This document shows, one piece after another, positions 1 to 64,000 of a DNA stretch of 64,000 nt (its first letter is position 1; each line of letters opens with the position of its first letter). Below the pieces are notes generated by a model. That model made no database searches, was not told the origin of the DNA, and saw only the letters and a program-made list of their open reading frames with translations. The DNA lies in the NCBI GenBank assembly GCA_027620655.1, contig JAQCDS010000005.1, positions 1 through 64,000 of the forward strand. Direction: 5' to 3'. The DNA is from Bacteroidota bacterium (GTDB lineage: Bacteria; Bacteroidota; Bacteroidia; Flavobacteriales; Flavobacteriaceae). Both the position numbers and the translations under genes were made by a program.

Positions 1-4
1 AAAT

Positions 5-955
5 ATGAAAACAATAAAATATTTATCAGTACTTTTTCTTTCACTGCTTGTGTTTACAGCATGTGAAGAAGATGAACATGATTTTGGACCATTCACTTCT
101 CCAACTAATGTACAAGTAAGCGCAGAAATTGCTGGTGCAGATGCCACCAACGTAAATGGAGATGGCACAGGGTTCGTGACATTTGCAGCTACTGCAAATG
201 GAGCACTTGCGTATCAATTTAATTTTGGCGATGGAAACTCAGAAACAAACTCTTCTGGGGTTGTTACACATAGATATACACAAGTTGGAGTAAACTCTTA
301 CACCGTTATTGTTAGTGCAGTTGGTACAGCAGGTGTTTTATCAAGCACAACTTTCGATATTGACGTGTATAGTTCTTTTGAAGATCCAGAAGCAGAAACC
401 TTCTTAGCTGGAGCTAACGAAGGCGATAGCAAAACTTGGGTTTGGGATGCAACTGCTACGGCTTATTTAGGATTAGGTCCAGTAGAAGATGATTATGGCA
501 ATTTAGACTTTTCATGGCCTAACTGGTGGAACTCTATTCAACCAAACGATGCTGAAAAAGCTTGTATGACAGATAGCAATGTATTTGTATTTACACAAAC
601 AGCTAACGGTTTAACTTTTGAGCAAACTGCTGGACCATCATTTGTACCTGGAGCATATGCTAGTTTAATTGGTGTTGCGGGCGATACATGTCACGATGAA
701 TCAGTAGCTACAACAATGTTTGGAGTGAAAAACGTTTCATTCTTTCCATCGTCTTCAAAAGCTGCGCTCGAAGGAGCATATGATGGAGAACCCTACCGTC
801 AAACTAGCTTTAAACTTTCAGACGGTGGATTTATGGGCTGGTATGTTGGTGATGTAGAATATGATATCATATCTATTTCTGCCAACACACTTCATGTAAG
901 ATGTATTCAAGAAGGAGGAGGCTTTGCATGGTATGCAAAGTATAAGGCTCAATAA
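5..955 (+). CDS. PKD-domain surface lipoprotein, probable glycan-binding protein of a laminarin-type PUL
   Basis: Lipobox FTAC followed by acidic residues (CEEDEHD); PKD-like motif YQFNFGDGNSETNSSGVVTHRY; directly upstream of GH16/GH3/GH16. Confidence 0.75.
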   Translation: MKTIKYLSVLFLSLLVFTACEEDEHDFGPFTSPTNVQVSAEIAGADATNVNGDGTGFVTFAATANGALAYQFNFGDGNSETNSSGVVTHRYTQVGVNSYTVIVSAVGTAGVLSSTTFDIDVYSSFEDPEAETFLAGANEGDSKTWVWDATATAYLGLGPVEDDYGNLDFSWPNWWNSIQPNDAEKACMTDSNVFVFTQTANGLTFEQTAGPSFVPGAYASLIGVAGDTCHDESVATTMFGVKNVSFFPSSSKAALEGAYDGEPYRQTSFKLSDGGFMGWYVGDVEYDIISISANTLHVRCIQEGGGFAWYAKYKAQ

Positions 956-1016
956 ACTTTTATAATTCAATAAAAGGGCAGATATTTTAATCTGCCCCAT
1001 TATATCTTTCATTGTT

Positions 1017-2135
1017 ATGGTAAAAAAATTCAAATACCTATTATTCTTAACTGTTTTTAGTTTTTCTAGAATATTAGTTTCGTGTTCCTCTGGTGGAGAT
1101 AACCCTGGTGGAGGTGACGGCGGTGGAGGGAACTCACAAATTATTCCATCAAACCTTGTGGCTAATGTTACTATTCAAGGGCAGAGCGAGGACGAGCCTT
1201 TTGGTGATGGTTCAGGGATTTTTTCGGTAACAGCAACAGCAACTAATGCCGTAAAATATGGTTTTAAAGTTGGAAATAGTGGGTCTGAAACTCAAAACTC
1301 TACAGGACAGTTTTCGTATACATTAACGGATTTAGGGATTAATCAATTTCCGCTATATGTATATGCTTACTCTGCTAGTAATGATAGAATATCAACGATT
1401 GAAAATTTAAAAATTTTCGTTGTAGGGAATGGCGGATCTGGAAACAATGATGTTTTGGTTTGGTTTGATGAATTTGATGGTACTGGCGCAATTAATACTT
1501 CTAAATGGACTACAGAAACCGGTGGCGGTGGATGGGGTAATCAAGAGGAACAAATTTACACTTCAAGTACAAATAATGTAAAAAGAGAAGGTGGAATACT
1601 TAAAATCAAAGCTATTAAAGAATCTAATGGGTCATATTCTTCTGCACGCATCAAAACTCAAGATAAATTTGAGTTCAGATATGGCTACGTAGAAATCCGT
1701 GCAAAGTTGCCTTCATCGCAAGGGACTTGGCCAGCGCTTTGGATGCTTGGGGCAAATTTTCCAGAAGTTGGTTGGCCACAATGTGGAGAAATTGACATTA
1801 TGGAACAATTTCAAGACAAAAACAAAGTAAAATCTACATTGCACTGGAAACTTCCAGATGGACAGCGTGGAGAATATGGACTAGATGTTTCAAATACAAC
1901 TTCTGATGATTGGCATGTATATGCAATGGATTGGACTCCAACAAGTATCACAACATACTTAGATGGAAACCAGTTTTTTACAATGAATATTTCAGGAGTA
2001 GAACCCTATTATCCATTCAATGAAGAATTCTTTTTCATTTTTAATGTTGCCATGGGTGGTACACTCGGCGGTGATATAGATCCAAACTTCACAGAGGATA
2101 CTATGGAAATAGACTACATTAGGGTGTATCAGTAA
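1017..2135 (+). CDS. GH16 beta-glucanase (laminarinase-type) lipoprotein with N-terminal PKD-like module
   Basis: GH16 catalytic motif GEIDIMEQF; WPALWMLG; lipobox LVSC. Confidence 0.92.
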   Translation: MVKKFKYLLFLTVFSFSRILVSCSSGGDNPGGGDGGGGNSQIIPSNLVANVTIQGQSEDEPFGDGSGIFSVTATATNAVKYGFKVGNSGSETQNSTGQFSYTLTDLGINQFPLYVYAYSASNDRISTIENLKIFVVGNGGSGNNDVLVWFDEFDGTGAINTSKWTTETGGGGWGNQEEQIYTSSTNNVKREGGILKIKAIKESNGSYSSARIKTQDKFEFRYGYVEIRAKLPSSQGTWPALWMLGANFPEVGWPQCGEIDIMEQFQDKNKVKSTLHWKLPDGQRGEYGLDVSNTTSDDWHVYAMDWTPTSITTYLDGNQFFTMNISGVEPYYPFNEEFFFIFNVAMGGTLGGDIDPNFTEDTMEIDYIRVYQ

Positions 2136-2137
2136 AA

Positions 2138-4399
2138 ATGAATAAAGCTAACCTTACATTTTTCACAATAATTAGTTTTTTTGTGTTCAATTCCTGTAGC
2201 TCAAAATCAAAATTATCGACTGTCAATGAGCGGGTAGATACCTTATTAACTCAAATGACTCTCGAAGAGAAAATTGGTCAAATGAATCAATATTCTAGTT
2301 TTTGGGATGTTACAGGACCTGCTCCAAAAGAAGGCTCAGCAGCCGTACAATTTGAGCAACTTAAAAACGGACTAGTAGGGTCAATGCTTAATGTTCACGG
2401 TGTTGAAAATGTATATAAATTACAAAAAATAGCCGTAGAGGAAACACGACTTGGAATCCCATTAATTTTTGGGTTTGATGTTATTCATGGCTATAAAACA
2501 ATTACTCCAATACCTTTGGCTGAAGCCGCAAGCTGGGATTTAGAAGCTATAGAATTATCGGCTAAAAATGCAGCCTTGGAAGCCTCCGCAGCAGGAATCA
2601 ATTGGACATTTGCACCAATGGTAGATGTTTCGAGAGATGCACGTTGGGGACGAGTCATGGAAGGCGGTGGAGAAGATCCCTATTTAGGGTCTAAAATTGC
2701 ATTTGCGAGAGTCAAAGGATTTCAAGGAGACGACCTATCAAATCCATCAACAATTGCAGCTTGTGCAAAACACTTTGCTGGATATGGATTTACCGAATCA
2801 GGAAAAGAATACAACTCTGTTGATGTAGGAACTCAAACCTTATACAATGTTATTATGCCTCCTTTTAAGGCTACTATTGATGCCGGTGTACGTACTTTTA
2901 TGAATTCATTTAGTCAACTTAATGGTGTTCCCGCTACAGGAAGTAAATTTCTTCAACGCGATATTCTAAAAAGAGATTGGAATTTTGATGGCTTTGTAGT
3001 ATCAGACTGGGGTTCAATTGAAGAAATGGTAGAACATGGTTATGCCAAAGATGAAAAAGAAGCGGCTCAATTGGCGGTAGAAGCAGGCTCTGATATGGAC
3101 ATGCAATCGCTTTCCTATGTAGAAAATTTAGCAGATTTAGTAAAATCGGGTATTGTTGATGAAAAACTTATTGATGATGCTGCACGAAGAATATTACGTG
3201 TAAAATTTGAACTTGGTCTTTTTGACGACCCTTACAAATACTGTGATTTATCACGAGAAAGTAAAATTTTGGGCAATCAAAATCTTCATAATGCCAGTTT
3301 GGATATGGCCAAAAAATCAATCGTACTTTTAAAAAATCAAAATCAATTATTACCTCTAAAAAAACAAGGTTTAAATATTGCATTGATTGGTGACCTTGCT
3401 AATGACAAGACAAGTCCGCTAGGCAATTGGATATTAGCAGCAGAGAAGAATTCTGCAGTTTCAGTTCTTGAAGGATTAAAATCTTATTCTGGGAATAACG
3501 TTGAATTTTCTGTTGGCACAAAATTGAATACTGGAGCGTTAGAATTTGCAAAAGAATTAAAAATCAATACTACAGACAAAAGTGATTTTGCTGCTGCTTT
3601 GAAACTTGCCAGAACATCTGATGTTGTCGTAATGGTTTTAGGAGAACATGGTCTTCAAAGTGGAGAAGGACGAAGCAGAACAAATATTGGATTACCTGGA
3701 TTACAACAAGAACTTCTTGAAGCAGTGTATAACATCAATAAAAATATTGTCCTTGTTTTAAATAACGGCAGGCCTTTGGTATTGAATTGGGCCAATAAGC
3801 ATATCCCTGCAATTGTTGAAGCCTGGCAATTGGGCTCTCAAAGTGGCAATGCAATTGCTCAAGTCCTGTATGGTGATTACAATCCGAGTGGGAAATTACC
3901 TATGACATTCCCAAGATCGGTTGGTCAAGTGCCAATTTATTACAATTATAAAAGTACTGGAAGACCAACTTTACCGTCTCCTGGAGAAGTGTTTTGGACG
4001 CATTATCAAGATGAAGAAAACACACCTTTATATCCTTTTGGTTATGGATTAAGTTATACCACTTTTGGATATAAGAATTTGAAAATTCAAAGTCAAACAG
4101 ACACTTCTATTAAAGTTAGTGTAGAAGTGACCAATACTGGAAATCTTGAGGGGAAAGAGGTTGTTCAACTTTATGTAAAGGATCATTTTGCACGTCCTGC
4201 TCAAGCGGTTCGAAATTTAAAAGGTTTTGAATTGATTAATTTGAAGCCAGGCGAGACAAAAACAGTACAATTTTTACTCACTGAAAAAGAACTTGGTTTT
4301 TATAACAATAATGGAGATTTTACTTTACAGTCTGGTGAATTTTCGGCGTTTGTAGGAGGAGACTCTACAGCAGATTTAAGTACAAACTTTAGCTTATGA
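2138..4399 (+). CDS. bglX: GH3 beta-glucosidase lipoprotein (BglX-like)
   Basis: GH3 motifs (LLTQMTLEEKIGQM, GFVVSDWGSIEEM, KHFAGYG) and C-terminal fibronectin III-like domain; lipobox FNSC. Confidence 0.92.
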   Translation: MNKANLTFFTIISFFVFNSCSSKSKLSTVNERVDTLLTQMTLEEKIGQMNQYSSFWDVTGPAPKEGSAAVQFEQLKNGLVGSMLNVHGVENVYKLQKIAVEETRLGIPLIFGFDVIHGYKTITPIPLAEAASWDLEAIELSAKNAALEASAAGINWTFAPMVDVSRDARWGRVMEGGGEDPYLGSKIAFARVKGFQGDDLSNPSTIAACAKHFAGYGFTESGKEYNSVDVGTQTLYNVIMPPFKATIDAGVRTFMNSFSQLNGVPATGSKFLQRDILKRDWNFDGFVVSDWGSIEEMVEHGYAKDEKEAAQLAVEAGSDMDMQSLSYVENLADLVKSGIVDEKLIDDAARRILRVKFELGLFDDPYKYCDLSRESKILGNQNLHNASLDMAKKSIVLLKNQNQLLPLKKQGLNIALIGDLANDKTSPLGNWILAAEKNSAVSVLEGLKSYSGNNVEFSVGTKLNTGALEFAKELKINTTDKSDFAAALKLARTSDVVVMVLGEHGLQSGEGRSRTNIGLPGLQQELLEAVYNINKNIVLVLNNGRPLVLNWANKHIPAIVEAWQLGSQSGNAIAQVLYGDYNPSGKLPMTFPRSVGQVPIYYNYKSTGRPTLPSPGEVFWTHYQDEENTPLYPFGYGLSYTTFGYKNLKIQSQTDTSIKVSVEVTNTGNLEGKEVVQLYVKDHFARPAQAVRNLKGFELINLKPGETKTVQFLLTEKELGFYNNNGDFTLQSGEFSAFVGGDSTADLSTNFSL

Positions 4400-5175
4400 T
4401 GGTTTTTAGAATTTTACTCATACTTGCATTTGCTTTTTTGCAAAAACCAGAGGATAATCCTGGTAAACGTATTATTTTTAATGATGATTTTGAAAAGTCT
4501 TTTTTGGACTTAAAGTATTGGAATTATGAATTAGGAGATGGTTGTCCAAATCTTTGTGGTTGGGGGAACAAAGAGTACCAGCACTATACAAAAGAGAATA
4601 TTTTTGTTCGCGATAAAAAATTAGTCATTAGAGCAACAAAAGAAGGAGATCGTTATTACTCAGGAAGAATTACAACAAAAGACAAAATTGAATTTCAATA
4701 TGGTACTGTTGAGGTAAAAGCGAAACTTCCAAAAGGTTTGGGAGTATGGCCAGCGATTTGGATGCTTGGCCACGATATTGAAGAAAATTATTGGCCAAAT
4801 TGTGGAGAAATTGACATTATGGAGTATGTAGGCAGAATGCCTGGAAAAATTCACACAACCCTTCACACTAAAGATAGTTATGGCGTATCAAAAAACACCA
4901 AAATTTCTTTATTTGACAATATTGAAGAGGGGTTTCACACCTACAAAATGCAATGGGATGAAAATCAAATTCAATTTTTTGTAGACGATGAAAATGTATA
5001 CACTTTTGCTCCAGAAGAAAAAACTGCGGAGATATGGCCATTTGACAAGCCTTTTTATCTCATTCTAAATTTAGCAGTTGGAGGGTATTTTGGTGGATTT
5101 GAAGTTGATGACACCATTTTTCCACAAGAATTTATTATTGATTATATCAAAGTTTATAAAACGCCTAGTCTTTAA
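4396..5175 (+). CDS. GH16 beta-glucanase (laminarinase-type)
   Basis: GEIDIMEYVG catalytic motif; ATGA overlap with the upstream GH3 gene. Confidence 0.92.
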   Translation: MMVFRILLILAFAFLQKPEDNPGKRIIFNDDFEKSFLDLKYWNYELGDGCPNLCGWGNKEYQHYTKENIFVRDKKLVIRATKEGDRYYSGRITTKDKIEFQYGTVEVKAKLPKGLGVWPAIWMLGHDIEENYWPNCGEIDIMEYVGRMPGKIHTTLHTKDSYGVSKNTKISLFDNIEEGFHTYKMQWDENQIQFFVDDENVYTFAPEEKTAEIWPFDKPFYLILNLAVGGYFGGFEVDDTIFPQEFIIDYIKVYKTPSL

Positions 5176-6430
5176 TTAATAGCGTAAGTTTAGCTAAAAT
5201 TTTAGAAGTCGCTCCTTTGTTGTCTTCAATATAAATCTTGTTTATTTTTCCACATTTTTCTCTATAATTAGCATCAACAACAAACCTATCTAAAGTAGTT
5301 TCAAAGGACTTATAATCTCTTACACTAAAAAGTCCTCCCCGCTCTAACATTTCTTTTGCCTCAGGAAATTTATCGTAGTTTTTCCCAATAATAATCGGAA
5401 TACCAAAAACAGCAGCTTCAAGTGTATTGTGCAATCCACTAGAGCCCATACCACCACCAACGTAAGCGATATTTGCATAATTATAAATCTTGGAGAGGAT
5501 TCCAATGGTATCAACAATAAAAACTTGTTTATCTGATAGTGATACTTTCTGATGCTTAGAAAATAAAACAGCTTTATCTCCCAGAGTTTCCATTAACCTT
5601 TTTATTCCTTTTTTATTTATCGAATGAGGAGCAATGATAAATTTTATTGATTTGTCAGCTTTTTGGATATAAGGGGCTAGTATATTTTCATCTTCTTCCC
5701 AAGTACTCCCAGCAACTACACACAACTTATTATATATAAAATCTTCTAAGTATGGGAGTGAATTATTTTGTGTCAATTGATTTGAAACACGATCGAAGCG
5801 GGTGTCATTTGACTCAGTAACATCACAATACCCTATTGATTTTAATAATTCTTTTGATTCACTATTTTGAGTAAAAATATAATCAAAACTGAAAAATAAT
5901 TTTTGAAATGCTTTACCATAAAACTTAAAAAAGTGTTGGTGAGGTCTCAACAACGCAGAGATTAAAACAACTTTTGAGGAGTGATTTTTTAGTGCTTTCA
6001 GGCAATTTGGCCACAAATCATATTTTACAAAAACAACTAGTTTTGGATTTACGAGTTTTAAAAATAGTTCAGCGTTTCTTTTGGTGTCCAAAGGCAAATA
6101 CACCACAATAGAAGTTAATGGATTTTTTTTTCGAACTTCGTATCCAGAAGGTGAGAAAAATGAAAGCACAATTTTTGCTTTGGGATATTTCGATTTTAGT
6201 TTCTCAAAAACAGGAAGCCCTTGTTCATATTCCCCTAGTGAAGCACAATGGAACCAAAAAACAGTATCTCCTTTTTGAATATTGTTTTGGAGAGTCTCAA
6301 AGGTCTTTTTGCGGCCATCTATCCCTTTTTTCAATTTCGCGTTGAACCCTCCTGCAATAGGAAGTAAAAGCTTTAAAAATGCAGTAATAAGATTATAAAT
6401 GACTAACAATATGTTGTGTTTAAAAAACAA
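5165..6430 (-). CDS. waaA: 3-deoxy-D-manno-octulosonic acid (KDO) transferase
   Basis: WFHCASLGEYEQ motif; VGGGMGSSGLHNTLEAAVFGIPIIIG; family-typical length. Confidence 0.92.
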   Translation of the reverse strand: MFFKHNILLVIYNLITAFLKLLLPIAGGFNAKLKKGIDGRKKTFETLQNNIQKGDTVFWFHCASLGEYEQGLPVFEKLKSKYPKAKIVLSFFSPSGYEVRKKNPLTSIVVYLPLDTKRNAELFLKLVNPKLVVFVKYDLWPNCLKALKNHSSKVVLISALLRPHQHFFKFYGKAFQKLFFSFDYIFTQNSESKELLKSIGYCDVTESNDTRFDRVSNQLTQNNSLPYLEDFIYNKLCVVAGSTWEEDENILAPYIQKADKSIKFIIAPHSINKKGIKRLMETLGDKAVLFSKHQKVSLSDKQVFIVDTIGILSKIYNYANIAYVGGGMGSSGLHNTLEAAVFGIPIIIGKNYDKFPEAKEMLERGGLFSVRDYKSFETTLDRFVVDANYREKCGKINKIYIEDNKGATSKILAKLTLLIKD

Positions 6431-6525
6431 AAATACATTCTTTATCTTAATTTTAGCATTTGCCCAAAGCTATTTTTGTATTTTTGTAACCCACAAAATC
6501 AATATATTTTCTGATAAAAAGTGAT

Positions 6526-7677
6526 ATGAAAAAAATTCAAATGGTCGATCTAAAGGGTCAATATGCCACGATAAAAGATCAAGTTAATACTTCCATTCAA
6601 GAGGTGATTGATACAACTTCCTTTATCAATGGACCTAAAGTCAAGGAATTTCAAAACAACCTTGAAGAATATTTAGGCGTAAAACATGTGATTCCTTGTG
6701 CCAATGGGACCGACGCTTTGCAAATTGCAATGATGGGATTGGGGCTTCAACCTGGAGATGAGGTCATTACTGCAGATTTTACATTTGCCGCTACCGTAGA
6801 AGTGATTGCGCTTTTAGGATTAACACCTGTTCTTGTTGATGTTGACTCTGAGCGTTTTAATATTGATGTAGACGCAATTGAAAAAGCAATTACTCTAAAA
6901 ACAAAAGCAATTGTGCCTGTGCATTTATTTGGGCAATGTGCCAATATGGACGCCATTTTAGCACTTGCAAAAAAACATAATTTGTATGTCATTGAGGACA
7001 ATGCTCAAGCTATAGGTGCTACATATACATCAAAAAACGGCGCCAAATCCAAGGCTGGAACAATTGGAGATGTGGCTTCAACTTCTTTCTTCCCATCAAA
7101 AAACTTAGGGTGCTATGGCGATGGGGGTGCAATTTTTACTAACAACGATGATTTAGCCCATATAATTAGAGGGATTGTAAATCATGGAATGTATCAAAGA
7201 TATCACCACGATGTTGTAGGGGTTAACTCTAGATTAGACTCTATTCAAGCTGCAGTATTGGATGCAAAATTACCTCATTTAGACAACTACAACAAAGCAC
7301 GACAAAATGCCGCTAGAAAATACAATGCTGCTTTCAAAAATCACCCAAATATAGAAACTCCAAAAGCTGGAAATGGATGTGATACTATATGCGAAAGCTG
7401 CGATTGCCATGTCTTTCATCAATATACTTTAAAACTTAAAAATACAGATCGAGATGCATTGGTTGCGCATTTGAATTCCAAAGGAATACCTTGTGGCGTT
7501 TATTATCCAATTCCTTTGCACAAGCAAAAAGCTTATGCAGATGAAAGGTACAATGATGCGGATTTTAAAGTCACAAATCAATTATCTAATGAAGTGATTT
7601 CATTACCAATGCATACAGAATTAGATGATAATCAGATTGAATTTATTACGACCTCTGTTTTAGAGTTTTTATCCTAA
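6526..7677 (+). CDS. DegT/DnrJ/EryC1 PLP-dependent aminotransferase
   Basis: CANGTDALQIA, VIEDNAQAIGA, SFFPSKNLGCYGDGGA motifs. Confidence 0.9.
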   Translation: MKKIQMVDLKGQYATIKDQVNTSIQEVIDTTSFINGPKVKEFQNNLEEYLGVKHVIPCANGTDALQIAMMGLGLQPGDEVITADFTFAATVEVIALLGLTPVLVDVDSERFNIDVDAIEKAITLKTKAIVPVHLFGQCANMDAILALAKKHNLYVIEDNAQAIGATYTSKNGAKSKAGTIGDVASTSFFPSKNLGCYGDGGAIFTNNDDLAHIIRGIVNHGMYQRYHHDVVGVNSRLDSIQAAVLDAKLPHLDNYNKARQNAARKYNAAFKNHPNIETPKAGNGCDTICESCDCHVFHQYTLKLKNTDRDALVAHLNSKGIPCGVYYPIPLHKQKAYADERYNDADFKVTNQLSNEVISLPMHTELDDNQIEFITTSVLEFLS

Positions 7678-7688
7678 ATAACAATACT

Positions 7689-8966
7689 ATGAAAAACTTA
7701 ATAATCTTATTTTTTCTCACTCAAATTTTTGTGGGTTTTGCTCAAGATATCTATTTGCATTGCGGACAACTTATTGATACCGAAAAGGGAGAAGTATTTA
7801 CAGAAAAAACAATTGTAGTTTCTGGGAATAAAATTAAAGCCATTGAAAATGGATATATAACATCTGATGATCCAAATGATACTGTTGTTGATTTAAAATC
7901 AAAAACAGTAATGCCGGGGTTGATTGACATGCATGTGCATATGGAGAATGAATACAATCCAGCGCGTTATATGGATCAATACACTGCGAATGAAGCCGAT
8001 GTAGCATTCAAATCTGTAAATTATGCAGAAATAACACTTTTGGCAGGATTTACAACGGTTAGAGATTTAGGAGGAACAGGCGTTAATATTGCACTAAGAA
8101 ATGCCATAAACAATAATACCATTGTAGGTCCAAGGATTTTCACTGCAGGAAAAGCCATTGCAACAACAGGTGGACATGCCGATCCTACCAATGGAAGAAA
8201 AAAACTTTTAATGGGGGATCCTGGTCCGGAACAAGGAGTAATAAACAGCCCAGATGAAGCCAGAAAAGCAGTACGTCAAAGGTATAAAAATGGTGCCGAT
8301 AACATAAAAATTACGGCAACTGGTGGAGTTTTGAGTGTTGCAAAAAATGGACAAAACCCACAATTCACTTTAGAAGAGGTTAGGGCTATTTGCGAAACGG
8401 CTAAAGATTATGGAATGATAGTAGCGGCACATGCCCACGGCGATGAAGGCATGCAACGTGCTGTTATTGGAGGTGTAACAACTATTGAACATGGCACTAA
8501 AATGAGCTATAAAACAATGGACCTCATGAAGCAATATGGTACTTACTTTGTGCCAACAATAACTGCAGGAAAAGCAGTTGCAGAAAATGCAAAAATTGAT
8601 GGATTTTATCCAGAAATTATAGTGCCAAAAGCGTTAGAAATTGGCCCAAAAATTCAAAGTACATTTGCTAAAGCCTACAAACGCGGCGTAAACATTGCCT
8701 TTGGAACAGATGCTGGTGTATTTCCTCATGGCCAAAATGCTAAGGAGTTTGGTTATATGGTAGAAGTTGGTATGCCGCCCATGGAGGCCATTCAATCGGC
8801 GACACTAACAAATGCAAAAGTATTGGGATTAGCTAATGAACTAGGCCAAATCAAACCTAATTTTATTGCAGATATAGTTGCTACCGATTCAAATCCATTG
8901 GAAGATATCTCTGCAATGGAACGCATCAGTTTTGTAATGAAAGATGGCGTTATTTATAAAAACTAA
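7689..8966 (+). CDS. Secreted amidohydrolase family protein (imidazolonepropionase/Xaa-Pro dipeptidase-like)
   Basis: Signal peptide; VMPGLIDMHVHME, AHAHGDEGMQRA, AFGTDAGVFPHG. Confidence 0.88.
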   Translation: MKNLIILFFLTQIFVGFAQDIYLHCGQLIDTEKGEVFTEKTIVVSGNKIKAIENGYITSDDPNDTVVDLKSKTVMPGLIDMHVHMENEYNPARYMDQYTANEADVAFKSVNYAEITLLAGFTTVRDLGGTGVNIALRNAINNNTIVGPRIFTAGKAIATTGGHADPTNGRKKLLMGDPGPEQGVINSPDEARKAVRQRYKNGADNIKITATGGVLSVAKNGQNPQFTLEEVRAICETAKDYGMIVAAHAHGDEGMQRAVIGGVTTIEHGTKMSYKTMDLMKQYGTYFVPTITAGKAVAENAKIDGFYPEIIVPKALEIGPKIQSTFAKAYKRGVNIAFGTDAGVFPHGQNAKEFGYMVEVGMPPMEAIQSATLTNAKVLGLANELGQIKPNFIADIVATDSNPLEDISAMERISFVMKDGVIYKN

Positions 8967-8967
8967 T

Positions 8968-9465
8968 CTACGAAATTACATTTTCGCTTTTTCTTTTTTG
9001 CTGATAAGAAGCAATAATAAGTAGTATCATTCCTGAAGTTACTGATAAATCAGCAACATTAAAAATGCCAGTTTGTACAAAACCAAAATCCATAAATAAA
9101 AAGTCTGTGACAGATCCATGTACAAAACGATCATACAAATTTGCAATACCACCACCTGCAACACAACTAAAACCTATTACAGAAAGACGATCTAGAGAAC
9201 GATTTGTAAGGAGATAATAGAGTACAATACCAAGGACAATTACAGGTAAAATTAAAAGAAAAATTAGTTTTATTGTTGGGTGTGAATCACTTCCAATTCC
9301 CAAAAAAGCTCCAGAGTTTTCCACATTCATCAGTTGTAGCAATTTGCCAACAATTTCAGTGCGTGAGCCTGGCAAAACTTCTGCTCTTACAATATGTTTT
9401 GAATATTGATCGAGACCAATATTTAGCAAAACCAAAAAGATGATGTACGCTACTCTTTTGTTCAT
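8968..9465 (-). CDS. lspA: Lipoprotein signal peptidase (signal peptidase II)
   Basis: LDQYSKHIV, NVENSGAFLG, GGIANLYDRFVHGSVTDF, GIFNVADLSV. Confidence 0.93.
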   Translation of the reverse strand: MNKRVAYIIFLVLLNIGLDQYSKHIVRAEVLPGSRTEIVGKLLQLMNVENSGAFLGIGSDSHPTIKLIFLLILPVIVLGIVLYYLLTNRSLDRLSVIGFSCVAGGGIANLYDRFVHGSVTDFLFMDFGFVQTGIFNVADLSVTSGMILLIIASYQQKRKSENVIS

Positions 9466-9476
9466 AAATTCTAGCT

Positions 9477-10358
9477 TTATAATGTTGCAGTGCTAGTATT
9501 GGCCTCTCTATTGATTTTTTTAACCAAACCTTGTAAGACTTTTCCAGGACCTACCTCAGTGAAGTTTTGAGCACCGTCTTTTAACATTTGATCCACAGAT
9601 TGAGTCCAACGTACAGGTGCTGTCAATTGAGCAATTAAATTCTTTTTTATGTCTAAAGTATTTTGAACGGCACTTGCGGTTACATTTTGATAAATTGGAC
9701 AGTCAGGGGTGTTGAATGTTGTGTCTTCAATAGCCGCAGCTAATTGTTCTCTTGCAGGCTCCATTAGTGGAGAGTGAAATGCCCCTCCAACAGGCAAGAC
9801 CAATGCACGTCTAGCCCCTTTTTCCTTCAAAATCTCACAAGCTTTATGAATGGGTTCAATTGCGCCAGAAATGACCAATTGCCCTGGGCAATTATAGTTT
9901 GCAGCGACAACAACGCCGTCAATATAATTACAGACTGTTTCAACAATATCATTTTCCAAACCTAACACTGCGGCCATTGTACCTTCTGTAGATTCACATG
10001 CTTTTTGCATCGCATCTGCACGTTGTGCAACAAGTTTTAAGCCTTGTTCGAAACTCAAAGTATTATTGGCAACCAAAGCAGAAAATTCACCCAATGAATG
10101 TCCGGCGACCATATCTGGATTAAAATGGCTTCCCATACTTTTTGCCAAAACTACAGAATGAAGAAATATGGCGGGTTGTGTCACATTGGTCTGCTTCAAA
10201 TCTTCTGGAGTTCCTTCAAACATGATTTTTGTAATTTCAAAACCAAGGATTGAATTTGCCTGTTCAAACATTGTTTTTGCTATAGAAGATTGCTGATATA
10301 GTTCTTGCCCCATTCCTGGAAATTGTGCGCCTTGACCTGGAAAAATATATGCGTTCAT
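9477..10358 (-). CDS. fabD: Malonyl CoA-acyl carrier protein transacylase
   Basis: FPGQGAQFPGMG; AGHSLGEFSALV. Confidence 0.95.
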   Translation of the reverse strand: MNAYIFPGQGAQFPGMGQELYQQSSIAKTMFEQANSILGFEITKIMFEGTPEDLKQTNVTQPAIFLHSVVLAKSMGSHFNPDMVAGHSLGEFSALVANNTLSFEQGLKLVAQRADAMQKACESTEGTMAAVLGLENDIVETVCNYIDGVVVAANYNCPGQLVISGAIEPIHKACEILKEKGARRALVLPVGGAFHSPLMEPAREQLAAAIEDTTFNTPDCPIYQNVTASAVQNTLDIKKNLIAQLTAPVRWTQSVDQMLKDGAQNFTEVGPGKVLQGLVKKINREANTSTATL

Positions 10359-10363
10359 TTCAA

Positions 10364-10876
10364 TTAATTTTGTTGTTTTGTATATGTTATAAAGCTAAAA
10401 TCACAAGCGTGTTTATCATCTTTTTTTATGTATTCTTTACTAACTTCTTTCCATACTTTTAAATCAATTTCTGGAAAAAATGTATCGCCTTCAAAATTGG
10501 CGTGTACTCGAGTGAGTTCAATTCTATCAGCAACATTTAAAGCTTGTTTATAAATTTCTCCACCCCCAATAATATAAGGTTGTGGATCACCTTTTGAAAT
10601 TTCAATAGCTTTTTCTAATGAATTGACCACCAAAATTCCTTTTGGAGCTGTATAATTCTTTTGACGTGTGATGACGACATGAGTTCGATTTGGTAAAGGC
10701 TTTGGAAAACTTTCAAAAGTTTTTCGCCCCATAATAATATAGTGCCCAGAAGTTAGGGCTTTAAAGCGTTTCAAATCTAAACTCAAATTCCAAATCAAAT
10801 CATTGTCTTTGCCTATCACTTGATTTTCAGAAACAGCCACAATTATGGTCACTATTTGATGTTTTGTTGTGTTCAA
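10364..10876 (-). CDS. folA: Dihydrofolate reductase
   Basis: VSENQVIGKDNDLIWNLSLDLKRFK; IMGRKTFESFPKPLPNRTHVVITR; IIGGGEIYKQAL. Confidence 0.95.
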   Translation of the reverse strand: MNTTKHQIVTIIVAVSENQVIGKDNDLIWNLSLDLKRFKALTSGHYIIMGRKTFESFPKPLPNRTHVVITRQKNYTAPKGILVVNSLEKAIEISKGDPQPYIIGGGEIYKQALNVADRIELTRVHANFEGDTFFPEIDLKVWKEVSKEYIKKDDKHACDFSFITYTKQQN

Positions 10877-10920
10877 TAGTATATAAACTTAGTCCGCAAA
10901 AATAGCGTTTTCAGTTGAAA

Positions 10921-11745
10921 TTATATAGCAACTTTCCCTTTGATGTGTGGGTGTGGGTTGTAATCAACAAGGGTAAAGTCATCAAAAGTGAAGTCGAAAA
11001 TATTATCTACTTCGGTATTAAGGATCATTTTTGGTAAGGGGCGTGGTTCTCTGGAGCGTTGCAATTCTAGTTGTTCAATATGATTATTATAAATATGGGC
11101 ATCTCCAAAGGTGTGTATAAACTCACCAGCTTGATAGCCACAAACTTGTGCCATCATCATGGTAAACAAGGCATATGACGCTATATTAAAAGGAACACCC
11201 AGAAAAATGTCTGCACTACGCTGATACAATTGACAAGATAATTTTCCTTCGTGCACATAAAATTGAAAAAAAGCATGACAGGGCGGGAGGGCTGCTTTTC
11301 CTTCGGCAACATTGTCTGAAAATGATTTTGAGGTATCAGGTAACACCGAAGGGTTCCATGCAGAAACCAACATTCTTCTGCTATTTGGATTTGTTTTTAA
11401 GGTGTCAATAACAGATTGTATTTGATCGATTTCATCGCTATTCCAATTACGCCATTGATGGCCATAAACAGGGCCAAGATCCCCATTCTCATCTGCCCAT
11501 TCGTTCCAAATACGAACACCATTTTCTGTTAAATATTTTGTATTGGTATCTCCTTTAAGGAACCACAACAATTCATAGATAATGGATTTTAGGTGGAGTT
11601 TTTTTGTAGTAACCATAGGAAAACCCTCACTCAAATCGAAGCGCATTTGATATCCAAAAACACTTTTTGTTCCTGTTCCTGTACGGTCTCCTTTTTCGTT
11701 TCCATGTTCTAAAACATGGTTTACTAGGTCAAGATATTGCTTCAT
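10921..11745 (-). CDS. thyA: Thymidylate synthase
   Basis: [54 protein letters not shown]. Confidence 0.97.
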
Positions 11746-11839
11746 ATATAAAGTGAATTATAATGAATAAAAATAATTAATGCAGTGATGAATGTAAAGC
11801 GACTAGGGCTAATAATTTTAAAAGTTATCAACGAAATTA

Positions 11840-13231
11840 TTATCCAATAATAAGACCTGCTATTGTTGCAGACAAAAGGGATGCGATAGTTCCTCCAATA
11901 AGAGCTTTCATTCCTAGTTCTGAGAGAGTTTTTCTTTGCCCTGGCGCTAGAGAACCAATGCCTCCTACTTGAATTCCGATGGAGGCAAAATTGGCAAAAC
12001 CGCATAGCATATAGGTAGCCATTACAATTGATTTTTCATATTTCAGATGCACAAGTTCTAGCGGATTTTTCAAGTCTGCTAGTTGAATATACCCTACAAA
12101 TTCACTAGCTGCAAGTTTTATTCCAAGCAGTTGTCCCATAAGCGCAACATCTTCTTTAGCAATTCCAATAAGCCACATGAGCGGGGCAAAGGCATATCCA
12201 AGAATAAATTCTAATGAAAATTCTGAGTAAGGTGTGTTGGCCTGAACCCATTCATTTAAACCTCCAAAATCGCCTAACCATCCTAAAATACCATTAATCA
12301 TAGCAATAAAAGCTAAAAACACCAATAGCATGGCACCAATATTGAAAGCGAGTTTTAGCCCTTCTGTAGTTCCATTTGCAATAGCGTCAAGAATATTTGA
12401 ACCTACTTTTTCTTGAGAAATTGCAATGTCATTATTGATAGCCTCTGTTTGAGGGTATAAAATTTTTGAAATTACAATGGCACCAGGCGCGGCCATTACT
12501 GATGCTGTTAATAGATGTTTGGCATAATATTGTCTTAAGATTTCATCTTCACCGCCTAAAAATCCAATATAAGCCGCTAGCACCCCTCCAGCCACTGTTG
12601 CCATTCCACCAATCATCACTAAAAGAATTTCTGAGCGATTCATTTTTTCCAAGTAGGCTTTAATCAATAGCGGTGCTTCTGTTTGACCTAAAAATATATT
12701 TCCAGCAACACTCAAACTTTCTTCTCCTGAAACTTGCAATAATTTTGTCAGACACCATGCAAATATTTTTACCACTTTTTGAATAATTCCCAAATAAAAC
12801 AATAGCGATGTTAAAGCTGAAAAGAAAATAATAGTGGGAAGTATTGAAATGGCAAAAGTGTTTAGCGATGTATCAATTTTTCCTGTGCTAAATGCCGCAA
12901 AAAGAAACTCTGTACCTTTTTGTGTAAAATTAAGAACGGCGAGGAATAATCCCCCAATGCCCTTAAAAATTTTCTGGACAAAATCTATTTTTAAAACCGC
13001 AATTGCAAGTATGAGTTGCGCCGCTAATCCAAAGCCTACAGTTCTCCAGTTAATGGCTTTTCTGTTTGTGCTTAATAGAATTGATATACCTAAAAGAAAA
13101 AGCATTCCAAGCCCCCCTCTGAATAAGCTTTCTAAACTAAACCCTTGACTTTCAATTATTTGACTTGAGTTGTCTTGACCTAATGCAATTTGACTGAAAA
13201 GTAAAATAAACAGGAATACAATATTTTTCAT
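11840..13231 (-). CDS. NupC-family concentrative nucleoside transporter with N-terminal extension
   Basis: GQTEAPLLIKAYLEKMNRSEILLVMIGGMATVAGGVLAAYIGFLG; CGFANFASIGIQVGGIG. Confidence 0.92.
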   Translation of the reverse strand: MKNIVFLFILLFSQIALGQDNSSQIIESQGFSLESLFRGGLGMLFLLGISILLSTNRKAINWRTVGFGLAAQLILAIAVLKIDFVQKIFKGIGGLFLAVLNFTQKGTEFLFAAFSTGKIDTSLNTFAISILPTIIFFSALTSLLFYLGIIQKVVKIFAWCLTKLLQVSGEESLSVAGNIFLGQTEAPLLIKAYLEKMNRSEILLVMIGGMATVAGGVLAAYIGFLGGEDEILRQYYAKHLLTASVMAAPGAIVISKILYPQTEAINNDIAISQEKVGSNILDAIANGTTEGLKLAFNIGAMLLVFLAFIAMINGILGWLGDFGGLNEWVQANTPYSEFSLEFILGYAFAPLMWLIGIAKEDVALMGQLLGIKLAASEFVGYIQLADLKNPLELVHLKYEKSIVMATYMLCGFANFASIGIQVGGIGSLAPGQRKTLSELGMKALIGGTIASLLSATIAGLIIG

Positions 13232-13243
13232 TGGTTATGTTGG

Positions 13244-13861
13244 CTATCGTTTTGAGATTTCATCTCTTAGTTTTGCAGCTTTTTCATAGTCTTCTTCTTG
13301 TACTGCTTTTTGTAGTAATTCTTCTAATTCTTGTAAAGATAAGTTTTTATATTCAAGTTGTGGATTTAAACCTTCTGTTGTAGATTCGAATGATACGTCT
13401 TCAAAAACCATCGTATCATCTTTTTCATCCTCATTTTCTTCAGGATTTATTTTGAGAATTATTCCTGCTTTTTCTAGAATGTTTTTATACGTGAAAATTG
13501 GTGCAGAAAAACGTAAAGCAAGGGCTATGGCATCGCTAGTTCTGGCATCAATAATTTCTTCTTTTCCATCACTTTCACATATTAATGAAGCATAAAACAC
13601 ACCGTCTACAAGTTTATGAATGATTACTTGTTTAACAATGATATTGAAACGGTCTGAAAAGTTTTTAAATAAATCATGAGTTAGAGGTCTTGGTGGTCGG
13701 ATATCTTTTTCTAAAGCAATGGCAATAGATTGAGCTTCAAATGCTCCAATGACAATTGGTAGCTTTCGCTCTCCATCTACTTCACTGAGAATCAAAGCAT
13801 AAGCACCGCTTTGCGTTTGACTGTATGAAATACCTTTTATATTTAGACGAACAAGACTCAT
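13244..13861 (-). CDS. Bifunctional nuclease family (DUF151) protein with C-terminal UvrB/UvrC (UVR) motif
   Basis: KLPIVIGAFEAQSIAIALE; RTSDAIALALR; C-terminal LEELLQKAVQEEDYEKAAKLRDEI. Confidence 0.88.
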   Translation of the reverse strand: MSLVRLNIKGISYSQTQSGAYALILSEVDGERKLPIVIGAFEAQSIAIALEKDIRPPRPLTHDLFKNFSDRFNIIVKQVIIHKLVDGVFYASLICESDGKEEIIDARTSDAIALALRFSAPIFTYKNILEKAGIILKINPEENEDEKDDTMVFEDVSFESTTEGLNPQLEYKNLSLQELEELLQKAVQEEDYEKAAKLRDEISKR

Positions 13862-13969
13862 TATTTGTAAACAAATAACAGTTTTAATTCCTAAAATACC
13901 AAACTTAAGTCTTTAAGTTTTAATAAATTAAATCAAAAACTAGTTATAAATGATTTGAAATTGGGATTT

Positions 13970-14926
13970 TTATGCGTTCTGAGCCTTAAATTCCTTGAGT
14001 TTTTCTGTCAATTTTGGAACAACTTCAAAGGCATCTCCAATAATTCCATAATCTGCAGCCTTAAAAAATGGAGCCTCTGGGTCAGTGTTGATAACGACTT
14101 TTACTTTGGAAGAATTTATTCCCGCCAAATGCTGTATGGCTCCAGAAATTCCAATAGCAATATAAAGGTTACTTGCCACAGGTTTTCCTGTTTGTCCAAC
14201 ATGTTCGCTGTGTGGTCTCCATCCAAGATCTGAAACAGGTTTTGAACATGCTGTAGCAGCGCACAAAACTTTGGCAAGATCTTCAATCATGCCCCAATTT
14301 TCTGGACCTTTTAGTCCTCTACCTGCAGAGACTACAGTTTCTGCATCAGCAATAGAAACTTTGTTGGTGGCTTTATCAATATTTTCAACAGTAATTTCTG
14401 ATGCTATAATCTTAGGGGAAAAAGACTCCGTTTGTGGAGAAACAGCATGTTCTACTAGTCCAAAAGCATTATTAGAAAGTCCAATAATTTTGACTTCCGT
14501 TGTTATTTCTGTTTTACAAAATGCTTTATTGCTGAATACACTCCTTTTTACTGTAAATGGTTGTGTTTGTGTTGGAAGTTCAATTACATTTGGAACATAT
14601 CCGGCATCTAGTCCTACAGATAGCATTGGTGCAAGGTAGCGGCTATCTGCGCTACTACTCAAAACCACCACACTAGCTTGTTCTTTTTGTGCAGCTTGTG
14701 TAATGATATCAGCATAAACTTTTGCATTAAATTTTTCAGAAAAATCTACCGTTAATACTTTATCAACACCGTAGTTTCCTAGCAATTCACTATTTTCTGA
14801 AGAGAAAACTACAGCACTCAAGCTTGTATTAAGTGTATTGGCCAAAGCACGCCCATAGGATGCAACTTCTAAAGCCGCTTTTTTAATAGTTCCATTATCA
14901 GATTCTATGTATACGAGTACAGACAT
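13970..14926 (-). CDS. etfA: Electron transfer flavoprotein alpha subunit
   Basis: VVSAGRGLKGPENWGMIEDLAKVLCAATACSKPVSDLGW; GISGAIQHLAGINSSKVKVVINTDPEAPFF. Confidence 0.95.
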   Translation of the reverse strand: MSVLVYIESDNGTIKKAALEVASYGRALANTLNTSLSAVVFSSENSELLGNYGVDKVLTVDFSEKFNAKVYADIITQAAQKEQASVVVLSSSADSRYLAPMLSVGLDAGYVPNVIELPTQTQPFTVKRSVFSNKAFCKTEITTEVKIIGLSNNAFGLVEHAVSPQTESFSPKIIASEITVENIDKATNKVSIADAETVVSAGRGLKGPENWGMIEDLAKVLCAATACSKPVSDLGWRPHSEHVGQTGKPVASNLYIAIGISGAIQHLAGINSSKVKVVINTDPEAPFFKAADYGIIGDAFEVVPKLTEKLKEFKAQNA

Positions 14927-14937
14927 ATGTTTTTGTT

Positions 14938-15684
14938 TTAGATGACTTTTGCTTCGTTGTGCAATAGGTCGATAAGTTCATCAATGTTATCGGCATCAAC
15001 CATTTTAATAGCACCTTTTGGTGCAGGTTTTTCAAAATGGACAGATGCTGTAAATGTTTTATTTTCAGTGGGTTTGAGTACGGTAAGTGGCTTTTTTCTA
15101 GCCATCATAATGCCTCGCATATTGGGAATTTTTAGGTCGCTTTCTTCTACAAGACCTTTTTGTCCACCAATAACAAGTGGTAAAGTGCTTGTAAGTGTTT
15201 CTTTTCCTCCATCTATTTCCCGAACAGCGGTTGCTTTTCCTCCCTCAATTTCAATAGCAATACAATTATTAACAAAGCTTGCTCCCAAGGCTGCTGCCAT
15301 CATTCCTGGCACCATACCACCATTGTAGTCTATGGATTCTCGACCAGCAATGATTAAATCATAACCACCGTCTTGTGCCACTTTTGTAAGCTCTTTGGCT
15401 ACAGCAAATCCATCTGTAGGGGCAGTATTTACCCTAAAAGCAGCATCGGCACCAATGGCTAAAGCCTTTCGTAATGTTGATTCTGTTTCCGGCCCTCCAA
15501 CATTTACAACATCAACGGTTGCGTTTTGTTTTTCTTTAAACCACATAGCCCTTGTTAAGCCAAATTCATCGTTGGGATTGATTACAAATTGAACACCATT
15601 GTTATCAAAAGTTGTATTATCGTTTGTGAAATTTATTTTTGAAGTCGTATCAGGGACATGACTTATACACACTAATATTTTCAT
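14938..15684 (-). CDS. etfB: Electron transfer flavoprotein beta subunit
   Basis: MKILVCISHVPDTTSKI; NPNDEFGLTRA; LIIAGRESIDYNGGMVPGMMAA. Confidence 0.95.
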   Translation of the reverse strand: MKILVCISHVPDTTSKINFTNDNTTFDNNGVQFVINPNDEFGLTRAMWFKEKQNATVDVVNVGGPETESTLRKALAIGADAAFRVNTAPTDGFAVAKELTKVAQDGGYDLIIAGRESIDYNGGMVPGMMAAALGASFVNNCIAIEIEGGKATAVREIDGGKETLTSTLPLVIGGQKGLVEESDLKIPNMRGIMMARKKPLTVLKPTENKTFTASVHFEKPAPKGAIKMVDADNIDELIDLLHNEAKVI

Positions 15685-15722
15685 TGTTTGGGTGTTTTTA
15701 ATGTTTCAACAAAATATTTCGA

Positions 15723-15730
15723 CCAAGGTA
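15723..15730 (-). promoter_or_regulatory. Possible -7 element upstream of etfB
   Basis: TACCTTGG on the minus strand (one mismatch to TAnnTTTG). Confidence 0.4.
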
Positions 15731-15744
15731 CAAAAAAAGTTCAT

Positions 15745-15768
15745 ATTTCCTATGCATGCATAGGAAAT
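15745..15768. promoter_or_regulatory. 24-bp perfect palindrome, candidate operator
   Basis: atttcctatgca|tgcataggaaat, self-reverse-complementary, in the etfB/pdhB divergent intergenic region. Confidence 0.6.
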
Positions 15769-15806
15769 TTTAAACAAATGATGTAATTATTATTATACAT
15801 TATTGT

Positions 15807-15814
15807 TATTTTTG
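15807..15814 (+). promoter_or_regulatory. Bacteroidota -7 promoter element for pdhB
   Basis: TATTTTTG matches TAnnTTTG about 20 bp upstream of the ATG. Confidence 0.6.
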
Positions 15815-15833
15815 CACCATCAAAAATCAACGA

Positions 15834-16811
15834 ATGAAAACAATTCAATTTAGAGAAGCAATTTGTGAAGCCATGAGCGAAGAAATGCGTCGCGATGAAA
15901 GTATATACTTGATGGGTGAGGAAGTTGCAGAATATAATGGTGCATACAAGGCTTCCAAAGGAATGCTAGATGAGTTTGGTGAGAAGCGTGTCATTGATAC
16001 TCCTATTGCAGAGCTTGGTTTTGCAGGAATTGCTGTAGGATCTACAATGACAGGGAATAGACCTATTGTAGAGTTTATGACTTTTAACTTTTCCCTAGTT
16101 GGAATTGATCAAATTATAAATAATGCTGCAAAAATCAGACAAATGTCTGGAGGGCAATTCAAATGTCCAATTGTTTTTAGAGGACCAACTGCATCTGCAG
16201 GGCAACTGGCTGCAACACACTCTCAGGCTTTTGAGAGTTGGTATGCAAATTGTCCAGGACTAAAAGTTATTGTTCCATCCAATCCATATGATGCAAAAGG
16301 GCTTTTAAAAGCTGCAATTCGTGATGATGATCCTGTTATTTTCATGGAAAGTGAGCAAATGTATGGTGATAAAGGCGAAGTTCCTGAAGGAGAATACATT
16401 TTACCTATTGGAGTTGCAGAAATCAAACGTCCAGGTACAGATGTAACGGTTGTTTCATTTGGTAAAATTATAAAAGAGGCCTACAAAGCTGCAGACGAAT
16501 TGGAAAAAGAGGGTATTTCTTGTGAAGTTATTGACTTAAGAACTGTACGTCCATTGGATATCAATTCAATTTTAGAATCTGTTAAAAAGACAAATAGACT
16601 GGTTATTTTGGAAGAAGCATGGCCATTTGGAAATGTTTCTACAGAGATCACCTATCAAGTACAGCAAAAAGCATTTGATTATTTAGATGCACCAATTATA
16701 AAAATTAATACAGCAGATACCCCAGCTCCTTATTCTCCTGTTCTATTGGAAGAATGGTTGCCAAACAGTAACGATGTTGTAAAAGCCGTAAAAAAAGTAT
16801 TATATAAATAA
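15834..16811 (+). CDS. pdhB: Pyruvate dehydrogenase E1 component beta subunit
   Basis: MKTIQFREAICEAMSEEMRRDESIYLMGEEVAEYNGAYKASKG; PSNPYDAKGLLKAAIRDDDPVIFMESEQMYG. Confidence 0.95.
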   Translation: MKTIQFREAICEAMSEEMRRDESIYLMGEEVAEYNGAYKASKGMLDEFGEKRVIDTPIAELGFAGIAVGSTMTGNRPIVEFMTFNFSLVGIDQIINNAAKIRQMSGGQFKCPIVFRGPTASAGQLAATHSQAFESWYANCPGLKVIVPSNPYDAKGLLKAAIRDDDPVIFMESEQMYGDKGEVPEGEYILPIGVAEIKRPGTDVTVVSFGKIIKEAYKAADELEKEGISCEVIDLRTVRPLDINSILESVKKTNRLVILEEAWPFGNVSTEITYQVQQKAFDYLDAPIIKINTADTPAPYSPVLLEEWLPNSNDVVKAVKKVLYK

Positions 16812-16868
16812 ATAAAATCAGGTCATAAGTAAGCAAAAAATAGTTTTTTCTATTCTTATTCATTTTAC

Positions 16869-16876
16869 TACATTTG
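16869..16876 (+). promoter_or_regulatory. Bacteroidota -7 promoter element for hppA
   Basis: TACATTTG matches TAnnTTTG. Confidence 0.55.
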
Positions 16877-16905
16877 TGGCCTTTAAAATCAATTAAATTT
16901 AAATT

Positions 16906-19332
16906 ATGGAATCATTGATGATTTATATGCCAATCACAATGGCAGTTCTAGGCTTACTTTATATGTGGGTCAAAAGAGTTTCAATTATGAAACAAGATGC
17001 TGGGGATGGCAAAATGAAAGAAATTTCTGATCATATTTATGTTGGCGCATTAGCGTTCTTAAAAGCTGAATATAAGTTACTTACATATTTTGTTATTGGA
17101 GCAAGTATTGCACTAGCAGGAGTTGCTTCTGTAGTAGAAACAACAAGCTACCTTATTATAGTTGCTTTTATTATTGGTGCTGTTTTTTCTGCAGTAGCAG
17201 GAAATATTGGAATGCGTATAGCCACTAAAACTAATGTTCGTACAACACAGGCTGCGCGTACAAGTCTTCCTGAAGCCCTAAAGATTTCCTTTGGTGGTGG
17301 AACAGTAATGGGGCTTGGTGTAGCAGGATTAGCAGTTCTTGGACTTTCATTATTCTTCATCCTATTTTTCCAATTATTTATGGGAGGTGTTTGGACTAAC
17401 AATGTAGACATGACTATAGTGCTTGAAACTCTTGCAGGATTTTCTTTAGGGGCAGAATCTATTGCGCTATTTGCTCGTGTGGGTGGTGGTATTTATACTA
17501 AAGCAGCCGATGTTGGTGCCGATTTGGTAGGAAAGGTTGAAGCTGGTATTCCTGAAGATGACCCTCGAAACCCTGCAACCATTGCAGATAATGTTGGAGA
17601 CAATGTAGGTGATGTTGCTGGTATGGGAGCCGATCTTTTTGGGTCTTATGTGGCAACGGTTTTAGCGGCGATGGTTCTAGGTAACTACATTATTAAAGAT
17701 ATGGGCGGAAGTATCTCAGATGCTTTTGGTGGTATTGGACCTATTCTATTGCCAATGGCAATCGCAGGTGCTGGAATTATCATTTCAATTATAGGGACAC
17801 TTCTTGTAAAAATTAGTTCAAATGACGCTAAAGAAGCACAAGTGCAAAAAGCACTAAACATTGGAAACTGGACCTCTATTGTTTTGGTAGGCGTTGCGAG
17901 TTTTGCTTTGGTCACTTGGATGCTTCCAGAAACGATGCAAATGGAATTTTATGGAGAAGGGCTAAAAGACATTTCTGCTCTTCGTGTATTTTATGCAACC
18001 TTAGTTGGACTTGTTGTGGGTGGTGCGATTTCATCATTTACAGAATATTATACAGGACTAGGTAAAAAACCAATATTAAATATTGTACAACAATCAAGTA
18101 CTGGGGCAGCAACCAACATTATTGCAGGTCTTGCAACAGGGATGATTTCTACATTTTCTTCTGTATTATTGTTCGCAATTGCCATTTGGGCTTCTTATGC
18201 TTTTGCTGGTTTCTATGGTGTAGCGATGGCTGCTTCTGCTATGATGGCTACAACAGCAATGCAATTGGCTATTGATGCCTTTGGACCTATTGCAGACAAC
18301 GCAGGAGGTATTGCAGAAATGAGTGAACAAGAACCAATTGTACGTGAACGTACAGACATTTTGGATTCTGTAGGAAATACCACTGCTGCAACTGGAAAAG
18401 GTTTTGCTATTGCTTCTGCGGCGCTTACAGCACTCGCTTTATTTGCAGCCTATGTAACGTTTACAGAAATCGATGGGATTAACATATTTAAGGCGCCAGT
18501 TCTTGCCATGCTTTTTGTAGGAGGAATGGTTCCAGTTGTATTTTCTGCATTGGCGATTAGCTCTGTTGGAAAAGCAGCTATGGAAATGGTAGAGGAGGTT
18601 AGACGCCAATTCAAAGAGATTCCAGGAATTATGGAAGGTACCGGAAAACCAGAATACGACAAATGTGTTGATATTTCTACAAAAGCCTCTCTAAAACAAA
18701 TGTTATTGCCAGGGCTATTGACCATTGGTTTTCCTATTTTGATCGTACTTATTGGATTGTTAATTTATTCAGACAACCATAAACTTGTAGCAGAAATGCT
18801 AGGAGGATATATGGCTGGAGTTACCGTTTCTGGTGTACTTTGGGCAATTTTCCAAAACAATGCCGGTGGTGCTTGGGATAATGCCAAAAAATCTTTTGAA
18901 GCAGGAGTAGAAATTAATGGTGAAATGACCTACAAAGGTTCTGATGCTCACAAAGCAGCAGTCACTGGAGATACCGTTGGAGATCCATTTAAAGACACTT
19001 CTGGACCTTCAATGAATATACTTATCAAACTCACCTGTCTTATTGGATTAGTGGTTGCACCAATCTTAGGAGGGCATTCTGAAGAAGCAACAGCTATGAA
19101 CACTCATGAAGTTGAGCTTAATGTTTCCATTAACAAAGCTGAATTAGAAAATGTTGTTGCAAAAATTAAATATATTTCTGTTGAAGACGGTGTAGAATCT
19201 GTACTTGAAAAAACATTTAGAGGAACTGAATCTCAAGTAAAAGAACAACTTGAAGCTTTTGAAATTTCTCTAAAAACCAAAAATGGTTCTGATGAAAAAG
19301 TCATTAAAGAAGTTAAAATAAAAAAAGAGTAA
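16906..19332 (+). CDS. hppA: Membrane-bound ion-pumping pyrophosphatase, K+-dependent type, with C-terminal extension
   Basis: DVGADLVGKVEAGIPEDDPRNPATIADNVGDNVGD; GNTTAATGKG. Confidence 0.95.
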   Translation: MESLMIYMPITMAVLGLLYMWVKRVSIMKQDAGDGKMKEISDHIYVGALAFLKAEYKLLTYFVIGASIALAGVASVVETTSYLIIVAFIIGAVFSAVAGNIGMRIATKTNVRTTQAARTSLPEALKISFGGGTVMGLGVAGLAVLGLSLFFILFFQLFMGGVWTNNVDMTIVLETLAGFSLGAESIALFARVGGGIYTKAADVGADLVGKVEAGIPEDDPRNPATIADNVGDNVGDVAGMGADLFGSYVATVLAAMVLGNYIIKDMGGSISDAFGGIGPILLPMAIAGAGIIISIIGTLLVKISSNDAKEAQVQKALNIGNWTSIVLVGVASFALVTWMLPETMQMEFYGEGLKDISALRVFYATLVGLVVGGAISSFTEYYTGLGKKPILNIVQQSSTGAATNIIAGLATGMISTFSSVLLFAIAIWASYAFAGFYGVAMAASAMMATTAMQLAIDAFGPIADNAGGIAEMSEQEPIVRERTDILDSVGNTTAATGKGFAIASAALTALALFAAYVTFTEIDGINIFKAPVLAMLFVGGMVPVVFSALAISSVGKAAMEMVEEVRRQFKEIPGIMEGTGKPEYDKCVDISTKASLKQMLLPGLLTIGFPILIVLIGLLIYSDNHKLVAEMLGGYMAGVTVSGVLWAIFQNNAGGAWDNAKKSFEAGVEINGEMTYKGSDAHKAAVTGDTVGDPFKDTSGPSMNILIKLTCLIGLVVAPILGGHSEEATAMNTHEVELNVSINKAELENVVAKIKYISVEDGVESVLEKTFRGTESQVKEQLEAFEISLKTKNGSDEKVIKEVKIKKE

Positions 19333-19350
19333 TTACATTTTAGATTACCA

Positions 19351-19382
19351 AAAAAAAGCACGCCAACTGGCGTGCTTTTTTT
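19351..19382 (+). terminator. Rho-independent terminator (usable from both directions)
   Basis: aaaaaaagcacgccaactggcgtgctttttttg. Confidence 0.9.
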
Positions 19383-19405
19383 GTTTTGTAATATTTATTA
19401 AAACT

Positions 19406-20020
19406 TTAAAAGAGTCCGTTAATTTCAGCATCAATTTTGGTAATAATTCCGCCCAAGTCTTCTTTGTTTTCAACAAAATCTAAATGATCAACATCAACAA
19501 TGAGAAGACGACCTTTTTTATAATTGTGAACCCAGGCTTCATAGCGTTCGTTGAGTCGGCTGAGGTAATCAATACTAATAGAGTTTTCATAATCTCTTCC
19601 GCGTTTATGAATTTGACTCACTAGGTTAGGAATTGAACTCCTCAAATAAATAAGCAAATCTGGTGCTTCCACCAAGCTTTCCATCAAATTGAATAATGAG
19701 CTGTAATTTTCAAAATCTCTGTTGGTCATAAGCCCCATTGCGTGTAAGTTTGGTGCAAAAATATTGGCATCTTCATAAATTGTTCGATCTTGAATAATAT
19801 CTTTTCCACTTTTACGAATTTTTAAAACCTGTCGAAACCTACTGTTCAAAAAGTAAACCTGAAGATTGAAACTCCAACGTTCCATTTGATTATAAAAATC
19901 ATCCAAGTATGGATTATCTACAACATCTTCAAGCTGAGCTTCCCATTTGTAATGCTTTGCCAATAATTGTGTCAAAGTCGTTTTTCCAGCGCCAATATTT
20001 CCTGCAATTGCAATGTGCAT
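19406..20020 (-). CDS. Deoxynucleoside kinase family protein
   Basis: IAIAGNIGAGKTTLTQLLAKHY; QDRTIYEDANIFA; IDYLSRLNERYEAWV. Confidence 0.92.
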   Translation of the reverse strand: MHIAIAGNIGAGKTTLTQLLAKHYKWEAQLEDVVDNPYLDDFYNQMERWSFNLQVYFLNSRFRQVLKIRKSGKDIIQDRTIYEDANIFAPNLHAMGLMTNRDFENYSSLFNLMESLVEAPDLLIYLRSSIPNLVSQIHKRGRDYENSISIDYLSRLNERYEAWVHNYKKGRLLIVDVDHLDFVENKEDLGGIITKIDAEINGLF

Positions 20021-20023
20021 AAC

Positions 20024-20806
20024 TTAATCTTTTATAAATTGGTAATGGTGAAGAAATTCTCCGTCATAAATATACAAGGTTTGATTCATTACAAAAAACT
20101 GTTTAATTAAATTTTTTGGAATTTCTAGAATTTGAAATTCACTGCTATTTGAGGGCTTATAGTAGATGTTATTATTCTTTTTAAATAAAACCCCTCCATT
20201 TATCATTTTAAAATCTTCAAATCCATTGTGTTTGATTTTATTGATCAAACTTCCTGTATAGTTAAATTGATAAAAATAAGAAGGTGTTAGTACGTAAAGA
20301 TTGTTGTAATTGCTGCCCATAACCAATGCTTTATCATCTAGTGGTATGGTGTTAAGTTTTGTTTTACTTGTTTCATAATCAAATAATTCAAGCTGCAGAG
20401 TTAGCGTATTAAATATCCAAAAAGTCGTATCGCTTCCTAATGCTACGTTGTTAATTAATCGGTATGGGGTGGTGGTATTAAAATTGATTTCAGATAATTC
20501 TGCCAAGCGATTATCCAATAAAACAACTGTATTTTGATCTTTGTGAAAAGCAACAATTTTTAAGGTATTAAATACCTGAACATCATCAATTTCACCTAAT
20601 TGTAAGTTGCTGTAAGATTGAATTTTATTTTTTTGCTTTTTATAAAGTGTTTCATCTTTAATGAAATACAATGCATCAAATTGATCTACCCCCACAAAAT
20701 ATTCCCAATCTGCTTTCGTTTTTTTTACAAAACGAGCTTCAATATACTGTTGAGATTGTACTGTGTTGAACAACAGTAATATTAAAAATAAGTTGAAATT
20801 TTTCAT
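20024..20806 (-). CDS. Secreted hypothetical protein, repeat/propeller-like
   Basis: Signal peptide MKNFNLFLILLLFNTVQSQ; no recognised catalytic motif. Confidence 0.7.
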   Translation of the reverse strand: MKNFNLFLILLLFNTVQSQQYIEARFVKKTKADWEYFVGVDQFDALYFIKDETLYKKQKNKIQSYSNLQLGEIDDVQVFNTLKIVAFHKDQNTVVLLDNRLAELSEINFNTTTPYRLINNVALGSDTTFWIFNTLTLQLELFDYETSKTKLNTIPLDDKALVMGSNYNNLYVLTPSYFYQFNYTGSLINKIKHNGFEDFKMINGGVLFKKNNNIYYKPSNSSEFQILEIPKNLIKQFFVMNQTLYIYDGEFLHHYQFIKD

Positions 20807-20908
20807 TTTTGGAAAAGTACAAAAAAATAAAGTTAATTTCTGTTACAATTTTCAAATTGAGTCGTCTAATATATCGTAAACAATTTTTTAACTCAAATTG
20901 ATTTTATC

Positions 20909-21757
20909 ATGAATATATTATTTCGACTCATAATTTTTCTTTTGTGTTCTACATTTTCATTGTTCGCTCAAGATTTTCAAGGTGTGGCGACATACAAAAC
21001 TCAACAAAAGTTAGACCTTAAAATTGATAGCACACAAGTTGGAGGAGGGGAAATGCAAAAGCAACTCATGGAGATGCTAAAAAAACAGTTCCAAAAAACC
21101 TATGTTCTTACATTTGATAAAAATACTTCTATTTACAAAGAAGATGAAGAACTGGCACCACCATCAACGGGGAGTGGGATGATTTTTATTTCTTCAGATG
21201 GTGGATCGGATGTTTTGTTTAAAGATATTAAAAATCAATCATTTACAAATCAAAAGGTAACTTTTGGAAAGCAATTTATAATTAAAGACCGTTTGAAGCC
21301 TATTGAATGGGAATTGCACAGCGATACTAAAAACATTGGTAATTACACTTGCTATAAAGCAATGTATACAAAAGAAATAGAAGAAATGTCAATGATGACA
21401 TTTAGCAGTAGAGATGATGAGCAAAACGATGAAGAACCTACAACTTCACCTGAGACGAAAACAATTACCGTTACGTCATGGTATACACCACAAATTCCTG
21501 TGAGTAATGGGCCAGACAATTATCAAGGATTACCAGGGCTTATTTTGGAAGTCAATGACGGAGATTTGACAATTCTTTGTAGTAAAATTACAATCAATCC
21601 CAAAAAAGTAATTGAAATTTCTGAGCCCAAAAAAGGGAAACAAGTTACACAAGAGGAATACGATAAAATTATGATGAAAAAAATGGAAGAGATGAGCGAA
21701 CAGTATAGAGGAAGAGGGTCTGATAAAGATGGGATAGAGATTCGTATTGGCGGTTAA
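20909..21757 (+). CDS. GLPGLI family protein
   Basis: Signal peptide; signature YTPQIPVSNGPDNYQGLPGLILEVNDG. Confidence 0.9.
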   Translation: MNILFRLIIFLLCSTFSLFAQDFQGVATYKTQQKLDLKIDSTQVGGGEMQKQLMEMLKKQFQKTYVLTFDKNTSIYKEDEELAPPSTGSGMIFISSDGGSDVLFKDIKNQSFTNQKVTFGKQFIIKDRLKPIEWELHSDTKNIGNYTCYKAMYTKEIEEMSMMTFSSRDDEQNDEEPTTSPETKTITVTSWYTPQIPVSNGPDNYQGLPGLILEVNDGDLTILCSKITINPKKVIEISEPKKGKQVTQEEYDKIMMKKMEEMSEQYRGRGSDKDGIEIRIGG

Positions 21758-21831
21758 TTCCTTTTGTGAATTATTTAACGTCAACATATTATACAAAATG
21801 TAAATTTGCATAACTTTCAAAAAAACCAAAA

Positions 21832-22689
21832 ATGACTTTTAAACACTCCATTGTTGCTATACTATTAACCTTTAGCACGTTTGTTTTTTCACAAGAATTT
21901 CAAGGGAAAGCTTACTATATGTCTAAGACAAATCCAGATATGGACAGCTGGGGAGGACAACAGATGAGCGAAGCTCAAAAAAAACAAATAATGGATCGTA
22001 TGCGTAATATGTTTGAAAAAACTTACATTTTGACGTTTGACAAACAGGCTTCAATTTTTAAAGAGGAAGAAGTTTTGGAAGCGCCAGGGCAGCGTGGTTT
22101 TGGAATGTGGGGCAATAGCTTTGCGGCAGGGCCACAATACAAAAATGTAAAGTCACAACAATTTATTCAAGACCAGGAATTTTTTGGAAGACAATTTTTA
22201 ATTACAGATTCGTTGCAAAAATTAGATTGGAAACTAGGGTCTGAAACAAAGCAAATTGGTCAATATTTGTGTATGAAAGCAACAGCCATAAAAACAGTTG
22301 ATGAATTTGATTGGAGAAGTATGCGAAGAAGAGACCGTAGAAAAGAAAATAAAGAAACAAAAACTGATTCTACAAAAACAACTTCTGTTTCAGACGAAAT
22401 TGAAGTTCCAAAAACAGTTGAAGTCACAGCGTGGTATACACCTCAAATTCCTGTAAATCAAGGGCCAGGAGAATATTGGGGATTACCTGGATTAATTCTT
22501 GAAGTTAATGCCGATCGTACAACAATATTGTGCAATAGAATTACGTTAAATCCTCAACAAAAAATTGAAATCCAAGCCCCTGAAAAAGGCAAAGTTATTT
22601 CTCGTTCCGATTATAATGCTACAGTTAAGAAAAAAATGGAGGAAATGCGGGAGATGTACCGTGGTCCAGGAGATAGAAGACGAAACTAA
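21832..22689 (+). CDS. GLPGLI family protein, tandem paralogue of the preceding gene
   Basis: Signature YTPQIPVNQGPGEYWGLPGLILEVNAD. Confidence 0.9.
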   Translation: MTFKHSIVAILLTFSTFVFSQEFQGKAYYMSKTNPDMDSWGGQQMSEAQKKQIMDRMRNMFEKTYILTFDKQASIFKEEEVLEAPGQRGFGMWGNSFAAGPQYKNVKSQQFIQDQEFFGRQFLITDSLQKLDWKLGSETKQIGQYLCMKATAIKTVDEFDWRSMRRRDRRKENKETKTDSTKTTSVSDEIEVPKTVEVTAWYTPQIPVNQGPGEYWGLPGLILEVNADRTTILCNRITLNPQQKIEIQAPEKGKVISRSDYNATVKKKMEEMREMYRGPGDRRRN

Positions 22690-22718
22690 TTACCACTTTT
22701 AATAAAAAAATTTAGATA

Positions 22719-25430
22719 ATGAAATATTACTTAAGCACGCTTTTGCTGTTCTTTTTTGGACTATCCTTTTCTCAAGTAAAATTGGAAGGATTCGTCAAAG
22801 ACTCTTTGGGCAATCCATTAGAATTGGCCAATGTTATTGCCATAAACAAAGCCACAAGCGCTTTGGATTCTTATGGCATCACAAATGACGAAGGAAAGTA
22901 TCGACTAGATTTGAAAAAAAACACAACCTACTCTATTCAAGTCAGTTATATTGGTATGAAATCCATAGCACAGGCTTTGGAAACTGGGGAGTCCAATGCA
23001 ACACAAAATTTCACTTTACAAGAAGATAATGCTTTGGAGGAGGTTGAACTCACCTACGAAATGCCCGTTACTATTAGTGGTGATACATTGGTGTACAATG
23101 CGGATTCTTTCAATAAAGGAACAGAGCGAAAATTGGAGGATGTTTTAGAAAATTTACCTGGGGTAGAAATCAATGATGATGGTCAGGTTGAAGTTGAGGG
23201 AAAAGTCGTGTCTAAACTTATGGTTGAAGGAAAAGATTTTTTTGATGGTGATACAAAATTAGCAACCAAAAATATTCCCTCAAATGCGGTGGATAAAGTT
23301 CAAGTATTAAAGAACTATTCTGAAGTGAGTCAGCTTGGAGGCGTGACCAATAATCAAAATAATGTTGCTATAAATATAAAATTGAAAGAGGGGAAAAAGA
23401 ACTTTTGGTTTGGGAATGTAACGGCTGGTGCCGGAGATTCCGACAACAAGACACTTTATTTGGCACAGCCAAAACTATTTTATTACAGCCCAGATTATAG
23501 CATCAATTTTATTGGAGATTTAAACAATATTGGAGAAGTGGCTTTTAGCAGAAGAGATTATTTCAATTTCACGGGTGGATTTAGAAGACCAAGTTTGAGT
23601 AGTGGAACGAGTTTGAATTTAGGGAGCAATGATATTGGATTTTTAACCCTTCAAAATGATCGTGCTAAAGATGTCAATACAAAATTTGCGGCCACCAATT
23701 TTAGTTGGTCTCCAAAGAAAACACTGGATTTGGGCGGATTTGCTATTTTTTCTAACAGTCGAAATGAACTACAGGAAAATAGAACCATCGAATATACCAA
23801 TCCAGATTTGAATATTCCAGACGAAAGAACAGAAAGTAATACTGTTCAAGAAAATAACTTGGGAATGTTGAAGTTATCATCAAAATATCAGCCAAATGCC
23901 AACAATCAAATGGAGTATGATATTTTTTGTCAAATGTCTAAGAGTGAGCAAGACCAACGCTTTTTCTCTTCCATCAACAACAATATTGACCAATTAGAAG
24001 AGACAACCCCCTACAATGTAAGTCAGAATTTGAACTACTATTATACTTTGGATGAGAACAATATTTTTGCACTTGAAGCACAACATGTCATCAAGGACGA
24101 AGATCCATTTTATAATGCCATTCTAGAAGACAAGCTTAACTATGGTGGTACGGCTGCCAATTTGGGCTTAGATGATAATCAAAGCAATTATAATTTAGCA
24201 CAAGAAAAACGTGTTAAGTCCAATCAATTGGATGCTAAATTGGACTATTGGAATATTTTAAATAAAAAGAGTAATATCAATTTTACTTTTGGAACGATTT
24301 TAAGTCATCAAAAGTTTGATTCTAATATTTTTCAATTTTTAGACGATAACTCTCAGCTAGATACCACCCCTACAATCAATGATGGACTGGATGTCAATGC
24401 CATTGATTATAATTTTTCTGATATTTATTTAGGCCTTCACTATCGCCTCAAAACAGGAATTTTTACAATTACACCAGGGGTTTCGGCGCATTTGTACAAT
24501 GTCAATAATACTCAGTTTGGTCAAAAAACAACGGATAATTTCTTTAGATTATTACCAGATTTGAATGTCATTGTGCAACTCAAAAAGAGTGAAACCCTAA
24601 ACTTAACATACAGTATGCAAACACAATTTACAGATGTTTCAAATTTTGCAAGTGGATTGGTGTTGAATAATTACAATGCGTTGTTTTCTGGAAATCCAGC
24701 TCTAGAAAATGCGTTGTCTCACAATGTAAACTTATTTTATTATAGCTTTAATATGTTCAATTATACCAATGTATTTGCGAGTATAAACTACAATAAAAGT
24801 ATCGATAATATTCGTACAGAATCTATATTTCAGCCAGGTGGTGTGATTCGAGTTTCGACGCCATTCAATTCATCATTTGCCGATGAAAGTGTCACTGCAA
24901 ATGGGCGTTTTCAGCGTACGTTTGGAAAAATTCGTGGAACTCTAAGAGCGAATTTCAACTATTCAAAATTCAATCAGTTCATTCAAAATAGACGATCAAT
25001 TAATGAGAATTTCACTCAAACCTACAGAGCGCAAGTGCGTACCAATTTCCGTACCGCACCCAATTTAGATGTAAGCTATCGTTATTCAATACAAGACAAC
25101 AATTTGGGAGAAAACAGCACCAAGTTTTTTACAAAAAGTCCAACTGTAGAATTGGACGCTTTGTTTTTAAAGTCCTTTACATTTAGAACGGATTATTCCT
25201 ATAATGATTTTAGTGATGAAAATGGTACGATTAATACCTTTGAATTTTGGAATGCATCAATAACCTACCGCAAGGATGAAGACGCAAAGTTTGAATATGA
25301 AATTAAAGCCACAAACTTATTGGATACCAAAGCACAAAGCCAGAGTAATGCAGGGACGGTTTCTGTAAGTGCAACGGAATATTTTATTCAACCCCGTTTT
25401 ATCACGTTTCGGGTACGCTATGAACTATAA
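22719..25430 (+). CDS. Outer membrane beta-barrel protein with N-terminal carboxypeptidase-regulatory-like domain (TonB-receptor-like)
   Basis: VKLEGFVKDSLGNPLELANVIAINKAT...; LEDVLENLPGVEINDDGQVEVEGKVVSKLMVEGKDFF plug-like segment; long beta-barrel region. Confidence 0.88.
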   Translation: MKYYLSTLLLFFFGLSFSQVKLEGFVKDSLGNPLELANVIAINKATSALDSYGITNDEGKYRLDLKKNTTYSIQVSYIGMKSIAQALETGESNATQNFTLQEDNALEEVELTYEMPVTISGDTLVYNADSFNKGTERKLEDVLENLPGVEINDDGQVEVEGKVVSKLMVEGKDFFDGDTKLATKNIPSNAVDKVQVLKNYSEVSQLGGVTNNQNNVAINIKLKEGKKNFWFGNVTAGAGDSDNKTLYLAQPKLFYYSPDYSINFIGDLNNIGEVAFSRRDYFNFTGGFRRPSLSSGTSLNLGSNDIGFLTLQNDRAKDVNTKFAATNFSWSPKKTLDLGGFAIFSNSRNELQENRTIEYTNPDLNIPDERTESNTVQENNLGMLKLSSKYQPNANNQMEYDIFCQMSKSEQDQRFFSSINNNIDQLEETTPYNVSQNLNYYYTLDENNIFALEAQHVIKDEDPFYNAILEDKLNYGGTAANLGLDDNQSNYNLAQEKRVKSNQLDAKLDYWNILNKKSNINFTFGTILSHQKFDSNIFQFLDDNSQLDTTPTINDGLDVNAIDYNFSDIYLGLHYRLKTGIFTITPGVSAHLYNVNNTQFGQKTTDNFFRLLPDLNVIVQLKKSETLNLTYSMQTQFTDVSNFASGLVLNNYNALFSGNPALENALSHNVNLFYYSFNMFNYTNVFASINYNKSIDNIRTESIFQPGGVIRVSTPFNSSFADESVTANGRFQRTFGKIRGTLRANFNYSKFNQFIQNRRSINENFTQTYRAQVRTNFRTAPNLDVSYRYSIQDNNLGENSTKFFTKSPTVELDALFLKSFTFRTDYSYNDFSDENGTINTFEFWNASITYRKDEDAKFEYEIKATNLLDTKAQSQSNAGTVSVSATEYFIQPRFITFRVRYEL

Positions 25431-25456
25431 AATTGAATAGATCTTAAACTAACAAT

Positions 25457-25483
25457 AATGCCACGCTTTGTGTGGCATTTTTT
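25457..25483 (+). terminator. Rho-independent terminator
   Basis: atgccacgctttgtgtggcattttttat. Confidence 0.85.
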
Positions 25484-25503
25484 ATATCTAAAAGCTCTAT
25501 TTT

Positions 25504-26760
25504 TTAAAGCTCAAAATCTGTTTTAATTGCTTCAACATAATCCAGTTTTTCCCAAGTAAAAAGTTCTACATCCAACACCCGTTTTTCGCCATTGGGCAGA
25601 TAAAATACCTTTTCCACAGTTTCGTTTGTACGCCCCATATGACCATAAGCAGCGGTTTCGCTATACATGGGCGATCGTAATTTTAGACGTTGTTCAATGG
25701 CTGCGGGACGTAGATCAAAAAGCGCTGCAATCTTTTGTGCAATAGCCCCATCGCTGAGGTCTACTTTGGCCGTGCCATAAGTGTCTACAAAAACTCCCAT
25801 TGGTTCTGCCACACCAATGGCATAGCTGACTTGGACTAAAATTTCTGAACATACGCCTGCAGCAACCATATTTTTGGCAATATGACGCATCGCATAGGCC
25901 GCTGATCGGTCTACTTTACTTGGGTCTTTTCCAGAAAATGCACCACCGCCGTGCGCTCCTTTTCCGCCGTAGGTGTCTACAATAATTTTGCGTCCTGTAA
26001 GTCCAGTATCACCATGAGGGCCACCAATGACAAACTTTCCTGTAGGATTGATATGATAGGTAATATCATCATTAAAAAGTGCTTGAGTCGCCTTTGGTAA
26101 TTTTGAGATTACTCGTGGAATCAAAATGGCTTTGATATCTTTTTTAATTGTATCAAGCATTTCTTTTTCATCTTCCGAAAAATCATCGTGTTGAGTTGAA
26201 ATTACAATAGAATCAATGCGCAATGGCACATTATCGTCACTATATTCAATGGTGACCTGACTTTTGGAATCTGGTCGTAGATATGTAATTTCTTTATGTT
26301 CTCGGCGTAATTCTGCTAATTCTTTTAAAATCAGATGAGATAAATCTAAAGCCAAAGGCATGTAGTTTTCTGTTTCGTTGGTGGCATAACCAAACATCAT
26401 ACCTTGATCTCCAGCACCTTGATCTTCAGGATTTTCTTTGTCTACCCCTCTATTGATATCATCGGATTGCTCGTGAATGGCAGACAATACACCACATGAA
26501 TTGCCATCAAACATATATTCGCCTTTGGTGTAGCCAATTTTATTGATGGTCTCTCTAGCAATTTGTTGCACATCCAAATACGTCTTAGATTTGACTTCAC
26601 CAGCCAAAATAACTTGCCCTGTTGTCACCAAAGTTTCACAAGCGACTTTGGATTGTGGATCAAAAGCTAAAAAATGATCGATTATTGCATCACTTATCTG
26701 GTCTGCAACCTTGTCTGGGTGACCTTCAGAAACACTTTCAGATGTAAATAAATAACTCAT
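25504..26760 (-). CDS. metK: S-adenosylmethionine synthetase
   Basis: [53 protein letters not shown]. Confidence 0.97.
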
Positions 26761-26773
26761 AATTTAGTTTTAT

Positions 26774-26857
26774 GAGGAAAAATAAGTGCAACAAGCTAAA
26801 AGGAATTACTGCTTTAGCTTTTTTTTATGAGGTTGCAATCAGATCAAATTTATCCTC
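26774..26857 (-). ncRNA. Structured metK 5' leader, candidate SAM riboswitch (class unresolved)
   Basis: RNA strand: nested stems GAGGAUAAAU/AUUUUUCCUC (1 mismatch), UGCAAC/GUUGCA, AAGCUAAA/UUUAGCUU; conserved-looking CUGAUUGCAACC and GCUAAAG segments; directly precedes metK. Confidence 0.5.
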
Positions 26858-26870
26858 TATTAGTCGACTG

Positions 26871-26878
26871 CAAATGTA
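26871..26878 (-). promoter_or_regulatory. Bacteroidota -7 promoter element for metK
   Basis: Minus strand TACATTTG matches TAnnTTTG. Confidence 0.65.
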
Positions 26879-26962
26879 TATATAATAATATGAAAAAAAA
26901 ATCTTTCTCTCGCTTATATGATTTTACGGAGTTATTTAATTAGTTTTACAACGCCTTATATT

Positions 26963-28057
26963 ATGATAAAACACATACTTCAATATGCTTTTTTGTGTTT
27001 GTTTTTTTTGAGTAATGCTCAAAAAGAAAACCCTAGTTCATTTATTGATGTCAATATGTATTCTGGGAATATTGCGCGCCACAATGATAATATTGCTCAT
27101 CTGATTCAAGGGCATCCCAATGGTTTTATAATTGGTTGGAATAAGCGTGTTTCTGGGGGAAAAATATGGCATTCTCAGTACAATTACCCTGAATTTGGGG
27201 CTTCTTTTGTAGCTCAAAATTTTAATAATTCAACACTTGGCTCATCTTATGGAGTATATGGGCATTACAATTTTTACTTTTTAAAAAGATGTTTGATGCT
27301 TCGAATCGCACAAGGGGTTTCTTATGCCACAAACCCTTATGATAAATTCAAAAATCCAAAAAATATAGCTTTTGGTTCTGATTTATTGAGTGGTACTTAT
27401 TTGATGCTTAATTATGTTCGTCCTCAAGTCTTTGGCCCTGTAGGTGTACAGGCTGGAGCAACATTATTGCATTTATCCAATGCCAATATAAAGGCCCCAA
27501 ATACGAGTATCAATTCCGTTACATTTAATCTTGGTCTTACTGCTGCTCTAGATGATAATATAAAAACTAAAGGAATTGAAACCTTTGAAGAGGTTATAAA
27601 CAAAAAAATAAGGTTTGGATTGATATTTCGAACCGGAATCAATCAAAGTGATGTGGTAGGGACACCTCAGTTTCCTTTTTATATCTTTTCAGCTTTTGCA
27701 GAAAAACGCCTAAATCCGAAAAGTTTAATTATGATTGGTAGCGAATATTTCAATTCAAAATTTTTAAAAGAATACATTTATTATCAAAGTGTCGCCTATC
27801 CAGAAAATAATATTGATCATGATTTGGATTACAAACGCATTGGGGTTTATGTTGGCCACGAACTTCTTTTTGGAAGATTTTCAGTGCAAACGCAATTAGG
27901 GTATTATGTATATTCTCCTTTTGATTTTGAAGGGCGTGTGTACAATAGAATTGGAATGAAGCATTATTTGTCATCAAAATGGTTTGTGAGTGCAACTTTA
28001 AAATCACATGCGGCAAAGGCTGAAGCCTTAGAATTTAGTTTTGGAATACGATTATGA
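26963..28057 (+). CDS. Acyloxyacyl hydrolase / PagL-like lipid A deacylase family outer membrane protein
   Basis: Signal peptide MIKHILQYAFLCLFFLSNAQ (internal Met preferred over ORF start 26918); PVGVQAGATLLHLSNANIKAPNTSIN resembles the PagL-type His-Ser motif region. Confidence 0.75.
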   Translation: MIKHILQYAFLCLFFLSNAQKENPSSFIDVNMYSGNIARHNDNIAHLIQGHPNGFIIGWNKRVSGGKIWHSQYNYPEFGASFVAQNFNNSTLGSSYGVYGHYNFYFLKRCLMLRIAQGVSYATNPYDKFKNPKNIAFGSDLLSGTYLMLNYVRPQVFGPVGVQAGATLLHLSNANIKAPNTSINSVTFNLGLTAALDDNIKTKGIETFEEVINKKIRFGLIFRTGINQSDVVGTPQFPFYIFSAFAEKRLNPKSLIMIGSEYFNSKFLKEYIYYQSVAYPENNIDHDLDYKRIGVYVGHELLFGRFSVQTQLGYYVYSPFDFEGRVYNRIGMKHYLSSKWFVSATLKSHAAKAEALEFSFGIRL

Positions 28058-28803
28058 GAACATCTCTTTTATATGGTGTAATTTTTCTAATAATGTCTTG
28101 TGCCAAAGATAATGCTCCGAATTGTATTCAAATTGCAGGAGATTTAACAATATTAGAACAAAATATTGATCCATTTGATCGTATTTTGGTCAATGAAAAT
28201 ATAGAACTAATTCTTTTACAAGGTTCGGACTATCACCTTAAAATAGAATCAGGGGAGCATTTGATATCTGATATAAATTATACTATTGATAACACTGGTT
28301 TATTGACGCTTAATGATAATAATCAATGCAACTGGGTACGAAACTATGCACCAACGAAAATTTTTGTAACAACTCCAAATCTTAAAGAAATACGAAGCAA
28401 TACACAATACAGCATCAAATCGGAAGGTCTACTGACGTTTCCAAATCTTAAGTTGATTTCTGAAAATTTTAATGAAGATAATATAAGTTCTGGGGATTTC
28501 AATCTAATAGTTCAGAATGAAAGTATAAGTGTTATTTCGAACAATATCTCCCAATTTTTTATTTCGGGGAACACAGACACTCTTTTTGTGGGGTTTTACT
28601 CTGGAACTACAGCTTTTTTTGGGGCAAATCTGTTGGCGCAGGATGTCGAAATTTCTCATCGTAGCAGTCATGATATTACTGTACATCCTGTTCAGTCTTT
28701 GAGTGGAGTATTGCGCAGTACGGGGAATTTAATTTCAGTCAATGAACCACCAAATGTAGAGGTATCAGAACTCTATACAGGGACTTTAATCTTTATAAAC
28801 TGA
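28054..28803 (+). CDS. Lipoprotein with GIN/DUF2807-like domain
   Basis: Lipobox IMSC; FDRILVNENIELILLQGSDYHLKIESGEHLISDI pattern; 4-bp overlap with upstream CDS. Confidence 0.65.
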   Translation: MRTSLLYGVIFLIMSCAKDNAPNCIQIAGDLTILEQNIDPFDRILVNENIELILLQGSDYHLKIESGEHLISDINYTIDNTGLLTLNDNNQCNWVRNYAPTKIFVTTPNLKEIRSNTQYSIKSEGLLTFPNLKLISENFNEDNISSGDFNLIVQNESISVISNNISQFFISGNTDTLFVGFYSGTTAFFGANLLAQDVEISHRSSHDITVHPVQSLSGVLRSTGNLISVNEPPNVEVSELYTGTLIFIN

Positions 28804-28915
28804 TTGAGTCTATCTCAAAATATACTCCAAAAAATAAATATTCTTTAATTTTAACCTATTTTATTTTAGAATTATTGAAAACTCTCTTTAGATTTTAAAA
28901 AAAATAAAATTCAAT

Positions 28916-28945
28916 TTTGTTTTGAAAAAAAAATATTTACTTTAG
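28916..28945 (+). promoter_or_regulatory. Candidate promoter of the aromatic amino acid operon
   Basis: TTTG-N18-TACTTTAG, close to TTTG-N19-TAnnTTTG (one mismatch in the -7 box), about 17 bp upstream of the leader ORF. Confidence 0.5.
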
Positions 28946-28961
28946 CCGTTCATTATCTATA

Positions 28962-29039
28962 ATGAAACACACAAATTATACAACATATAGCTGGTTTTAT
29001 TTCTTTTTTAGCGAAAAGAACGAGACTTTGTTTGTATAA
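28962..29039 (+). CDS. Aromatic-rich attenuator leader peptide (25 aa) MKHTNYTTYSWFYFFFSEKNETLFV
   Basis: ATG...TAA read directly; 8 of residues 6-16 are Y/W/F incl. WFYFFF; followed by alternative terminator/antiterminator stems. Confidence 0.85.
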   Translation: MKHTNYTTYSWFYFFFSEKNETLFV

Positions 29040-29070
29040 TTTTAAACAATAAATTTAAATGTAAGTCTCG
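29021..29070 (+). promoter_or_regulatory. Antiterminator pairing of the aromatic attenuator
   Basis: cgagactt (29021-29028) pairs perfectly with aagtctcg (29063-29070); inner tgttt/aaaca stem extends it. Confidence 0.8.
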
Positions 29071-29094
29071 GTCCAAAAGCCGAGATTTTTTTTT
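29063..29094 (+). terminator. Attenuator terminator of the aromatic amino acid operon
   Basis: aagtctcggt-ccaaaa-gccgagattttttttt; 9 T immediately before the pheA ATG. Confidence 0.88.
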
Positions 29095-29916
29095 ATGATA
29101 AAAAAAGTTGCCATACAAGGAATTCAAGGATCATTTCACGATATCGTTTCAAAAAATTATTTTTTGAACGCTGTTGAAACCTTACCTTTTTTGACATTCA
29201 ATGAAGTGGTGTGCAGTCTTGCTCAACATAAAGCTGATGCAGCGATTATGGCACTTGAAAATTCTATTGCAGGTTCAATTATTCCAAATTATGCATTAAT
29301 TGATACTAATGAACTTCATATAACAGGGGAATATTATTTAGACGTACAGCATAATCTAATGGCGCTATCTGGCCAAAATATAATGGATATCAAAGAAGTT
29401 CACTCACATCCAATGGCTTTATTGCAGTGTAAAGTGTTTTTTGATCAATATCCACATATCAAATTGGTAGAGGATAGCGATACGGCAGAAGTGGCGAAAC
29501 GAGTTCATGACCAGCAACTTCTAGGTATTGCAGCCATTGCAAGCGAAGCTGCAGCCGAAATTTATCAATTGAAAATATTAGCGAAAAGCATTCAAACGAT
29601 CAAGCAAAACGAAACCCGATTTGTTATTGTAGAACGCCATCAAAATTCATCTGCAACGATTAATAAAGCCTCATTAAAATTCATGTTAGACCACAAACGA
29701 GGAAGTTTGGCTGCGATGCTAAATGTGATGAGTGACTGCAAATTGAACTTGACAAAAATACAATCTCTACCAAAAATTGATACTCCTTGGAAATATGCTT
29801 TTTTCGTGGATGTCACCTTTGATGCCTATGAAGATTATCAAAAAGCAAAGTCTATTATGACCATTATGGCTGAAGAATTTAAAGTTTTAGGAGAATATAA
29901 AAATGCTAAACAATGA
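29095..29916 (+). CDS. pheA: Prephenate dehydratase with C-terminal ACT domain
   Basis: VAIQGIQGSFHD; ENSIAGSI; NETRFVIVERH; ACT region. Confidence 0.93.
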   Translation: MIKKVAIQGIQGSFHDIVSKNYFLNAVETLPFLTFNEVVCSLAQHKADAAIMALENSIAGSIIPNYALIDTNELHITGEYYLDVQHNLMALSGQNIMDIKEVHSHPMALLQCKVFFDQYPHIKLVEDSDTAEVAKRVHDQQLLGIAAIASEAAAEIYQLKILAKSIQTIKQNETRFVIVERHQNSSATINKASLKFMLDHKRGSLAAMLNVMSDCKLNLTKIQSLPKIDTPWKYAFFVDVTFDAYEDYQKAKSIMTIMAEEFKVLGEYKNAKQ

Positions 29917-31058
29917 GTAGTGTAGCCCATCGATTACATACTGTTGAAGAGTATTATTTTTCAAGAAAATTGAAGGAAGTACGCGCGCTCTTAACAGATG
30001 GTAAACCAATAATTAATTTGGGGATAGGAAGTCCAGATTTACCACCGCCACCACAAGTAGTTGAAGCACTCAATACTAGTCTTTCAGATGTAACCGCACA
30101 CAAATATCAGAGTTATCAAGGGTTGCCAGAACTAAGAATGGCTATTTCTGATTTTTACAAAAAGAATTATGATGTAGAATTGAATTCTGAATCTGAAATT
30201 CTCCCACTCATGGGAAGTAAAGAAGGAATTATGCATATTTCGATGGCATATCTCAATGAAGGTGATGCGGTACTTATTCCAAATCCTGGCTATCCAACCT
30301 ACAGCTCTGTTACAAAGCTAATGGGGGCAACGCCAATTTTTTATGATTTAAAATACGAATCGCAATGGCAACCAAATCTTGATGAATTATCAAAAATGGA
30401 CTTGTCTAAAGTAAAACTCATGTGGGTGAATTATCCACATATGCCAACAGGAACAAAGGCATCAAAATTGCACTTATCTGCGTTGATTCAATTTGCGAAA
30501 GCACACAATATTTTATTGATTAATGACAATCCATATAGCTTTATTTTAAATGATAATCCAACAAGTATTTTCAATTTTGAGGGGGCCAAAGATGTTTGTT
30601 TAGAGCTAAATTCTTTGAGTAAATCGTTCAATATGGCGGGTTGGCGTGTGGGCATGCTTTCAGGTGCTGCACGTCACATAGAAAATGTCATTAAGGTAAA
30701 AAGTAATATGGATTCTGGAATGTTTTATGGTGTTCAAAAAGGAGCTGTAGAGGCACTTAAATCATCAACACAATGGTTTAAGGAGTTGAATGCTGTTTAT
30801 GAAAAACGCCGACAACTTGTTTGGCAATTGGCCACGCAATTGGGTTGTGATTTTGATAAAAAAACATCAGGAATGTTTGTTTGGGCAAAACTTCCGCTAG
30901 GCATCGACTCAGAGGAATTTATTGATGAATTACTTTATAAGAAAAATATATTTATAGCTCCTGGAACTATTTTTGGTTCCAATGGAAATGGATATGTTCG
31001 TTTCTCTCTTTGCGCATCAGAAAAGTCTATTAATGAAGCCATAAAACGTACTGTATGA
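29913..31058 (+). CDS. Class I/II PLP-dependent aminotransferase (aromatic pathway)
   Basis: NLGIGSPDLPPP; NPGYPTYSSV; LNSLSKSFNMAGWRVGM; ATGA overlap with pheA. Confidence 0.92.
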   Translation: MSSVAHRLHTVEEYYFSRKLKEVRALLTDGKPIINLGIGSPDLPPPPQVVEALNTSLSDVTAHKYQSYQGLPELRMAISDFYKKNYDVELNSESEILPLMGSKEGIMHISMAYLNEGDAVLIPNPGYPTYSSVTKLMGATPIFYDLKYESQWQPNLDELSKMDLSKVKLMWVNYPHMPTGTKASKLHLSALIQFAKAHNILLINDNPYSFILNDNPTSIFNFEGAKDVCLELNSLSKSFNMAGWRVGMLSGAARHIENVIKVKSNMDSGMFYGVQKGAVEALKSSTQWFKELNAVYEKRRQLVWQLATQLGCDFDKKTSGMFVWAKLPLGIDSEEFIDELLYKKNIFIAPGTIFGSNGNGYVRFSLCASEKSINEAIKRTV

Positions 31059-31906
31059 AAAATATATATGTCATAGGGGTTGGACTCATTGGAGGTAGTT
31101 TTGCTTTAGATTTAAAAGCTCTAAAACCTGATGTTGTTGTGTATGGAATAGATCATAATGAAGCGCATTTGACCACAGCATTAGAATTAGGATTGATAGA
31201 TAAAAAGGCCATTTTGAATGATATTAAGAATGCCGATTTAGTAATTTTATCCATTCCTGTAAATGCGACATTAAAACTTCTTCCAACGCTTTTAGATCTT
31301 ATTCCAAAACAAGGGATTGTTGTTGATATGGGTTCTACAAAAGAGGCTATATGCAAGGTTGTAGATGACCATCCGAAACGATCACAGTTTTTGGCCAATC
31401 ATCCTATTGCAGGAACAGAATTTTCTGGACCAACAGCGGCACATGTGGGGTTATTCAAAAACAAAACTAATATCATTTGTGATATTGAAAAAACAGACAC
31501 AGAACGTTCAAAAAAGGTGATTTCAATTTTTGAATCTATTGGGATGCGTATTCGACATATGAACGCAAAAGATCATGACAAACACATTGCCTATGTGTCT
31601 CACCTGTCTCACATTAGCTCATTCATGCTTGGGAAAACCGTTATTGACAAAGAGAAAAACGAAAGCAATATTTTTGATATGGCTGGTAGTGGATTTGAGT
31701 CTACAGTACGGCTAGCAAAAAGTTCACCAGAGATGTGGACCCCAATTTTTGAACAAAATAAAACTAATGTTATTGAAACATTAGACGAGTATATTCAAAA
31801 TTTGACACACTTCAAAAAATTAATGGAGTCCGAAGATTTTGAAGCTATTCGAAACGAAATGAAAAACACAAATTATATAAAAACAATACTTAAAGGAATT
31901 TCTTAA
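31055..31906 (+). CDS. tyrA: Prephenate dehydrogenase
   Basis: GVGLIGGSFALDLK; HPIAGTEFSGP; HDKHIAYVSHLSHISSF. Confidence 0.92.
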   Translation: MKNIYVIGVGLIGGSFALDLKALKPDVVVYGIDHNEAHLTTALELGLIDKKAILNDIKNADLVILSIPVNATLKLLPTLLDLIPKQGIVVDMGSTKEAICKVVDDHPKRSQFLANHPIAGTEFSGPTAAHVGLFKNKTNIICDIEKTDTERSKKVISIFESIGMRIRHMNAKDHDKHIAYVSHLSHISSFMLGKTVIDKEKNESNIFDMAGSGFESTVRLAKSSPEMWTPIFEQNKTNVIETLDEYIQNLTHFKKLMESEDFEAIRNEMKNTNYIKTILKGIS

Positions 31907-31918
31907 ACCAAAACCACT

Positions 31919-33001
31919 ATGGAAAATAGTAAACAACTTAGAACATGGTTAGATGATTTAAAATTAGATCATCCACTAGTCATTGCAGGGCCATGCAGTG
32001 CAGAAACAGAAGAGCAAGTTTTAAAAATTGCTCACGAACTTAAAGACTCAGATGTTAGTTATTACAGAGCAGGGATTTGGAAACCTCGAACTCGCCCAGG
32101 TAATTTTGAAGGCGTTGGTGCTTTGGGTCTCAAATGGCTTCAAAAAGTAAAAGCCGAAACAGGACTAAAAACAGCAACAGAAGTAGCCAATAGAGCACAC
32201 GTAGAGTTGGCACTAGAACATGATATCGACTTACTTTGGATTGGTGCACGCTCAACAGTAAGTCCGTTTATTGTCCAAGAAATTGCAGATGCATTGGAGG
32301 GGACCGATAAAATTGTTTTGATTAAAAATCCTGTTAATCCAGACCTTGCATTATGGCTTGGTGCTGTAGAACGATTGGCTTCGGCAAATATTAAAAAATT
32401 AGGAGTCATTCATAGAGGGTTTTCAACTTATGAAAAATCAAAATATAGAAACAACCCAGAATGGCAATTGGCCATTGAGTTACAAACGAAATTTCCAGAC
32501 CTACCACTAATCAATGACCCTTCGCACATTACGGGAAGGCGTGATATGGTTTTTGATGTATGTCAAACAGCTTTGGATTTAAATTTTGATGGTCTAATGA
32601 TTGAAACTCATTTTGACCCCGATAATGCATGGAGTGATGCGGCACAACAAATTACACCAAGCACACTTATTCAGTACACTAAAGATTTAAAAATCCGTAA
32701 TGAAAGTATTACAGAAGCAGATTATAATAGTGAGCTTCAAAAATTACGTGCACAAATTGATGTCGCAGACAATCAACTTTTAGAAACATTAGGGAAAAGA
32801 ATGAAAGTTGCAGAAGCTATTGGGGCTCTAAAAAAAGAGAAAAATGTTGCCGTTTTACAAAGTAAACGTTGGAACGAAATTCTAGGTAAAATGGTTCTTG
32901 ATGGGGAGCAGCATAGTCTAAGTGAGGAGTTTATCCTGAAACTTTTTAAGGCCATTCATCAAGAATCCATCAATCATCAAAAACAAATTTTGAAAGGATA
33001 A
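31919..33001 (+). CDS. Bifunctional DAHP synthase / chorismate mutase (type II)
   Basis: VIAGPCSAETEEQ; GIWKPRTRPGNFEGVG; C-terminal LQKLRAQIDVADNQLLETLGKRMKVAEAIGALKKEKNVAVLQ. Confidence 0.94.
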   Translation: MENSKQLRTWLDDLKLDHPLVIAGPCSAETEEQVLKIAHELKDSDVSYYRAGIWKPRTRPGNFEGVGALGLKWLQKVKAETGLKTATEVANRAHVELALEHDIDLLWIGARSTVSPFIVQEIADALEGTDKIVLIKNPVNPDLALWLGAVERLASANIKKLGVIHRGFSTYEKSKYRNNPEWQLAIELQTKFPDLPLINDPSHITGRRDMVFDVCQTALDLNFDGLMIETHFDPDNAWSDAAQQITPSTLIQYTKDLKIRNESITEADYNSELQKLRAQIDVADNQLLETLGKRMKVAEAIGALKKEKNVAVLQSKRWNEILGKMVLDGEQHSLSEEFILKLFKAIHQESINHQKQILKG

Positions 33002-33029
33002 AAAAAGGGTGCAACTGCACCCTTTTTTA
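33002..33029 (+). terminator. Rho-independent terminator closing the aromatic operon
   Basis: aaaaagggtgcaactgcaccctttttt. Confidence 0.9.
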
Positions 33030-33036
33030 GTGGGTA

Positions 33037-33044
33037 TAATTTTG
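33037..33044 (+). promoter_or_regulatory. Bacteroidota -7 promoter element for rsgA
   Basis: TAATTTTG matches TAnnTTTG. Confidence 0.5.
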
Positions 33045-33102
33045 AACACTAAATGGTGTAAAAAGAAATTTGTTTCTTTGTGTTTCCAAAGATGTTTAAT
33101 AT

Positions 33103-34053
33103 ATGACAGGAACGGTTTATAAATCGACAGGTAGTTGGTACACTGTCAAAGCTTTGAATGGTGCTTTTTACGAGTGCCGTATCAAAGGGAAATTCCGTAT
33201 GCAAGGTATTAAAAGCACAAATCCTATTGCAGTGGGTGATGTTGTTGATTTTGATTTAGAAACGAGTAATAATAAAGAGACCGGTGTCATTAAAACTATT
33301 CATACACGAAAAAATTATATTGTCAGAAAATCTGTAAATCTTTCCAAACAAACCCATATAATTGCGAGTAATATTGATCAGGTCTTTTTGTTGGTTACCA
33401 TCGACAACCCACCAACATTTACAAGTTTTATAGATCGTTTTTTGGTCACTGCTGAAGCTTATGGAATTAAAACCATTTTGTTGTTTAACAAAATGGATAC
33501 TTACGATAGTGATACTAAATCTATCGTAGAAAATTTGATTCAAATTTATACTAAAATTGGATACGATTGTCTTAAAATATCTGCCAAATTGAGTGAAAAT
33601 TTAGAAGCTGTAAAATTAAAAATGAATGGAAAAATTAGTATGTTTTCTGGACATTCTGGAGTAGGAAAATCGACACTTGTAAACACCATCGAACCTCAAC
33701 TGAATTTAAAGACCAAAGCCATTTCTGAGCAACATCAACAAGGTCAACATACAACTACTTTTGCGGAAATGTTTGATTTAAGTTTTGACGCTAGGATTAT
33801 TGACACCCCTGGGATTAAAGGATTTGGTGTTGTAGACATGGAGCCAGCAGAATTGGATCATTATTTTCCAGAGTTATTTGCCATAAAAACGCATTGTAAG
33901 TTTCACAATTGTCTTCATTTACATGAGCCAAAATGTGCTGTAAAAACAGCTGTTGATTCAGGCGAAATAGCGTCATCGCGCTACAAATCGTATCTGCAAA
34001 TTCTACAATGCGAAGAGGCTAATTATCGAACCGATTCATACGATACAGCATGA
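33103..34053 (+). CDS. rsgA: Ribosome small subunit-dependent GTPase A
   Basis: FSGHSGVGKSTLVN; DTPGIKGFGV; zinc motif CKFHNCLHLHEPKC. Confidence 0.95.
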   Translation: MTGTVYKSTGSWYTVKALNGAFYECRIKGKFRMQGIKSTNPIAVGDVVDFDLETSNNKETGVIKTIHTRKNYIVRKSVNLSKQTHIIASNIDQVFLLVTIDNPPTFTSFIDRFLVTAEAYGIKTILLFNKMDTYDSDTKSIVENLIQIYTKIGYDCLKISAKLSENLEAVKLKMNGKISMFSGHSGVGKSTLVNTIEPQLNLKTKAISEQHQQGQHTTTFAEMFDLSFDARIIDTPGIKGFGVVDMEPAELDHYFPELFAIKTHCKFHNCLHLHEPKCAVKTAVDSGEIASSRYKSYLQILQCEEANYRTDSYDTA

Positions 34054-34502
34054 GAGCAGTGATTCAAAGAGTTACAAGAGCAAGTGTAACTATTAATAAT
34101 AAAATTGAAGGTCAAATTGCATTAGGGGTTCTTATTTTTTTAGGTATTGTTGCTGAAGACACCTTAGAGGATATAAAATGGTTGAGTAAAAAAATTTCAA
34201 ACCTTAGGATATTTAGTGACGAAAATGACGTGATGAATTTATCTTTAATCGACCAAAATTTTGAGGCACTAGTTATTAGCCAATTTACGTTACATGCACA
34301 AACTAAAAAAGGCAATCGGCCTAGTTATATAAGAGCTGCACGACCAGAAATTGCAATACCATTGTATGAGGAGTTTATCCGTCAATTACAACACGATTTA
34401 GGCAAGGAAGTTCAGTCGGGGGTTTTTGGTGCAAACATGGAAATAGACCTTTTAAATGATGGCCCAGTTACTATTATCATTGATACAAAAAACCGTGAAT
34501 AA
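34050..34502 (+). CDS. dtd: D-aminoacyl-tRNA deacylase
   Basis: MRAVIQRVTRASVTI; ISQFTLHAQTKKGNRPSY; VQSGVFGANMEIDLLNDGPVTI. Confidence 0.96.
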   Translation: MRAVIQRVTRASVTINNKIEGQIALGVLIFLGIVAEDTLEDIKWLSKKISNLRIFSDENDVMNLSLIDQNFEALVISQFTLHAQTKKGNRPSYIRAARPEIAIPLYEEFIRQLQHDLGKEVQSGVFGANMEIDLLNDGPVTIIIDTKNRE

Positions 34503-34580
34503 TTCTTAGTTAATTTAAGACGATATTATTTGATATAAAAAGGACATTAACTACTTTAGTTCTTTGTAAAATAGAAAGTT

Positions 34581-34907
34581 ATGAATCTTCAAAACGCACA
34601 AGAAACAGTTGACCAATGGATTAAAACTCATGGGGTACGCTATTTTAATGAACTCACCAATATGGCACAACTTACAGAGGAAGTAGGGGAGGTAGCTCGT
34701 ATTATTGCACGCCGTTATGGAGAGCAAAGCGAAAAGGAATCTGATAAGAACAAAGATTTAGGTGAGGAATTGGCCGATGTTATTTTTGTGGTGCTTTGTT
34801 TGGCAAATCAAACGGGGGTAGATTTACAAGCCGCTTTTAACAAAAATCTAGATCTAAAGACAAAACGAGACCATAACCGTCATCATTCCAATCAAAAATT
34901 AAAATAG
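34581..34907 (+). CDS. MazG-like nucleotide pyrophosphohydrolase
   Basis: LTEEVGEVARIIARRYGEQ; DLGEELADVIFVVLCLANQTGVDL. Confidence 0.9.
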   Translation: MNLQNAQETVDQWIKTHGVRYFNELTNMAQLTEEVGEVARIIARRYGEQSEKESDKNKDLGEELADVIFVVLCLANQTGVDLQAAFNKNLDLKTKRDHNRHHSNQKLK

Positions 34908-34909
34908 AA

Positions 34910-36130
34910 GTGCAGATTCAACTGAAAAAATCCAAGATTAATTCATTTTCTGAATTGAAAATAACAGGTTCTAAAAGTGAATCGAACAGAGTTTTATTGC
35001 TTCAAGCACTATTTGAAGGATTAGAAATAAAAAACGTATCCAATTCTGATGACAGTCAATTGATGCAAAAAGCTCTAAAATCAAACTCTTCGGTTGTAGA
35101 TATTCATCATGCAGGAACAGCAATGCGTTTTTTGACTGCATATTATGCAACACGCTTGGGAAAAACAACAACACTAACAGGTTCTTCGCGAATGCAAGAA
35201 CGCCCAATTAAAATTTTAGTAGATGCATTGAACACTTTAGGAGCCTCAATTTCCTATACCAAAAATGATGGTTATCCACCCTTATTGATAGAAGGCAAAA
35301 CGCTTACAAAAAGCAACGTACAGATGAAAGCCAATGTTAGCAGTCAGTATATTTCTGCTTTACTACTCATTGCACCAACATTAGAAAATGGATTAACACT
35401 TCATTTGGAGGGAGAAATTACCTCTACACCATACATAAAAATGACACTTTCGTTGCTCAATGAATTGGGTGTTCAAACAAGTTTTGAAACCAATACCATT
35501 ACGGTATTTCCATTTCGTCAATTAACTTCAAAAACTTTTGTTGTAGAATCAGATTGGTCTTCAGCATCTTACTTTTACAGTATTGTTGCGCTTAGTCCAG
35601 TGGGCACTCAAATTGCTATTTCAGAATATAAGTCCACAAGTTTACAGGGTGATGCAATACTTCAAAAAATTTATAAAGATTTGGGTGTAGAAAGTACATT
35701 TAATGGAACTACGCTCATTTTAAAAAGAATTGAAACCTCATTTCCAAATTGCTTATCTATTGATTTATCAAATACTCCAGACATCGCACAAACTATTGCT
35801 ATAACATGTTTAGGATTGAAAATAGATTGTGATTTGACGGGGTTACACACTCTAAAGATTAAAGAAACAGACAGGTTGGTGGCCCTTCAAAATGAAATTC
35901 AAAAATTAGGAACAACCATAACTATTACAAATAACAGCTTACAACTGAAATCGCCATTGGATTTAAATTCAGATGTTGTGATTAGCCCCTATAACGATCA
36001 TCGAATGGCTATGGCATTTGCACCACTTGCCCTAAAAACACCACTTTTTATTGATGATGCAGAGGTGGTTTCAAAATCATATCCTGACTTTTGGAATGAT
36101 CTTAAAGCTATTGGATTTACAATAGAGTAA
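34910..36130 (+). CDS. aroA: 3-phosphoshikimate 1-carboxyvinyltransferase (GTG start)
   Basis: ITGSKSESNRVLLLQAL; HHAGTAMRFLTAYYA; SSRMQERPI; KETDRLVALQNEI; YNDHRMAMAFAPLAL. Confidence 0.94.
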   Translation: MQIQLKKSKINSFSELKITGSKSESNRVLLLQALFEGLEIKNVSNSDDSQLMQKALKSNSSVVDIHHAGTAMRFLTAYYATRLGKTTTLTGSSRMQERPIKILVDALNTLGASISYTKNDGYPPLLIEGKTLTKSNVQMKANVSSQYISALLLIAPTLENGLTLHLEGEITSTPYIKMTLSLLNELGVQTSFETNTITVFPFRQLTSKTFVVESDWSSASYFYSIVALSPVGTQIAISEYKSTSLQGDAILQKIYKDLGVESTFNGTTLILKRIETSFPNCLSIDLSNTPDIAQTIAITCLGLKIDCDLTGLHTLKIKETDRLVALQNEIQKLGTTITITNNSLQLKSPLDLNSDVVISPYNDHRMAMAFAPLALKTPLFIDDAEVVSKSYPDFWNDLKAIGFTIE

Positions 36131-36176
36131 TTAAAAATAAACTCCTATTTACTTGACAACGCCTATTTTGTGATTG

Positions 36177-36184
36177 TATATTTG
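36177..36184 (+). promoter_or_regulatory. Bacteroidota -7 promoter element for queA
   Basis: TATATTTG matches TAnnTTTG. Confidence 0.65.
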
Positions 36185-36206
36185 CAACTTGAAAAAATAA
36201 AAACAA

Positions 36207-37256
36207 ATGAAACTATCCCATTTTAACTTTAATTTACCAGATCACCTTCTAGCAGAATATCCTTCGGAGCACAGAGACGAGGCACGTTTAATGGTATTGA
36301 ACAGAGAAAAACAAACCATTGAGCATAAGTACTTCAAAGATCTTATTGACTACTTCGATGAAGATGATGTTATGATTTTAAATAATACCAAAGTATTTCC
36401 AGCAAGGCTTTTTGGTAATAAAGAAAAAACAGGTGCTCGCATTGAAGTTTTTTTATTAAGAGAACTTAATTCAGAACAACGTCTTTGGGATGTTTTAGTC
36501 GATCCAGCTCGAAAAATCCGTATTGGCAATAAGCTTTATTTTGGTGACGATGAAAGTCTAGTTGCAGAGGTTATTGACAATACCACCTCAAGAGGAAGAA
36601 CTCTTAGATTTTTATTTGATGGATCTTATGAAGAATTTAGAAGAAAATTAACGGAATTAGGTCAAACACCTCTTCCAAAATATATTCGTAGAGAAGTTGA
36701 GCCAGAAGATGAAGAACGCTACCAAACAATTTATGCTAAAAATGAAGGGGCAGTAGCAGCACCAACAGCTGGCCTACACTTTTCAAAGCATTTGTTGAAA
36801 CGCCTTGAAATCAAAGGAATAAACTTTGCTGAACTCACACTCCACGTTGGATTAGGGACATTTAATCCTGTTGAGGTAGAAGACCTTTCTAAACACAAAA
36901 TGGATAGTGAAGAAATTATTATTGACAGTAATGCCACACAAACTATCAATACTGCGTTAAAAGATAAAAGACGAATTTGTGCTGTAGGAACAACCGTTAT
37001 GCGTTCTATAGAAAGTTCTGTATCTTCTAGTGGCACACTTAATGAATTTAGTGGCTGGACCAATAAATTTATTTTTCCACCATATGATTTTTCAATTGCC
37101 AATTGTATGATCACTAATTTCCATATGCCAAAGTCTACATTACTTATGATGACTTCTGCATTTGGAGGTTACGATTTTGTAATGAAAGCCTATAAAGAAG
37201 CTGTAAAAGAAGAATATAAATTCTACAGCTATGGCGATGCCATGCTTATTCTATAA
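36207..37256 (+). CDS. queA: S-adenosylmethionine:tRNA ribosyltransferase-isomerase
   Basis: [66 protein letters not shown]. Confidence 0.96.
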
Positions 37257-37264
37257 AACCAATT

Positions 37265-37287
37265 AAGCCTCCTTGGAGGCTTTTTTT
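37265..37287 (+). terminator. Rho-independent terminator
   Basis: aagcctccttggaggctttttttatc. Confidence 0.85.
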
Positions 37288-37307
37288 ATCTTTATAATTG
37301 TATTCAA

Positions 37308-38348
37308 TTGAGTCAAACAAAACAAGACATACGTGCACTTTCAAAAGAGCAATTGATGGCATTTTTTACTGCTCATGGCGATAAAGCCTTTAGAGGGAAA
37401 CAAGTCTATGAGTGGCTGTGGAAAAAAGGGGTGCATCAATTTGACGATATGACCAATTTATCTCTTGAAACTCGACAATTGTTGAGCGATGCTTTCAGTA
37501 TAAACCATATTGAAGTAGATACTATGCAACGAAGCTCCGATGGAACCCTAAAGAATGCCATTCGTTTGCATGATGGTCTTGTTGTAGAATCTGTACTTAT
37601 TCCTACTCCAAAGAGAACAACAGCCTGTGTATCTTCTCAAGTGGGGTGTAGTCTAGACTGTAAGTTTTGTGCTACATCAAGGTTAAAGCGTATGCGTAAT
37701 TTAAACCCCGATGAAATTTATGACCAAGTTGTAGCCATTGACAAACAAAGCCGTCTATATCATGACAGAAAGCTCACTAATATTGTTTTTATGGGCATGG
37801 GTGAACCTCTAATGAATTACAATAATGTTTTAAAAGCAATAGATAAAATCACTTCTGATGAGGGACTAGGAATGTCTCCAAAACGCATTGTAGTATCGAC
37901 TTCTGGAGTTCCAAAAATGATAAAAAAAATGGCAGAGGATGAGGTCAAATTTAATTTAGCTGTATCATTACATTCTGCAAGAGATGAGGTTCGAACTCAA
38001 ATTATGCCTTTTAATGAAACATTTCCTCTGAAGGATCTTCGTGAGGCTTTACAATTTTGGTACGCCAAAACAAAACGTCAAATTACTTATGAATATGTTG
38101 TTTGGGAGGGCATCAACGATACTTTAGAAGATATTGAAGCCCTTATTGACTTCTGTAAATTTGCACCAAGTAAAGTTAATATTATTGAATATAACCCTAT
38201 TGATGATGGGGAATTTAAGCAAGCAAAATCCTCAATCATAGAACGTTATGTTTCAATGCTTGAAGCAAATAATATTACGGTAACTGTTCGAAGATCTCGA
38301 GGCAAAGACATTGACGCAGCTTGTGGTCAACTGGCCAATAAGTCCTAA
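37308..38348 (+). CDS. rlmN: 23S rRNA (adenine-C2)-methyltransferase, radical SAM (TTG start)
   Basis: SQVGCSLDCKFCATSRLKRMRNL; FMGMGEPLMNYNNV; SLHSARDEVR. Confidence 0.95.
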   Translation: MSQTKQDIRALSKEQLMAFFTAHGDKAFRGKQVYEWLWKKGVHQFDDMTNLSLETRQLLSDAFSINHIEVDTMQRSSDGTLKNAIRLHDGLVVESVLIPTPKRTTACVSSQVGCSLDCKFCATSRLKRMRNLNPDEIYDQVVAIDKQSRLYHDRKLTNIVFMGMGEPLMNYNNVLKAIDKITSDEGLGMSPKRIVVSTSGVPKMIKKMAEDEVKFNLAVSLHSARDEVRTQIMPFNETFPLKDLREALQFWYAKTKRQITYEYVVWEGINDTLEDIEALIDFCKFAPSKVNIIEYNPIDDGEFKQAKSSIIERYVSMLEANNITVTVRRSRGKDIDAACGQLANKS

Positions 38349-38350
38349 AA

Positions 38351-39388
38351 TCAAGGCGCTGGATTTGGAATCTTAGCATGAATTTCATTAATTCTAGCTA
38401 ATGTGTCTTCGCTTAATTTTGTTTCTATACTATTAATATTTTCTTCAAGTTGTTCCAAATTTGTTGCTCCAATGATATTACTAGTTACAAATGGGCGTTG
38501 ATTTACAAAGGCCAACGACAGTGTTGTTAGTGATATCCCAATGTCATTTGCTAAGTCCAAATACTGTTTTGTAGCCTCAGTTGATTGTGCACTACTATAA
38601 CGAGCAAATCTTGGAAACAAATTCAGTCGTGCATTATCAGCAGCAGTGCCTTTGATATATTTTCCAGAAAGCACCCCAAAAGCCAATGGCGAATAGGCCA
38701 AAAGACCAATATTTTCTCGAAGAGATATTTCTGCTAAGTCGCCTTCAAATACACGATTCAATAGAGAATAAGCATTTTGAATGGTGCTAATTTTGGGTAA
38801 ATTATCTTTTCGAACTTCTTCGGCATAACGCATAGTACCCCAGCCTTTTTCGTTGGAAAGTCCATAAGCTCTAATTTTTCCTGCTTTTACAAGATTATTT
38901 AGTTCATGTAATACTTCATTGAAATTATCCAACCATGGGTCGTTTGGACTAGGTTTAAAATCCCTTACCCCAAAGGTGTTGGTGTGTCGTTCTGGCCAAT
39001 GCAATTGGTATAAATCAATGTAGTCTGTTTGTAATCTTTGGAGTTCTAGCTCAATAGCTTCTTGGATTGATGTGCCTCCAAATCCTGTAGTTCTAATATG
39101 TGCAGTATAGTCTCCAGGACCAGCAATTTTACTTGCAAGAATTACTTTGTCTCTATTATTACTCTTTTTTAGCCAATTTCCAATAATCTTACTCGTTTGT
39201 CCTTGAGTCTCTTTTGTAGCTGGAACAGGATATAGCTCTGCTGTATCAAAGAAATTGACACCACGCTCCAAAGCATAATCCATCTGACTAAAACCTTCAG
39301 CTTCTGTATTTTGGTTGCCCCAAGTCATTGTACCAAGGCAAATTTTACTCACTTTAATGTTGGTATTTGGAAGTGATGTATATTCCAT
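38351..39388 (-). CDS. NADP(H)-dependent aldo/keto reductase (Tas-like)
   Basis: ICLGTMTWGNQNTEAEGFSQMDYALERGVNFFDTAELYP; LYQLHWPERHTNTFG. Confidence 0.92.
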   Translation of the reverse strand: MEYTSLPNTNIKVSKICLGTMTWGNQNTEAEGFSQMDYALERGVNFFDTAELYPVPATKETQGQTSKIIGNWLKKSNNRDKVILASKIAGPGDYTAHIRTTGFGGTSIQEAIELELQRLQTDYIDLYQLHWPERHTNTFGVRDFKPSPNDPWLDNFNEVLHELNNLVKAGKIRAYGLSNEKGWGTMRYAEEVRKDNLPKISTIQNAYSLLNRVFEGDLAEISLRENIGLLAYSPLAFGVLSGKYIKGTAADNARLNLFPRFARYSSAQSTEATKQYLDLANDIGISLTTLSLAFVNQRPFVTSNIIGATNLEQLEENINSIETKLSEDTLARINEIHAKIPNPAP

Positions 39389-40347
39389 TAATTAGTATTT
39401 AAAAGTTTAGAAATTTCATCAAGTTTTGGAGTCAAAACAACTTCAATACGTCTGTTTTTTGCTTTTCCTTCGGTTGTTTCATTTGTTCCAATTGGCGCAT
39501 ATTCACTACGACCAGCGGCGGTTAAATTTTCAAGATTAATTGCATCATTTTCACTTAAAATTGCAATAATAGAAGTTGCACGCTTAGTGGATAAATCCCA
39601 GTTTCCAGAAATTTGGCCACCATTAGAAAAGGGAACATTGTCGGTGTGTCCTTCAATTAAAACAGCAATGTCTGGATTTTCACCAAGAACTTTTCCAAGT
39701 TGTACAATCGCTTTTCGTCCATCAGATCCTACAGACCAACTTCCAGATTTAAAAAGAAGTTTATTTTCCATAGACACATAAACTTTCCCGTTGCGTTGTT
39801 CAACAGTAAGTCCTTTGCCTTCAAAAGCAGTAAGTGCACTAGAAATAGCATTTTTTAAATCGGTCATTGCTTGATCTTTTGCCGCTATCAATGCTTCTAA
39901 TTCTGCAATGCGCTGCGAACGTTCTTGCATATCTGCTTCAAGTCGCATCAACCGATCATTTTCTGCAGCTAATGCTTGTTCTTTTGCCTCAAGTTGAGCA
40001 AGAAGTTCTCTGTTTTTTTGTGCATTTTCTTCTATCGACTTTGAGCTGTTTTGCTCCAATGCAGAATATGCAGCATCTAAATTTTCATATTTTTTTTGAA
40101 GTGCCTCAACTTCTTGAGCCAACTGATTGCGCTCGGTTTGTACGTCATCAAAAGCTTCTTGAAGTGTCTTCAGTTGTTCTTCGAGTTCTTTTTTCTGGAG
40201 AATTTCTTGATCATTATTCCCAGACAATTCATCATAATCTGATTTTAGTGTATTGTATTTTCCTTCTAGTTCTTTATACAACTTTGAAGATACACAAGAT
40301 GTGGTTGTAAGTGCAAATACGGATAAAAGAATAAAGTGTTTAAACAT
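39388..40347 (-). CDS. OmpA-family lipoprotein with long coiled-coil
   Basis: Lipobox TTSC; heptad-rich 60-170; C-terminal LIEGHTDNVPF...NWDLSTKRATSI. Confidence 0.92.
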   Translation of the reverse strand: MFKHFILLSVFALTTTSCVSSKLYKELEGKYNTLKSDYDELSGNNDQEILQKKELEEQLKTLQEAFDDVQTERNQLAQEVEALQKKYENLDAAYSALEQNSSKSIEENAQKNRELLAQLEAKEQALAAENDRLMRLEADMQERSQRIAELEALIAAKDQAMTDLKNAISSALTAFEGKGLTVEQRNGKVYVSMENKLLFKSGSWSVGSDGRKAIVQLGKVLGENPDIAVLIEGHTDNVPFSNGGQISGNWDLSTKRATSIIAILSENDAINLENLTAAGRSEYAPIGTNETTEGKAKNRRIEVVLTPKLDEISKLLNTN

Positions 40348-40359
40348 GATTTTTATTTT

Positions 40360-41124
40360 TTATTGTTTTAATTCTAATAGTACTGGACAGTGATCGCTAT
40401 GTACTGCTTCTGAAAGTATAACGGCTCTTTTAATATTTTCTTTTAAAGGGGTTGAAACTAATGTATAATCTAAACGCCACCCTTTATTATTGGCACGAGC
40501 ATTAGCTCTGTAGCTCCACCAACTGTATTGGTGCGGTGCTTTATTTAGATGTCTAAAGGCATCAACAAATCCACTTTTTAAAAAATTACTCATCCATGCA
40601 CGTTCTTCAGGTAAAAAACCTGAAACATTTTTGTTTCGAACAGGATCGTGTATGTCGATGGCCTCATGACAAATGTTATAATCCCCACAAATAATCAAAT
40701 TTGGAACTTCTTTTTTTAATTCATCAATGTAGGATTTAAACAAATCCATATATTCAAACTTGTGTTCCAAACGTTGAATATTAGTTCCAGATGGAAGGTA
40801 TAAACTCATTACAGAAACATTAGAAAAGTCTGCACGAATGTTTCGGCCTTCAAAATCCATGGATTCAATTCCAGTTCCGAAAACTATATTTTTGGGTTTT
40901 GTTTTGGATAAAATAGCCACACCGCTGTAGCCTTTTTTTTGAGCGCTAAACCAATAAGTATAAGGATAGCCAGCAGCTTCAAATTGACTTAGGTCTAGTT
41001 GATCTTCTTGGGCTTTAATTTCTTGTAAACAAATCACATCTGGATTGGCAGCAACTAGCCAATCCAAAACCCCCTTTTTAAGTGCAGCTCGAATTCCATT
41101 GACATTATATGAAACAATTTTCAT
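40360..41124 (-). CDS. xth: Exodeoxyribonuclease III (AP endonuclease)
   Basis: MKIVSYNVNGIRAALKKG; CLQEIKAQ; ICGDYNICHEAIDIHDP; SDHCPVLLEL. Confidence 0.94.
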   Translation of the reverse strand: MKIVSYNVNGIRAALKKGVLDWLVAANPDVICLQEIKAQEDQLDLSQFEAAGYPYTYWFSAQKKGYSGVAILSKTKPKNIVFGTGIESMDFEGRNIRADFSNVSVMSLYLPSGTNIQRLEHKFEYMDLFKSYIDELKKEVPNLIICGDYNICHEAIDIHDPVRNKNVSGFLPEERAWMSNFLKSGFVDAFRHLNKAPHQYSWWSYRANARANNKGWRLDYTLVSTPLKENIKRAVILSEAVHSDHCPVLLELKQ

Positions 41125-41244
41125 AGAGTAAATTGAATATTTTAGCTAAAATAATTAAAGCCTTACTTTTACACTAAATAATTTTAGAGTTTTATTGAAA
41201 AGTATCAACAAAATATTTTCGTTTTTTTATAGTTAAAACTAAGT

Positions 41245-44200
41245 ATGCACAGGTTTTTGATTTCTGTAATTTTATTTTCATCATCTTATGTTTTGGCACA
41301 AGACTCAAAGCGTTTGTACCAAACTAAAAAAATGGCGACAAATAAAACCATTGTTTTAGACAGTCTGAGCATTAATCCTTCCTTTTTTAAAATTGTGGAT
41401 TCCAATGGAGTTTCTGTTGATACAGCTTCTTATTATATGGATTTTAAAAAAGCAGTTTTAAACTTTAAAAATACGCTTCCACTAACAGATTCAATTGAAG
41501 TAACCTATTTAAAATATCCTGAATTTTTAACCAAAACCTACAAGCAAATTGACACTTCAGTTATTGTGAATTCAACGGGGACTTTGGACAAATTGTATCA
41601 AATATCAGAATCTAACACTGCACAAGAAGTTGTTCCTTTTGATGGCCTAACAACTTCTGGTAGTATTTCAAGAGGTGTAACTATTGGTAACAATCAAAAT
41701 TCTGTTTTAAATAGTGAGTTAGATTTACAAATTAGTGGAAAAATTAGTGAAAAAGTAACACTTAGAGCATCTATTCAAGATGCCAATATTCCTCTACAAC
41801 AGAGTGGGTATTCTCAACGTTTAGATGAGTTTGATCAGGTGTTTATTGAAGCTTTTACAGATCAGTGGGCCTTACGAGCTGGAGATATAGATTTGGAAAA
41901 CTATCGCTCTTATTTTGCCGAATTTTCAAAACGAGTGCAAGGACTTTATGTTAGTTCTGTTTTTAAACACAATACATCAAAAACAACAGCCTATGCTTCT
42001 GGAGCATTGGTGCGAGGACAGTTTATTACAAGTCAATTTACTGCTCAAGAGGGTAATCAAGGGCCATATAAACTTAAAGGGCAAAATAATGAATTGTTTG
42101 TATTGGTTGTTTCTGGAAGTGAAACCGTATATGTCAATGGCATTGCTTTGGAACGTGGAGCGACTAAAGATTATATCATTGACTATAATGCTGGGGAAAT
42201 CATTTTTAACCCAACATATCCTATTACTTCCGAAATGCGAATTACTGTTGATTATCAGTACAGCGAACGCAACTACACAAGATTTGTAGGTTATGCAGCC
42301 GCTGAATTTGATTCAGAAAAATTAAAATTTGGGGTATCATTTTACAATGAAAATGATTTGAAAAATCAGCCATTACAACAAAATTTAAATGCCAATCAGG
42401 CTGAAATATTGTCCAATGCGGGTGATGATACTTCACTTATGACTGCGCCGTCTGCAACTCCAGCAGAGTTTAGTGAAAACAGAATTTTATATAAAAAAGA
42501 AATTATTGATGGCGAAGAAGTCTTTGTGTTTTCTAACAATTCAGAAGACAGTCTATATCAAGTTAATTTTTTGTTTGTAGGAGAACAACAAGGAAATTAT
42601 ACGTTATCAAATTCAACGGCAATTTCAAATATTTATAGCTATGTATCGCCCATTTCTGGTCAAATGCAAGGAAGCTATGAGCCTATTGTACAACTTGTTG
42701 CACCAGTCAAACTTCAACTTGCAGTTTTAAACGGGGCATATATTCCAAATGAAAAAACGACTGTAGACTTTGAGTTGGCAGCAAGTCAAAATGATCTTAA
42801 TACATTTTCGGGTATTTCAGACGATGACAATGATGGTTTTGCAGCACGACTGGCTGTAAAACAACATATTCTTAAATCTAATAAATGGAACATAAAAATG
42901 GATTCCGAAATGGATTATATTCATAAAGATTTTAGGAATTTACAAGGACTCTATAATCCAGAGTTTAATAGAGATTGGAATTTGGAATTATCATCAAGAA
43001 ATCAAGTTGTTTCAGATTTTTGCGATCAGCTTTTTATGAACGCTGGAGTTTCTTTTTATCATATAGATTCAAATCAAATTAGTTATCAATATCAGCATCT
43101 GAATTTTTCTAAGGAATTTAATGGGAATCGCCATATTTTAAATTCAAATATACGTCTGAAGAATTTTGAATTTCGAACAAATTCTAGTGTTTTAAATACA
43201 AATGGCGTGCAATCAAAGTCCACTTTTTTTCGTTCTTTCTCTCAACTCAAATACGATGTTGGTGTATTTTGGCCAGGCGTTAAATTTTCTACAGAACAAA
43301 ATAAAATCACTAAACTTCCATCAGAAGATTTAGACCTTCAAAGTCAAAAATTTAGCGCCTACGAAACGTTTATAGGCGTTGGAGATTCAACCAAAGTTTT
43401 TATGAAAGTAGGGTATATCAAACGTCATAATGATAGTGTGCAAAATAACACTTTGAGACGTGTTAATACCTCTGACACCTACTATGCTAATACTCAAATT
43501 ATTCGAAATGAAACTTCTAATTTGAGTTTATATGCAAATTATAGAGTTTTTAAGCCTGAAGATGAAAATAAATTAATTCAAAAAATACTTAATTCAAGAT
43601 TATTTTATGATCAAAAGTTGGCCAAAAATCTAGTCCAGTGGCAAAGTGTTTATGAAACAAGCTCAGGGCAACTCCCACAACAAGATTTTACTTACGTAGA
43701 GGTTGAGCCAGGACAAGGAAGTTTTGTGTGGTTGGATTATAATGGCAATGGTATTCAGGAACTTGAAGAATTTGAAGTTGCACAATTTCAAGATCAAGCA
43801 ACGTATATTCGAGTGCTTTTGCCAAATCAAGTTTATATTCGAACACATCAGAACCGTTTAAGTCAATCGCTTACAATTGATCCTATTCAATGGAGTGGAT
43901 CTTCCAATAAAGCAAAACGTTTTTGGTCTCATTTTTATAATCAAACCACATTTTTAATCGATAGAAAACAAAGAAACACTGGTCAAGATATCAATTTAAA
44001 TCCATTTCAGTCCAACCCAGAAAATCAACTAGCCTTGCAGTCCAATTTTCGAAATCAATTATTTTTTAATAGAGGCAAACAACACTACACAGTGTCCTAT
44101 AGTTTTTCGGGTTCAGAGTTGAAAAATGTTTTATCGTTTGGCTCTATTGCCCAAAAAAGCTATGCACATCAATTGAATTTTACGCATAAAATCCAGAAAC

Positions 44201-44679
44201 AATGGCTTTTAAATTTTCAATTTAATTTTGATAATAATAAATCTGAAAGTGAAAATTATTCTTCTAAAAATTTTGAATTAGATCAAATTTTAATGAATCC
44301 AAAGATTTCATATTTATTAGACGACAATAAATGTTTTGATGTTTTTTATCAGTTTCAACAAAAAGAAAATTTAATTAATGATAATGAACATTTGAAACAA
44401 CATAAACTTGGAGTTTCTGCTGTTATGAATCAAAATACGAGTTCTTCCATTTCTGCAGAGTTTAACTATTTTTCAAATGCTTTTGAGGGTAATGCAAATA
44501 CCCCTGTGGCCTACCAAATGATGGAAGGTTTACAGCCTGGAACAAATTTTACTTGGTCATTAATTGCACAAAAAAAACTCACTAAGTTTTTGGATTTGAA
44601 TCTAAATTATTTTGGCAGAAAAACTGAAACTAGCCGAACAATTCATACTGGAACAGTGCAATTGAAAGCTTATTTTTAA
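41245..44679 (+). CDS. Large (1144 aa) predicted outer membrane beta-barrel protein of unknown function
   Basis: Signal peptide; alternating barrel-like strands throughout; LDYNGNGIQELEEFEVAQ EF-hand-like motif. Confidence 0.75.
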   Translation: MHRFLISVILFSSSYVLAQDSKRLYQTKKMATNKTIVLDSLSINPSFFKIVDSNGVSVDTASYYMDFKKAVLNFKNTLPLTDSIEVTYLKYPEFLTKTYKQIDTSVIVNSTGTLDKLYQISESNTAQEVVPFDGLTTSGSISRGVTIGNNQNSVLNSELDLQISGKISEKVTLRASIQDANIPLQQSGYSQRLDEFDQVFIEAFTDQWALRAGDIDLENYRSYFAEFSKRVQGLYVSSVFKHNTSKTTAYASGALVRGQFITSQFTAQEGNQGPYKLKGQNNELFVLVVSGSETVYVNGIALERGATKDYIIDYNAGEIIFNPTYPITSEMRITVDYQYSERNYTRFVGYAAAEFDSEKLKFGVSFYNENDLKNQPLQQNLNANQAEILSNAGDDTSLMTAPSATPAEFSENRILYKKEIIDGEEVFVFSNNSEDSLYQVNFLFVGEQQGNYTLSNSTAISNIYSYVSPISGQMQGSYEPIVQLVAPVKLQLAVLNGAYIPNEKTTVDFELAASQNDLNTFSGISDDDNDGFAARLAVKQHILKSNKWNIKMDSEMDYIHKDFRNLQGLYNPEFNRDWNLELSSRNQVVSDFCDQLFMNAGVSFYHIDSNQISYQYQHLNFSKEFNGNRHILNSNIRLKNFEFRTNSSVLNTNGVQSKSTFFRSFSQLKYDVGVFWPGVKFSTEQNKITKLPSEDLDLQSQKFSAYETFIGVGDSTKVFMKVGYIKRHNDSVQNNTLRRVNTSDTYYANTQIIRNETSNLSLYANYRVFKPEDENKLIQKILNSRLFYDQKLAKNLVQWQSVYETSSGQLPQQDFTYVEVEPGQGSFVWLDYNGNGIQELEEFEVAQFQDQATYIRVLLPNQVYIRTHQNRLSQSLTIDPIQWSGSSNKAKRFWSHFYNQTTFLIDRKQRNTGQDINLNPFQSNPENQLALQSNFRNQLFFNRGKQHYTVSYSFSGSELKNVLSFGSIAQKSYAHQLNFTHKIQKQWLLNFQFNFDNNKSESENYSSKNFELDQILMNPKISYLLDDNKCFDVFYQFQQKENLINDNEHLKQHKLGVSAVMNQNTSSSISAEFNYFSNAFEGNANTPVAYQMMEGLQPGTNFTWSLIAQKKLTKFLDLNLNYFGRKTETSRTIHTGTVQLKAYF

Positions 44680-44729
44680 TATATGATGGTATGATTTTTG
44701 ATAATTATTTTATCTAAATCTTACAGATC

Positions 44730-44867
44730 ATGAAGCACTTATTATCAATTTTTTTTATTTCTCTTTCAATTCAATTTTTTCCAGGAGAAAGGAACTTTGT
44801 AGGCCCTTTGGTATCTTTGTCAAGATCGTCTGCAAACTGTGTTTTAAAATTCAAAAATGCAGAATAA
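44730..44867 (+). pseudogene. Remnant 5' end of a truncated secreted-protein gene (signal peptide MKHLLSIFFISLSIQFF) running into antisense DUF3078 sequence
   Basis: ATG and signal-peptide-like residues up to about 44779; downstream residues are the reverse complement of the DUF3078 ORF. Confidence 0.6.
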
Positions 44868-45205
44868 TACCAGTAGCCTTTAGTTTTTTTTCCAACAACA
44901 GAATTCCATTCCAATACATCACTAGATTTTTGGATATCTTGATTTTTGATTTTTGTGAGACCAAAATTTGCAATCAGTTTATTTTCCCAAGTCCAATCAT
45001 TTTTTTGATAATTAAAATCATAATTAAGACCAAGTGTTCCGGAAACATTACTAATTCCGCCAGCAATCCAATTATCAAATGATGATTGATTAACAAGGAA
45101 AGTTATGACTCCTTTTTTGACCCAATGCGGTTTGGATTCTTCTGTATTTTGTGAGAAACATAAACTGAAAATGAGGCTTAATGCAATAAGCAAAGTTTTT
45201 TTCAT
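44771..45205 (-). pseudogene. DUF3078 family protein, 3'-truncated
   Basis: Family-like N-terminal half (FLVNQSSFDNWIAGGISNVSGTLGLNYDFNYQKNDWTWENKL...YYSAFLNFKTQFADD) ends abruptly at KFLSPGKN*; homologues are expected to be about twice as long. Confidence 0.65.
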
Positions 45206-45285
45206 AGGTTTTGATTTGGGTTAATAAATTTATACAAAGGTATGTTTTCTAAAATAAAATAAAAAACGCTTTTAAAGAGAGCGGT

Positions 45286-45789
45286 TTATTTTTTTTTAAA
45301 AAGTGGAACAGAGGAGCATGCTTCACCATACATTATAGATTTTGCCACCGATTGAAGTTTTTCAATAATTAGCAAATATGCATTTTGAGGAACGGGTTTG
45401 TTAGAACATCCTTTAACAATAACGGGTTTGTCTTTGCAATAAGACAAGTCTAATCCGTCTATAATGGAAGTATACAATACTGTTTCAAGAGTTTCTAAAG
45501 ATCCTACAATTACTGTTTTCGCAATGCCATGCAAGTGCGTTTGAACGAGCATAAATGCCCATGCAGGAATAATAGCTTCGGAGCTGCAATGTAATGCCAC
45601 ATGGTGATTTTTAAATTGTTGCCAGTCAAAATTTAAAAGGGTTTTTCGAAATTCTATTTCCTTTAAAATAAGCCCTTCATAAAGCCAATCTTTAATGTCT
45701 AAAAGAGTTCGTGTACCTGAGGGGTAGAAGTCTTCCAAGTCTATTGTGATTAGACTACTTTTTGTTACGCGATTAACAATTTCCGCCAT
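45286..45789 (-). CDS. DUF2480 family protein
   Basis: VNRVTKSSLITIDLEDFYPSGTRTLLDIKDWLYEGLILKEIEFR; downstream of SUF genes. Confidence 0.8.
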   Translation of the reverse strand: MAEIVNRVTKSSLITIDLEDFYPSGTRTLLDIKDWLYEGLILKEIEFRKTLLNFDWQQFKNHHVALHCSSEAIIPAWAFMLVQTHLHGIAKTVIVGSLETLETVLYTSIIDGLDLSYCKDKPVIVKGCSNKPVPQNAYLLIIEKLQSVAKSIMYGEACSSVPLFKKK

Positions 45790-45792
45790 TTT

Positions 45793-46119
45793 TTATAGCA
45801 TTCCGAGTTCGAGTTTTGCTTCTTCACTCATTAAGTCTTGCGACCATGGCGGGTCAAAAGTAATCTCAACTTCGGCGTCTTTTACCTCGTCCAAAGATTT
45901 TACTTTTTCTTCAACTTCAAGTGGAAGTGTTTCTGCCACTGGGCAATTGGGTGTGGTGAGTGTCATCAAAATTTTTACTTCATAATCTTCATTGACAAAC
46001 ACGTCATAAATCAGTCCTAGTTCATAAATATCAACTGGAATTTCGGGATCAAAAATTGTTTTAAGAACTCTAACAATCTTTTCGCCCAATGCATTTACAT
46101 CTATATAAGATTCACTCAT
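45793..46119 (-). CDS. DUF59/MIP18 family Fe-S assembly protein (SufT-like)
   Basis: VLKTIFDPEIPVDIYELGLIYDV; MTLTTPNCPVAETLP. Confidence 0.9.
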   Translation of the reverse strand: MSESYIDVNALGEKIVRVLKTIFDPEIPVDIYELGLIYDVFVNEDYEVKILMTLTTPNCPVAETLPLEVEEKVKSLDEVKDAEVEITFDPPWSQDLMSEEAKLELGML

Positions 46120-46121
46120 AA

Positions 46122-46541
46122 TTATTGCTGTGTTTGATATGCCAGAGCATACATTTTTATTTGTTTAATCATACTTACCAATCCATTTGCTCTTGTAGGG
46201 GATAGGTGTTCCTTGAGGCCAATAGCATCAATAAAATCAGTATTAGCAGATAAAATTTCTTGTGGACTTTGGTTAGAAAACACACGAACTAAAATAGCAA
46301 CAATACCTTTTGTAATGATGGCATCACTATCGGCCGAAAAAATAACTTTATCATTCTTAAATTCTGAATGAAGCCATACTTTACTTTGACATCCTTTGAT
46401 GATATTTTCATCAGTTTTGTATTTGGTGTCAATCAATGGGAGTGATTTTCCTAATTCAATCATATACTCATAGCGTTCCATCCAATCATCAAACATGGAA
46501 AACTCTTCTATCAGTTCATTTTGTATGGTTTCTATTTTCAT
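46122..46541 (-). CDS. sufE: SufE family cysteine desulfuration protein
   Basis: DWMERYEYMIELGKSLP; IKGCQSKVWLHSE. Confidence 0.93.
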   Translation of the reverse strand: MKIETIQNELIEEFSMFDDWMERYEYMIELGKSLPLIDTKYKTDENIIKGCQSKVWLHSEFKNDKVIFSADSDAIITKGIVAILVRVFSNQSPQEILSANTDFIDAIGLKEHLSPTRANGLVSMIKQIKMYALAYQTQQ

Positions 46542-46556
46542 ACTACAAAAATATGA

Positions 46557-47012
46557 CTATCTATCATTTTCTAAACTTAAATATAGTAAATGATTAACAA
46601 GTGGTTTGATTTCTTTCGGTGGATTTCCATGGTCAAACCCTCTCGATTTGAAAGTGGTGTTATTGATTACTATTGTCAATTCTGCATTTTGTGCTGCATC
46701 TCCAAAGCGTAAATCTGATGGAGCTTCAAATTTTTCAAACCCAACTAAATCAATTTTTGTGAGTAGTTCTAGACATTTAGCCCAATCCATTGGCGTCATC
46801 TCTTTTTCAGTAAATTCCTTTTTTTGATAATCTAGGTATGTAAGAATCTTATCTTCGTTTATATGATATTCTTTATAAAATCCTCGTGTATAATGTTTAT
46901 AAATAAAAACAGCTTTTTTATTTTCTGTGATATTTTCAGAGCTCTTTATTCTTTTTGACGCACATTTTGTATTTACAAAAACGAAACAAATAAGAGTAAA
47001 CAAAAATTTCAT
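46557..47012 (-). CDS. Hypothetical lipoprotein within the SUF operon
   Basis: Short N-terminal signal with Cys (NTKCASK); same strand between sufS and sufE. Confidence 0.7.
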   Translation of the reverse strand: MKFLFTLICFVFVNTKCASKRIKSSENITENKKAVFIYKHYTRGFYKEYHINEDKILTYLDYQKKEFTEKEMTPMDWAKCLELLTKIDLVGFEKFEAPSDLRFGDAAQNAELTIVINNTTFKSRGFDHGNPPKEIKPLVNHLLYLSLENDR

Positions 47013-47028
47013 AAGCAGATTTTTAAAA

Positions 47029-48267
47029 TTATCCGAGCATCATTTTGGCTTTTTTCAGAGCTTCAACCAAACGGTCTATTTCTTCTTTGGTGTTATAAAA
47101 AGCGAAAGATGCACGTGCAGTTCCCGAAATTCCATAAAAATCCATAATAGGTTGTGCACAGTGTTGTCCAGTTCTTATGGCGATTCCCAATTTATCAATA
47201 ATTGTACCTATATCATAGGCATGAATATTTTCAATATTAAATGAGATAACAGAGGTTTTCTGTTTTGAATTTCCATAAATTTTTAAACCTTCTATTGCCA
47301 ATAATTGTTTAGTGGCATACTCTAATAGTTCATTTTCATAAGTAGCAATAGTATCAAATCCGATAGCATTCATGTAGTTTATGGCTGCGCCAAATGCAAT
47401 ACCGCCACAAATATTTGGAGTCCCAGCTTCAAATTTATGCGGAAGATCGGCATAGGTGGTTTTTTCAAATGTGACTTCTGAAATCATTTCTCCACCACCT
47501 TGATATGGGGGTAATTTTTTTAACCATTGTTCTTTTGCATAAATCATTCCAACACCTGTTGGACCACACATTTTGTGTGCAGAGGTCACATAAAAATCTA
47601 CATCCAATTCTTGTACATCAGGCTTAATGTGTGGACAGGCTTGTGCGCCATCGATTAGAACAGCTGCACCTACATTGTGAGATTTTTCAATGATTGTTTT
47701 AATGGGATTGATCGTACCTAATGCATTTGAAATATGATTTACAAACACCAATTTTGGATTCAATTTTAGTAATGCTTCAAATTGATTCATATCCAATTCC
47801 CCTTCAATAGTCATTGGAATAACCTTTAATATTGCTTCTGTTTTTTCGCAAAGCATTTGCCAAGGAACAATATTACTATGATGTTCTAAAGCAGAAACTA
47901 AAATAACATCATCTTTTTTTAGAATAGCACCAAAACCATGTGCTACTAAATTGATGCTATGGGTGGTTCCGGAAGTGAAAATAATTTCGTGAGCAAATTT
48001 TGCATTAAAATGCTTTTGAATCGTTTGACGTGCTTCTTCATAACGATCTGTTGCCTCTTGACTCAATTGATGAACACCTCTATGAATATTAGCATTATAA
48101 TTACTGTAATAGTCTGTAATAACATCAATAACCTGTTGTGGCGTTTGAGACGTTGCTGCATTATCAAAATACACCAAAGGTTTACCATTTACTTTTCGGT
48201 TGAGAATAGGAAAATCTTTTCGAATTTTATGGACATCAAATGCTGTATTTTGAGCAGTATTTTTCAT
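47029..48267 (-). CDS. sufS: Cysteine desulfurase SufS
   Basis: VYFDNAATSQTPQQVID; SAHKMCGPTGVGMIY; AIRTGQHCAQPIMDFY. Confidence 0.96.
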   Translation of the reverse strand: MKNTAQNTAFDVHKIRKDFPILNRKVNGKPLVYFDNAATSQTPQQVIDVITDYYSNYNANIHRGVHQLSQEATDRYEEARQTIQKHFNAKFAHEIIFTSGTTHSINLVAHGFGAILKKDDVILVSALEHHSNIVPWQMLCEKTEAILKVIPMTIEGELDMNQFEALLKLNPKLVFVNHISNALGTINPIKTIIEKSHNVGAAVLIDGAQACPHIKPDVQELDVDFYVTSAHKMCGPTGVGMIYAKEQWLKKLPPYQGGGEMISEVTFEKTTYADLPHKFEAGTPNICGGIAFGAAINYMNAIGFDTIATYENELLEYATKQLLAIEGLKIYGNSKQKTSVISFNIENIHAYDIGTIIDKLGIAIRTGQHCAQPIMDFYGISGTARASFAFYNTKEEIDRLVEALKKAKMMLG

Positions 48268-49583
48268 TATAAATCAAATCCAATATTTACTCCTAATTTA
48301 TTGGCAATCAGCTTATTAATTCGTTTTTTAAGTTGTGGAATTTTTACACTTTCGAGGACATTATTAGCAAATGCATACATCAACAATGCTCGAGCTTCTT
48401 TTTCTGGAATACCTCTTGCGCGTAAATAAAACATTGCGCTCTCGTCCAATTGTCCAATAGTACATCCATGAGAACATTTTACATCGTCAGCAAAAATTTC
48501 GAGCTGAGGTTTTGTATTGATGGTTGCTTTATCATTAACCAATAAATTATTGTTGGCTTGAAAAGCATTTGTTTTTTGTGCTTCTTTTTCTACAACAACT
48601 TTACCATTAAAAACACCTACTGCACTATCCCCAAAAATCCCTTTGTAGTCTTGATGACTTTCGCAATTTGGCTCAATATGATGAACAAGGGTGTTGTGGT
48701 CTACATGCTGTTTATGACCAACTATAGTAACTCCTTTTAGAGTTGAGTTAATGTGTTCACCGTTTTGGAAAAAGCTAAGGTTGTTTCTAGTCAGTTTTCC
48801 TCCAAAACTAAAGGTGTGAACAGAAACATCACTCTCTTGATGTTGATCAATAAAGGTGTTATCAATCAAAGATGCTTTTGCTTTGTCATTTTGTACTTTA
48901 TAATAGTCAATGATAGCACGTTTTGCCGCAAAAATTTCGGTAACACTATTGGTTAGTGTTGCATGTTCTGTTAAACTTTGATGACGTTCTATAATCTGAA
49001 CTTGAGCATTTTCATCAACAACTATTAAATTTCTGGGTTGGAGTAATAATGAGGGTTCAACTCCTGTTGAAAAATGAATGATTTGTATCGGTCTTTCAGC
49101 AAGTTTATTCTTTTTAATATGGATATACGCCCCCTCAGAACAAAATGCAGTATTGAGTGCATTCAGCCCATTTTTTGAAGCAATTTTATTAAAATAATTT
49201 TCAATTATTGGCTGATATTTAGATTTGCTCATTACTGCAGACATCAAACAAACATCAATTCCTTCGTGAGTTGTTTTTGATAAATGTGAGGCATACTTTC
49301 CATCAATAAAAATAATTTTATAACTATCGATATCATGGATAAAATATTGCTGAATGTCTTTGTATTCTATAGTGTTTTCAGCCTTTGGAAAAATGCTATA
49401 TTCTTCTTTTAAGATTTTATTCAATGAGGTATATTTCCAAGCTTCGTTTTTTTTGGTAGGAAAACCTTCGTTTTCAAAAATTTTAATCGCCTCACCACGT
49501 AATTCATTGATAAAGGAATTGTCTATTGAATTTTGATTTTCAAAAGCAATAAATGACGATAAAAGTTTTTCTTTTAATTCCAT
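48267..49583 (-). CDS. sufD: Fe-S cluster assembly protein SufD
   Basis: KNEAWKYTSL; C-terminal DVKCSHGCTIGQLDESAMFYLRARGIPEKEARALLMYAFA. Confidence 0.95.
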   Translation of the reverse strand: MELKEKLLSSFIAFENQNSIDNSFINELRGEAIKIFENEGFPTKKNEAWKYTSLNKILKEEYSIFPKAENTIEYKDIQQYFIHDIDSYKIIFIDGKYASHLSKTTHEGIDVCLMSAVMSKSKYQPIIENYFNKIASKNGLNALNTAFCSEGAYIHIKKNKLAERPIQIIHFSTGVEPSLLLQPRNLIVVDENAQVQIIERHQSLTEHATLTNSVTEIFAAKRAIIDYYKVQNDKAKASLIDNTFIDQHQESDVSVHTFSFGGKLTRNNLSFFQNGEHINSTLKGVTIVGHKQHVDHNTLVHHIEPNCESHQDYKGIFGDSAVGVFNGKVVVEKEAQKTNAFQANNNLLVNDKATINTKPQLEIFADDVKCSHGCTIGQLDESAMFYLRARGIPEKEARALLMYAFANNVLESVKIPQLKKRINKLIANKLGVNIGFDL

Positions 49584-49593
49584 AAATTACATT

Positions 49594-50352
49594 TTAGGCA
49601 TTTTGATTGGCCTCTTGTTTGATCCAATCGTATCCTTTTTCTTCTAATTCAAAGGCCAATTCTTTTCCTCCAGATTTTACAATTTTCCCATTATAAAGCA
49701 CGTGTACATAATCTGGAACAATGTAGTCTAACAGTCTTTGGTAGTGTGTAATGACTAGAGTGGCATTGGCTTTAGTTTTTAATTTGTTGACACCATTTGC
49801 AACAATTCTTAGTGCATCAATATCCAATCCCGAATCGGTTTCGTCCAAAATGGCAAGTTTTGGTTCAAGCATAGCCATTTGAAAGATTTCATTTCGTTTT
49901 TTTTCACCTCCTGAAAATCCCTCGTTTAGAGACCTAGAAAGGAATTTTCTGTCAATTTCTAAAAGTTCAGATTTTTCACGTATACGCTTTAACATTTCGC
50001 TGGCAGGCATATCATCCAATCCTTTTGCTTTACGTGTTTCGTTCAACGCAGTTTTGATGAAATTTGTTACCGTTACACCTGGAATTTCTACAGGATATTG
50101 AAATGATAAAAAGATACCTTTATGTGCTCGTTCTTCTACACTCAATTCACTAATGTCTTCCCCTTCAAAAAGAATAGAACCTTTTTCGATTTCATAGTCC
50201 TCTTTTCCTGCAATGACTGAAGCAAGAGTACTTTTGCCGGAGCCATTTGGCCCCATTATGGCATGCACTTCCCCTGGTTTTATGTCCAAGTGGATTCCTT
50301 TTAAAATAGACTTTTCGTCTATGTGAGCGTGGATATTATTTATCTTTAACAT
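49594..50352 (-). CDS. sufC: Fe-S cluster assembly ATPase SufC
   Basis: MGPNGSGKSTLASVIAG; FSGGEKKRNEIFQMAMLEPKLAILDETDSGLDIDALRIVA. Confidence 0.97.
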   Translation of the reverse strand: MLKINNIHAHIDEKSILKGIHLDIKPGEVHAIMGPNGSGKSTLASVIAGKEDYEIEKGSILFEGEDISELSVEERAHKGIFLSFQYPVEIPGVTVTNFIKTALNETRKAKGLDDMPASEMLKRIREKSELLEIDRKFLSRSLNEGFSGGEKKRNEIFQMAMLEPKLAILDETDSGLDIDALRIVANGVNKLKTKANATLVITHYQRLLDYIVPDYVHVLYNGKIVKSGGKELAFELEEKGYDWIKQEANQNA

Positions 50353-50354
50353 AA

Positions 50355-50708
50355 TTATTCTGTTCCTAGAATTAAAGTGTTTTTTGCTTGTTTTTTTTGG
50401 GAAACGGATATAATTTCTACAATATCAAATTTCTTTTCCCATTTTATTTTCTCGTCTTCCTCAGTAGAAATATTTCCTTTGAGTTCTACATAAATTATTT
50501 CTGAAGTCTTTGCTTTAAGCGCTTTTGCTTTTTCATTCAATTCTAGAGTTTTTTCATTCATGTAAACACCATAAATTTCGTCTTTGGTTTGCAATACTGC
50601 AGCATCCTCAAAAAAAATATAACTACCTTTAATTGTTGATAGCTGCTCGGAATTGTTTTTACATCCAAAACTGAGAATGAACAATATTAAAAAAACTAGT
50701 TTCTTCAT
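50355..50708 (-). CDS. Small hypothetical lipoprotein within the SUF operon
   Basis: MKKLVFLILFILSFGCKNN lipobox (internal Met preferred); lies between sufB and sufC. Confidence 0.7.
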   Translation of the reverse strand: MKKLVFLILFILSFGCKNNSEQLSTIKGSYIFFEDAAVLQTKDEIYGVYMNEKTLELNEKAKALKAKTSEIIYVELKGNISTEEDEKIKWEKKFDIVEIISVSQKKQAKNTLILGTE

Positions 50709-50718
50709 AGTATAACAT

Positions 50719-52167
50719 TTACCCAACAGAGCCTTCTAGGCTTATTTCTAATAATTTTTGTGCCTCAACTGCAAATTCCATAGGCAGTTTATTTAAAACA
50801 TCTTTACTAAATCCATTGACAATTAGTGCAATGGCTTTTTCAGTATCAATACCTCTCTGGTTACAATAGAAAATCTGATCTTCACCAATTTTACTTGTGG
50901 TAGCTTCGTGTTCAATTTGGGCGGTTTTATTTTTGGCTTCAATGTATGGAAATGTGTGTGCTCCACATTCATTTCCCATTAACAAACTATCACATTGAGA
51001 AAAGTTACGAGCATTTTCTGCTCGAGAGCTGACTTGAACCAAACCTCTGTAACTGTTTTGAGATTTACCTGCAGAAATACCTTTACTAATAATGGTTGAT
51101 TTTGTATTTTTCCCCAAATGAATCATTTTTGTTCCTGTATCGGCTTGCTGATAGTTATTGGTTACTGCAATTGAATAAAATTCTCCAACAGAGTTGTCAC
51201 CTTTCAATATACAAGAAGGATATTTCCAAGTTACGGCACTACCTGTTTCTACTTGTGTCCAAGAAATTTTTGCATTTTTTTCGCAAAGTCCTCGTTTGGT
51301 TACAAAATTGTAAACGCCACCTTTGCCTTCAGCATTACCTGGGTACCAATTTTGAACCGTCGAATATTTAATTTCTGCATCATCTAAAGCAATAAGTTCT
51401 ACCACTGCGGCATGAAGCTGATTTTCGTCTCTACTTGGTGCAGTACAACCCTCAAGATAACTTACATAACTGCCTTCGTCGGCTACAACCAATGTGCGTT
51501 CAAATTGGCCTGTTCCTGCTTGATTTATTCTAAAGTATGTCGATAATTCCATCGGACAACGCACGCCTTTTGGGATATAGCAAAAACTTCCATCACTAAA
51601 AACGGCACTATTAAGAGCTGCATAATAGTTGTCTGTTTTTGGAACAACTGTTCCAATGTGTTTTCTAACTAATTCAGGGTGTTTTTTAATAGCTTCTGAA
51701 ATACTCATAAAGATGATGCCTTTTTCAGATAATGTTTTTTTGAAAGTTGTAGCAACAGAAACAGAATCAACAACAACATCCATGGCCACACCAGCTAATT
51801 TTTTTTGTTCATCTAATGAAATTCCAAGCTTTTCAAATGTGGCTAAAAGTTCTGGATCAACATCATCAATACTCTCATATTTTGGCTTGCTGTTGGGTGC
51901 AGAGTAGTATGAAATTGCTTGAAAATCAGGTTTTTCATAAGATACATTGGCCCAGTCAGGCTCTTCCATTTCTTTCCATATTTTAAAGGCATCCAAGCGC
52001 CACTCAGTCATCCATTCTGGCTCATTTTTTTTCTTTGAAATGGCACGCACAATCGATTCATCAAGACCAACAGGAAATGTGTCAGATTCTATATCTGTAT
52101 AAAAACCATATTCGTATTGCTTGGTTTTTAGTTCTTCTCTTAAATCGTCTTCAGTATATTTATTCAT
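50719..52167 (-). CDS. sufB: Fe-S cluster assembly protein SufB
   Basis: [29 protein letters not shown] start (ORF-track start overlaps sufA); [36 protein letters not shown]. Confidence 0.96.
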
Positions 52168-52186
52168 ACTAATTTTAGTTCGTTTT

Positions 52187-52516
52187 TTATAAAGAGAATG
52201 ATTCTCCACAACCACATGTACGGTTGGCATTAGGGTTATTAAATACAAAACCGCTTCCATTAAGACCGCCGGAGTAATCCAAAGTTGTTCCTATGAGATA
52301 GAGAAAACTTTTTTTATCAACGATAATTTTGACACCATTGTCTTCGAAAACTTTATCACTTTCAATTTGCTCTCGATCAAATTTAAGGTCATATGATAGA
52401 CCAGAGCATCCTCCACTTTTTACTCCAACACGGACAAAGTCTTTTTGAGGATCAAAACCGTCTTCAAGCATCAATGATTGTACTTTATTTTTTGCTATTT
52501 CGCTTACCTTTATCAT
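52187..52516 (-). CDS. sufA: A-type Fe-S carrier (SufA/IscA family)
   Basis: [26 protein letters not shown]. Confidence 0.93.
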
Positions 52517-52549
52517 TACTTCTTATATAGATACTTTCTAAATAGAGAG

Positions 52550-52557
52550 CAAATATA
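52550..52557 (-). promoter_or_regulatory. Bacteroidota -7 promoter element for the SUF operon
   Basis: Minus strand TATATTTG matches TAnnTTTG. Confidence 0.65.
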
Positions 52558-52622
52558 CAACATAACACCTATACAATGCTACTTCCTAACATTATATTAG
52601 CATATGCATAAATAGGTTTTTG

Positions 52623-53696
52623 TTATGGGTGAGCGTATTGAGGATTGGTGATAAATTCGAAGTCAGAGAGCGAAAGTAAAAATTGTTTTAAATTTTCCTT
52701 ATCTGTTGTACTAAGCTGCACTCCGCCTTGTGCTACTTTTTTCATCAATGGATCGATAGTTGGAGAGTCTTGAAGTCCTTCGCTGTAGTGATTAATCACT
52801 TCTTCTATTGTTGCAAAACGGCCATCGTGCATATAAGGAGCGGTAAATGCTAGATTTCTTAGAGTTGGAGTTCTGAATTTTCCATTATCATTTGGGTCAC
52901 CAGAGGCATCACCTAAACCTAAATCAGATGGATTGGTGTCTAAGCCATTATTGTGAAATTTATTATCGGTCCACAGTGGATTGTTTTCGCTTCCATGACA
53001 ATGAAAACAATCTCCACGATTTTCATCCATAAATATGTTGAACCCTTCAAGTTCTTGAGGGCTTAGCGTGGCTTCTCCCAAAAGATATCTATCAAATTTT
53101 GAATTTGCAGAAATAATGGTGCGTTCAAATTGTGAAATTGCTTTGCTGACCATTACAGAGTCGATTTCAGAAGTTCCAAATGCTTGTTCAAATAGGGTTG
53201 GGTAATTTGGGTCTTGTTGCAAGCGTTGCACCACATTATCCAATGTATTATGCATTTCAATGGGGTTTGTAATAGGATCAAAAACTTGACGTTCCAAACT
53301 TAATTCTCTTCCATCCCAGAAAAATTTATCATCGTAATTCCATGCCAAATTGAAAAGTGGCATGCTGTTTCGTGTCCCCTCAATGTTATCTATACCAATA
53401 CTAAACTGTAAATTATTCGTAAATGCCTTTTGTGGCGCATGACAGGAAGCACATGATTGTGTATTATCAGCTGATAATTTTTTATCAAAAAATAGTTTTT
53501 TCCCAAGTGCAATTCCTTCTTCGGTAAGAGGATTGTTTGTTGGAATTACAGGGGGCAAAATACGACCTTGAAAAACCTCTGGAATATCTAAACTAACAGG
53601 TTTTGGAACATAACCATTGAAGGTGCTTGGCTCATCTTTTGAACAAGAAAAACAAGCGATTAAAACAATTAGACTATATTTTATAATTTTATTCAA
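52623..53696 (-). CDS. Di-heme cytochrome c peroxidase family lipoprotein (MbnH-like)
   Basis: Two CxxCH motifs (CASCHAP, CFHCHGS); LGKKLFFDKKLSADNTQSCASCH; TPTLRNLAFTAPYMHDGRF. Confidence 0.9.
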   Translation of the reverse strand: MNKIIKYSLIVLIACFSCSKDEPSTFNGYVPKPVSLDIPEVFQGRILPPVIPTNNPLTEEGIALGKKLFFDKKLSADNTQSCASCHAPQKAFTNNLQFSIGIDNIEGTRNSMPLFNLAWNYDDKFFWDGRELSLERQVFDPITNPIEMHNTLDNVVQRLQQDPNYPTLFEQAFGTSEIDSVMVSKAISQFERTIISANSKFDRYLLGEATLSPQELEGFNIFMDENRGDCFHCHGSENNPLWTDNKFHNNGLDTNPSDLGLGDASGDPNDNGKFRTPTLRNLAFTAPYMHDGRFATIEEVINHYSEGLQDSPTIDPLMKKVAQGGVQLSTTDKENLKQFLLSLSDFEFITNPQYAHP

Positions 53697-54459
53697 TAGA
53701 GACTAAATTAAAAACATTTTGACCATTTTGATACATTAGAATTTGAGCTGTACTATTGGGCATCAACATTTGATTGTATTCATTTAAATTCCAAGTGTTT
53801 GGTTGTTTAAACCATTGAGCAATATTCATTGCAATGGTAATTTCAGTTGTACCAGTCAGTGTTATTTCTCCTAAGCTAACTTCAAAAAAGGTGTCTTGTG
53901 GGAAAGTAGGATTTGGCCCCGGATTGTCTACAGCCCGAATTACGTGATAATTATAACCCGATTCTACATTTGAACTGTTAATGTATTTACCGTCCATCTG
54001 CATGTAGTGGTAACCGCCACCAAGCATAACAGGGACATTCCATGTTGCAGAATTTAAATCTGCATAAGTAACATCTGTATTGTCTTCATTTGTAAATCCA
54101 AAAACAAAGGAAATATCAGAATAACTACCCACAGCAACAGTTTGATTTGTAGAAAAATTCAATGAGTTAGCATCCTCTAAATCTACCAAATTATATTCAT
54201 CGATTGTGATGACTTCCCCCGTGTTTTTAGTTAATTTTATTTTAGAAATTAAATAGCGTAAGCGCTCTATGCTAAGTTCATTTCCAAATGCATTTGTAAA
54301 ATTAATGGTGTTAAAATCAGAGTTTGAAACCTCCGTTTCTTCCCATTTGTGTGTGAATTTAAAATTTACAGTCGTAACTGCGCTAATGTTATCATCATTG
54401 TCTTTTTCACAAGCCATAAAGACAAAGGCAAATGCTAAAATTATAAGCTTAAATTTCAT
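53689..54459 (-). CDS. MbnP-like family lipoprotein
   Basis: Lipobox FMAC; FGNELSIERLRYLISKIKL; GGGYHYMQMDGKYIN; YNYHVIRA; partner of adjacent di-heme peroxidase. Confidence 0.75.
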   Translation of the reverse strand: MKFKLIILAFAFVFMACEKDNDDNISAVTTVNFKFTHKWEETEVSNSDFNTINFTNAFGNELSIERLRYLISKIKLTKNTGEVITIDEYNLVDLEDANSLNFSTNQTVAVGSYSDISFVFGFTNEDNTDVTYADLNSATWNVPVMLGGGYHYMQMDGKYINSSNVESGYNYHVIRAVDNPGPNPTFPQDTFFEVSLGEITLTGTTEITIAMNIAQWFKQPNTWNLNEYNQMLMPNSTAQILMYQNGQNVFNLVSIE

Positions 54460-55802
54460 TATTTTGCTTTTATAATTAATAGGTCTGAAAACCCTTTATT
54501 TTCAGAAATGTCAATATCTGAACTATTGGTATTACCAACTCCAATAATGCTTCCATTATTGAGTTCTGTGACCCCCATTAATAAATCTATATTATTCCCA
54601 CCAATAGTTCTTTGCCACATTACATTTCCTTGTGCATTTATTTTAAAAATCCATGCATCATTTTGGCCGTTATTTTTAGTCAAATTTCCATCAGAACTTC
54701 TGGAATTTCCAGCCACTAGAAATTCATTATTTTGAGTTTTGTGAATGGCTTTTACACCGTCAAAACTACTACCTCCAAAGGTTTTTTCCCAGAGCAAATC
54801 GCCATTAGAATTTATTTTGATGATCCAAACATCTGCTGCGCCATTATTCGTTGTAAGGTCAATGTCATTGCTTCTTGAATCGCCAGCAATTAAGAAGTTG
54901 CCATCTGCTGTAGAAGTAATAGTTCTTGCTTCATCAATTTCGGTTCCACCAAATGACTTTTCCCAAAGTAAAGTGCCGGTATTATTTAGCTTGACCACCC
55001 AAAAATCATAGGTCCCTTTGTTGTTGTTAATATCAACATCATCACTATCAGAAGAGCCCATAATTAGGAAATTTCCGTCTTGTGTTTGTATAGAATCATA
55101 GGCTGTATCTGTAAATGTTCCTCCAAAATATCGGCTCCATTGTAGGTCGCCCATTGCATCTATTTTGACCACCCAATAATCTCCACCCGCATGGCGTTCC
55201 ATATTCATTCTATTATTACCAGCACCATCTGATGCTGAAACATCAAGAACACCTGATAATAAGAATCCATTATCTTGGGTTTGAATTATAGAAAAAGCAC
55301 TATCTGCACCTATGTAACCAAATGATTTCTCCCAAACAATTGTTCCAGATGCATCTAGTTTCGCTACCCAAAAATCATTGCTTCCAGAGTTATTTGAAAC
55401 ATTACCATCATTACTTTTACTACTTCCCAAAATGGCATAACCTCCATCATTTGTTGTTATTAAATCTTCTCCACGATCATCGTCCGAGCCTCCATAAACT
55501 TTTTGCCATTGCTGCTGACCAGAGGCATCAAATTTTAATAACCAATAATCATACGATGTATCAGTTTTGTTAAATATATCACCGTCCATACTTTGAGTGT
55601 AGCCCAAAATAGCATAACCGCCATCTGATGTACTAACAACAGATTGTGCGCTTTCGTTTTTGGTGCCGCCAATAGTTAAAACTTCTTCAACTTCAACGGA
55701 TTGAGTTTCAGTCGGTTGAACATATTCGGAGGAATCACAACCTAGATTAATACTTAGGACGAAAACAAAACAACTGTATTTTATGTTTTGTATGGAAGTC
55801 AT
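54459..55802 (-). CDS. Surface lipoprotein with about seven propeller-type repeats
   Basis: Repeated units of type FWVAKLDASGTIVWEKSFGYIGADSAFSIIQTQDNGFLLSG; lipobox LGC. Confidence 0.85.
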   Translation of the reverse strand: MTSIQNIKYSCFVFVLSINLGCDSSEYVQPTETQSVEVEEVLTIGGTKNESAQSVVSTSDGGYAILGYTQSMDGDIFNKTDTSYDYWLLKFDASGQQQWQKVYGGSDDDRGEDLITTNDGGYAILGSSKSNDGNVSNNSGSNDFWVAKLDASGTIVWEKSFGYIGADSAFSIIQTQDNGFLLSGVLDVSASDGAGNNRMNMERHAGGDYWVVKIDAMGDLQWSRYFGGTFTDTAYDSIQTQDGNFLIMGSSDSDDVDINNNKGTYDFWVVKLNNTGTLLWEKSFGGTEIDEARTITSTADGNFLIAGDSRSNDIDLTTNNGAADVWIIKINSNGDLLWEKTFGGSSFDGVKAIHKTQNNEFLVAGNSRSSDGNLTKNNGQNDAWIFKINAQGNVMWQRTIGGNNIDLLMGVTELNNGSIIGVGNTNSSDIDISENKGFSDLLIIKAK

Positions 55803-55813
55803 AGTTTTGAATC

Positions 55814-57373
55814 TTATTCACTTTTTTTAACAAGAAATAGTCCTTTTTCAATATCGCTGATGACTATATTTTTGCTTGCAAAATAGGGGTAAACGTTCCA
55901 TACGCCATTAAACGCTGCATTATCATTACTTGGATAAGTATCAAAAAAGCCAACTTCATTCATGTTTTGATTTCCTATATTACTGATATCAATTTCTCGC
56001 ATTCCAGCTCTGTAGCTTGCCAAGAAATAACTGTCACCAACAGTGTAACCATTATGGTCTATAGAGGTATTTTGAGCAATATATTCAAAACTAATGGTAG
56101 GATTGTCTAAATCGCTAAAATCAAAAATAATGGTGCGTGTGTTGGTGCCAATACTTAGTTCGTCTAGTTCATCGCCAACAATAAAATAGCGTAAATCTTC
56201 TGTAAACCAACCTTGGTGTGTGTAATTAATATTACTATATCCAATAGTTGAAATTGTCACAGGATTTGATTTATCTGTAATGTCTGCAATAACAACTTCA
56301 TCTTCATTACTTCCGATAAGAATTTCTTTTCCTGTATAATCTGTATCTGGGCCATTATAAGTTACAACTTGAGCATCATGTGAGTAGCCTCCATTACCAA
56401 ATCCACCTTCTGAGACAGGCGCTGTTGGGTTTTGAATATTGATAAACAATGGGCCTCCGTTATATGGGCCATTTCTGTTAGTACCAACAATATATGCATA
56501 ACCAGAGTCTTCATTGATGACAATGTTATGAGCACTTCCAAAATCTGAAAAGTGAGTATCAGCATTAAATTCTACAGGTGGGTTTTGTACATTTCTTAGA
56601 CGTGTCAAATCGAAAACTTGCATACCATGATTATTGGCTTCACTTACAATAAAAGCATGATTTTGATACACTTTTATATCACGCCAAATGCTGTTAACAG
56701 TGGCGGTAGGCAATATGCCAATAAGTTTTAAATTATTTGGACTACTTATATCGACAAAAGCGGTGTGAGAAGACAAACCAACTATAGCATATTCTTTTCC
56801 ATTTGTAGGGTCTGTCCATCCCCAAGAGTCATTTCCAGAAATATTACCTCCAGGGTTAATGCTTAAATCTTGTAATGACAAATAGCCAACCAAATCGTAG
56901 CCATTACATGGATAATTTCCTGCTAAGCCATTTTCACAGGGAATCGTAGTAAATGTTATATTATCACAAACATTTCCTATTCCATCTTCATCACTATCCT
57001 CTTGGTTTGGATTGGCATCGTTTGGGCAATTGTCACAAGCGTTTCCAACTCCGTCATCGTCGTCATCTTCTTGATTTGGATTTGCAGCACCTGGGCAATT
57101 GTCACAGGCATTGCCAATATCATCACTGTCGTTATCTTCTTGTTGAGAATTTTCAACGGATACACAGTTGTCACAAATATCACCTATACCATCTTCATCA
57201 CCATCCTCTTGATTTGGATTTGCAGCACTTGGGCAATTGTCGATAGTATTATGAATTCCATCACCGTCTCCATCGGGATAAGTGTTCCCTGTGGGTTCAT
57301 CATCACCACAATTCAATAGTAGTCCAGAAAGTGAAATTAAAATTGAAAGGATAAAAATTTTGTTATAATTCAT
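55814..57373 (-). CDS. Choice-of-anchor B family lipoprotein with thrombospondin type 3 repeats
   Basis: Lipobox LNC; DNCPSAANPNQEDGDEDGIGDICDNC repeats; GWTDPTNGKEYAIVGLSSHTAFVDIS. Confidence 0.88.
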   Translation of the reverse strand: MNYNKIFILSILISLSGLLLNCGDDEPTGNTYPDGDGDGIHNTIDNCPSAANPNQEDGDEDGIGDICDNCVSVENSQQEDNDSDDIGNACDNCPGAANPNQEDDDDDGVGNACDNCPNDANPNQEDSDEDGIGNVCDNITFTTIPCENGLAGNYPCNGYDLVGYLSLQDLSINPGGNISGNDSWGWTDPTNGKEYAIVGLSSHTAFVDISSPNNLKLIGILPTATVNSIWRDIKVYQNHAFIVSEANNHGMQVFDLTRLRNVQNPPVEFNADTHFSDFGSAHNIVINEDSGYAYIVGTNRNGPYNGGPLFINIQNPTAPVSEGGFGNGGYSHDAQVVTYNGPDTDYTGKEILIGSNEDEVVIADITDKSNPVTISTIGYSNINYTHQGWFTEDLRYFIVGDELDELSIGTNTRTIIFDFSDLDNPTISFEYIAQNTSIDHNGYTVGDSYFLASYRAGMREIDISNIGNQNMNEVGFFDTYPSNDNAAFNGVWNVYPYFASKNIVISDIEKGLFLVKKSE

Positions 57374-57450
57374 GTTTTAAGGTTTAGTATTTGGATAGCA
57401 CAATTTACATTAAAATCTATTATAAAATATTAAAAAATTCATAATAACTG

Positions 57451-57458
57451 TATTTTTG
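57451..57458 (+). promoter_or_regulatory. Bacteroidota -7 promoter element for thiL
   Basis: TATTTTTG matches TAnnTTTG, 4 bp upstream of the start codon. Confidence 0.5.
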
Positions 57459-57462
57459 CAAT

Positions 57463-58512
57463 ATGATAGAAGACAAAAATCAAAAGAAAACAGCATTATC
57501 TGAACTGGGAGAGTTTGGATTAATTGAACATTTGACTACTAATTTTTCAATAAAAAATTCAAGCACTATTCTTGGAATTGGCGACGATGCTGCAGTGTTA
57601 GATTTTAAAGGAAAATCGGTTGTAGTTTCTACAGATTTGTTGGTAGAGGGTGTTCATTTTGATTTGAGCTATATGCCATTGAAACACCTTGGTTATAAAG
57701 CTGTAATTGTGAATTTATCAGATATTTATGCAATGAATGCTCGTGCAACTCAAGTGACCGTTTCTATTGCAGTATCAAATCGTTTTGGATTGGAAGCTTT
57801 AGAAGCTTTATACGATGGAATTCATACTGCTGCAAAAGTATATGGGGTAGATGTAATTGGTGGAGATACAACATCTTCTACAACTGGCCTTACAATTTCT
57901 ATTACTGCTATTGGAGAAATAAATGCTTCAGATGTTGTAAAAAGAAGCGAAGCAAAACCTAATGATTTATTGGTGGTTTCGGGTGATATTGGTGCAGCTT
58001 ATTTAGGACTTCAGGTTTTAGAGCGTGAAAAAGAAGTATTCAAAGTGAATCCAAATAATCAACCTGATTTGGATGCATATACATACATAATTGAACGTCA
58101 ACTTAAACCCGAAGCTCGAAAAGATATTGTACAATTACTTAAAGATTTAGATGTAAAACCCACATCAATGATCGACATAAGTGATGGATTATCATCGGAA
58201 ATAATTCATTTGTGCAAACAAAGTAATGTGGGCTGCGATTTGTATGAAGATAAAATACCGCTGGACCCTCAGGTAATTTCAACTTGCGAGGAGTTTAATT
58301 TAGACAGTACTACTATTGCACTTAGCGGGGGTGAGGATTATGAATTGCTAATGACAATTAGTCAAGACGATTATCCAAAAATTAAAGCAAATCCAAATTT
58401 AACAGTGATTGGATATATGACAGATGTTAGTTCTGGAATACATTTGGTGACTCGTGGTGACGAAAAAATACCACTTACAGCACAAGGTTGGAATAGCTTA
58501 AATCAAGGTTAA
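57463..58512 (+). CDS. thiL: Thiamine-monophosphate kinase
   Basis: LGIGDDAAVLDFKGKSVVVSTDLLVEGVHFDL; GGDTTSSTTGLTISITAIGE; MIDISDGLSSEI; LSGGEDYELLMT. Confidence 0.96.
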   Translation: MIEDKNQKKTALSELGEFGLIEHLTTNFSIKNSSTILGIGDDAAVLDFKGKSVVVSTDLLVEGVHFDLSYMPLKHLGYKAVIVNLSDIYAMNARATQVTVSIAVSNRFGLEALEALYDGIHTAAKVYGVDVIGGDTTSSTTGLTISITAIGEINASDVVKRSEAKPNDLLVVSGDIGAAYLGLQVLEREKEVFKVNPNNQPDLDAYTYIIERQLKPEARKDIVQLLKDLDVKPTSMIDISDGLSSEIIHLCKQSNVGCDLYEDKIPLDPQVISTCEEFNLDSTTIALSGGEDYELLMTISQDDYPKIKANPNLTVIGYMTDVSSGIHLVTRGDEKIPLTAQGWNSLNQG

Positions 58513-59069
58513 TTTTTCCATTGCAAACTTTCCATAAACCGTATGATATCATTTTTGATATAATCAACAGCAGGGAATATGGAGTCATAGTTTGGACGTG
58601 CTCTGAAGTATAATGCACCAGAAAGGAAATGTTTCTTTTTGTCTGAAACAAAAAATTGAATTTGAGAGGCTACTGGGCCTTTCAGATCGAATAACTTTCC
58701 ATAAACATTGGTTTGTTCATTTTTAAAAGCACGCTCAGAAACCTCTCGTGCTATTTTTGCATGTTTTTGTGTTATGGATTGCGACTCAGAAATATAATTT
58801 TTCAAATTGTTATTTAGAGTGTTGTAGGTTAAATAAACTGTAGCATTTAATGAAGGATAGTTGAGGTTTAATCCTAATTTTTTTTTGTTTTTTGATATGG
58901 TTTCAACTGTAGATAGTTTGTTTTTATCAAATGTAAAAGGCAGTTGAGGTTCAATATTTTGATAATTTGCTTTGGGGTAATCTAAACTTAAATATGCTTT
59001 TGGTTTAGGCACGCTTACATCTTGGCAGGACCAACATAAACAAATCATTAAAATAAAAAACCGAGGCAT
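58509..59069 (-). CDS. gldD: Gliding motility lipoprotein GldD
   Basis: PKPKAYLSLDYPKANYQ; family-typical length; adjacent to gldE. Confidence 0.9.
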   Translation of the reverse strand: MPRFFILMICLCWSCQDVSVPKPKAYLSLDYPKANYQNIEPQLPFTFDKNKLSTVETISKNKKKLGLNLNYPSLNATVYLTYNTLNNNLKNYISESQSITQKHAKIAREVSERAFKNEQTNVYGKLFDLKGPVASQIQFFVSDKKKHFLSGALYFRARPNYDSIFPAVDYIKNDIIRFMESLQWKN

Positions 59070-60388
59070 TATTTTTTTAGAGTAACTTTTAATTGTTTAA
59101 TTCTTTTATTATCGATGCTTTCAATAACAAAAGTGAATGTATTAAATTTTATTTTTGATTTAATTTTCGGAAAGCTTTTTGAAATTTCAAGAACAAACCC
59201 TGCAAGGGTTTCAGCTTCTCCTTTTTCCTTTTCAAAAATAGACTCATATTCGAGTTTCACAATTCTATAAAAATCTTTTAGCGTTGTTTTGCCTTCAAAC
59301 ACATAATTAAAATCGTCAATTTTTGAATAAATCAAATCATCATCATCAAATTCATCACTAATATCCCCAACGATTTCCTCAATAACATCTTCCAAAGAAA
59401 CAACTCCTGATGTACCGCCATATTCGTCTACTACAATAGCTAAGTGTATTTTCTTTTCCTGAAACTCCACCATTAAGTCGTCCAATTTTTTGTTTTCTGG
59501 AACAAATAGTGGTGTTCGAAGTAGACTGTTCCAATCAAATTCTTTTTTGTTTAAATGTGGCAATAAATCTTTCGCATACAAAATTCCTAAAACAGAGTCT
59601 ATAGAGTTGTCATAAACTGGTATTCTAGAATATCCATTAGCAATTATTTGTGGAATAATTTCTTTAAAACTTAATGTGCTTTCAAGTCCAAAAATATCAA
59701 TACGTGGGCGCATCACTTGTTTTGTATCGGTATTACCAAATGACACAATTCCTTGAAGAATTTTTTGTTCTTCTTTAGTTGTGTCTTCTTCACTTGTTAG
59801 CTCCAATGCTTGAGAAAGATAATCAACATTTAGACTTGATTTTTGTTTACCTAATCGCTTGTGAATTAACAAAGTAACCTTTCGCATAGGCATACTAATG
59901 GGTGAAAATAAAAGGTCTAAAACTTGTAGCGGTCTTGCCATAAATTTTGAAAACTTCAAATTATTTCTGTTGGCATAAACTTTTGGCAAAATTTCTCCAA
60001 ACAATAAAATAAGAAAAGCAATTATGAAAACCTCCACAAAAAATACCAGATCAATTTTAAATAGAATCAAGTTAATTTTGGTGTCAACACCACTAAATAG
60101 ACGTTCGCTTAATGCTGCAAAGAGAATAACAATTCCGATGTTTATAAAATTATTAGCCACCAAAATAGTTGCTAGTAACTTCTTAGGGCGTTGCAAAAGT
60201 GAGTTTATAATATTTAGGGCTTTTGAAGGATGGCTCTCTTCGGCTTCTAAATCGGCTTTTGTAAGTGAAAAAAGAGCAACTTCTGCACCAGAAATTAGAG
60301 CAGAACAGCATAATAGAATTATGAGGAATAACCCGCCAAATGCTAGAGTTGTATCAATGGAATTTAGAAAAATAAGGTCAGCTTCCAA
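59069..60388 (-). CDS. gldE: Gliding motility-associated protein GldE (CNNM/CBS transporter-like)
   Basis: DUF21 N-terminus ALISGAEVALFSLTKADLE; CBS segment IVVDEYGGTSGVVSLEDVIEEIVGDI. Confidence 0.92.
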   Translation of the reverse strand: MEADLIFLNSIDTTLAFGGLFLIILLCCSALISGAEVALFSLTKADLEAEESHPSKALNIINSLLQRPKKLLATILVANNFINIGIVILFAALSERLFSGVDTKINLILFKIDLVFFVEVFIIAFLILLFGEILPKVYANRNNLKFSKFMARPLQVLDLLFSPISMPMRKVTLLIHKRLGKQKSSLNVDYLSQALELTSEEDTTKEEQKILQGIVSFGNTDTKQVMRPRIDIFGLESTLSFKEIIPQIIANGYSRIPVYDNSIDSVLGILYAKDLLPHLNKKEFDWNSLLRTPLFVPENKKLDDLMVEFQEKKIHLAIVVDEYGGTSGVVSLEDVIEEIVGDISDEFDDDDLIYSKIDDFNYVFEGKTTLKDFYRIVKLEYESIFEKEKGEAETLAGFVLEISKSFPKIKSKIKFNTFTFVIESIDNKRIKQLKVTLKK

Positions 60389-60410
60389 AGTTGTTTAGTT
60401 GGTAGTACAA

Positions 60411-60854
60411 TTAAAATGGCAAATCATCTGCATCCTCATTATTGCTAGTAGCAGTTTGAGTTGGTGCCGTTGTGGGATTTATAGGGGCAGAATTACTGGT
60501 ATGTTGAGTTTGTTCATTTTTTGCAGTCAAAAATGTAAAATCTGTACAAATAATTTCTGTAGAATAGCGATCATTACCGCTGTCATCTTGCCACTTTCTC
60601 GTTTTCAGTCGTCCTTCAATATAAACACGATCTCCTTTTTTGAGGTATTTTTCACAGATTTCAGCAGCTTTGTTACGCACCACAACATTGTGCCATTCTG
60701 TATTAGTTACTTTTTCATTGGTTTGCTTATTGGTATATGTTTCATTGGTTGCCAACGGGAAACGTCCAACACAATTACTATCATCAAAATAATGAATTTT
60801 GACATTGTCGCCCAAATGACCTATAAGCATCACTTTGTTTAGTGTTCCAGACAT
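60411..60854 (-). CDS. ssb: Single-stranded DNA-binding protein
   Basis: MSGTLNKVMLIGHLGDNVKIHYF; KGDRVYIEGRLKTRKWQDDSGNDRY; acidic tail DADDLPF. Confidence 0.95.
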   Translation of the reverse strand: MSGTLNKVMLIGHLGDNVKIHYFDDSNCVGRFPLATNETYTNKQTNEKVTNTEWHNVVVRNKAAEICEKYLKKGDRVYIEGRLKTRKWQDDSGNDRYSTEIICTDFTFLTAKNEQTQHTSNSAPINPTTAPTQTATSNNEDADDLPF

Positions 60855-60908
60855 GATTAGAATTTTAAGCAGATTTATAAAATATAAAGATATTCAAAAA
60901 AACAACAA

Positions 60909-61958
60909 CTACAATTGAAACTCCCGAATAAATCGATCTATGACAACAGGGACAGCAAATTTTGAAATTTTAGACCATTTTATACCATCTTTCAAAGTGC
61001 TTGAAGTTTTAATAATCCAAAATTTGATATGAAGTTCTTGATGAGATAATTTATGAACAATATCTTTTTTGTTGTATAATGCTATAGAATCAATGGTCAA
61101 ATTTTTATTAATGTTCTGTTCGATTTTTAGGTTTAAGTCTAAAATAGTTTCAGGTTTTGACGTTTCAACTAATGGAAACTGATACAGGTTTTGCCAAATT
61201 CCATTAGAGGTGCGTTGTTCCAAAATTGTTTTTTGGTCTTTGGATTGAACCACCAAAAAATTGAAATACTTTTTTTTGATTTTTATTTTTTTCAATTTAA
61301 CAGGGAGTTCAGGAATCCTACCAGTGTTAAACGCAACGCAATCCATGGAAAAAGGGCATTTTGAACAATCTGGAGATTTGGGTTTACATTGTTGTGCGCC
61401 AAATTCCATAATGGCTTGATTGTAATCACCAATATTTTTGTTTGGCAAAAGCGATGTAGCAACTGTTTTGAATTCTTTTATTCCTTGTGTTGTATTTATA
61501 GGAGTATCAATTCCAAAAAAACGAGATAATACTCTATACACATTTCCATCGACAACGGCAGTTTTTTCTTCAAAGCAAATAGAGGCAATAGCACTTGCAG
61601 TATAGTCTCCAACACCTTTGAGCGCTAATAAATCTTTATAGTTTTCTGGAAATATTCCGTTTAATTCTTTAGCAACAAATATTGCGGTTTTGTGTAAATT
61701 TCGTGCTCTGGAATAATATCCTAGTCCTTGCCAATCTTTTAACACCATGTCTTCTGATGCTTTTGCAAGGTCAAAAACAGATGGATAATGCTCAATAAAT
61801 TTTAAATAATAGGGTATTCCTTGCCGAATTTGGGTTTGTTGAAGGATGATTTCCGATAGCCAAATTTTGTAGGGATCTTTGGTGGCACGCCACGGCAAAT
61901 CTCTTTTGTATACTGAATACCAATAGGTTAATTTTGAATTAAAGTTCATTTTTTTCAA
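60909..61958 (-). CDS. mutY: A/G-specific adenine glycosylase
   Basis: LPWRATKDPYKIWLSEIILQQTQ; LKGVGDYTASAIASI; Fe-S motif CKPKSPDCSKCPFSMDC. Confidence 0.95.
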   Translation of the reverse strand: MKKMNFNSKLTYWYSVYKRDLPWRATKDPYKIWLSEIILQQTQIRQGIPYYLKFIEHYPSVFDLAKASEDMVLKDWQGLGYYSRARNLHKTAIFVAKELNGIFPENYKDLLALKGVGDYTASAIASICFEEKTAVVDGNVYRVLSRFFGIDTPINTTQGIKEFKTVATSLLPNKNIGDYNQAIMEFGAQQCKPKSPDCSKCPFSMDCVAFNTGRIPELPVKLKKIKIKKKYFNFLVVQSKDQKTILEQRTSNGIWQNLYQFPLVETSKPETILDLNLKIEQNINKNLTIDSIALYNKKDIVHKLSHQELHIKFWIIKTSSTLKDGIKWSKISKFAVPVVIDRFIREFQL

Positions 61959-62034
61959 GCATCAGCAACAAAAATAAACTATTCAACGGATAAATTTTAA
62001 TTCTTAAGGATTGAAATATTGAATATAAAATACA

Positions 62035-62042
62035 TATATTTG
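62035..62042 (+). promoter_or_regulatory. Bacteroidota -7 promoter element for the HU gene
   Basis: TATATTTG matches TAnnTTTG. Confidence 0.65.
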
Positions 62043-62080
62043 CAAGCCTTTAAATGACATTAACTTAAAAGTGCTATATA

Positions 62081-62371
62081 ATGACAAAAGCAGAAATTGT
62101 AACAAAAATTTCTAATGATTTAGGAATTGAAAAAGCAGACGTTTTAGCAACGGTGGAGTCTTTTATGGACGAAGTAAAAGGATCTCTAGAATCTGGCAAC
62201 AACGTATACCTCAGAGGTTTTGGTAGTTTCGTGATTAAAACACGTGCAGAAAAAATTGGTAGAAATATCTTAAAAAATACGTCTATCAAAATTCCTGCAC
62301 ACAATATACCATCATTTAAGCCTTCAAAAGTATTTCTCGAAGGTGTAAAAAAGAAGGTTAAAGTAAATTAA
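62081..62371 (+). CDS. HU/IHF family DNA-binding protein
   Basis: MTKAEIVTKISNDLGIEKADVLATVESFMDEVKGSLESGNNVYLRGFGSFVIKTRAEKIGRN. Confidence 0.96.
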   Translation: MTKAEIVTKISNDLGIEKADVLATVESFMDEVKGSLESGNNVYLRGFGSFVIKTRAEKIGRNILKNTSIKIPAHNIPSFKPSKVFLEGVKKKVKVN

Positions 62372-62392
62372 TTAATATTAAAAAAGGTATAT

Positions 62393-62482
62393 ATGCCCAG
62401 TGGTAAAAAACGTAAAAGACACAAGGTAGCTACGCACAAGCGTAAGAAACGTCGTCGTGCAAACCGACACAAAAAAAAGTAA
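62393..62482 (+). CDS. 29-aa highly basic small protein, probable ribosome-associated protein
   Basis: MPSGKKRKRHKVATHKRKKRRRANRHKKK read from sequence; absent from ORF track because of length; between HU and RNase G. Confidence 0.8.
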   Translation: MPSGKKRKRHKVATHKRKKRRRANRHKKK

Positions 62483-62488
62483 ACTGAT

Positions 62489-62511
62489 CAAGTAGCATTT
62501 GCTACTTTTTC
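62489..62511 (+). terminator. Rho-independent terminator
   Basis: aagtagcatttgctactttttc. Confidence 0.75.
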
Positions 62512-62698
62512 AGTTTTAAAACAAACGTTCATTGAAATCAAATTCATGTTTTGTTGATTTTACCTAATTGACAAACTGAATTTAACGGGATTAAATCCTG
62601 TGAAAATTTAATTTACAAGAAAATATATTCGAGTAAATATAAATTATTGTATCATCCATCTGTGCAACACAACTGTTGTATAGATTAAAATTAACACT

Positions 62699-64000
62699 AT
62701 GAATAAAGAATTAATAATTCGATCCAGTTCAGACAATGTTGATTTTGCCTTATTAAAAGATGGAAAACTAATTGAATTTCAAAAAGACAAGGAAAATAAT
62801 AAATTTTCTGTTGGTGATGTGTTTTTAGCCAAAGTAAGAAAATCTATTCCAGGACTCAACGCTGCATTTGTTAATGTAGGTTATCACAAAGATGCATTTT
62901 TGCATTATCATGATTTGGGACCAAAATTACCTTCATTATTGAAATTCATAAAATGTGTAAGCACAGGTAAACAAAAAGACTTTTCTCTTAAAGATTTTTC
63001 TTATGAAAAAGACATCCATAAAGATGGTAAAATAGATAAAGTTATTCATCCAAATCAAACTTTATTGGTTCAAATTGTAAAAGAACCAATATCATCTAAG
63101 GGGCCAAGAATTAGTTCAGAACTTTCATTTGCGGGGCGCTATCTGGTATTAGTACCATTTTCGGATCGCATTTCAATTTCTCAAAAAATTGAAAGTCGTG
63201 CAGAAAAAGAACGATTAAAACGATTGGTAAAAAGTATTACACCCAAAGGATTTGGGGTCATTATTAGAACTGTTGCCAAAGGCAAAAAGGTAGCAGAGCT
63301 TGATAAAGATTTACAAAATTTGTATTCAAAATGGGAAGCTGTTTGTAAAAGCATTCCAAAGGCGCATATGCCAAGCAAAGTTTTGGGTGAAATGAATAAA
63401 GCTTCCTCTATTTTGAGAGATATTTTTAATGACAGCTTTACAAAAATAACTGTAGATGATAAGGACCTTTGCGAAAAAATAAAAGATTATGTATTTGAAA
63501 TCGCACCCCACAAAGAATCTATAGTTAAACACTACAATTCCAAAACCCCAATTTTTGAAAAATATGGAATTGAGCGTCAAATAAAAACATCCTTTGGCAA
63601 AACAGTTTCATTACCAAAAGGAGCATATCTTATTGTAGAGCATACAGAAGCACTTCATGTTGTAGATGTCAATAGTGGCAATAGAACAAGTAAAGAAAAA
63701 AACCAAGAAGACACCGCTATAGAAGTCAATATGATTGCAGCAACAGAGCTTGCAAGACAATTTAGACTTCGCGATATGGGTGGAATTATTGTGGTGGATT
63801 TCATTGACATGAATAGTGCAGAGAATCGAAAAAAACTATTCAATCATTTAAGAGATGAAATGAAAGACGATCGGGCAAAACATAAGATTTTGCCACCAAG
63901 TAAATTTGGACTTATCCAAATCACACGACAGCGTGTTCGTCCAGAAATGAATATCAAAACAAAAGAAGCAAATCCAAACGGAATAAATGGTTCTGAGGTA
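62699..64000 (+). CDS. rng: Ribonuclease E/G (partial, runs off the window)
   Basis: MNKELIIRSSSDNVDFALLKDGKLIEFQKDKENNKFSVGDVFLAKVRKSIPGLNAAFVNVGYHKDAFLHYHDLG; DVNSGNRTSKEKNQEDTAIEVNMIAATELARQFRLRDMGGIIVVDFIDM. Confidence 0.95.
   Translation, partial: MNKELIIRSSSDNVDFALLKDGKLIEFQKDKENNKFSVGDVFLAKVRKSIPGLNAAFVNVGYHKDAFLHYHDLGPKLPSLLKFIKCVSTGKQKDFSLKDFSYEKDIHKDGKIDKVIHPNQTLLVQIVKEPISSKGPRISSELSFAGRYLVLVPFSDRISISQKIESRAEKERLKRLVKSITPKGFGVIIRTVAKGKKVAELDKDLQNLYSKWEAVCKSIPKAHMPSKVLGEMNKASSILRDIFNDSFTKITVDDKDLCEKIKDYVFEIAPHKESIVKHYNSKTPIFEKYGIERQIKTSFGKTVSLPKGAYLIVEHTEALHVVDVNSGNRTSKEKNQEDTAIEVNMIAATELARQFRLRDMGGIIVVDFIDMNSAENRKKLFNHLRDEMKDDRAKHKILPPSKFGLIQITRQRVRPEMNIKTKEANPNGINGSEV

Follow-up and report, generated by a model that had tools for sequence, protein, structure and literature searches.

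A predicted ribosome-mediated attenuator with a phenylalanine- and tyrosine-rich leader peptide upstream of the aromatic amino acid operon of Flavobacteriaceae

We analyzed a 64,000-nucleotide stretch of a Bacteroidota contig (here called the window) and consider it highly probable that the aromatic amino acid operon it carries is controlled by a classical ribosome-mediated transcription attenuator. The assignment is based on a leader open reading frame (ORF) rich in aromatic codons and three helices, all of them conserved and the helices covarying, on the spacing between these elements, and on the agreement of the control codons with the regulated pathway. The operon lies on the forward strand and begins with pheA, encoding prephenate dehydratase (PDT domain; positions 29095 to 29916), followed by a gene for a class I/II aminotransferase (29913 to 31058), tyrA, encoding prephenate dehydrogenase (PDH_N/PDH_C; 31055 to 31906), and a gene for a fusion of DAHP synthase and chorismate mutase (DAHP_synth_1 and CM_2; 31919 to 33001). 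These domain assignments uphold the operon content given in an initial annotation of the window, and the gene order is kept in 78 of 80 loci. The DAHP synthase of the operon is the only one found in the genome: no type II protein (PF01474) was detected, and the other PF00793 protein is KdsA. Downstream of the operon, rsgA, dtd, a MazG-like gene, and an aroA-like (EPSP synthase) gene follow at 33103 to 36130 on the same strand, and transcription of the operon might, judging from this arrangement, extend into them. Elsewhere in the window, a SAM-II (long loop) riboswitch was identified on the minus strand (26804 to 26863; 64 bits), just 5' of an S-adenosylmethionine synthetase gene (25504 to 26760, minus strand); it is the only match to an Rfam model at gathering score within the window.

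All elements of the putative attenuator lie on the forward strand directly upstream of pheA. A promoter-like site of the Bacteroidota type (28917 to 28945) consists of a -33 TTG (28917 to 28919) and a -7 element, TACTTTAG (28938 to 28945), separated by an 18-nt spacer. Such sites are frequent in relatives: 90 of 115 loci have one 7 to 33 nt before the leader ATG, whereas control windows taken farther upstream contain one in 13 of 209 cases. Transcription would be expected to start a few nucleotides 3' of the -7 box, just before a leader ORF of 25 codons (28962 to 29039), which encodes MKHTNYTTYSWFYFFFSEKNETLFV and carries aromatic residues at positions 6, 9, and 11 to 16. The continuous run W11-F12-Y13-F14-F15-F16 (28992 to 29009), whose tryptophan codon is TGG at 28992 to 28994, is the presumed stall site, and the leader stop codon is located at 29037 to 29039.

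Four RNA strands are arranged around this ORF. Strand 1 (28973 to 28991) is the 5' arm of a protector helix. Strand 2 opens with the 5' arm of the antiterminator, cgagactt (29021 to 29028), which overlaps leader codons 20 to 23 and begins 11 nt downstream of the aromatic run, the most common spacing among leaders. Its distal part (29029 to 29042) forms the main 3' arm of the protector helix and overlaps the stop codon, which is past the antiterminator arm. Strand 3 (29063 to 29072), supported by pairing, fold, and covariation, contains both the 3' arm of the antiterminator, aagtctcg (29063 to 29070), of which cgagactt is the exact reverse complement, and the 5' arm of the terminator, which makes the two structures mutually exclusive. 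Strand 4 (29079 to 29088), supported by fold and covariation, completes a terminator hairpin of 10 pairs, including G-U, and is followed by T residues to 29094, with the pheA ATG at 29095. The position and conceptual translation of the leader ORF, the perfect antiterminator pairing, and the sharing of its 3' strand with the terminator had all been described in the initial annotation and were confirmed here. The protector helix, in which 28973 to 28991 pair with 29024 to 29042 in the minimum-energy fold, is an addition to that description.

These features stand out locally. The fold of the 146-nt leader gave a z score of -4.2 against shuffled sequences, and that of the terminator alone a z score of -4.05. 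Two terminator-like sites were detected between 28800 and 29200, against an expectation of 0.0; one of the two is simply this hairpin read on the minus strand. Among the 644 ATG-initiated ORFs of 15 to 40 amino acids in the whole window, only the leader ORF has at least six aromatic residues in any eight.

Conservation was assessed upstream of pheA genes taken from 43 relative genomes and 80 named loci, with a leader defined as an ATG-initiated ORF of 14 to 32 codons that contains at least five aromatic residues in eight and is followed by an intrinsic terminator. Of 124 loci, 116 have such a leader with its terminator ahead of pheA, compared with 0 of 620 dinucleotide shuffles and 0 of 573 other genes of the same loci, where two nominal matches proved to be pheA itself read from an internal start. 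Two of the eight loci that failed this definition (L008 and L015) carry a leader started with GTG. A covariance model made from 66 leaders matched 140 of 151 Flavobacteriaceae genomes, and pheA was likewise found in 140 of the 151. When coordinates were compared by hand, the match lay upstream of pheA on the same strand in 137 of the 140 pheA-bearing genomes, nearly always at a distance of at most 350 nt; two of the remaining three genomes (G384 and G404) have an aromatic leader although the covariance model missed it. An unannotated leader peptide is predicted in most Flavobacteriaceae genomes. Secondary matches of the model in nine genomes were rejected as ordinary terminators after unrelated genes.

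Insertions part the attenuator from pheA in two genomes, by 513 nt in G024 (locus L013) and by 917 nt in G434. A transposase-like ORF (HFNRGNNKENIF...NHFHLVF) is located between attenuator and pheA in the latter (L250; G434:C8:144000-145400). No leader was found at the pheA gene of G034, and the leader is absent from three distant pheA genes (L037, L043, and L044). In other families of the class, 26 of 32 loci possess an aromatic leader, for example with the run FYFYFYF. In more distant families, the count falls to 5 of 27 loci, and most loci outside the class are without a leader. Outside the class, pheA-like matches in four genomes (G191, G333, G334, and G340) lie in open frames of about 700 amino acids, the length of which suggests fused proteins; two of these genomes, G191 and G340, also have an aromatic leader. 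A search for pheA in viral contigs retrieved none.

Covariation in the alignment of 66 leaders was observed for all three helices. In the terminator, 97% of cells are paired and six pairs show compensatory change; in the antiterminator, 82% of cells are paired, with compensatory change in seven of eight pairs; in the protector helix, 70% are paired, with compensatory change in 15 of 17 pairs. The covariation score of the protector helix was 0.250 against 0.160 in shuffled alignments (0 of 500 as high), the scores of terminator and antiterminator likewise exceeded all 500 shuffles, and every slid control scored lower. Since alignment shuffles ignore relatedness, the slid controls and the swaps between clades carry more weight. 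Strand 2 varies together with strands 3 and 4 by clade, with GTCTC, GTCCC, ATCCTG, GACCGC, and other types, and as a rule it pairs best with strand 3 of the same clade type. Both the leader ORF and the alternative stems, whose conservation in relatives had been proposed as a check in the initial annotation, are therefore conserved.

The leader ORF also carries a coding signal. Counting differences between nearest-neighbor pairs of leaders, we found 56 third-codon-position differences, compared with 44 ± 3.9 expected, and an excess of synonymous codons (35, compared with 23.7 ± 3.1 expected). Aromatic residues were lost 19 times against an expectation of 43.9, a figure partly conditioned by the way leaders were selected.

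These data bear on three other explanations of the element. Under translational attenuation, the hairpin would block ribosome entry at the pheA start and the leader ribosome would decide whether it opens. The T run ending at 29094, immediately before the ATG at 29095, fits such an arrangement, as does the adjoining of T run and ATG in several close relatives; however, the terminator is found 20 to 120 nt upstream of pheA in many relatives and is separated from it by the 513- and 917-nt gaps in the two genomes with insertions, and the conserved T run is itself a terminator feature, leaving this mechanism unlikely. A structured 5' region carrying a terminator ahead of an amino acid operon is also what a riboswitch or T-box binding an amino acid or tRNA directly would look like. 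Its conserved core, however, is an aromatic ORF in which substitutions follow a codon pattern, the control residues differ from pathway to pathway, and the leader has no match to any T-box or riboswitch in Rfam even at an E value of 10. We rejected this identity for want of a model match and regard it as very improbable. The probability that a short ORF arose by chance beside an ordinary terminator of the upstream gene (28054 to 28803) is close to nil: that gene is on the same strand and the terminator does lie between it and pheA, but about 260 nt past its stop codon and adjoining pheA, and the shuffles, the control genes, the covariation, and the genome-wide specificity all speak against such an origin.

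The geometry of the leader, by comparison, fits ribosome-mediated transcription attenuation. The gap between the aromatic run and strand 2 is 7 to 12 nt, with a mode of 11, which is roughly how far the leading edge of a ribosome lies from the codon at which it stalls. Ribosomes of assumed footprint length were placed on the leaders in a calculation. When the ribosome occupied the end of the aromatic run, the 2:3 antiterminator formed before strand 4 had been transcribed in 99% of leaders. A ribosome positioned on the stop codon covered strand 2, and the 3:4 terminator then formed in all leaders. Spacing and placement both match the stall-versus-stop geometry initially proposed. At full equilibrium, the terminator of the window leader beats the antiterminator, with a 2:3 probability of 0.0015 once strand 4 is present; antitermination must therefore be kinetic. 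In a calculation without a ribosome, the protector helix has no clear advantage over 2:3, although the helix is conserved and covaries, and termination in the absence of translation is consequently not well predicted.

From these sequence features, we infer that the leader is translated, that ribosomes stall on it, and that transcription terminates in the cell in response to amino acid supply. Transcription would start just 5' of the 25-codon leader ORF. When Phe-tRNA or Tyr-tRNA is uncharged, the ribosome would stall within W11 to F16, and Trp-tRNA would possibly be a further stall signal in lineages with a tryptophan codon, such as that of the window. The stalled ribosome would cover strand 1 and leave the RNA from 29021 onward free, so that strand 2 could pair with strand 3 as it emerges and RNA polymerase could continue into pheA. 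When charged tRNAs are plentiful, the ribosome would reach the stop codon at 29037 to 29039 and cover strand 2; strands 3 and 4 would then pair, forming an intrinsic terminator that ends at about 29094, immediately before pheA.

The identity of the control codons follows the regulated pathway elsewhere in the same genome. A trpE leader, MNRKNQNTWWWTTRSQKS, with the run WWW and a terminator (G000:C16; L139, L236) and a hisG leader, MKNNNLHHHHFHTGPQASCMCME, with the run HHHH and a terminator (G000:C13; L165, L237) were found. In relatives, leaders with a tryptophan run and a terminator occur at 21 of 23 trpE loci, and leaders with a histidine run at 20 of 20 hisG loci.

Gene loss provides a natural test of whether control codons follow pathway content. 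The pheA gene is missing from 11 of the 151 Flavobacteriaceae genomes, all 11 of which have kept the DAHP synthase-chorismate mutase gene; where the surroundings are comparable, pheA, the aminotransferase gene, and tyrA are absent before the DAHP synthase gene, and rsgA usually still follows it. A strong trpE is present in eight of these genomes and none such in three. In six of the eight (L286-L290, L293), the DAHP synthase gene is preceded by a Trp-Trp leader with a terminator, the motifs being AWWH, FWWH, YWWH, NWWL, IWWY, and TWWS. Strand 2 is similar in five of the six, which may represent a single lineage; the independent events may therefore number only two. The seventh genome has a single tryptophan in the leader before its DAHP synthase gene, and in the eighth, G369, a second DAHP synthase-like gene lies about 6 kb away from trpE. 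In the three pheA-less genomes without trpE, no leader was found at the DAHP synthase gene, one of these (G426) being poorly judged near a contig end. In G369, a leader with the run YYYY, MKNLNNTYYYYPILTRRIGQ, precedes a gene for phenylalanine hydroxylase (L239; G369:C4:189500-191700), which makes tyrosine from phenylalanine, and is accompanied by a matching antiterminator, AGAATCGG/CCGGTTCT, and a terminator. This single case is a possible tyrosine-specific attenuator. No tyrosine leader was found at 14 other phenylalanine hydroxylase loci, a weak negative for the type of about 590 amino acids, whose gene starts are uncertain. Control codons are cognate to the products of their operons in each setting, with Phe/Tyr at pheA, WWW at trpE, HHHH at hisG, WW at the DAHP synthase gene, and YYYY at the phenylalanine hydroxylase gene, in the sister leaders as well as after gene loss.

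The initial annotation had proposed that the leader reads all three aromatic aminoacyl-tRNA pools. The phenylalanine and tyrosine part of this claim holds throughout, both residues being present in all 101 distinct leaders; the tryptophan part does not stand as a general feature. Only 53 of the 101 contain tryptophan, so about half are without it, and we rejected tryptophan as a universal control residue; any tryptophan sensing would be specific to lineages. It is thus conceivable that the same attenuator senses only phenylalanine and tyrosine in practice, the single tryptophan codon being a passenger in the aromatic run, and we regard this reading as evenly poised. In its favor, 28 of 29 Flavobacterium-type leaders lack tryptophan, even though nearly all loci retain the operon order; at 5.9% of the aromatic residues in leaders, compared with 10% in the proteins of the window, tryptophan is not enriched; and a separate WWW leader precedes trpE in the same genome. 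On the other hand, 58 of 86 leaders that are not of the Flavobacterium type contain tryptophan (compared with the 1 of 29), its position being constant within one large clade, and a stall at W11 would likewise leave strand 2 free. Tryptophan synthesis also depends on the DAHP synthase of the operon, which makes tryptophan sensing plausible in a genome where this enzyme is the only one, and the Trp-Trp leaders found after pheA loss indicate that such a leader can evolve tryptophan control. For the leader of the window, its sequence makes tryptophan sensing a sensible possibility, at about even odds, rather than a defining feature.

A broader reading places these variants within a single, evolvable aromatic attenuator that would be found throughout the class Bacteroidia and whose control codons would be replaced as the pathway is remodeled. 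Ahead of the full operon they would be Phe/Tyr, joined by Trp in some lineages; a lone DAHP synthase gene would have Trp-Trp and phenylalanine hydroxylase Tyr alone, and the leader would be missing where no aromatic amino acid is made. The leader of the window would then be a true three-input sensor. In our judgment, this broader reading could equally well be right or wrong.

Such an attenuator requires a ribosome close behind RNA polymerase; if it operates as proposed, it would also provide direct evidence that transcription and translation are coupled in a group whose translation starts mostly without Shine-Dalgarno sites. The pheA leader would also be a ready-made reporter for amino acid limitation and for such coupling in Bacteroidota. 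It would extend attenuation to the common entry step together with the phenylalanine and tyrosine branches, with tyrosine as a control residue.

Vitreschak et al. reportedly touched on attenuators in Bacteroidota in 2004. Our partial literature search retrieved no account of the Phe/Tyr(/Trp) leader itself, and an earlier description is possible. A 2021 transcriptome study of Flavobacterium psychrophilum (PMC9723704) reports a structured 5' element upstream of pheA that is conserved in Flavobacteriaceae and has no Rfam match, and it mentions leader-peptide attenuation for amino acid operons. As described there, that element is very probably orthologous to the one in the window; the main text of the study gives no leader peptide, control codons, alternative pairing, or distribution beyond the family.

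The listed Rfam family in this phylum is a tryptophan leader, the Bacteroid-trp RNA (RF01692), described as a Bacteroidete tryptophan peptide leader (Weinberg et al. 2010, PMC2864571). It resembles the present element in combining a leader peptide with control codons and alternative hairpins before a biosynthetic operon, but RF01692 has tryptophan codons only and belongs to the trp operon, whereas the leader described here has Phe/Tyr codons, with or without Trp, and precedes a pheA-tyrA-DAHP synthase operon. The trpE leader of the window genome scored 44.5 bits against RF01692, just under the gathering score of 49; the pheA leader gave no match and was rejected as a member. It was also rejected as a member of Phe_leader (RF01859; 23.4 bits, E = 0.16, far under the gathering score of 55), the enterobacterial pheL/pheM type, with which it shares a phenylalanine-rich leader peptide, an antiterminator, and a terminator. 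In that type, pheL precedes pheA and reads phenylalanine alone, whereas every leader here has phenylalanine and tyrosine and the operon also holds tyrA and the DAHP synthase gene. Leaders that read more than one tRNA pool are known from the ilvGMEDA (Ile/Val/Leu) and thr (Thr/Ile) operons of Escherichia coli, so multi-input leaders as such are not new, but those concern other amino acids and another phylum. Ribosome-mediated attenuation is a textbook mechanism; what is unusual about this attenuator is its breadth, a mix of aromatic residues conserved across much of the class.

Follow-up and report, generated by a model that had tools for sequence, protein, structure and literature searches.

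A described system with the same logic as the element presented here is the pheA attenuator of Enterobacteria (Rfam family Phe_leader, RF01859), in which a leader peptide, an antiterminator, and a terminator precede pheA. The ilvGMEDA and ilvBN leaders of Enterobacteria each respond to more than one end product of a branched pathway. To our knowledge, attenuation is little documented in Bacteroidota, a phylum in which translation is largely independent of Shine-Dalgarno sites. The Rfam family Bacteroid-trp (RF01692) represents a Bacteroidetes leader that also precedes an aromatic operon (PMC2864571). A 2021 study of Flavobacterium psychrophilum (PMC9723704) describes, upstream of pheA, a structured 5' element without an Rfam match and conserved in other Flavobacteriaceae genera, along with strong hints of attenuation by leader peptides ahead of amino-acid operons. 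The passages of its main text on the pheA element give no anatomy, codons, or covariation, and among open-licence papers we found no description of pheA leader anatomy or of mixed aromatic codons.

Here, we predict with high confidence, from sequence and its comparison among relatives, that the region upstream of pheA in a marine Bacteroidota bacterium of the family Flavobacteriaceae acts as a ribosome-mediated attenuator of transcription, of the trp/phe type, for a pheA-aminotransferase-tyrA-DAHP synthase/chorismate mutase operon. The window, meaning the whole stretch of DNA that was analyzed, spans 64,000 nt (GCA_027620655.1, contig JAQCDS010000005.1, positions 1 to 64,000, forward strand); coordinates below are window positions on the plus strand unless noted. 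The source genome (1.9 Mb, 99.8% complete) has uncultured Flavobacteriaceae and Formosa-labelled assemblies as its nearest named relatives, and one relative encodes a PheA that is 90% identical. Pfam agrees with the operon content proposed by an earlier sequence-only reading of this DNA: pheA, encoding prephenate dehydratase (29095 to 29916; PF00800, 180 bits), is followed with a 4-nt overlap by a class I/II aminotransferase gene (29913 to 31058; PF00155), by tyrA, encoding prephenate dehydrogenase (31055 to 31906; PF02153 and PF20463), and by a gene for DAHP synthase fused to a type II chorismate mutase (31919 to 33001; PF00793 and PF01817). These genes overlap or nearly do, and the aminotransferase gene adjoins pheA in 45 of 50 related loci. 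Further downstream on the same strand (33103 to 36130) lie rsgA, a D-Tyr-tRNA deacylase gene, a MazG-like gene, and the EPSP synthase gene aroA, to which the attenuated transcript may extend. On the minus strand, an ordinary SAM-II riboswitch (26804 to 26863; RF01726, 64 bits) lies upstream of a gene (25504 to 26760) judged from its sequence to encode S-adenosylmethionine synthetase.

The leader is preceded by a promoter-like element of the Bacteroidetes type (28916 to 28945), composed of TTTG (28916 to 28919), an 18-nt spacer, and TACTTTAG (28938 to 28945). The latter is one base off TAnnTTTG, which we take to be the Bacteroidetes-type promoter consensus. In 141 of 157 leaders, the variant TAnnTT[TA]G lies no more than 60 nt ahead of the leader start, at a median distance of 25 nt, compared with 15.5 expected from base shuffles; transcription of the present leader is expected to start near 28950. 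A 25-codon open reading frame encoding MKHTNYTTYSWFYFFFSEKNETLFV runs from the ATG at 28962 to a TAA stop codon at 29037 to 29039 and carries the predicted regulatory codons W11, F12, Y13, F14, F15, and F16 (28992 to 29009). The sequence-only reading had listed aromatic residues at codons 6, 9, and 11 to 16; all are present, and a further Phe at codon 24, which lies beyond the switch point modeled below, had been left out. Downstream of the aromatic run, strand 2 (CGAGACTT, 29021 to 29028) forms the 5' strand of the putative antiterminator by pairing with AAGTCTCG (29063 to 29070). The latter is contained in strand 3 (AAGTCTCGGT, 29063 to 29072), which is common to antiterminator and terminator. 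The intrinsic terminator (29063 to 29094), identified by consensus scan and covariation, joins strands 3 and 4 as AAGTCTCGGT-CCAAAA-GCCGAGATTT, followed by nine T residues (29086 to 29094). Every coordinate given in the sequence-only reading for the aromatic ORF with its WFYFFF run, the strand pairing, and the terminator with its T-run matches the sequence. In the minimum-energy fold, a possible strand 1 (28973 to 28983) additionally pairs with 29032 to 29042, forming a 1:2 helix. Folding of the 166-nt leader is better than that of any of 200 dinucleotide shuffles (z = -3.6). A consensus scan of 2 kb gave two matches, the terminator and the same hairpin on the minus strand.

The T-run ends right at the pheA ATG (29095), and in this genus it leads straight into the start codon, as would suit a leader that acts mainly on pheA translation through a hairpin hiding the start codon. 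Across 158 leaders, however, the distance between hairpin and pheA has a median of 26 nt and a maximum of 134 nt, and a T-run is part of every detected case. We consider this explanation very improbable, and the least probable of those weighed in this work; hiding of the pheA start may be an added effect here rather than a conserved function.

Conservation was assessed with a detector requiring a short ORF with a stretch of 8 residues of which 5 or more are aromatic, followed by a hairpin and a T-run within 110 nt. It was positive in 164 of 176 regions upstream of pheA, all from the class Bacteroidia, compared with 4 of 880 dinucleotide shuffles and 4 of 176 reverse complements. Among 52 genes of the window, it returned a single positive, the pheA leader itself. 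The leader is present in 115 of 120 sampled Flavobacteriaceae genomes. Outside the family, 13 of 20 have it (7 of 11 in different families of the same order, 6 of 9 in different orders of the class). None of 28 PF00800 loci sampled in the phylum outside Bacteroidia showed it; this sample is biased in that it consists of the best-scoring matches. The sequence-only reading had named a lack of conservation as grounds for rejecting its proposal; leader and alternative stems alike recur across Flavobacteriaceae and further families. Inspection of the 12 regions without a leader showed that in some pheA lies close behind another gene, while others are plain intergenic regions. In one of them (L067), repeats fill the 450 nt read, and a leader may lie further upstream. 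In two loci from other orders of the class (L177 and L176), pheA closely follows another gene, apparently aroA in L177 as judged from C-terminal sequence, and no leader stands before pheA; there, the leader may precede the first gene of a longer operon. A covariance model found exactly one site in the source genome, at the pheA leader. Matches to this model away from pheA were chance-like upon inspection, and none carried an evident aromatic leader run.

Of all parts of the element, the terminator is conserved best, as would be expected if it were a plain terminator, or one controlled by a protein or ligand, with the short ORF being incidental. However, the aromatic codons are conserved in frame: across 158 leaders, TGG occurs 109 times in frame versus 4 and 22 times in the other frames, and TTC occurs 255 times versus 4 and 17. 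The spacing between ORF and strand is also nearly fixed, with strand 2 beginning a median of 11 nt past the last aromatic codon. In addition, an Rfam scan at gathering and permissive thresholds gave no family that fits the pheA leader, and neither a riboswitch nor a T-box was detected at that position. We regard an incidental ORF as highly improbable, and the attenuator, in which the aromatic codons are read by a ribosome, as the explanation to be carried forward.

The pairing between strands 2 and 3 was evaluated across the same 158 leaders. Its mean energy is -12.6 kcal/mol for native pairs versus -8.9 kcal/mol when strand 3 is taken from dissimilar relatives, and in 148 of 158 leaders no more than 5% of shuffled strands do equally well. 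Strand 3 TCTC goes with GAG in strand 2 in 82 of 92 cases, and TCCC goes with GGG in 39 of 40. The Fisher test for this association (p = 2e-23, before allowing for relatedness) overstates independence, because the main change occurred roughly five times on the PheA tree and few independent contrasts are supported. Partners are exchanged together, as in CGAGAC/GTCTCG, CGGGAC/GTCCCG, CAGGGC/GTCCTG, and CGGGGTTT/AAATCCCG. Strand 4 changes along with them, and one position of strand 3 covaries with both strand 2 and strand 4, as is predicted for a mutually exclusive antiterminator and terminator. Nested in the GTCCCG clade, one lineage (L107) has GTCTCG instead, and its strands 2 and 4 match.

In alignment A1, both-sided changes were counted in 22 cells for the 2:3 pairing and 18 cells for the 3:4 pairing; none of 500 shuffles reached these values, and the signal was lost on sliding. 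Across 41 divergent sequences, 99.6% of the terminator (3:4) pair cells are standard, and both-sided changes occur among them. Because strand 2 is shifted by one base in several rows of the MAFFT alignment, alignment-based covariation underestimates the 2:3 pairing. The covariation rests on few independent changes: the main covarying position changed about 5 times on the PheA tree, with 2 independent pairs when only well-supported branches are counted, and such contrast counts are too few for significance testing. The 1:2 helix, which would set the ribosome-free basal state or serve as a pause or protector hairpin, is weakly supported across relatives, where 64 of 158 leaders beat 95% of shuffles, and is not clearly conserved.

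The geometry of a translating ribosome on this leader was modeled by assuming that the ribosome covers -14 to +16 nt relative to the P-site codon. With RNA polymerase just past strand 3, the modeled antiterminator probability is 1.0 when the A site is at codons 6 to 16 and at most 0.05 from codon 17 on, which places the switch point exactly at the end of WFYFFF, where F16 is the last codon of the run. Since F24 lies past this point, stalling there would favor termination. For a ribosome stalled at the last aromatic codon, the median distance from its 3' edge to the start of strand 2 across 158 leaders is 1 nt, with strand 2 lying beyond the edge. Once at the stop codon, a ribosome covers a mean of 94% of strand 2, with full cover in 82% of leaders. 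This modeling agrees with the proposal in the sequence-only reading that 29021 to 29028 would be free when the ribosome stalls at WFYFFF and covered when it reaches the stop codon. More broadly, its assignment to classical attenuation holds up well: ORF, antiterminator pairing, and terminator are conserved and covary, and the spacing from stall site to strand is tight. In equilibrium modeling of the full-length RNA, the terminator is favored in nearly every ribosome state. Once strand 4 exists, equilibrium favors the terminator, and we infer that the switch must be kinetic, with the order of events deciding the outcome. Kinetic switching is accepted for the E. coli trp attenuator.

The proposed mechanism is as follows. 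A ribosome would begin the 25-codon leader after RNA polymerase has started near 28950. When too little tRNA-Phe or tRNA-Tyr (in this genome, probably also tRNA-Trp) is charged, the ribosome would stall within W11 to F16. Strand 2 could then pair with strand 3 (29021 to 29028 with 29063 to 29070) before strand 4 is made; no terminator would form, and the operon would be transcribed. When the aromatic codons are read fast, the ribosome would instead reach the stop codon and cover strand 2, leaving strand 3 to pair with strand 4, and transcription would end in the U-run just before pheA. The same stall-site geometry is equally compatible with nascent-peptide arrest, in which the leader peptide itself, responding to free Phe, Tyr, or Trp as its ligand, would halt the ribosome in a TnaC-like manner without any shortage of charged tRNA; being hydrophobic and aromatic, such a peptide could act within the exit tunnel. 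As a rule, arrest peptides depend on particular residues at set positions. Here, composition is kept and order is not (WFYFFF, FYFYFFF, YNWYYFFF, and FYFFFYF, among others, interchange), and residues outside the run vary. Moreover, the sign would be wrong, as a surplus of end product would turn the operon on. We consider arrest of this kind very unlikely and favor attenuation that responds to tRNA charging.

Which tRNAs the attenuator would sense can be gauged from codon content. The sequence-only reading had proposed that the leader senses all three aromatic tRNA pools. For Phe and Tyr, strong support comes from the presence of their codons in 158 of 158 leaders. The proposal is less secure for Trp, which is represented by a single codon and is missing from one third of leaders: a Trp codon occurs in 107 of 158, with exactly one in 105 of these, and a 79-tip tree implies about 12 gains or losses of it. 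It is placed mostly 5 or 9 to 10 codons before the end of the aromatic run. By these counts, Trp sensing is not universal and lies outside the predicted core design; it is likely in those genomes that have the codon, among them the present one. We judge as evenly balanced the broader proposal that a Bacteroidia-wide attenuator reads Phe, Tyr, and Trp by means of one specifically placed Trp codon ahead of a Phe/Tyr run, such that a shortage in any one pool would activate the common entry step (DAHP synthase), with the trp branch left to a separate WWW leader.

As candidates for the pheA leader, two Rfam families were set aside: Phe_leader RF01859 scored 23.4 bits (E = 0.07) against a cutoff of 55 bits, and Bacteroid-trp RF01692 (cutoff, 49 bits) gave no match there. 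The latter does match elsewhere in this genome, at 44.5 bits, on the minus strand before trpE (G000:C16:141151-141257; locus L190), where the leader MNRKNQNTWWWTTRSQKS has three consecutive Trp codons followed by a terminator; among the genus relatives, no Bacteroid-trp match reaches the cutoff. Unlike Bacteroid-trp, whose leader in this genome is Trp-only and located at the trp operon, the pheA leader mixes aromatic codons. In contrast to Phe_leader, it has Phe, Tyr, and Trp codons, belongs to a different phylum, and precedes an operon that adds tyrA and DAHP synthase. The F. psychrophilum pheA element (PMC9723704), which concerns the same gene in the same family and is likened here by its published description, is very probably the same element. 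The design resembles the ilvGMEDA and ilvBN leaders in answering to several end products, which are branched-chain amino acids there and would be aromatic amino acids here. The mechanism is classical; what is new is the anatomy, the reach, and the mixed-aromatic design. Kept in most Flavobacteriaceae and in further Bacteroidia, this leader lies outside Rfam and outside ORF tracks with a length cutoff. It would explain joint control of the first committed step and of the Phe and Tyr branches, and it lends itself readily to studying how three tRNA pools are weighed by a single leader.
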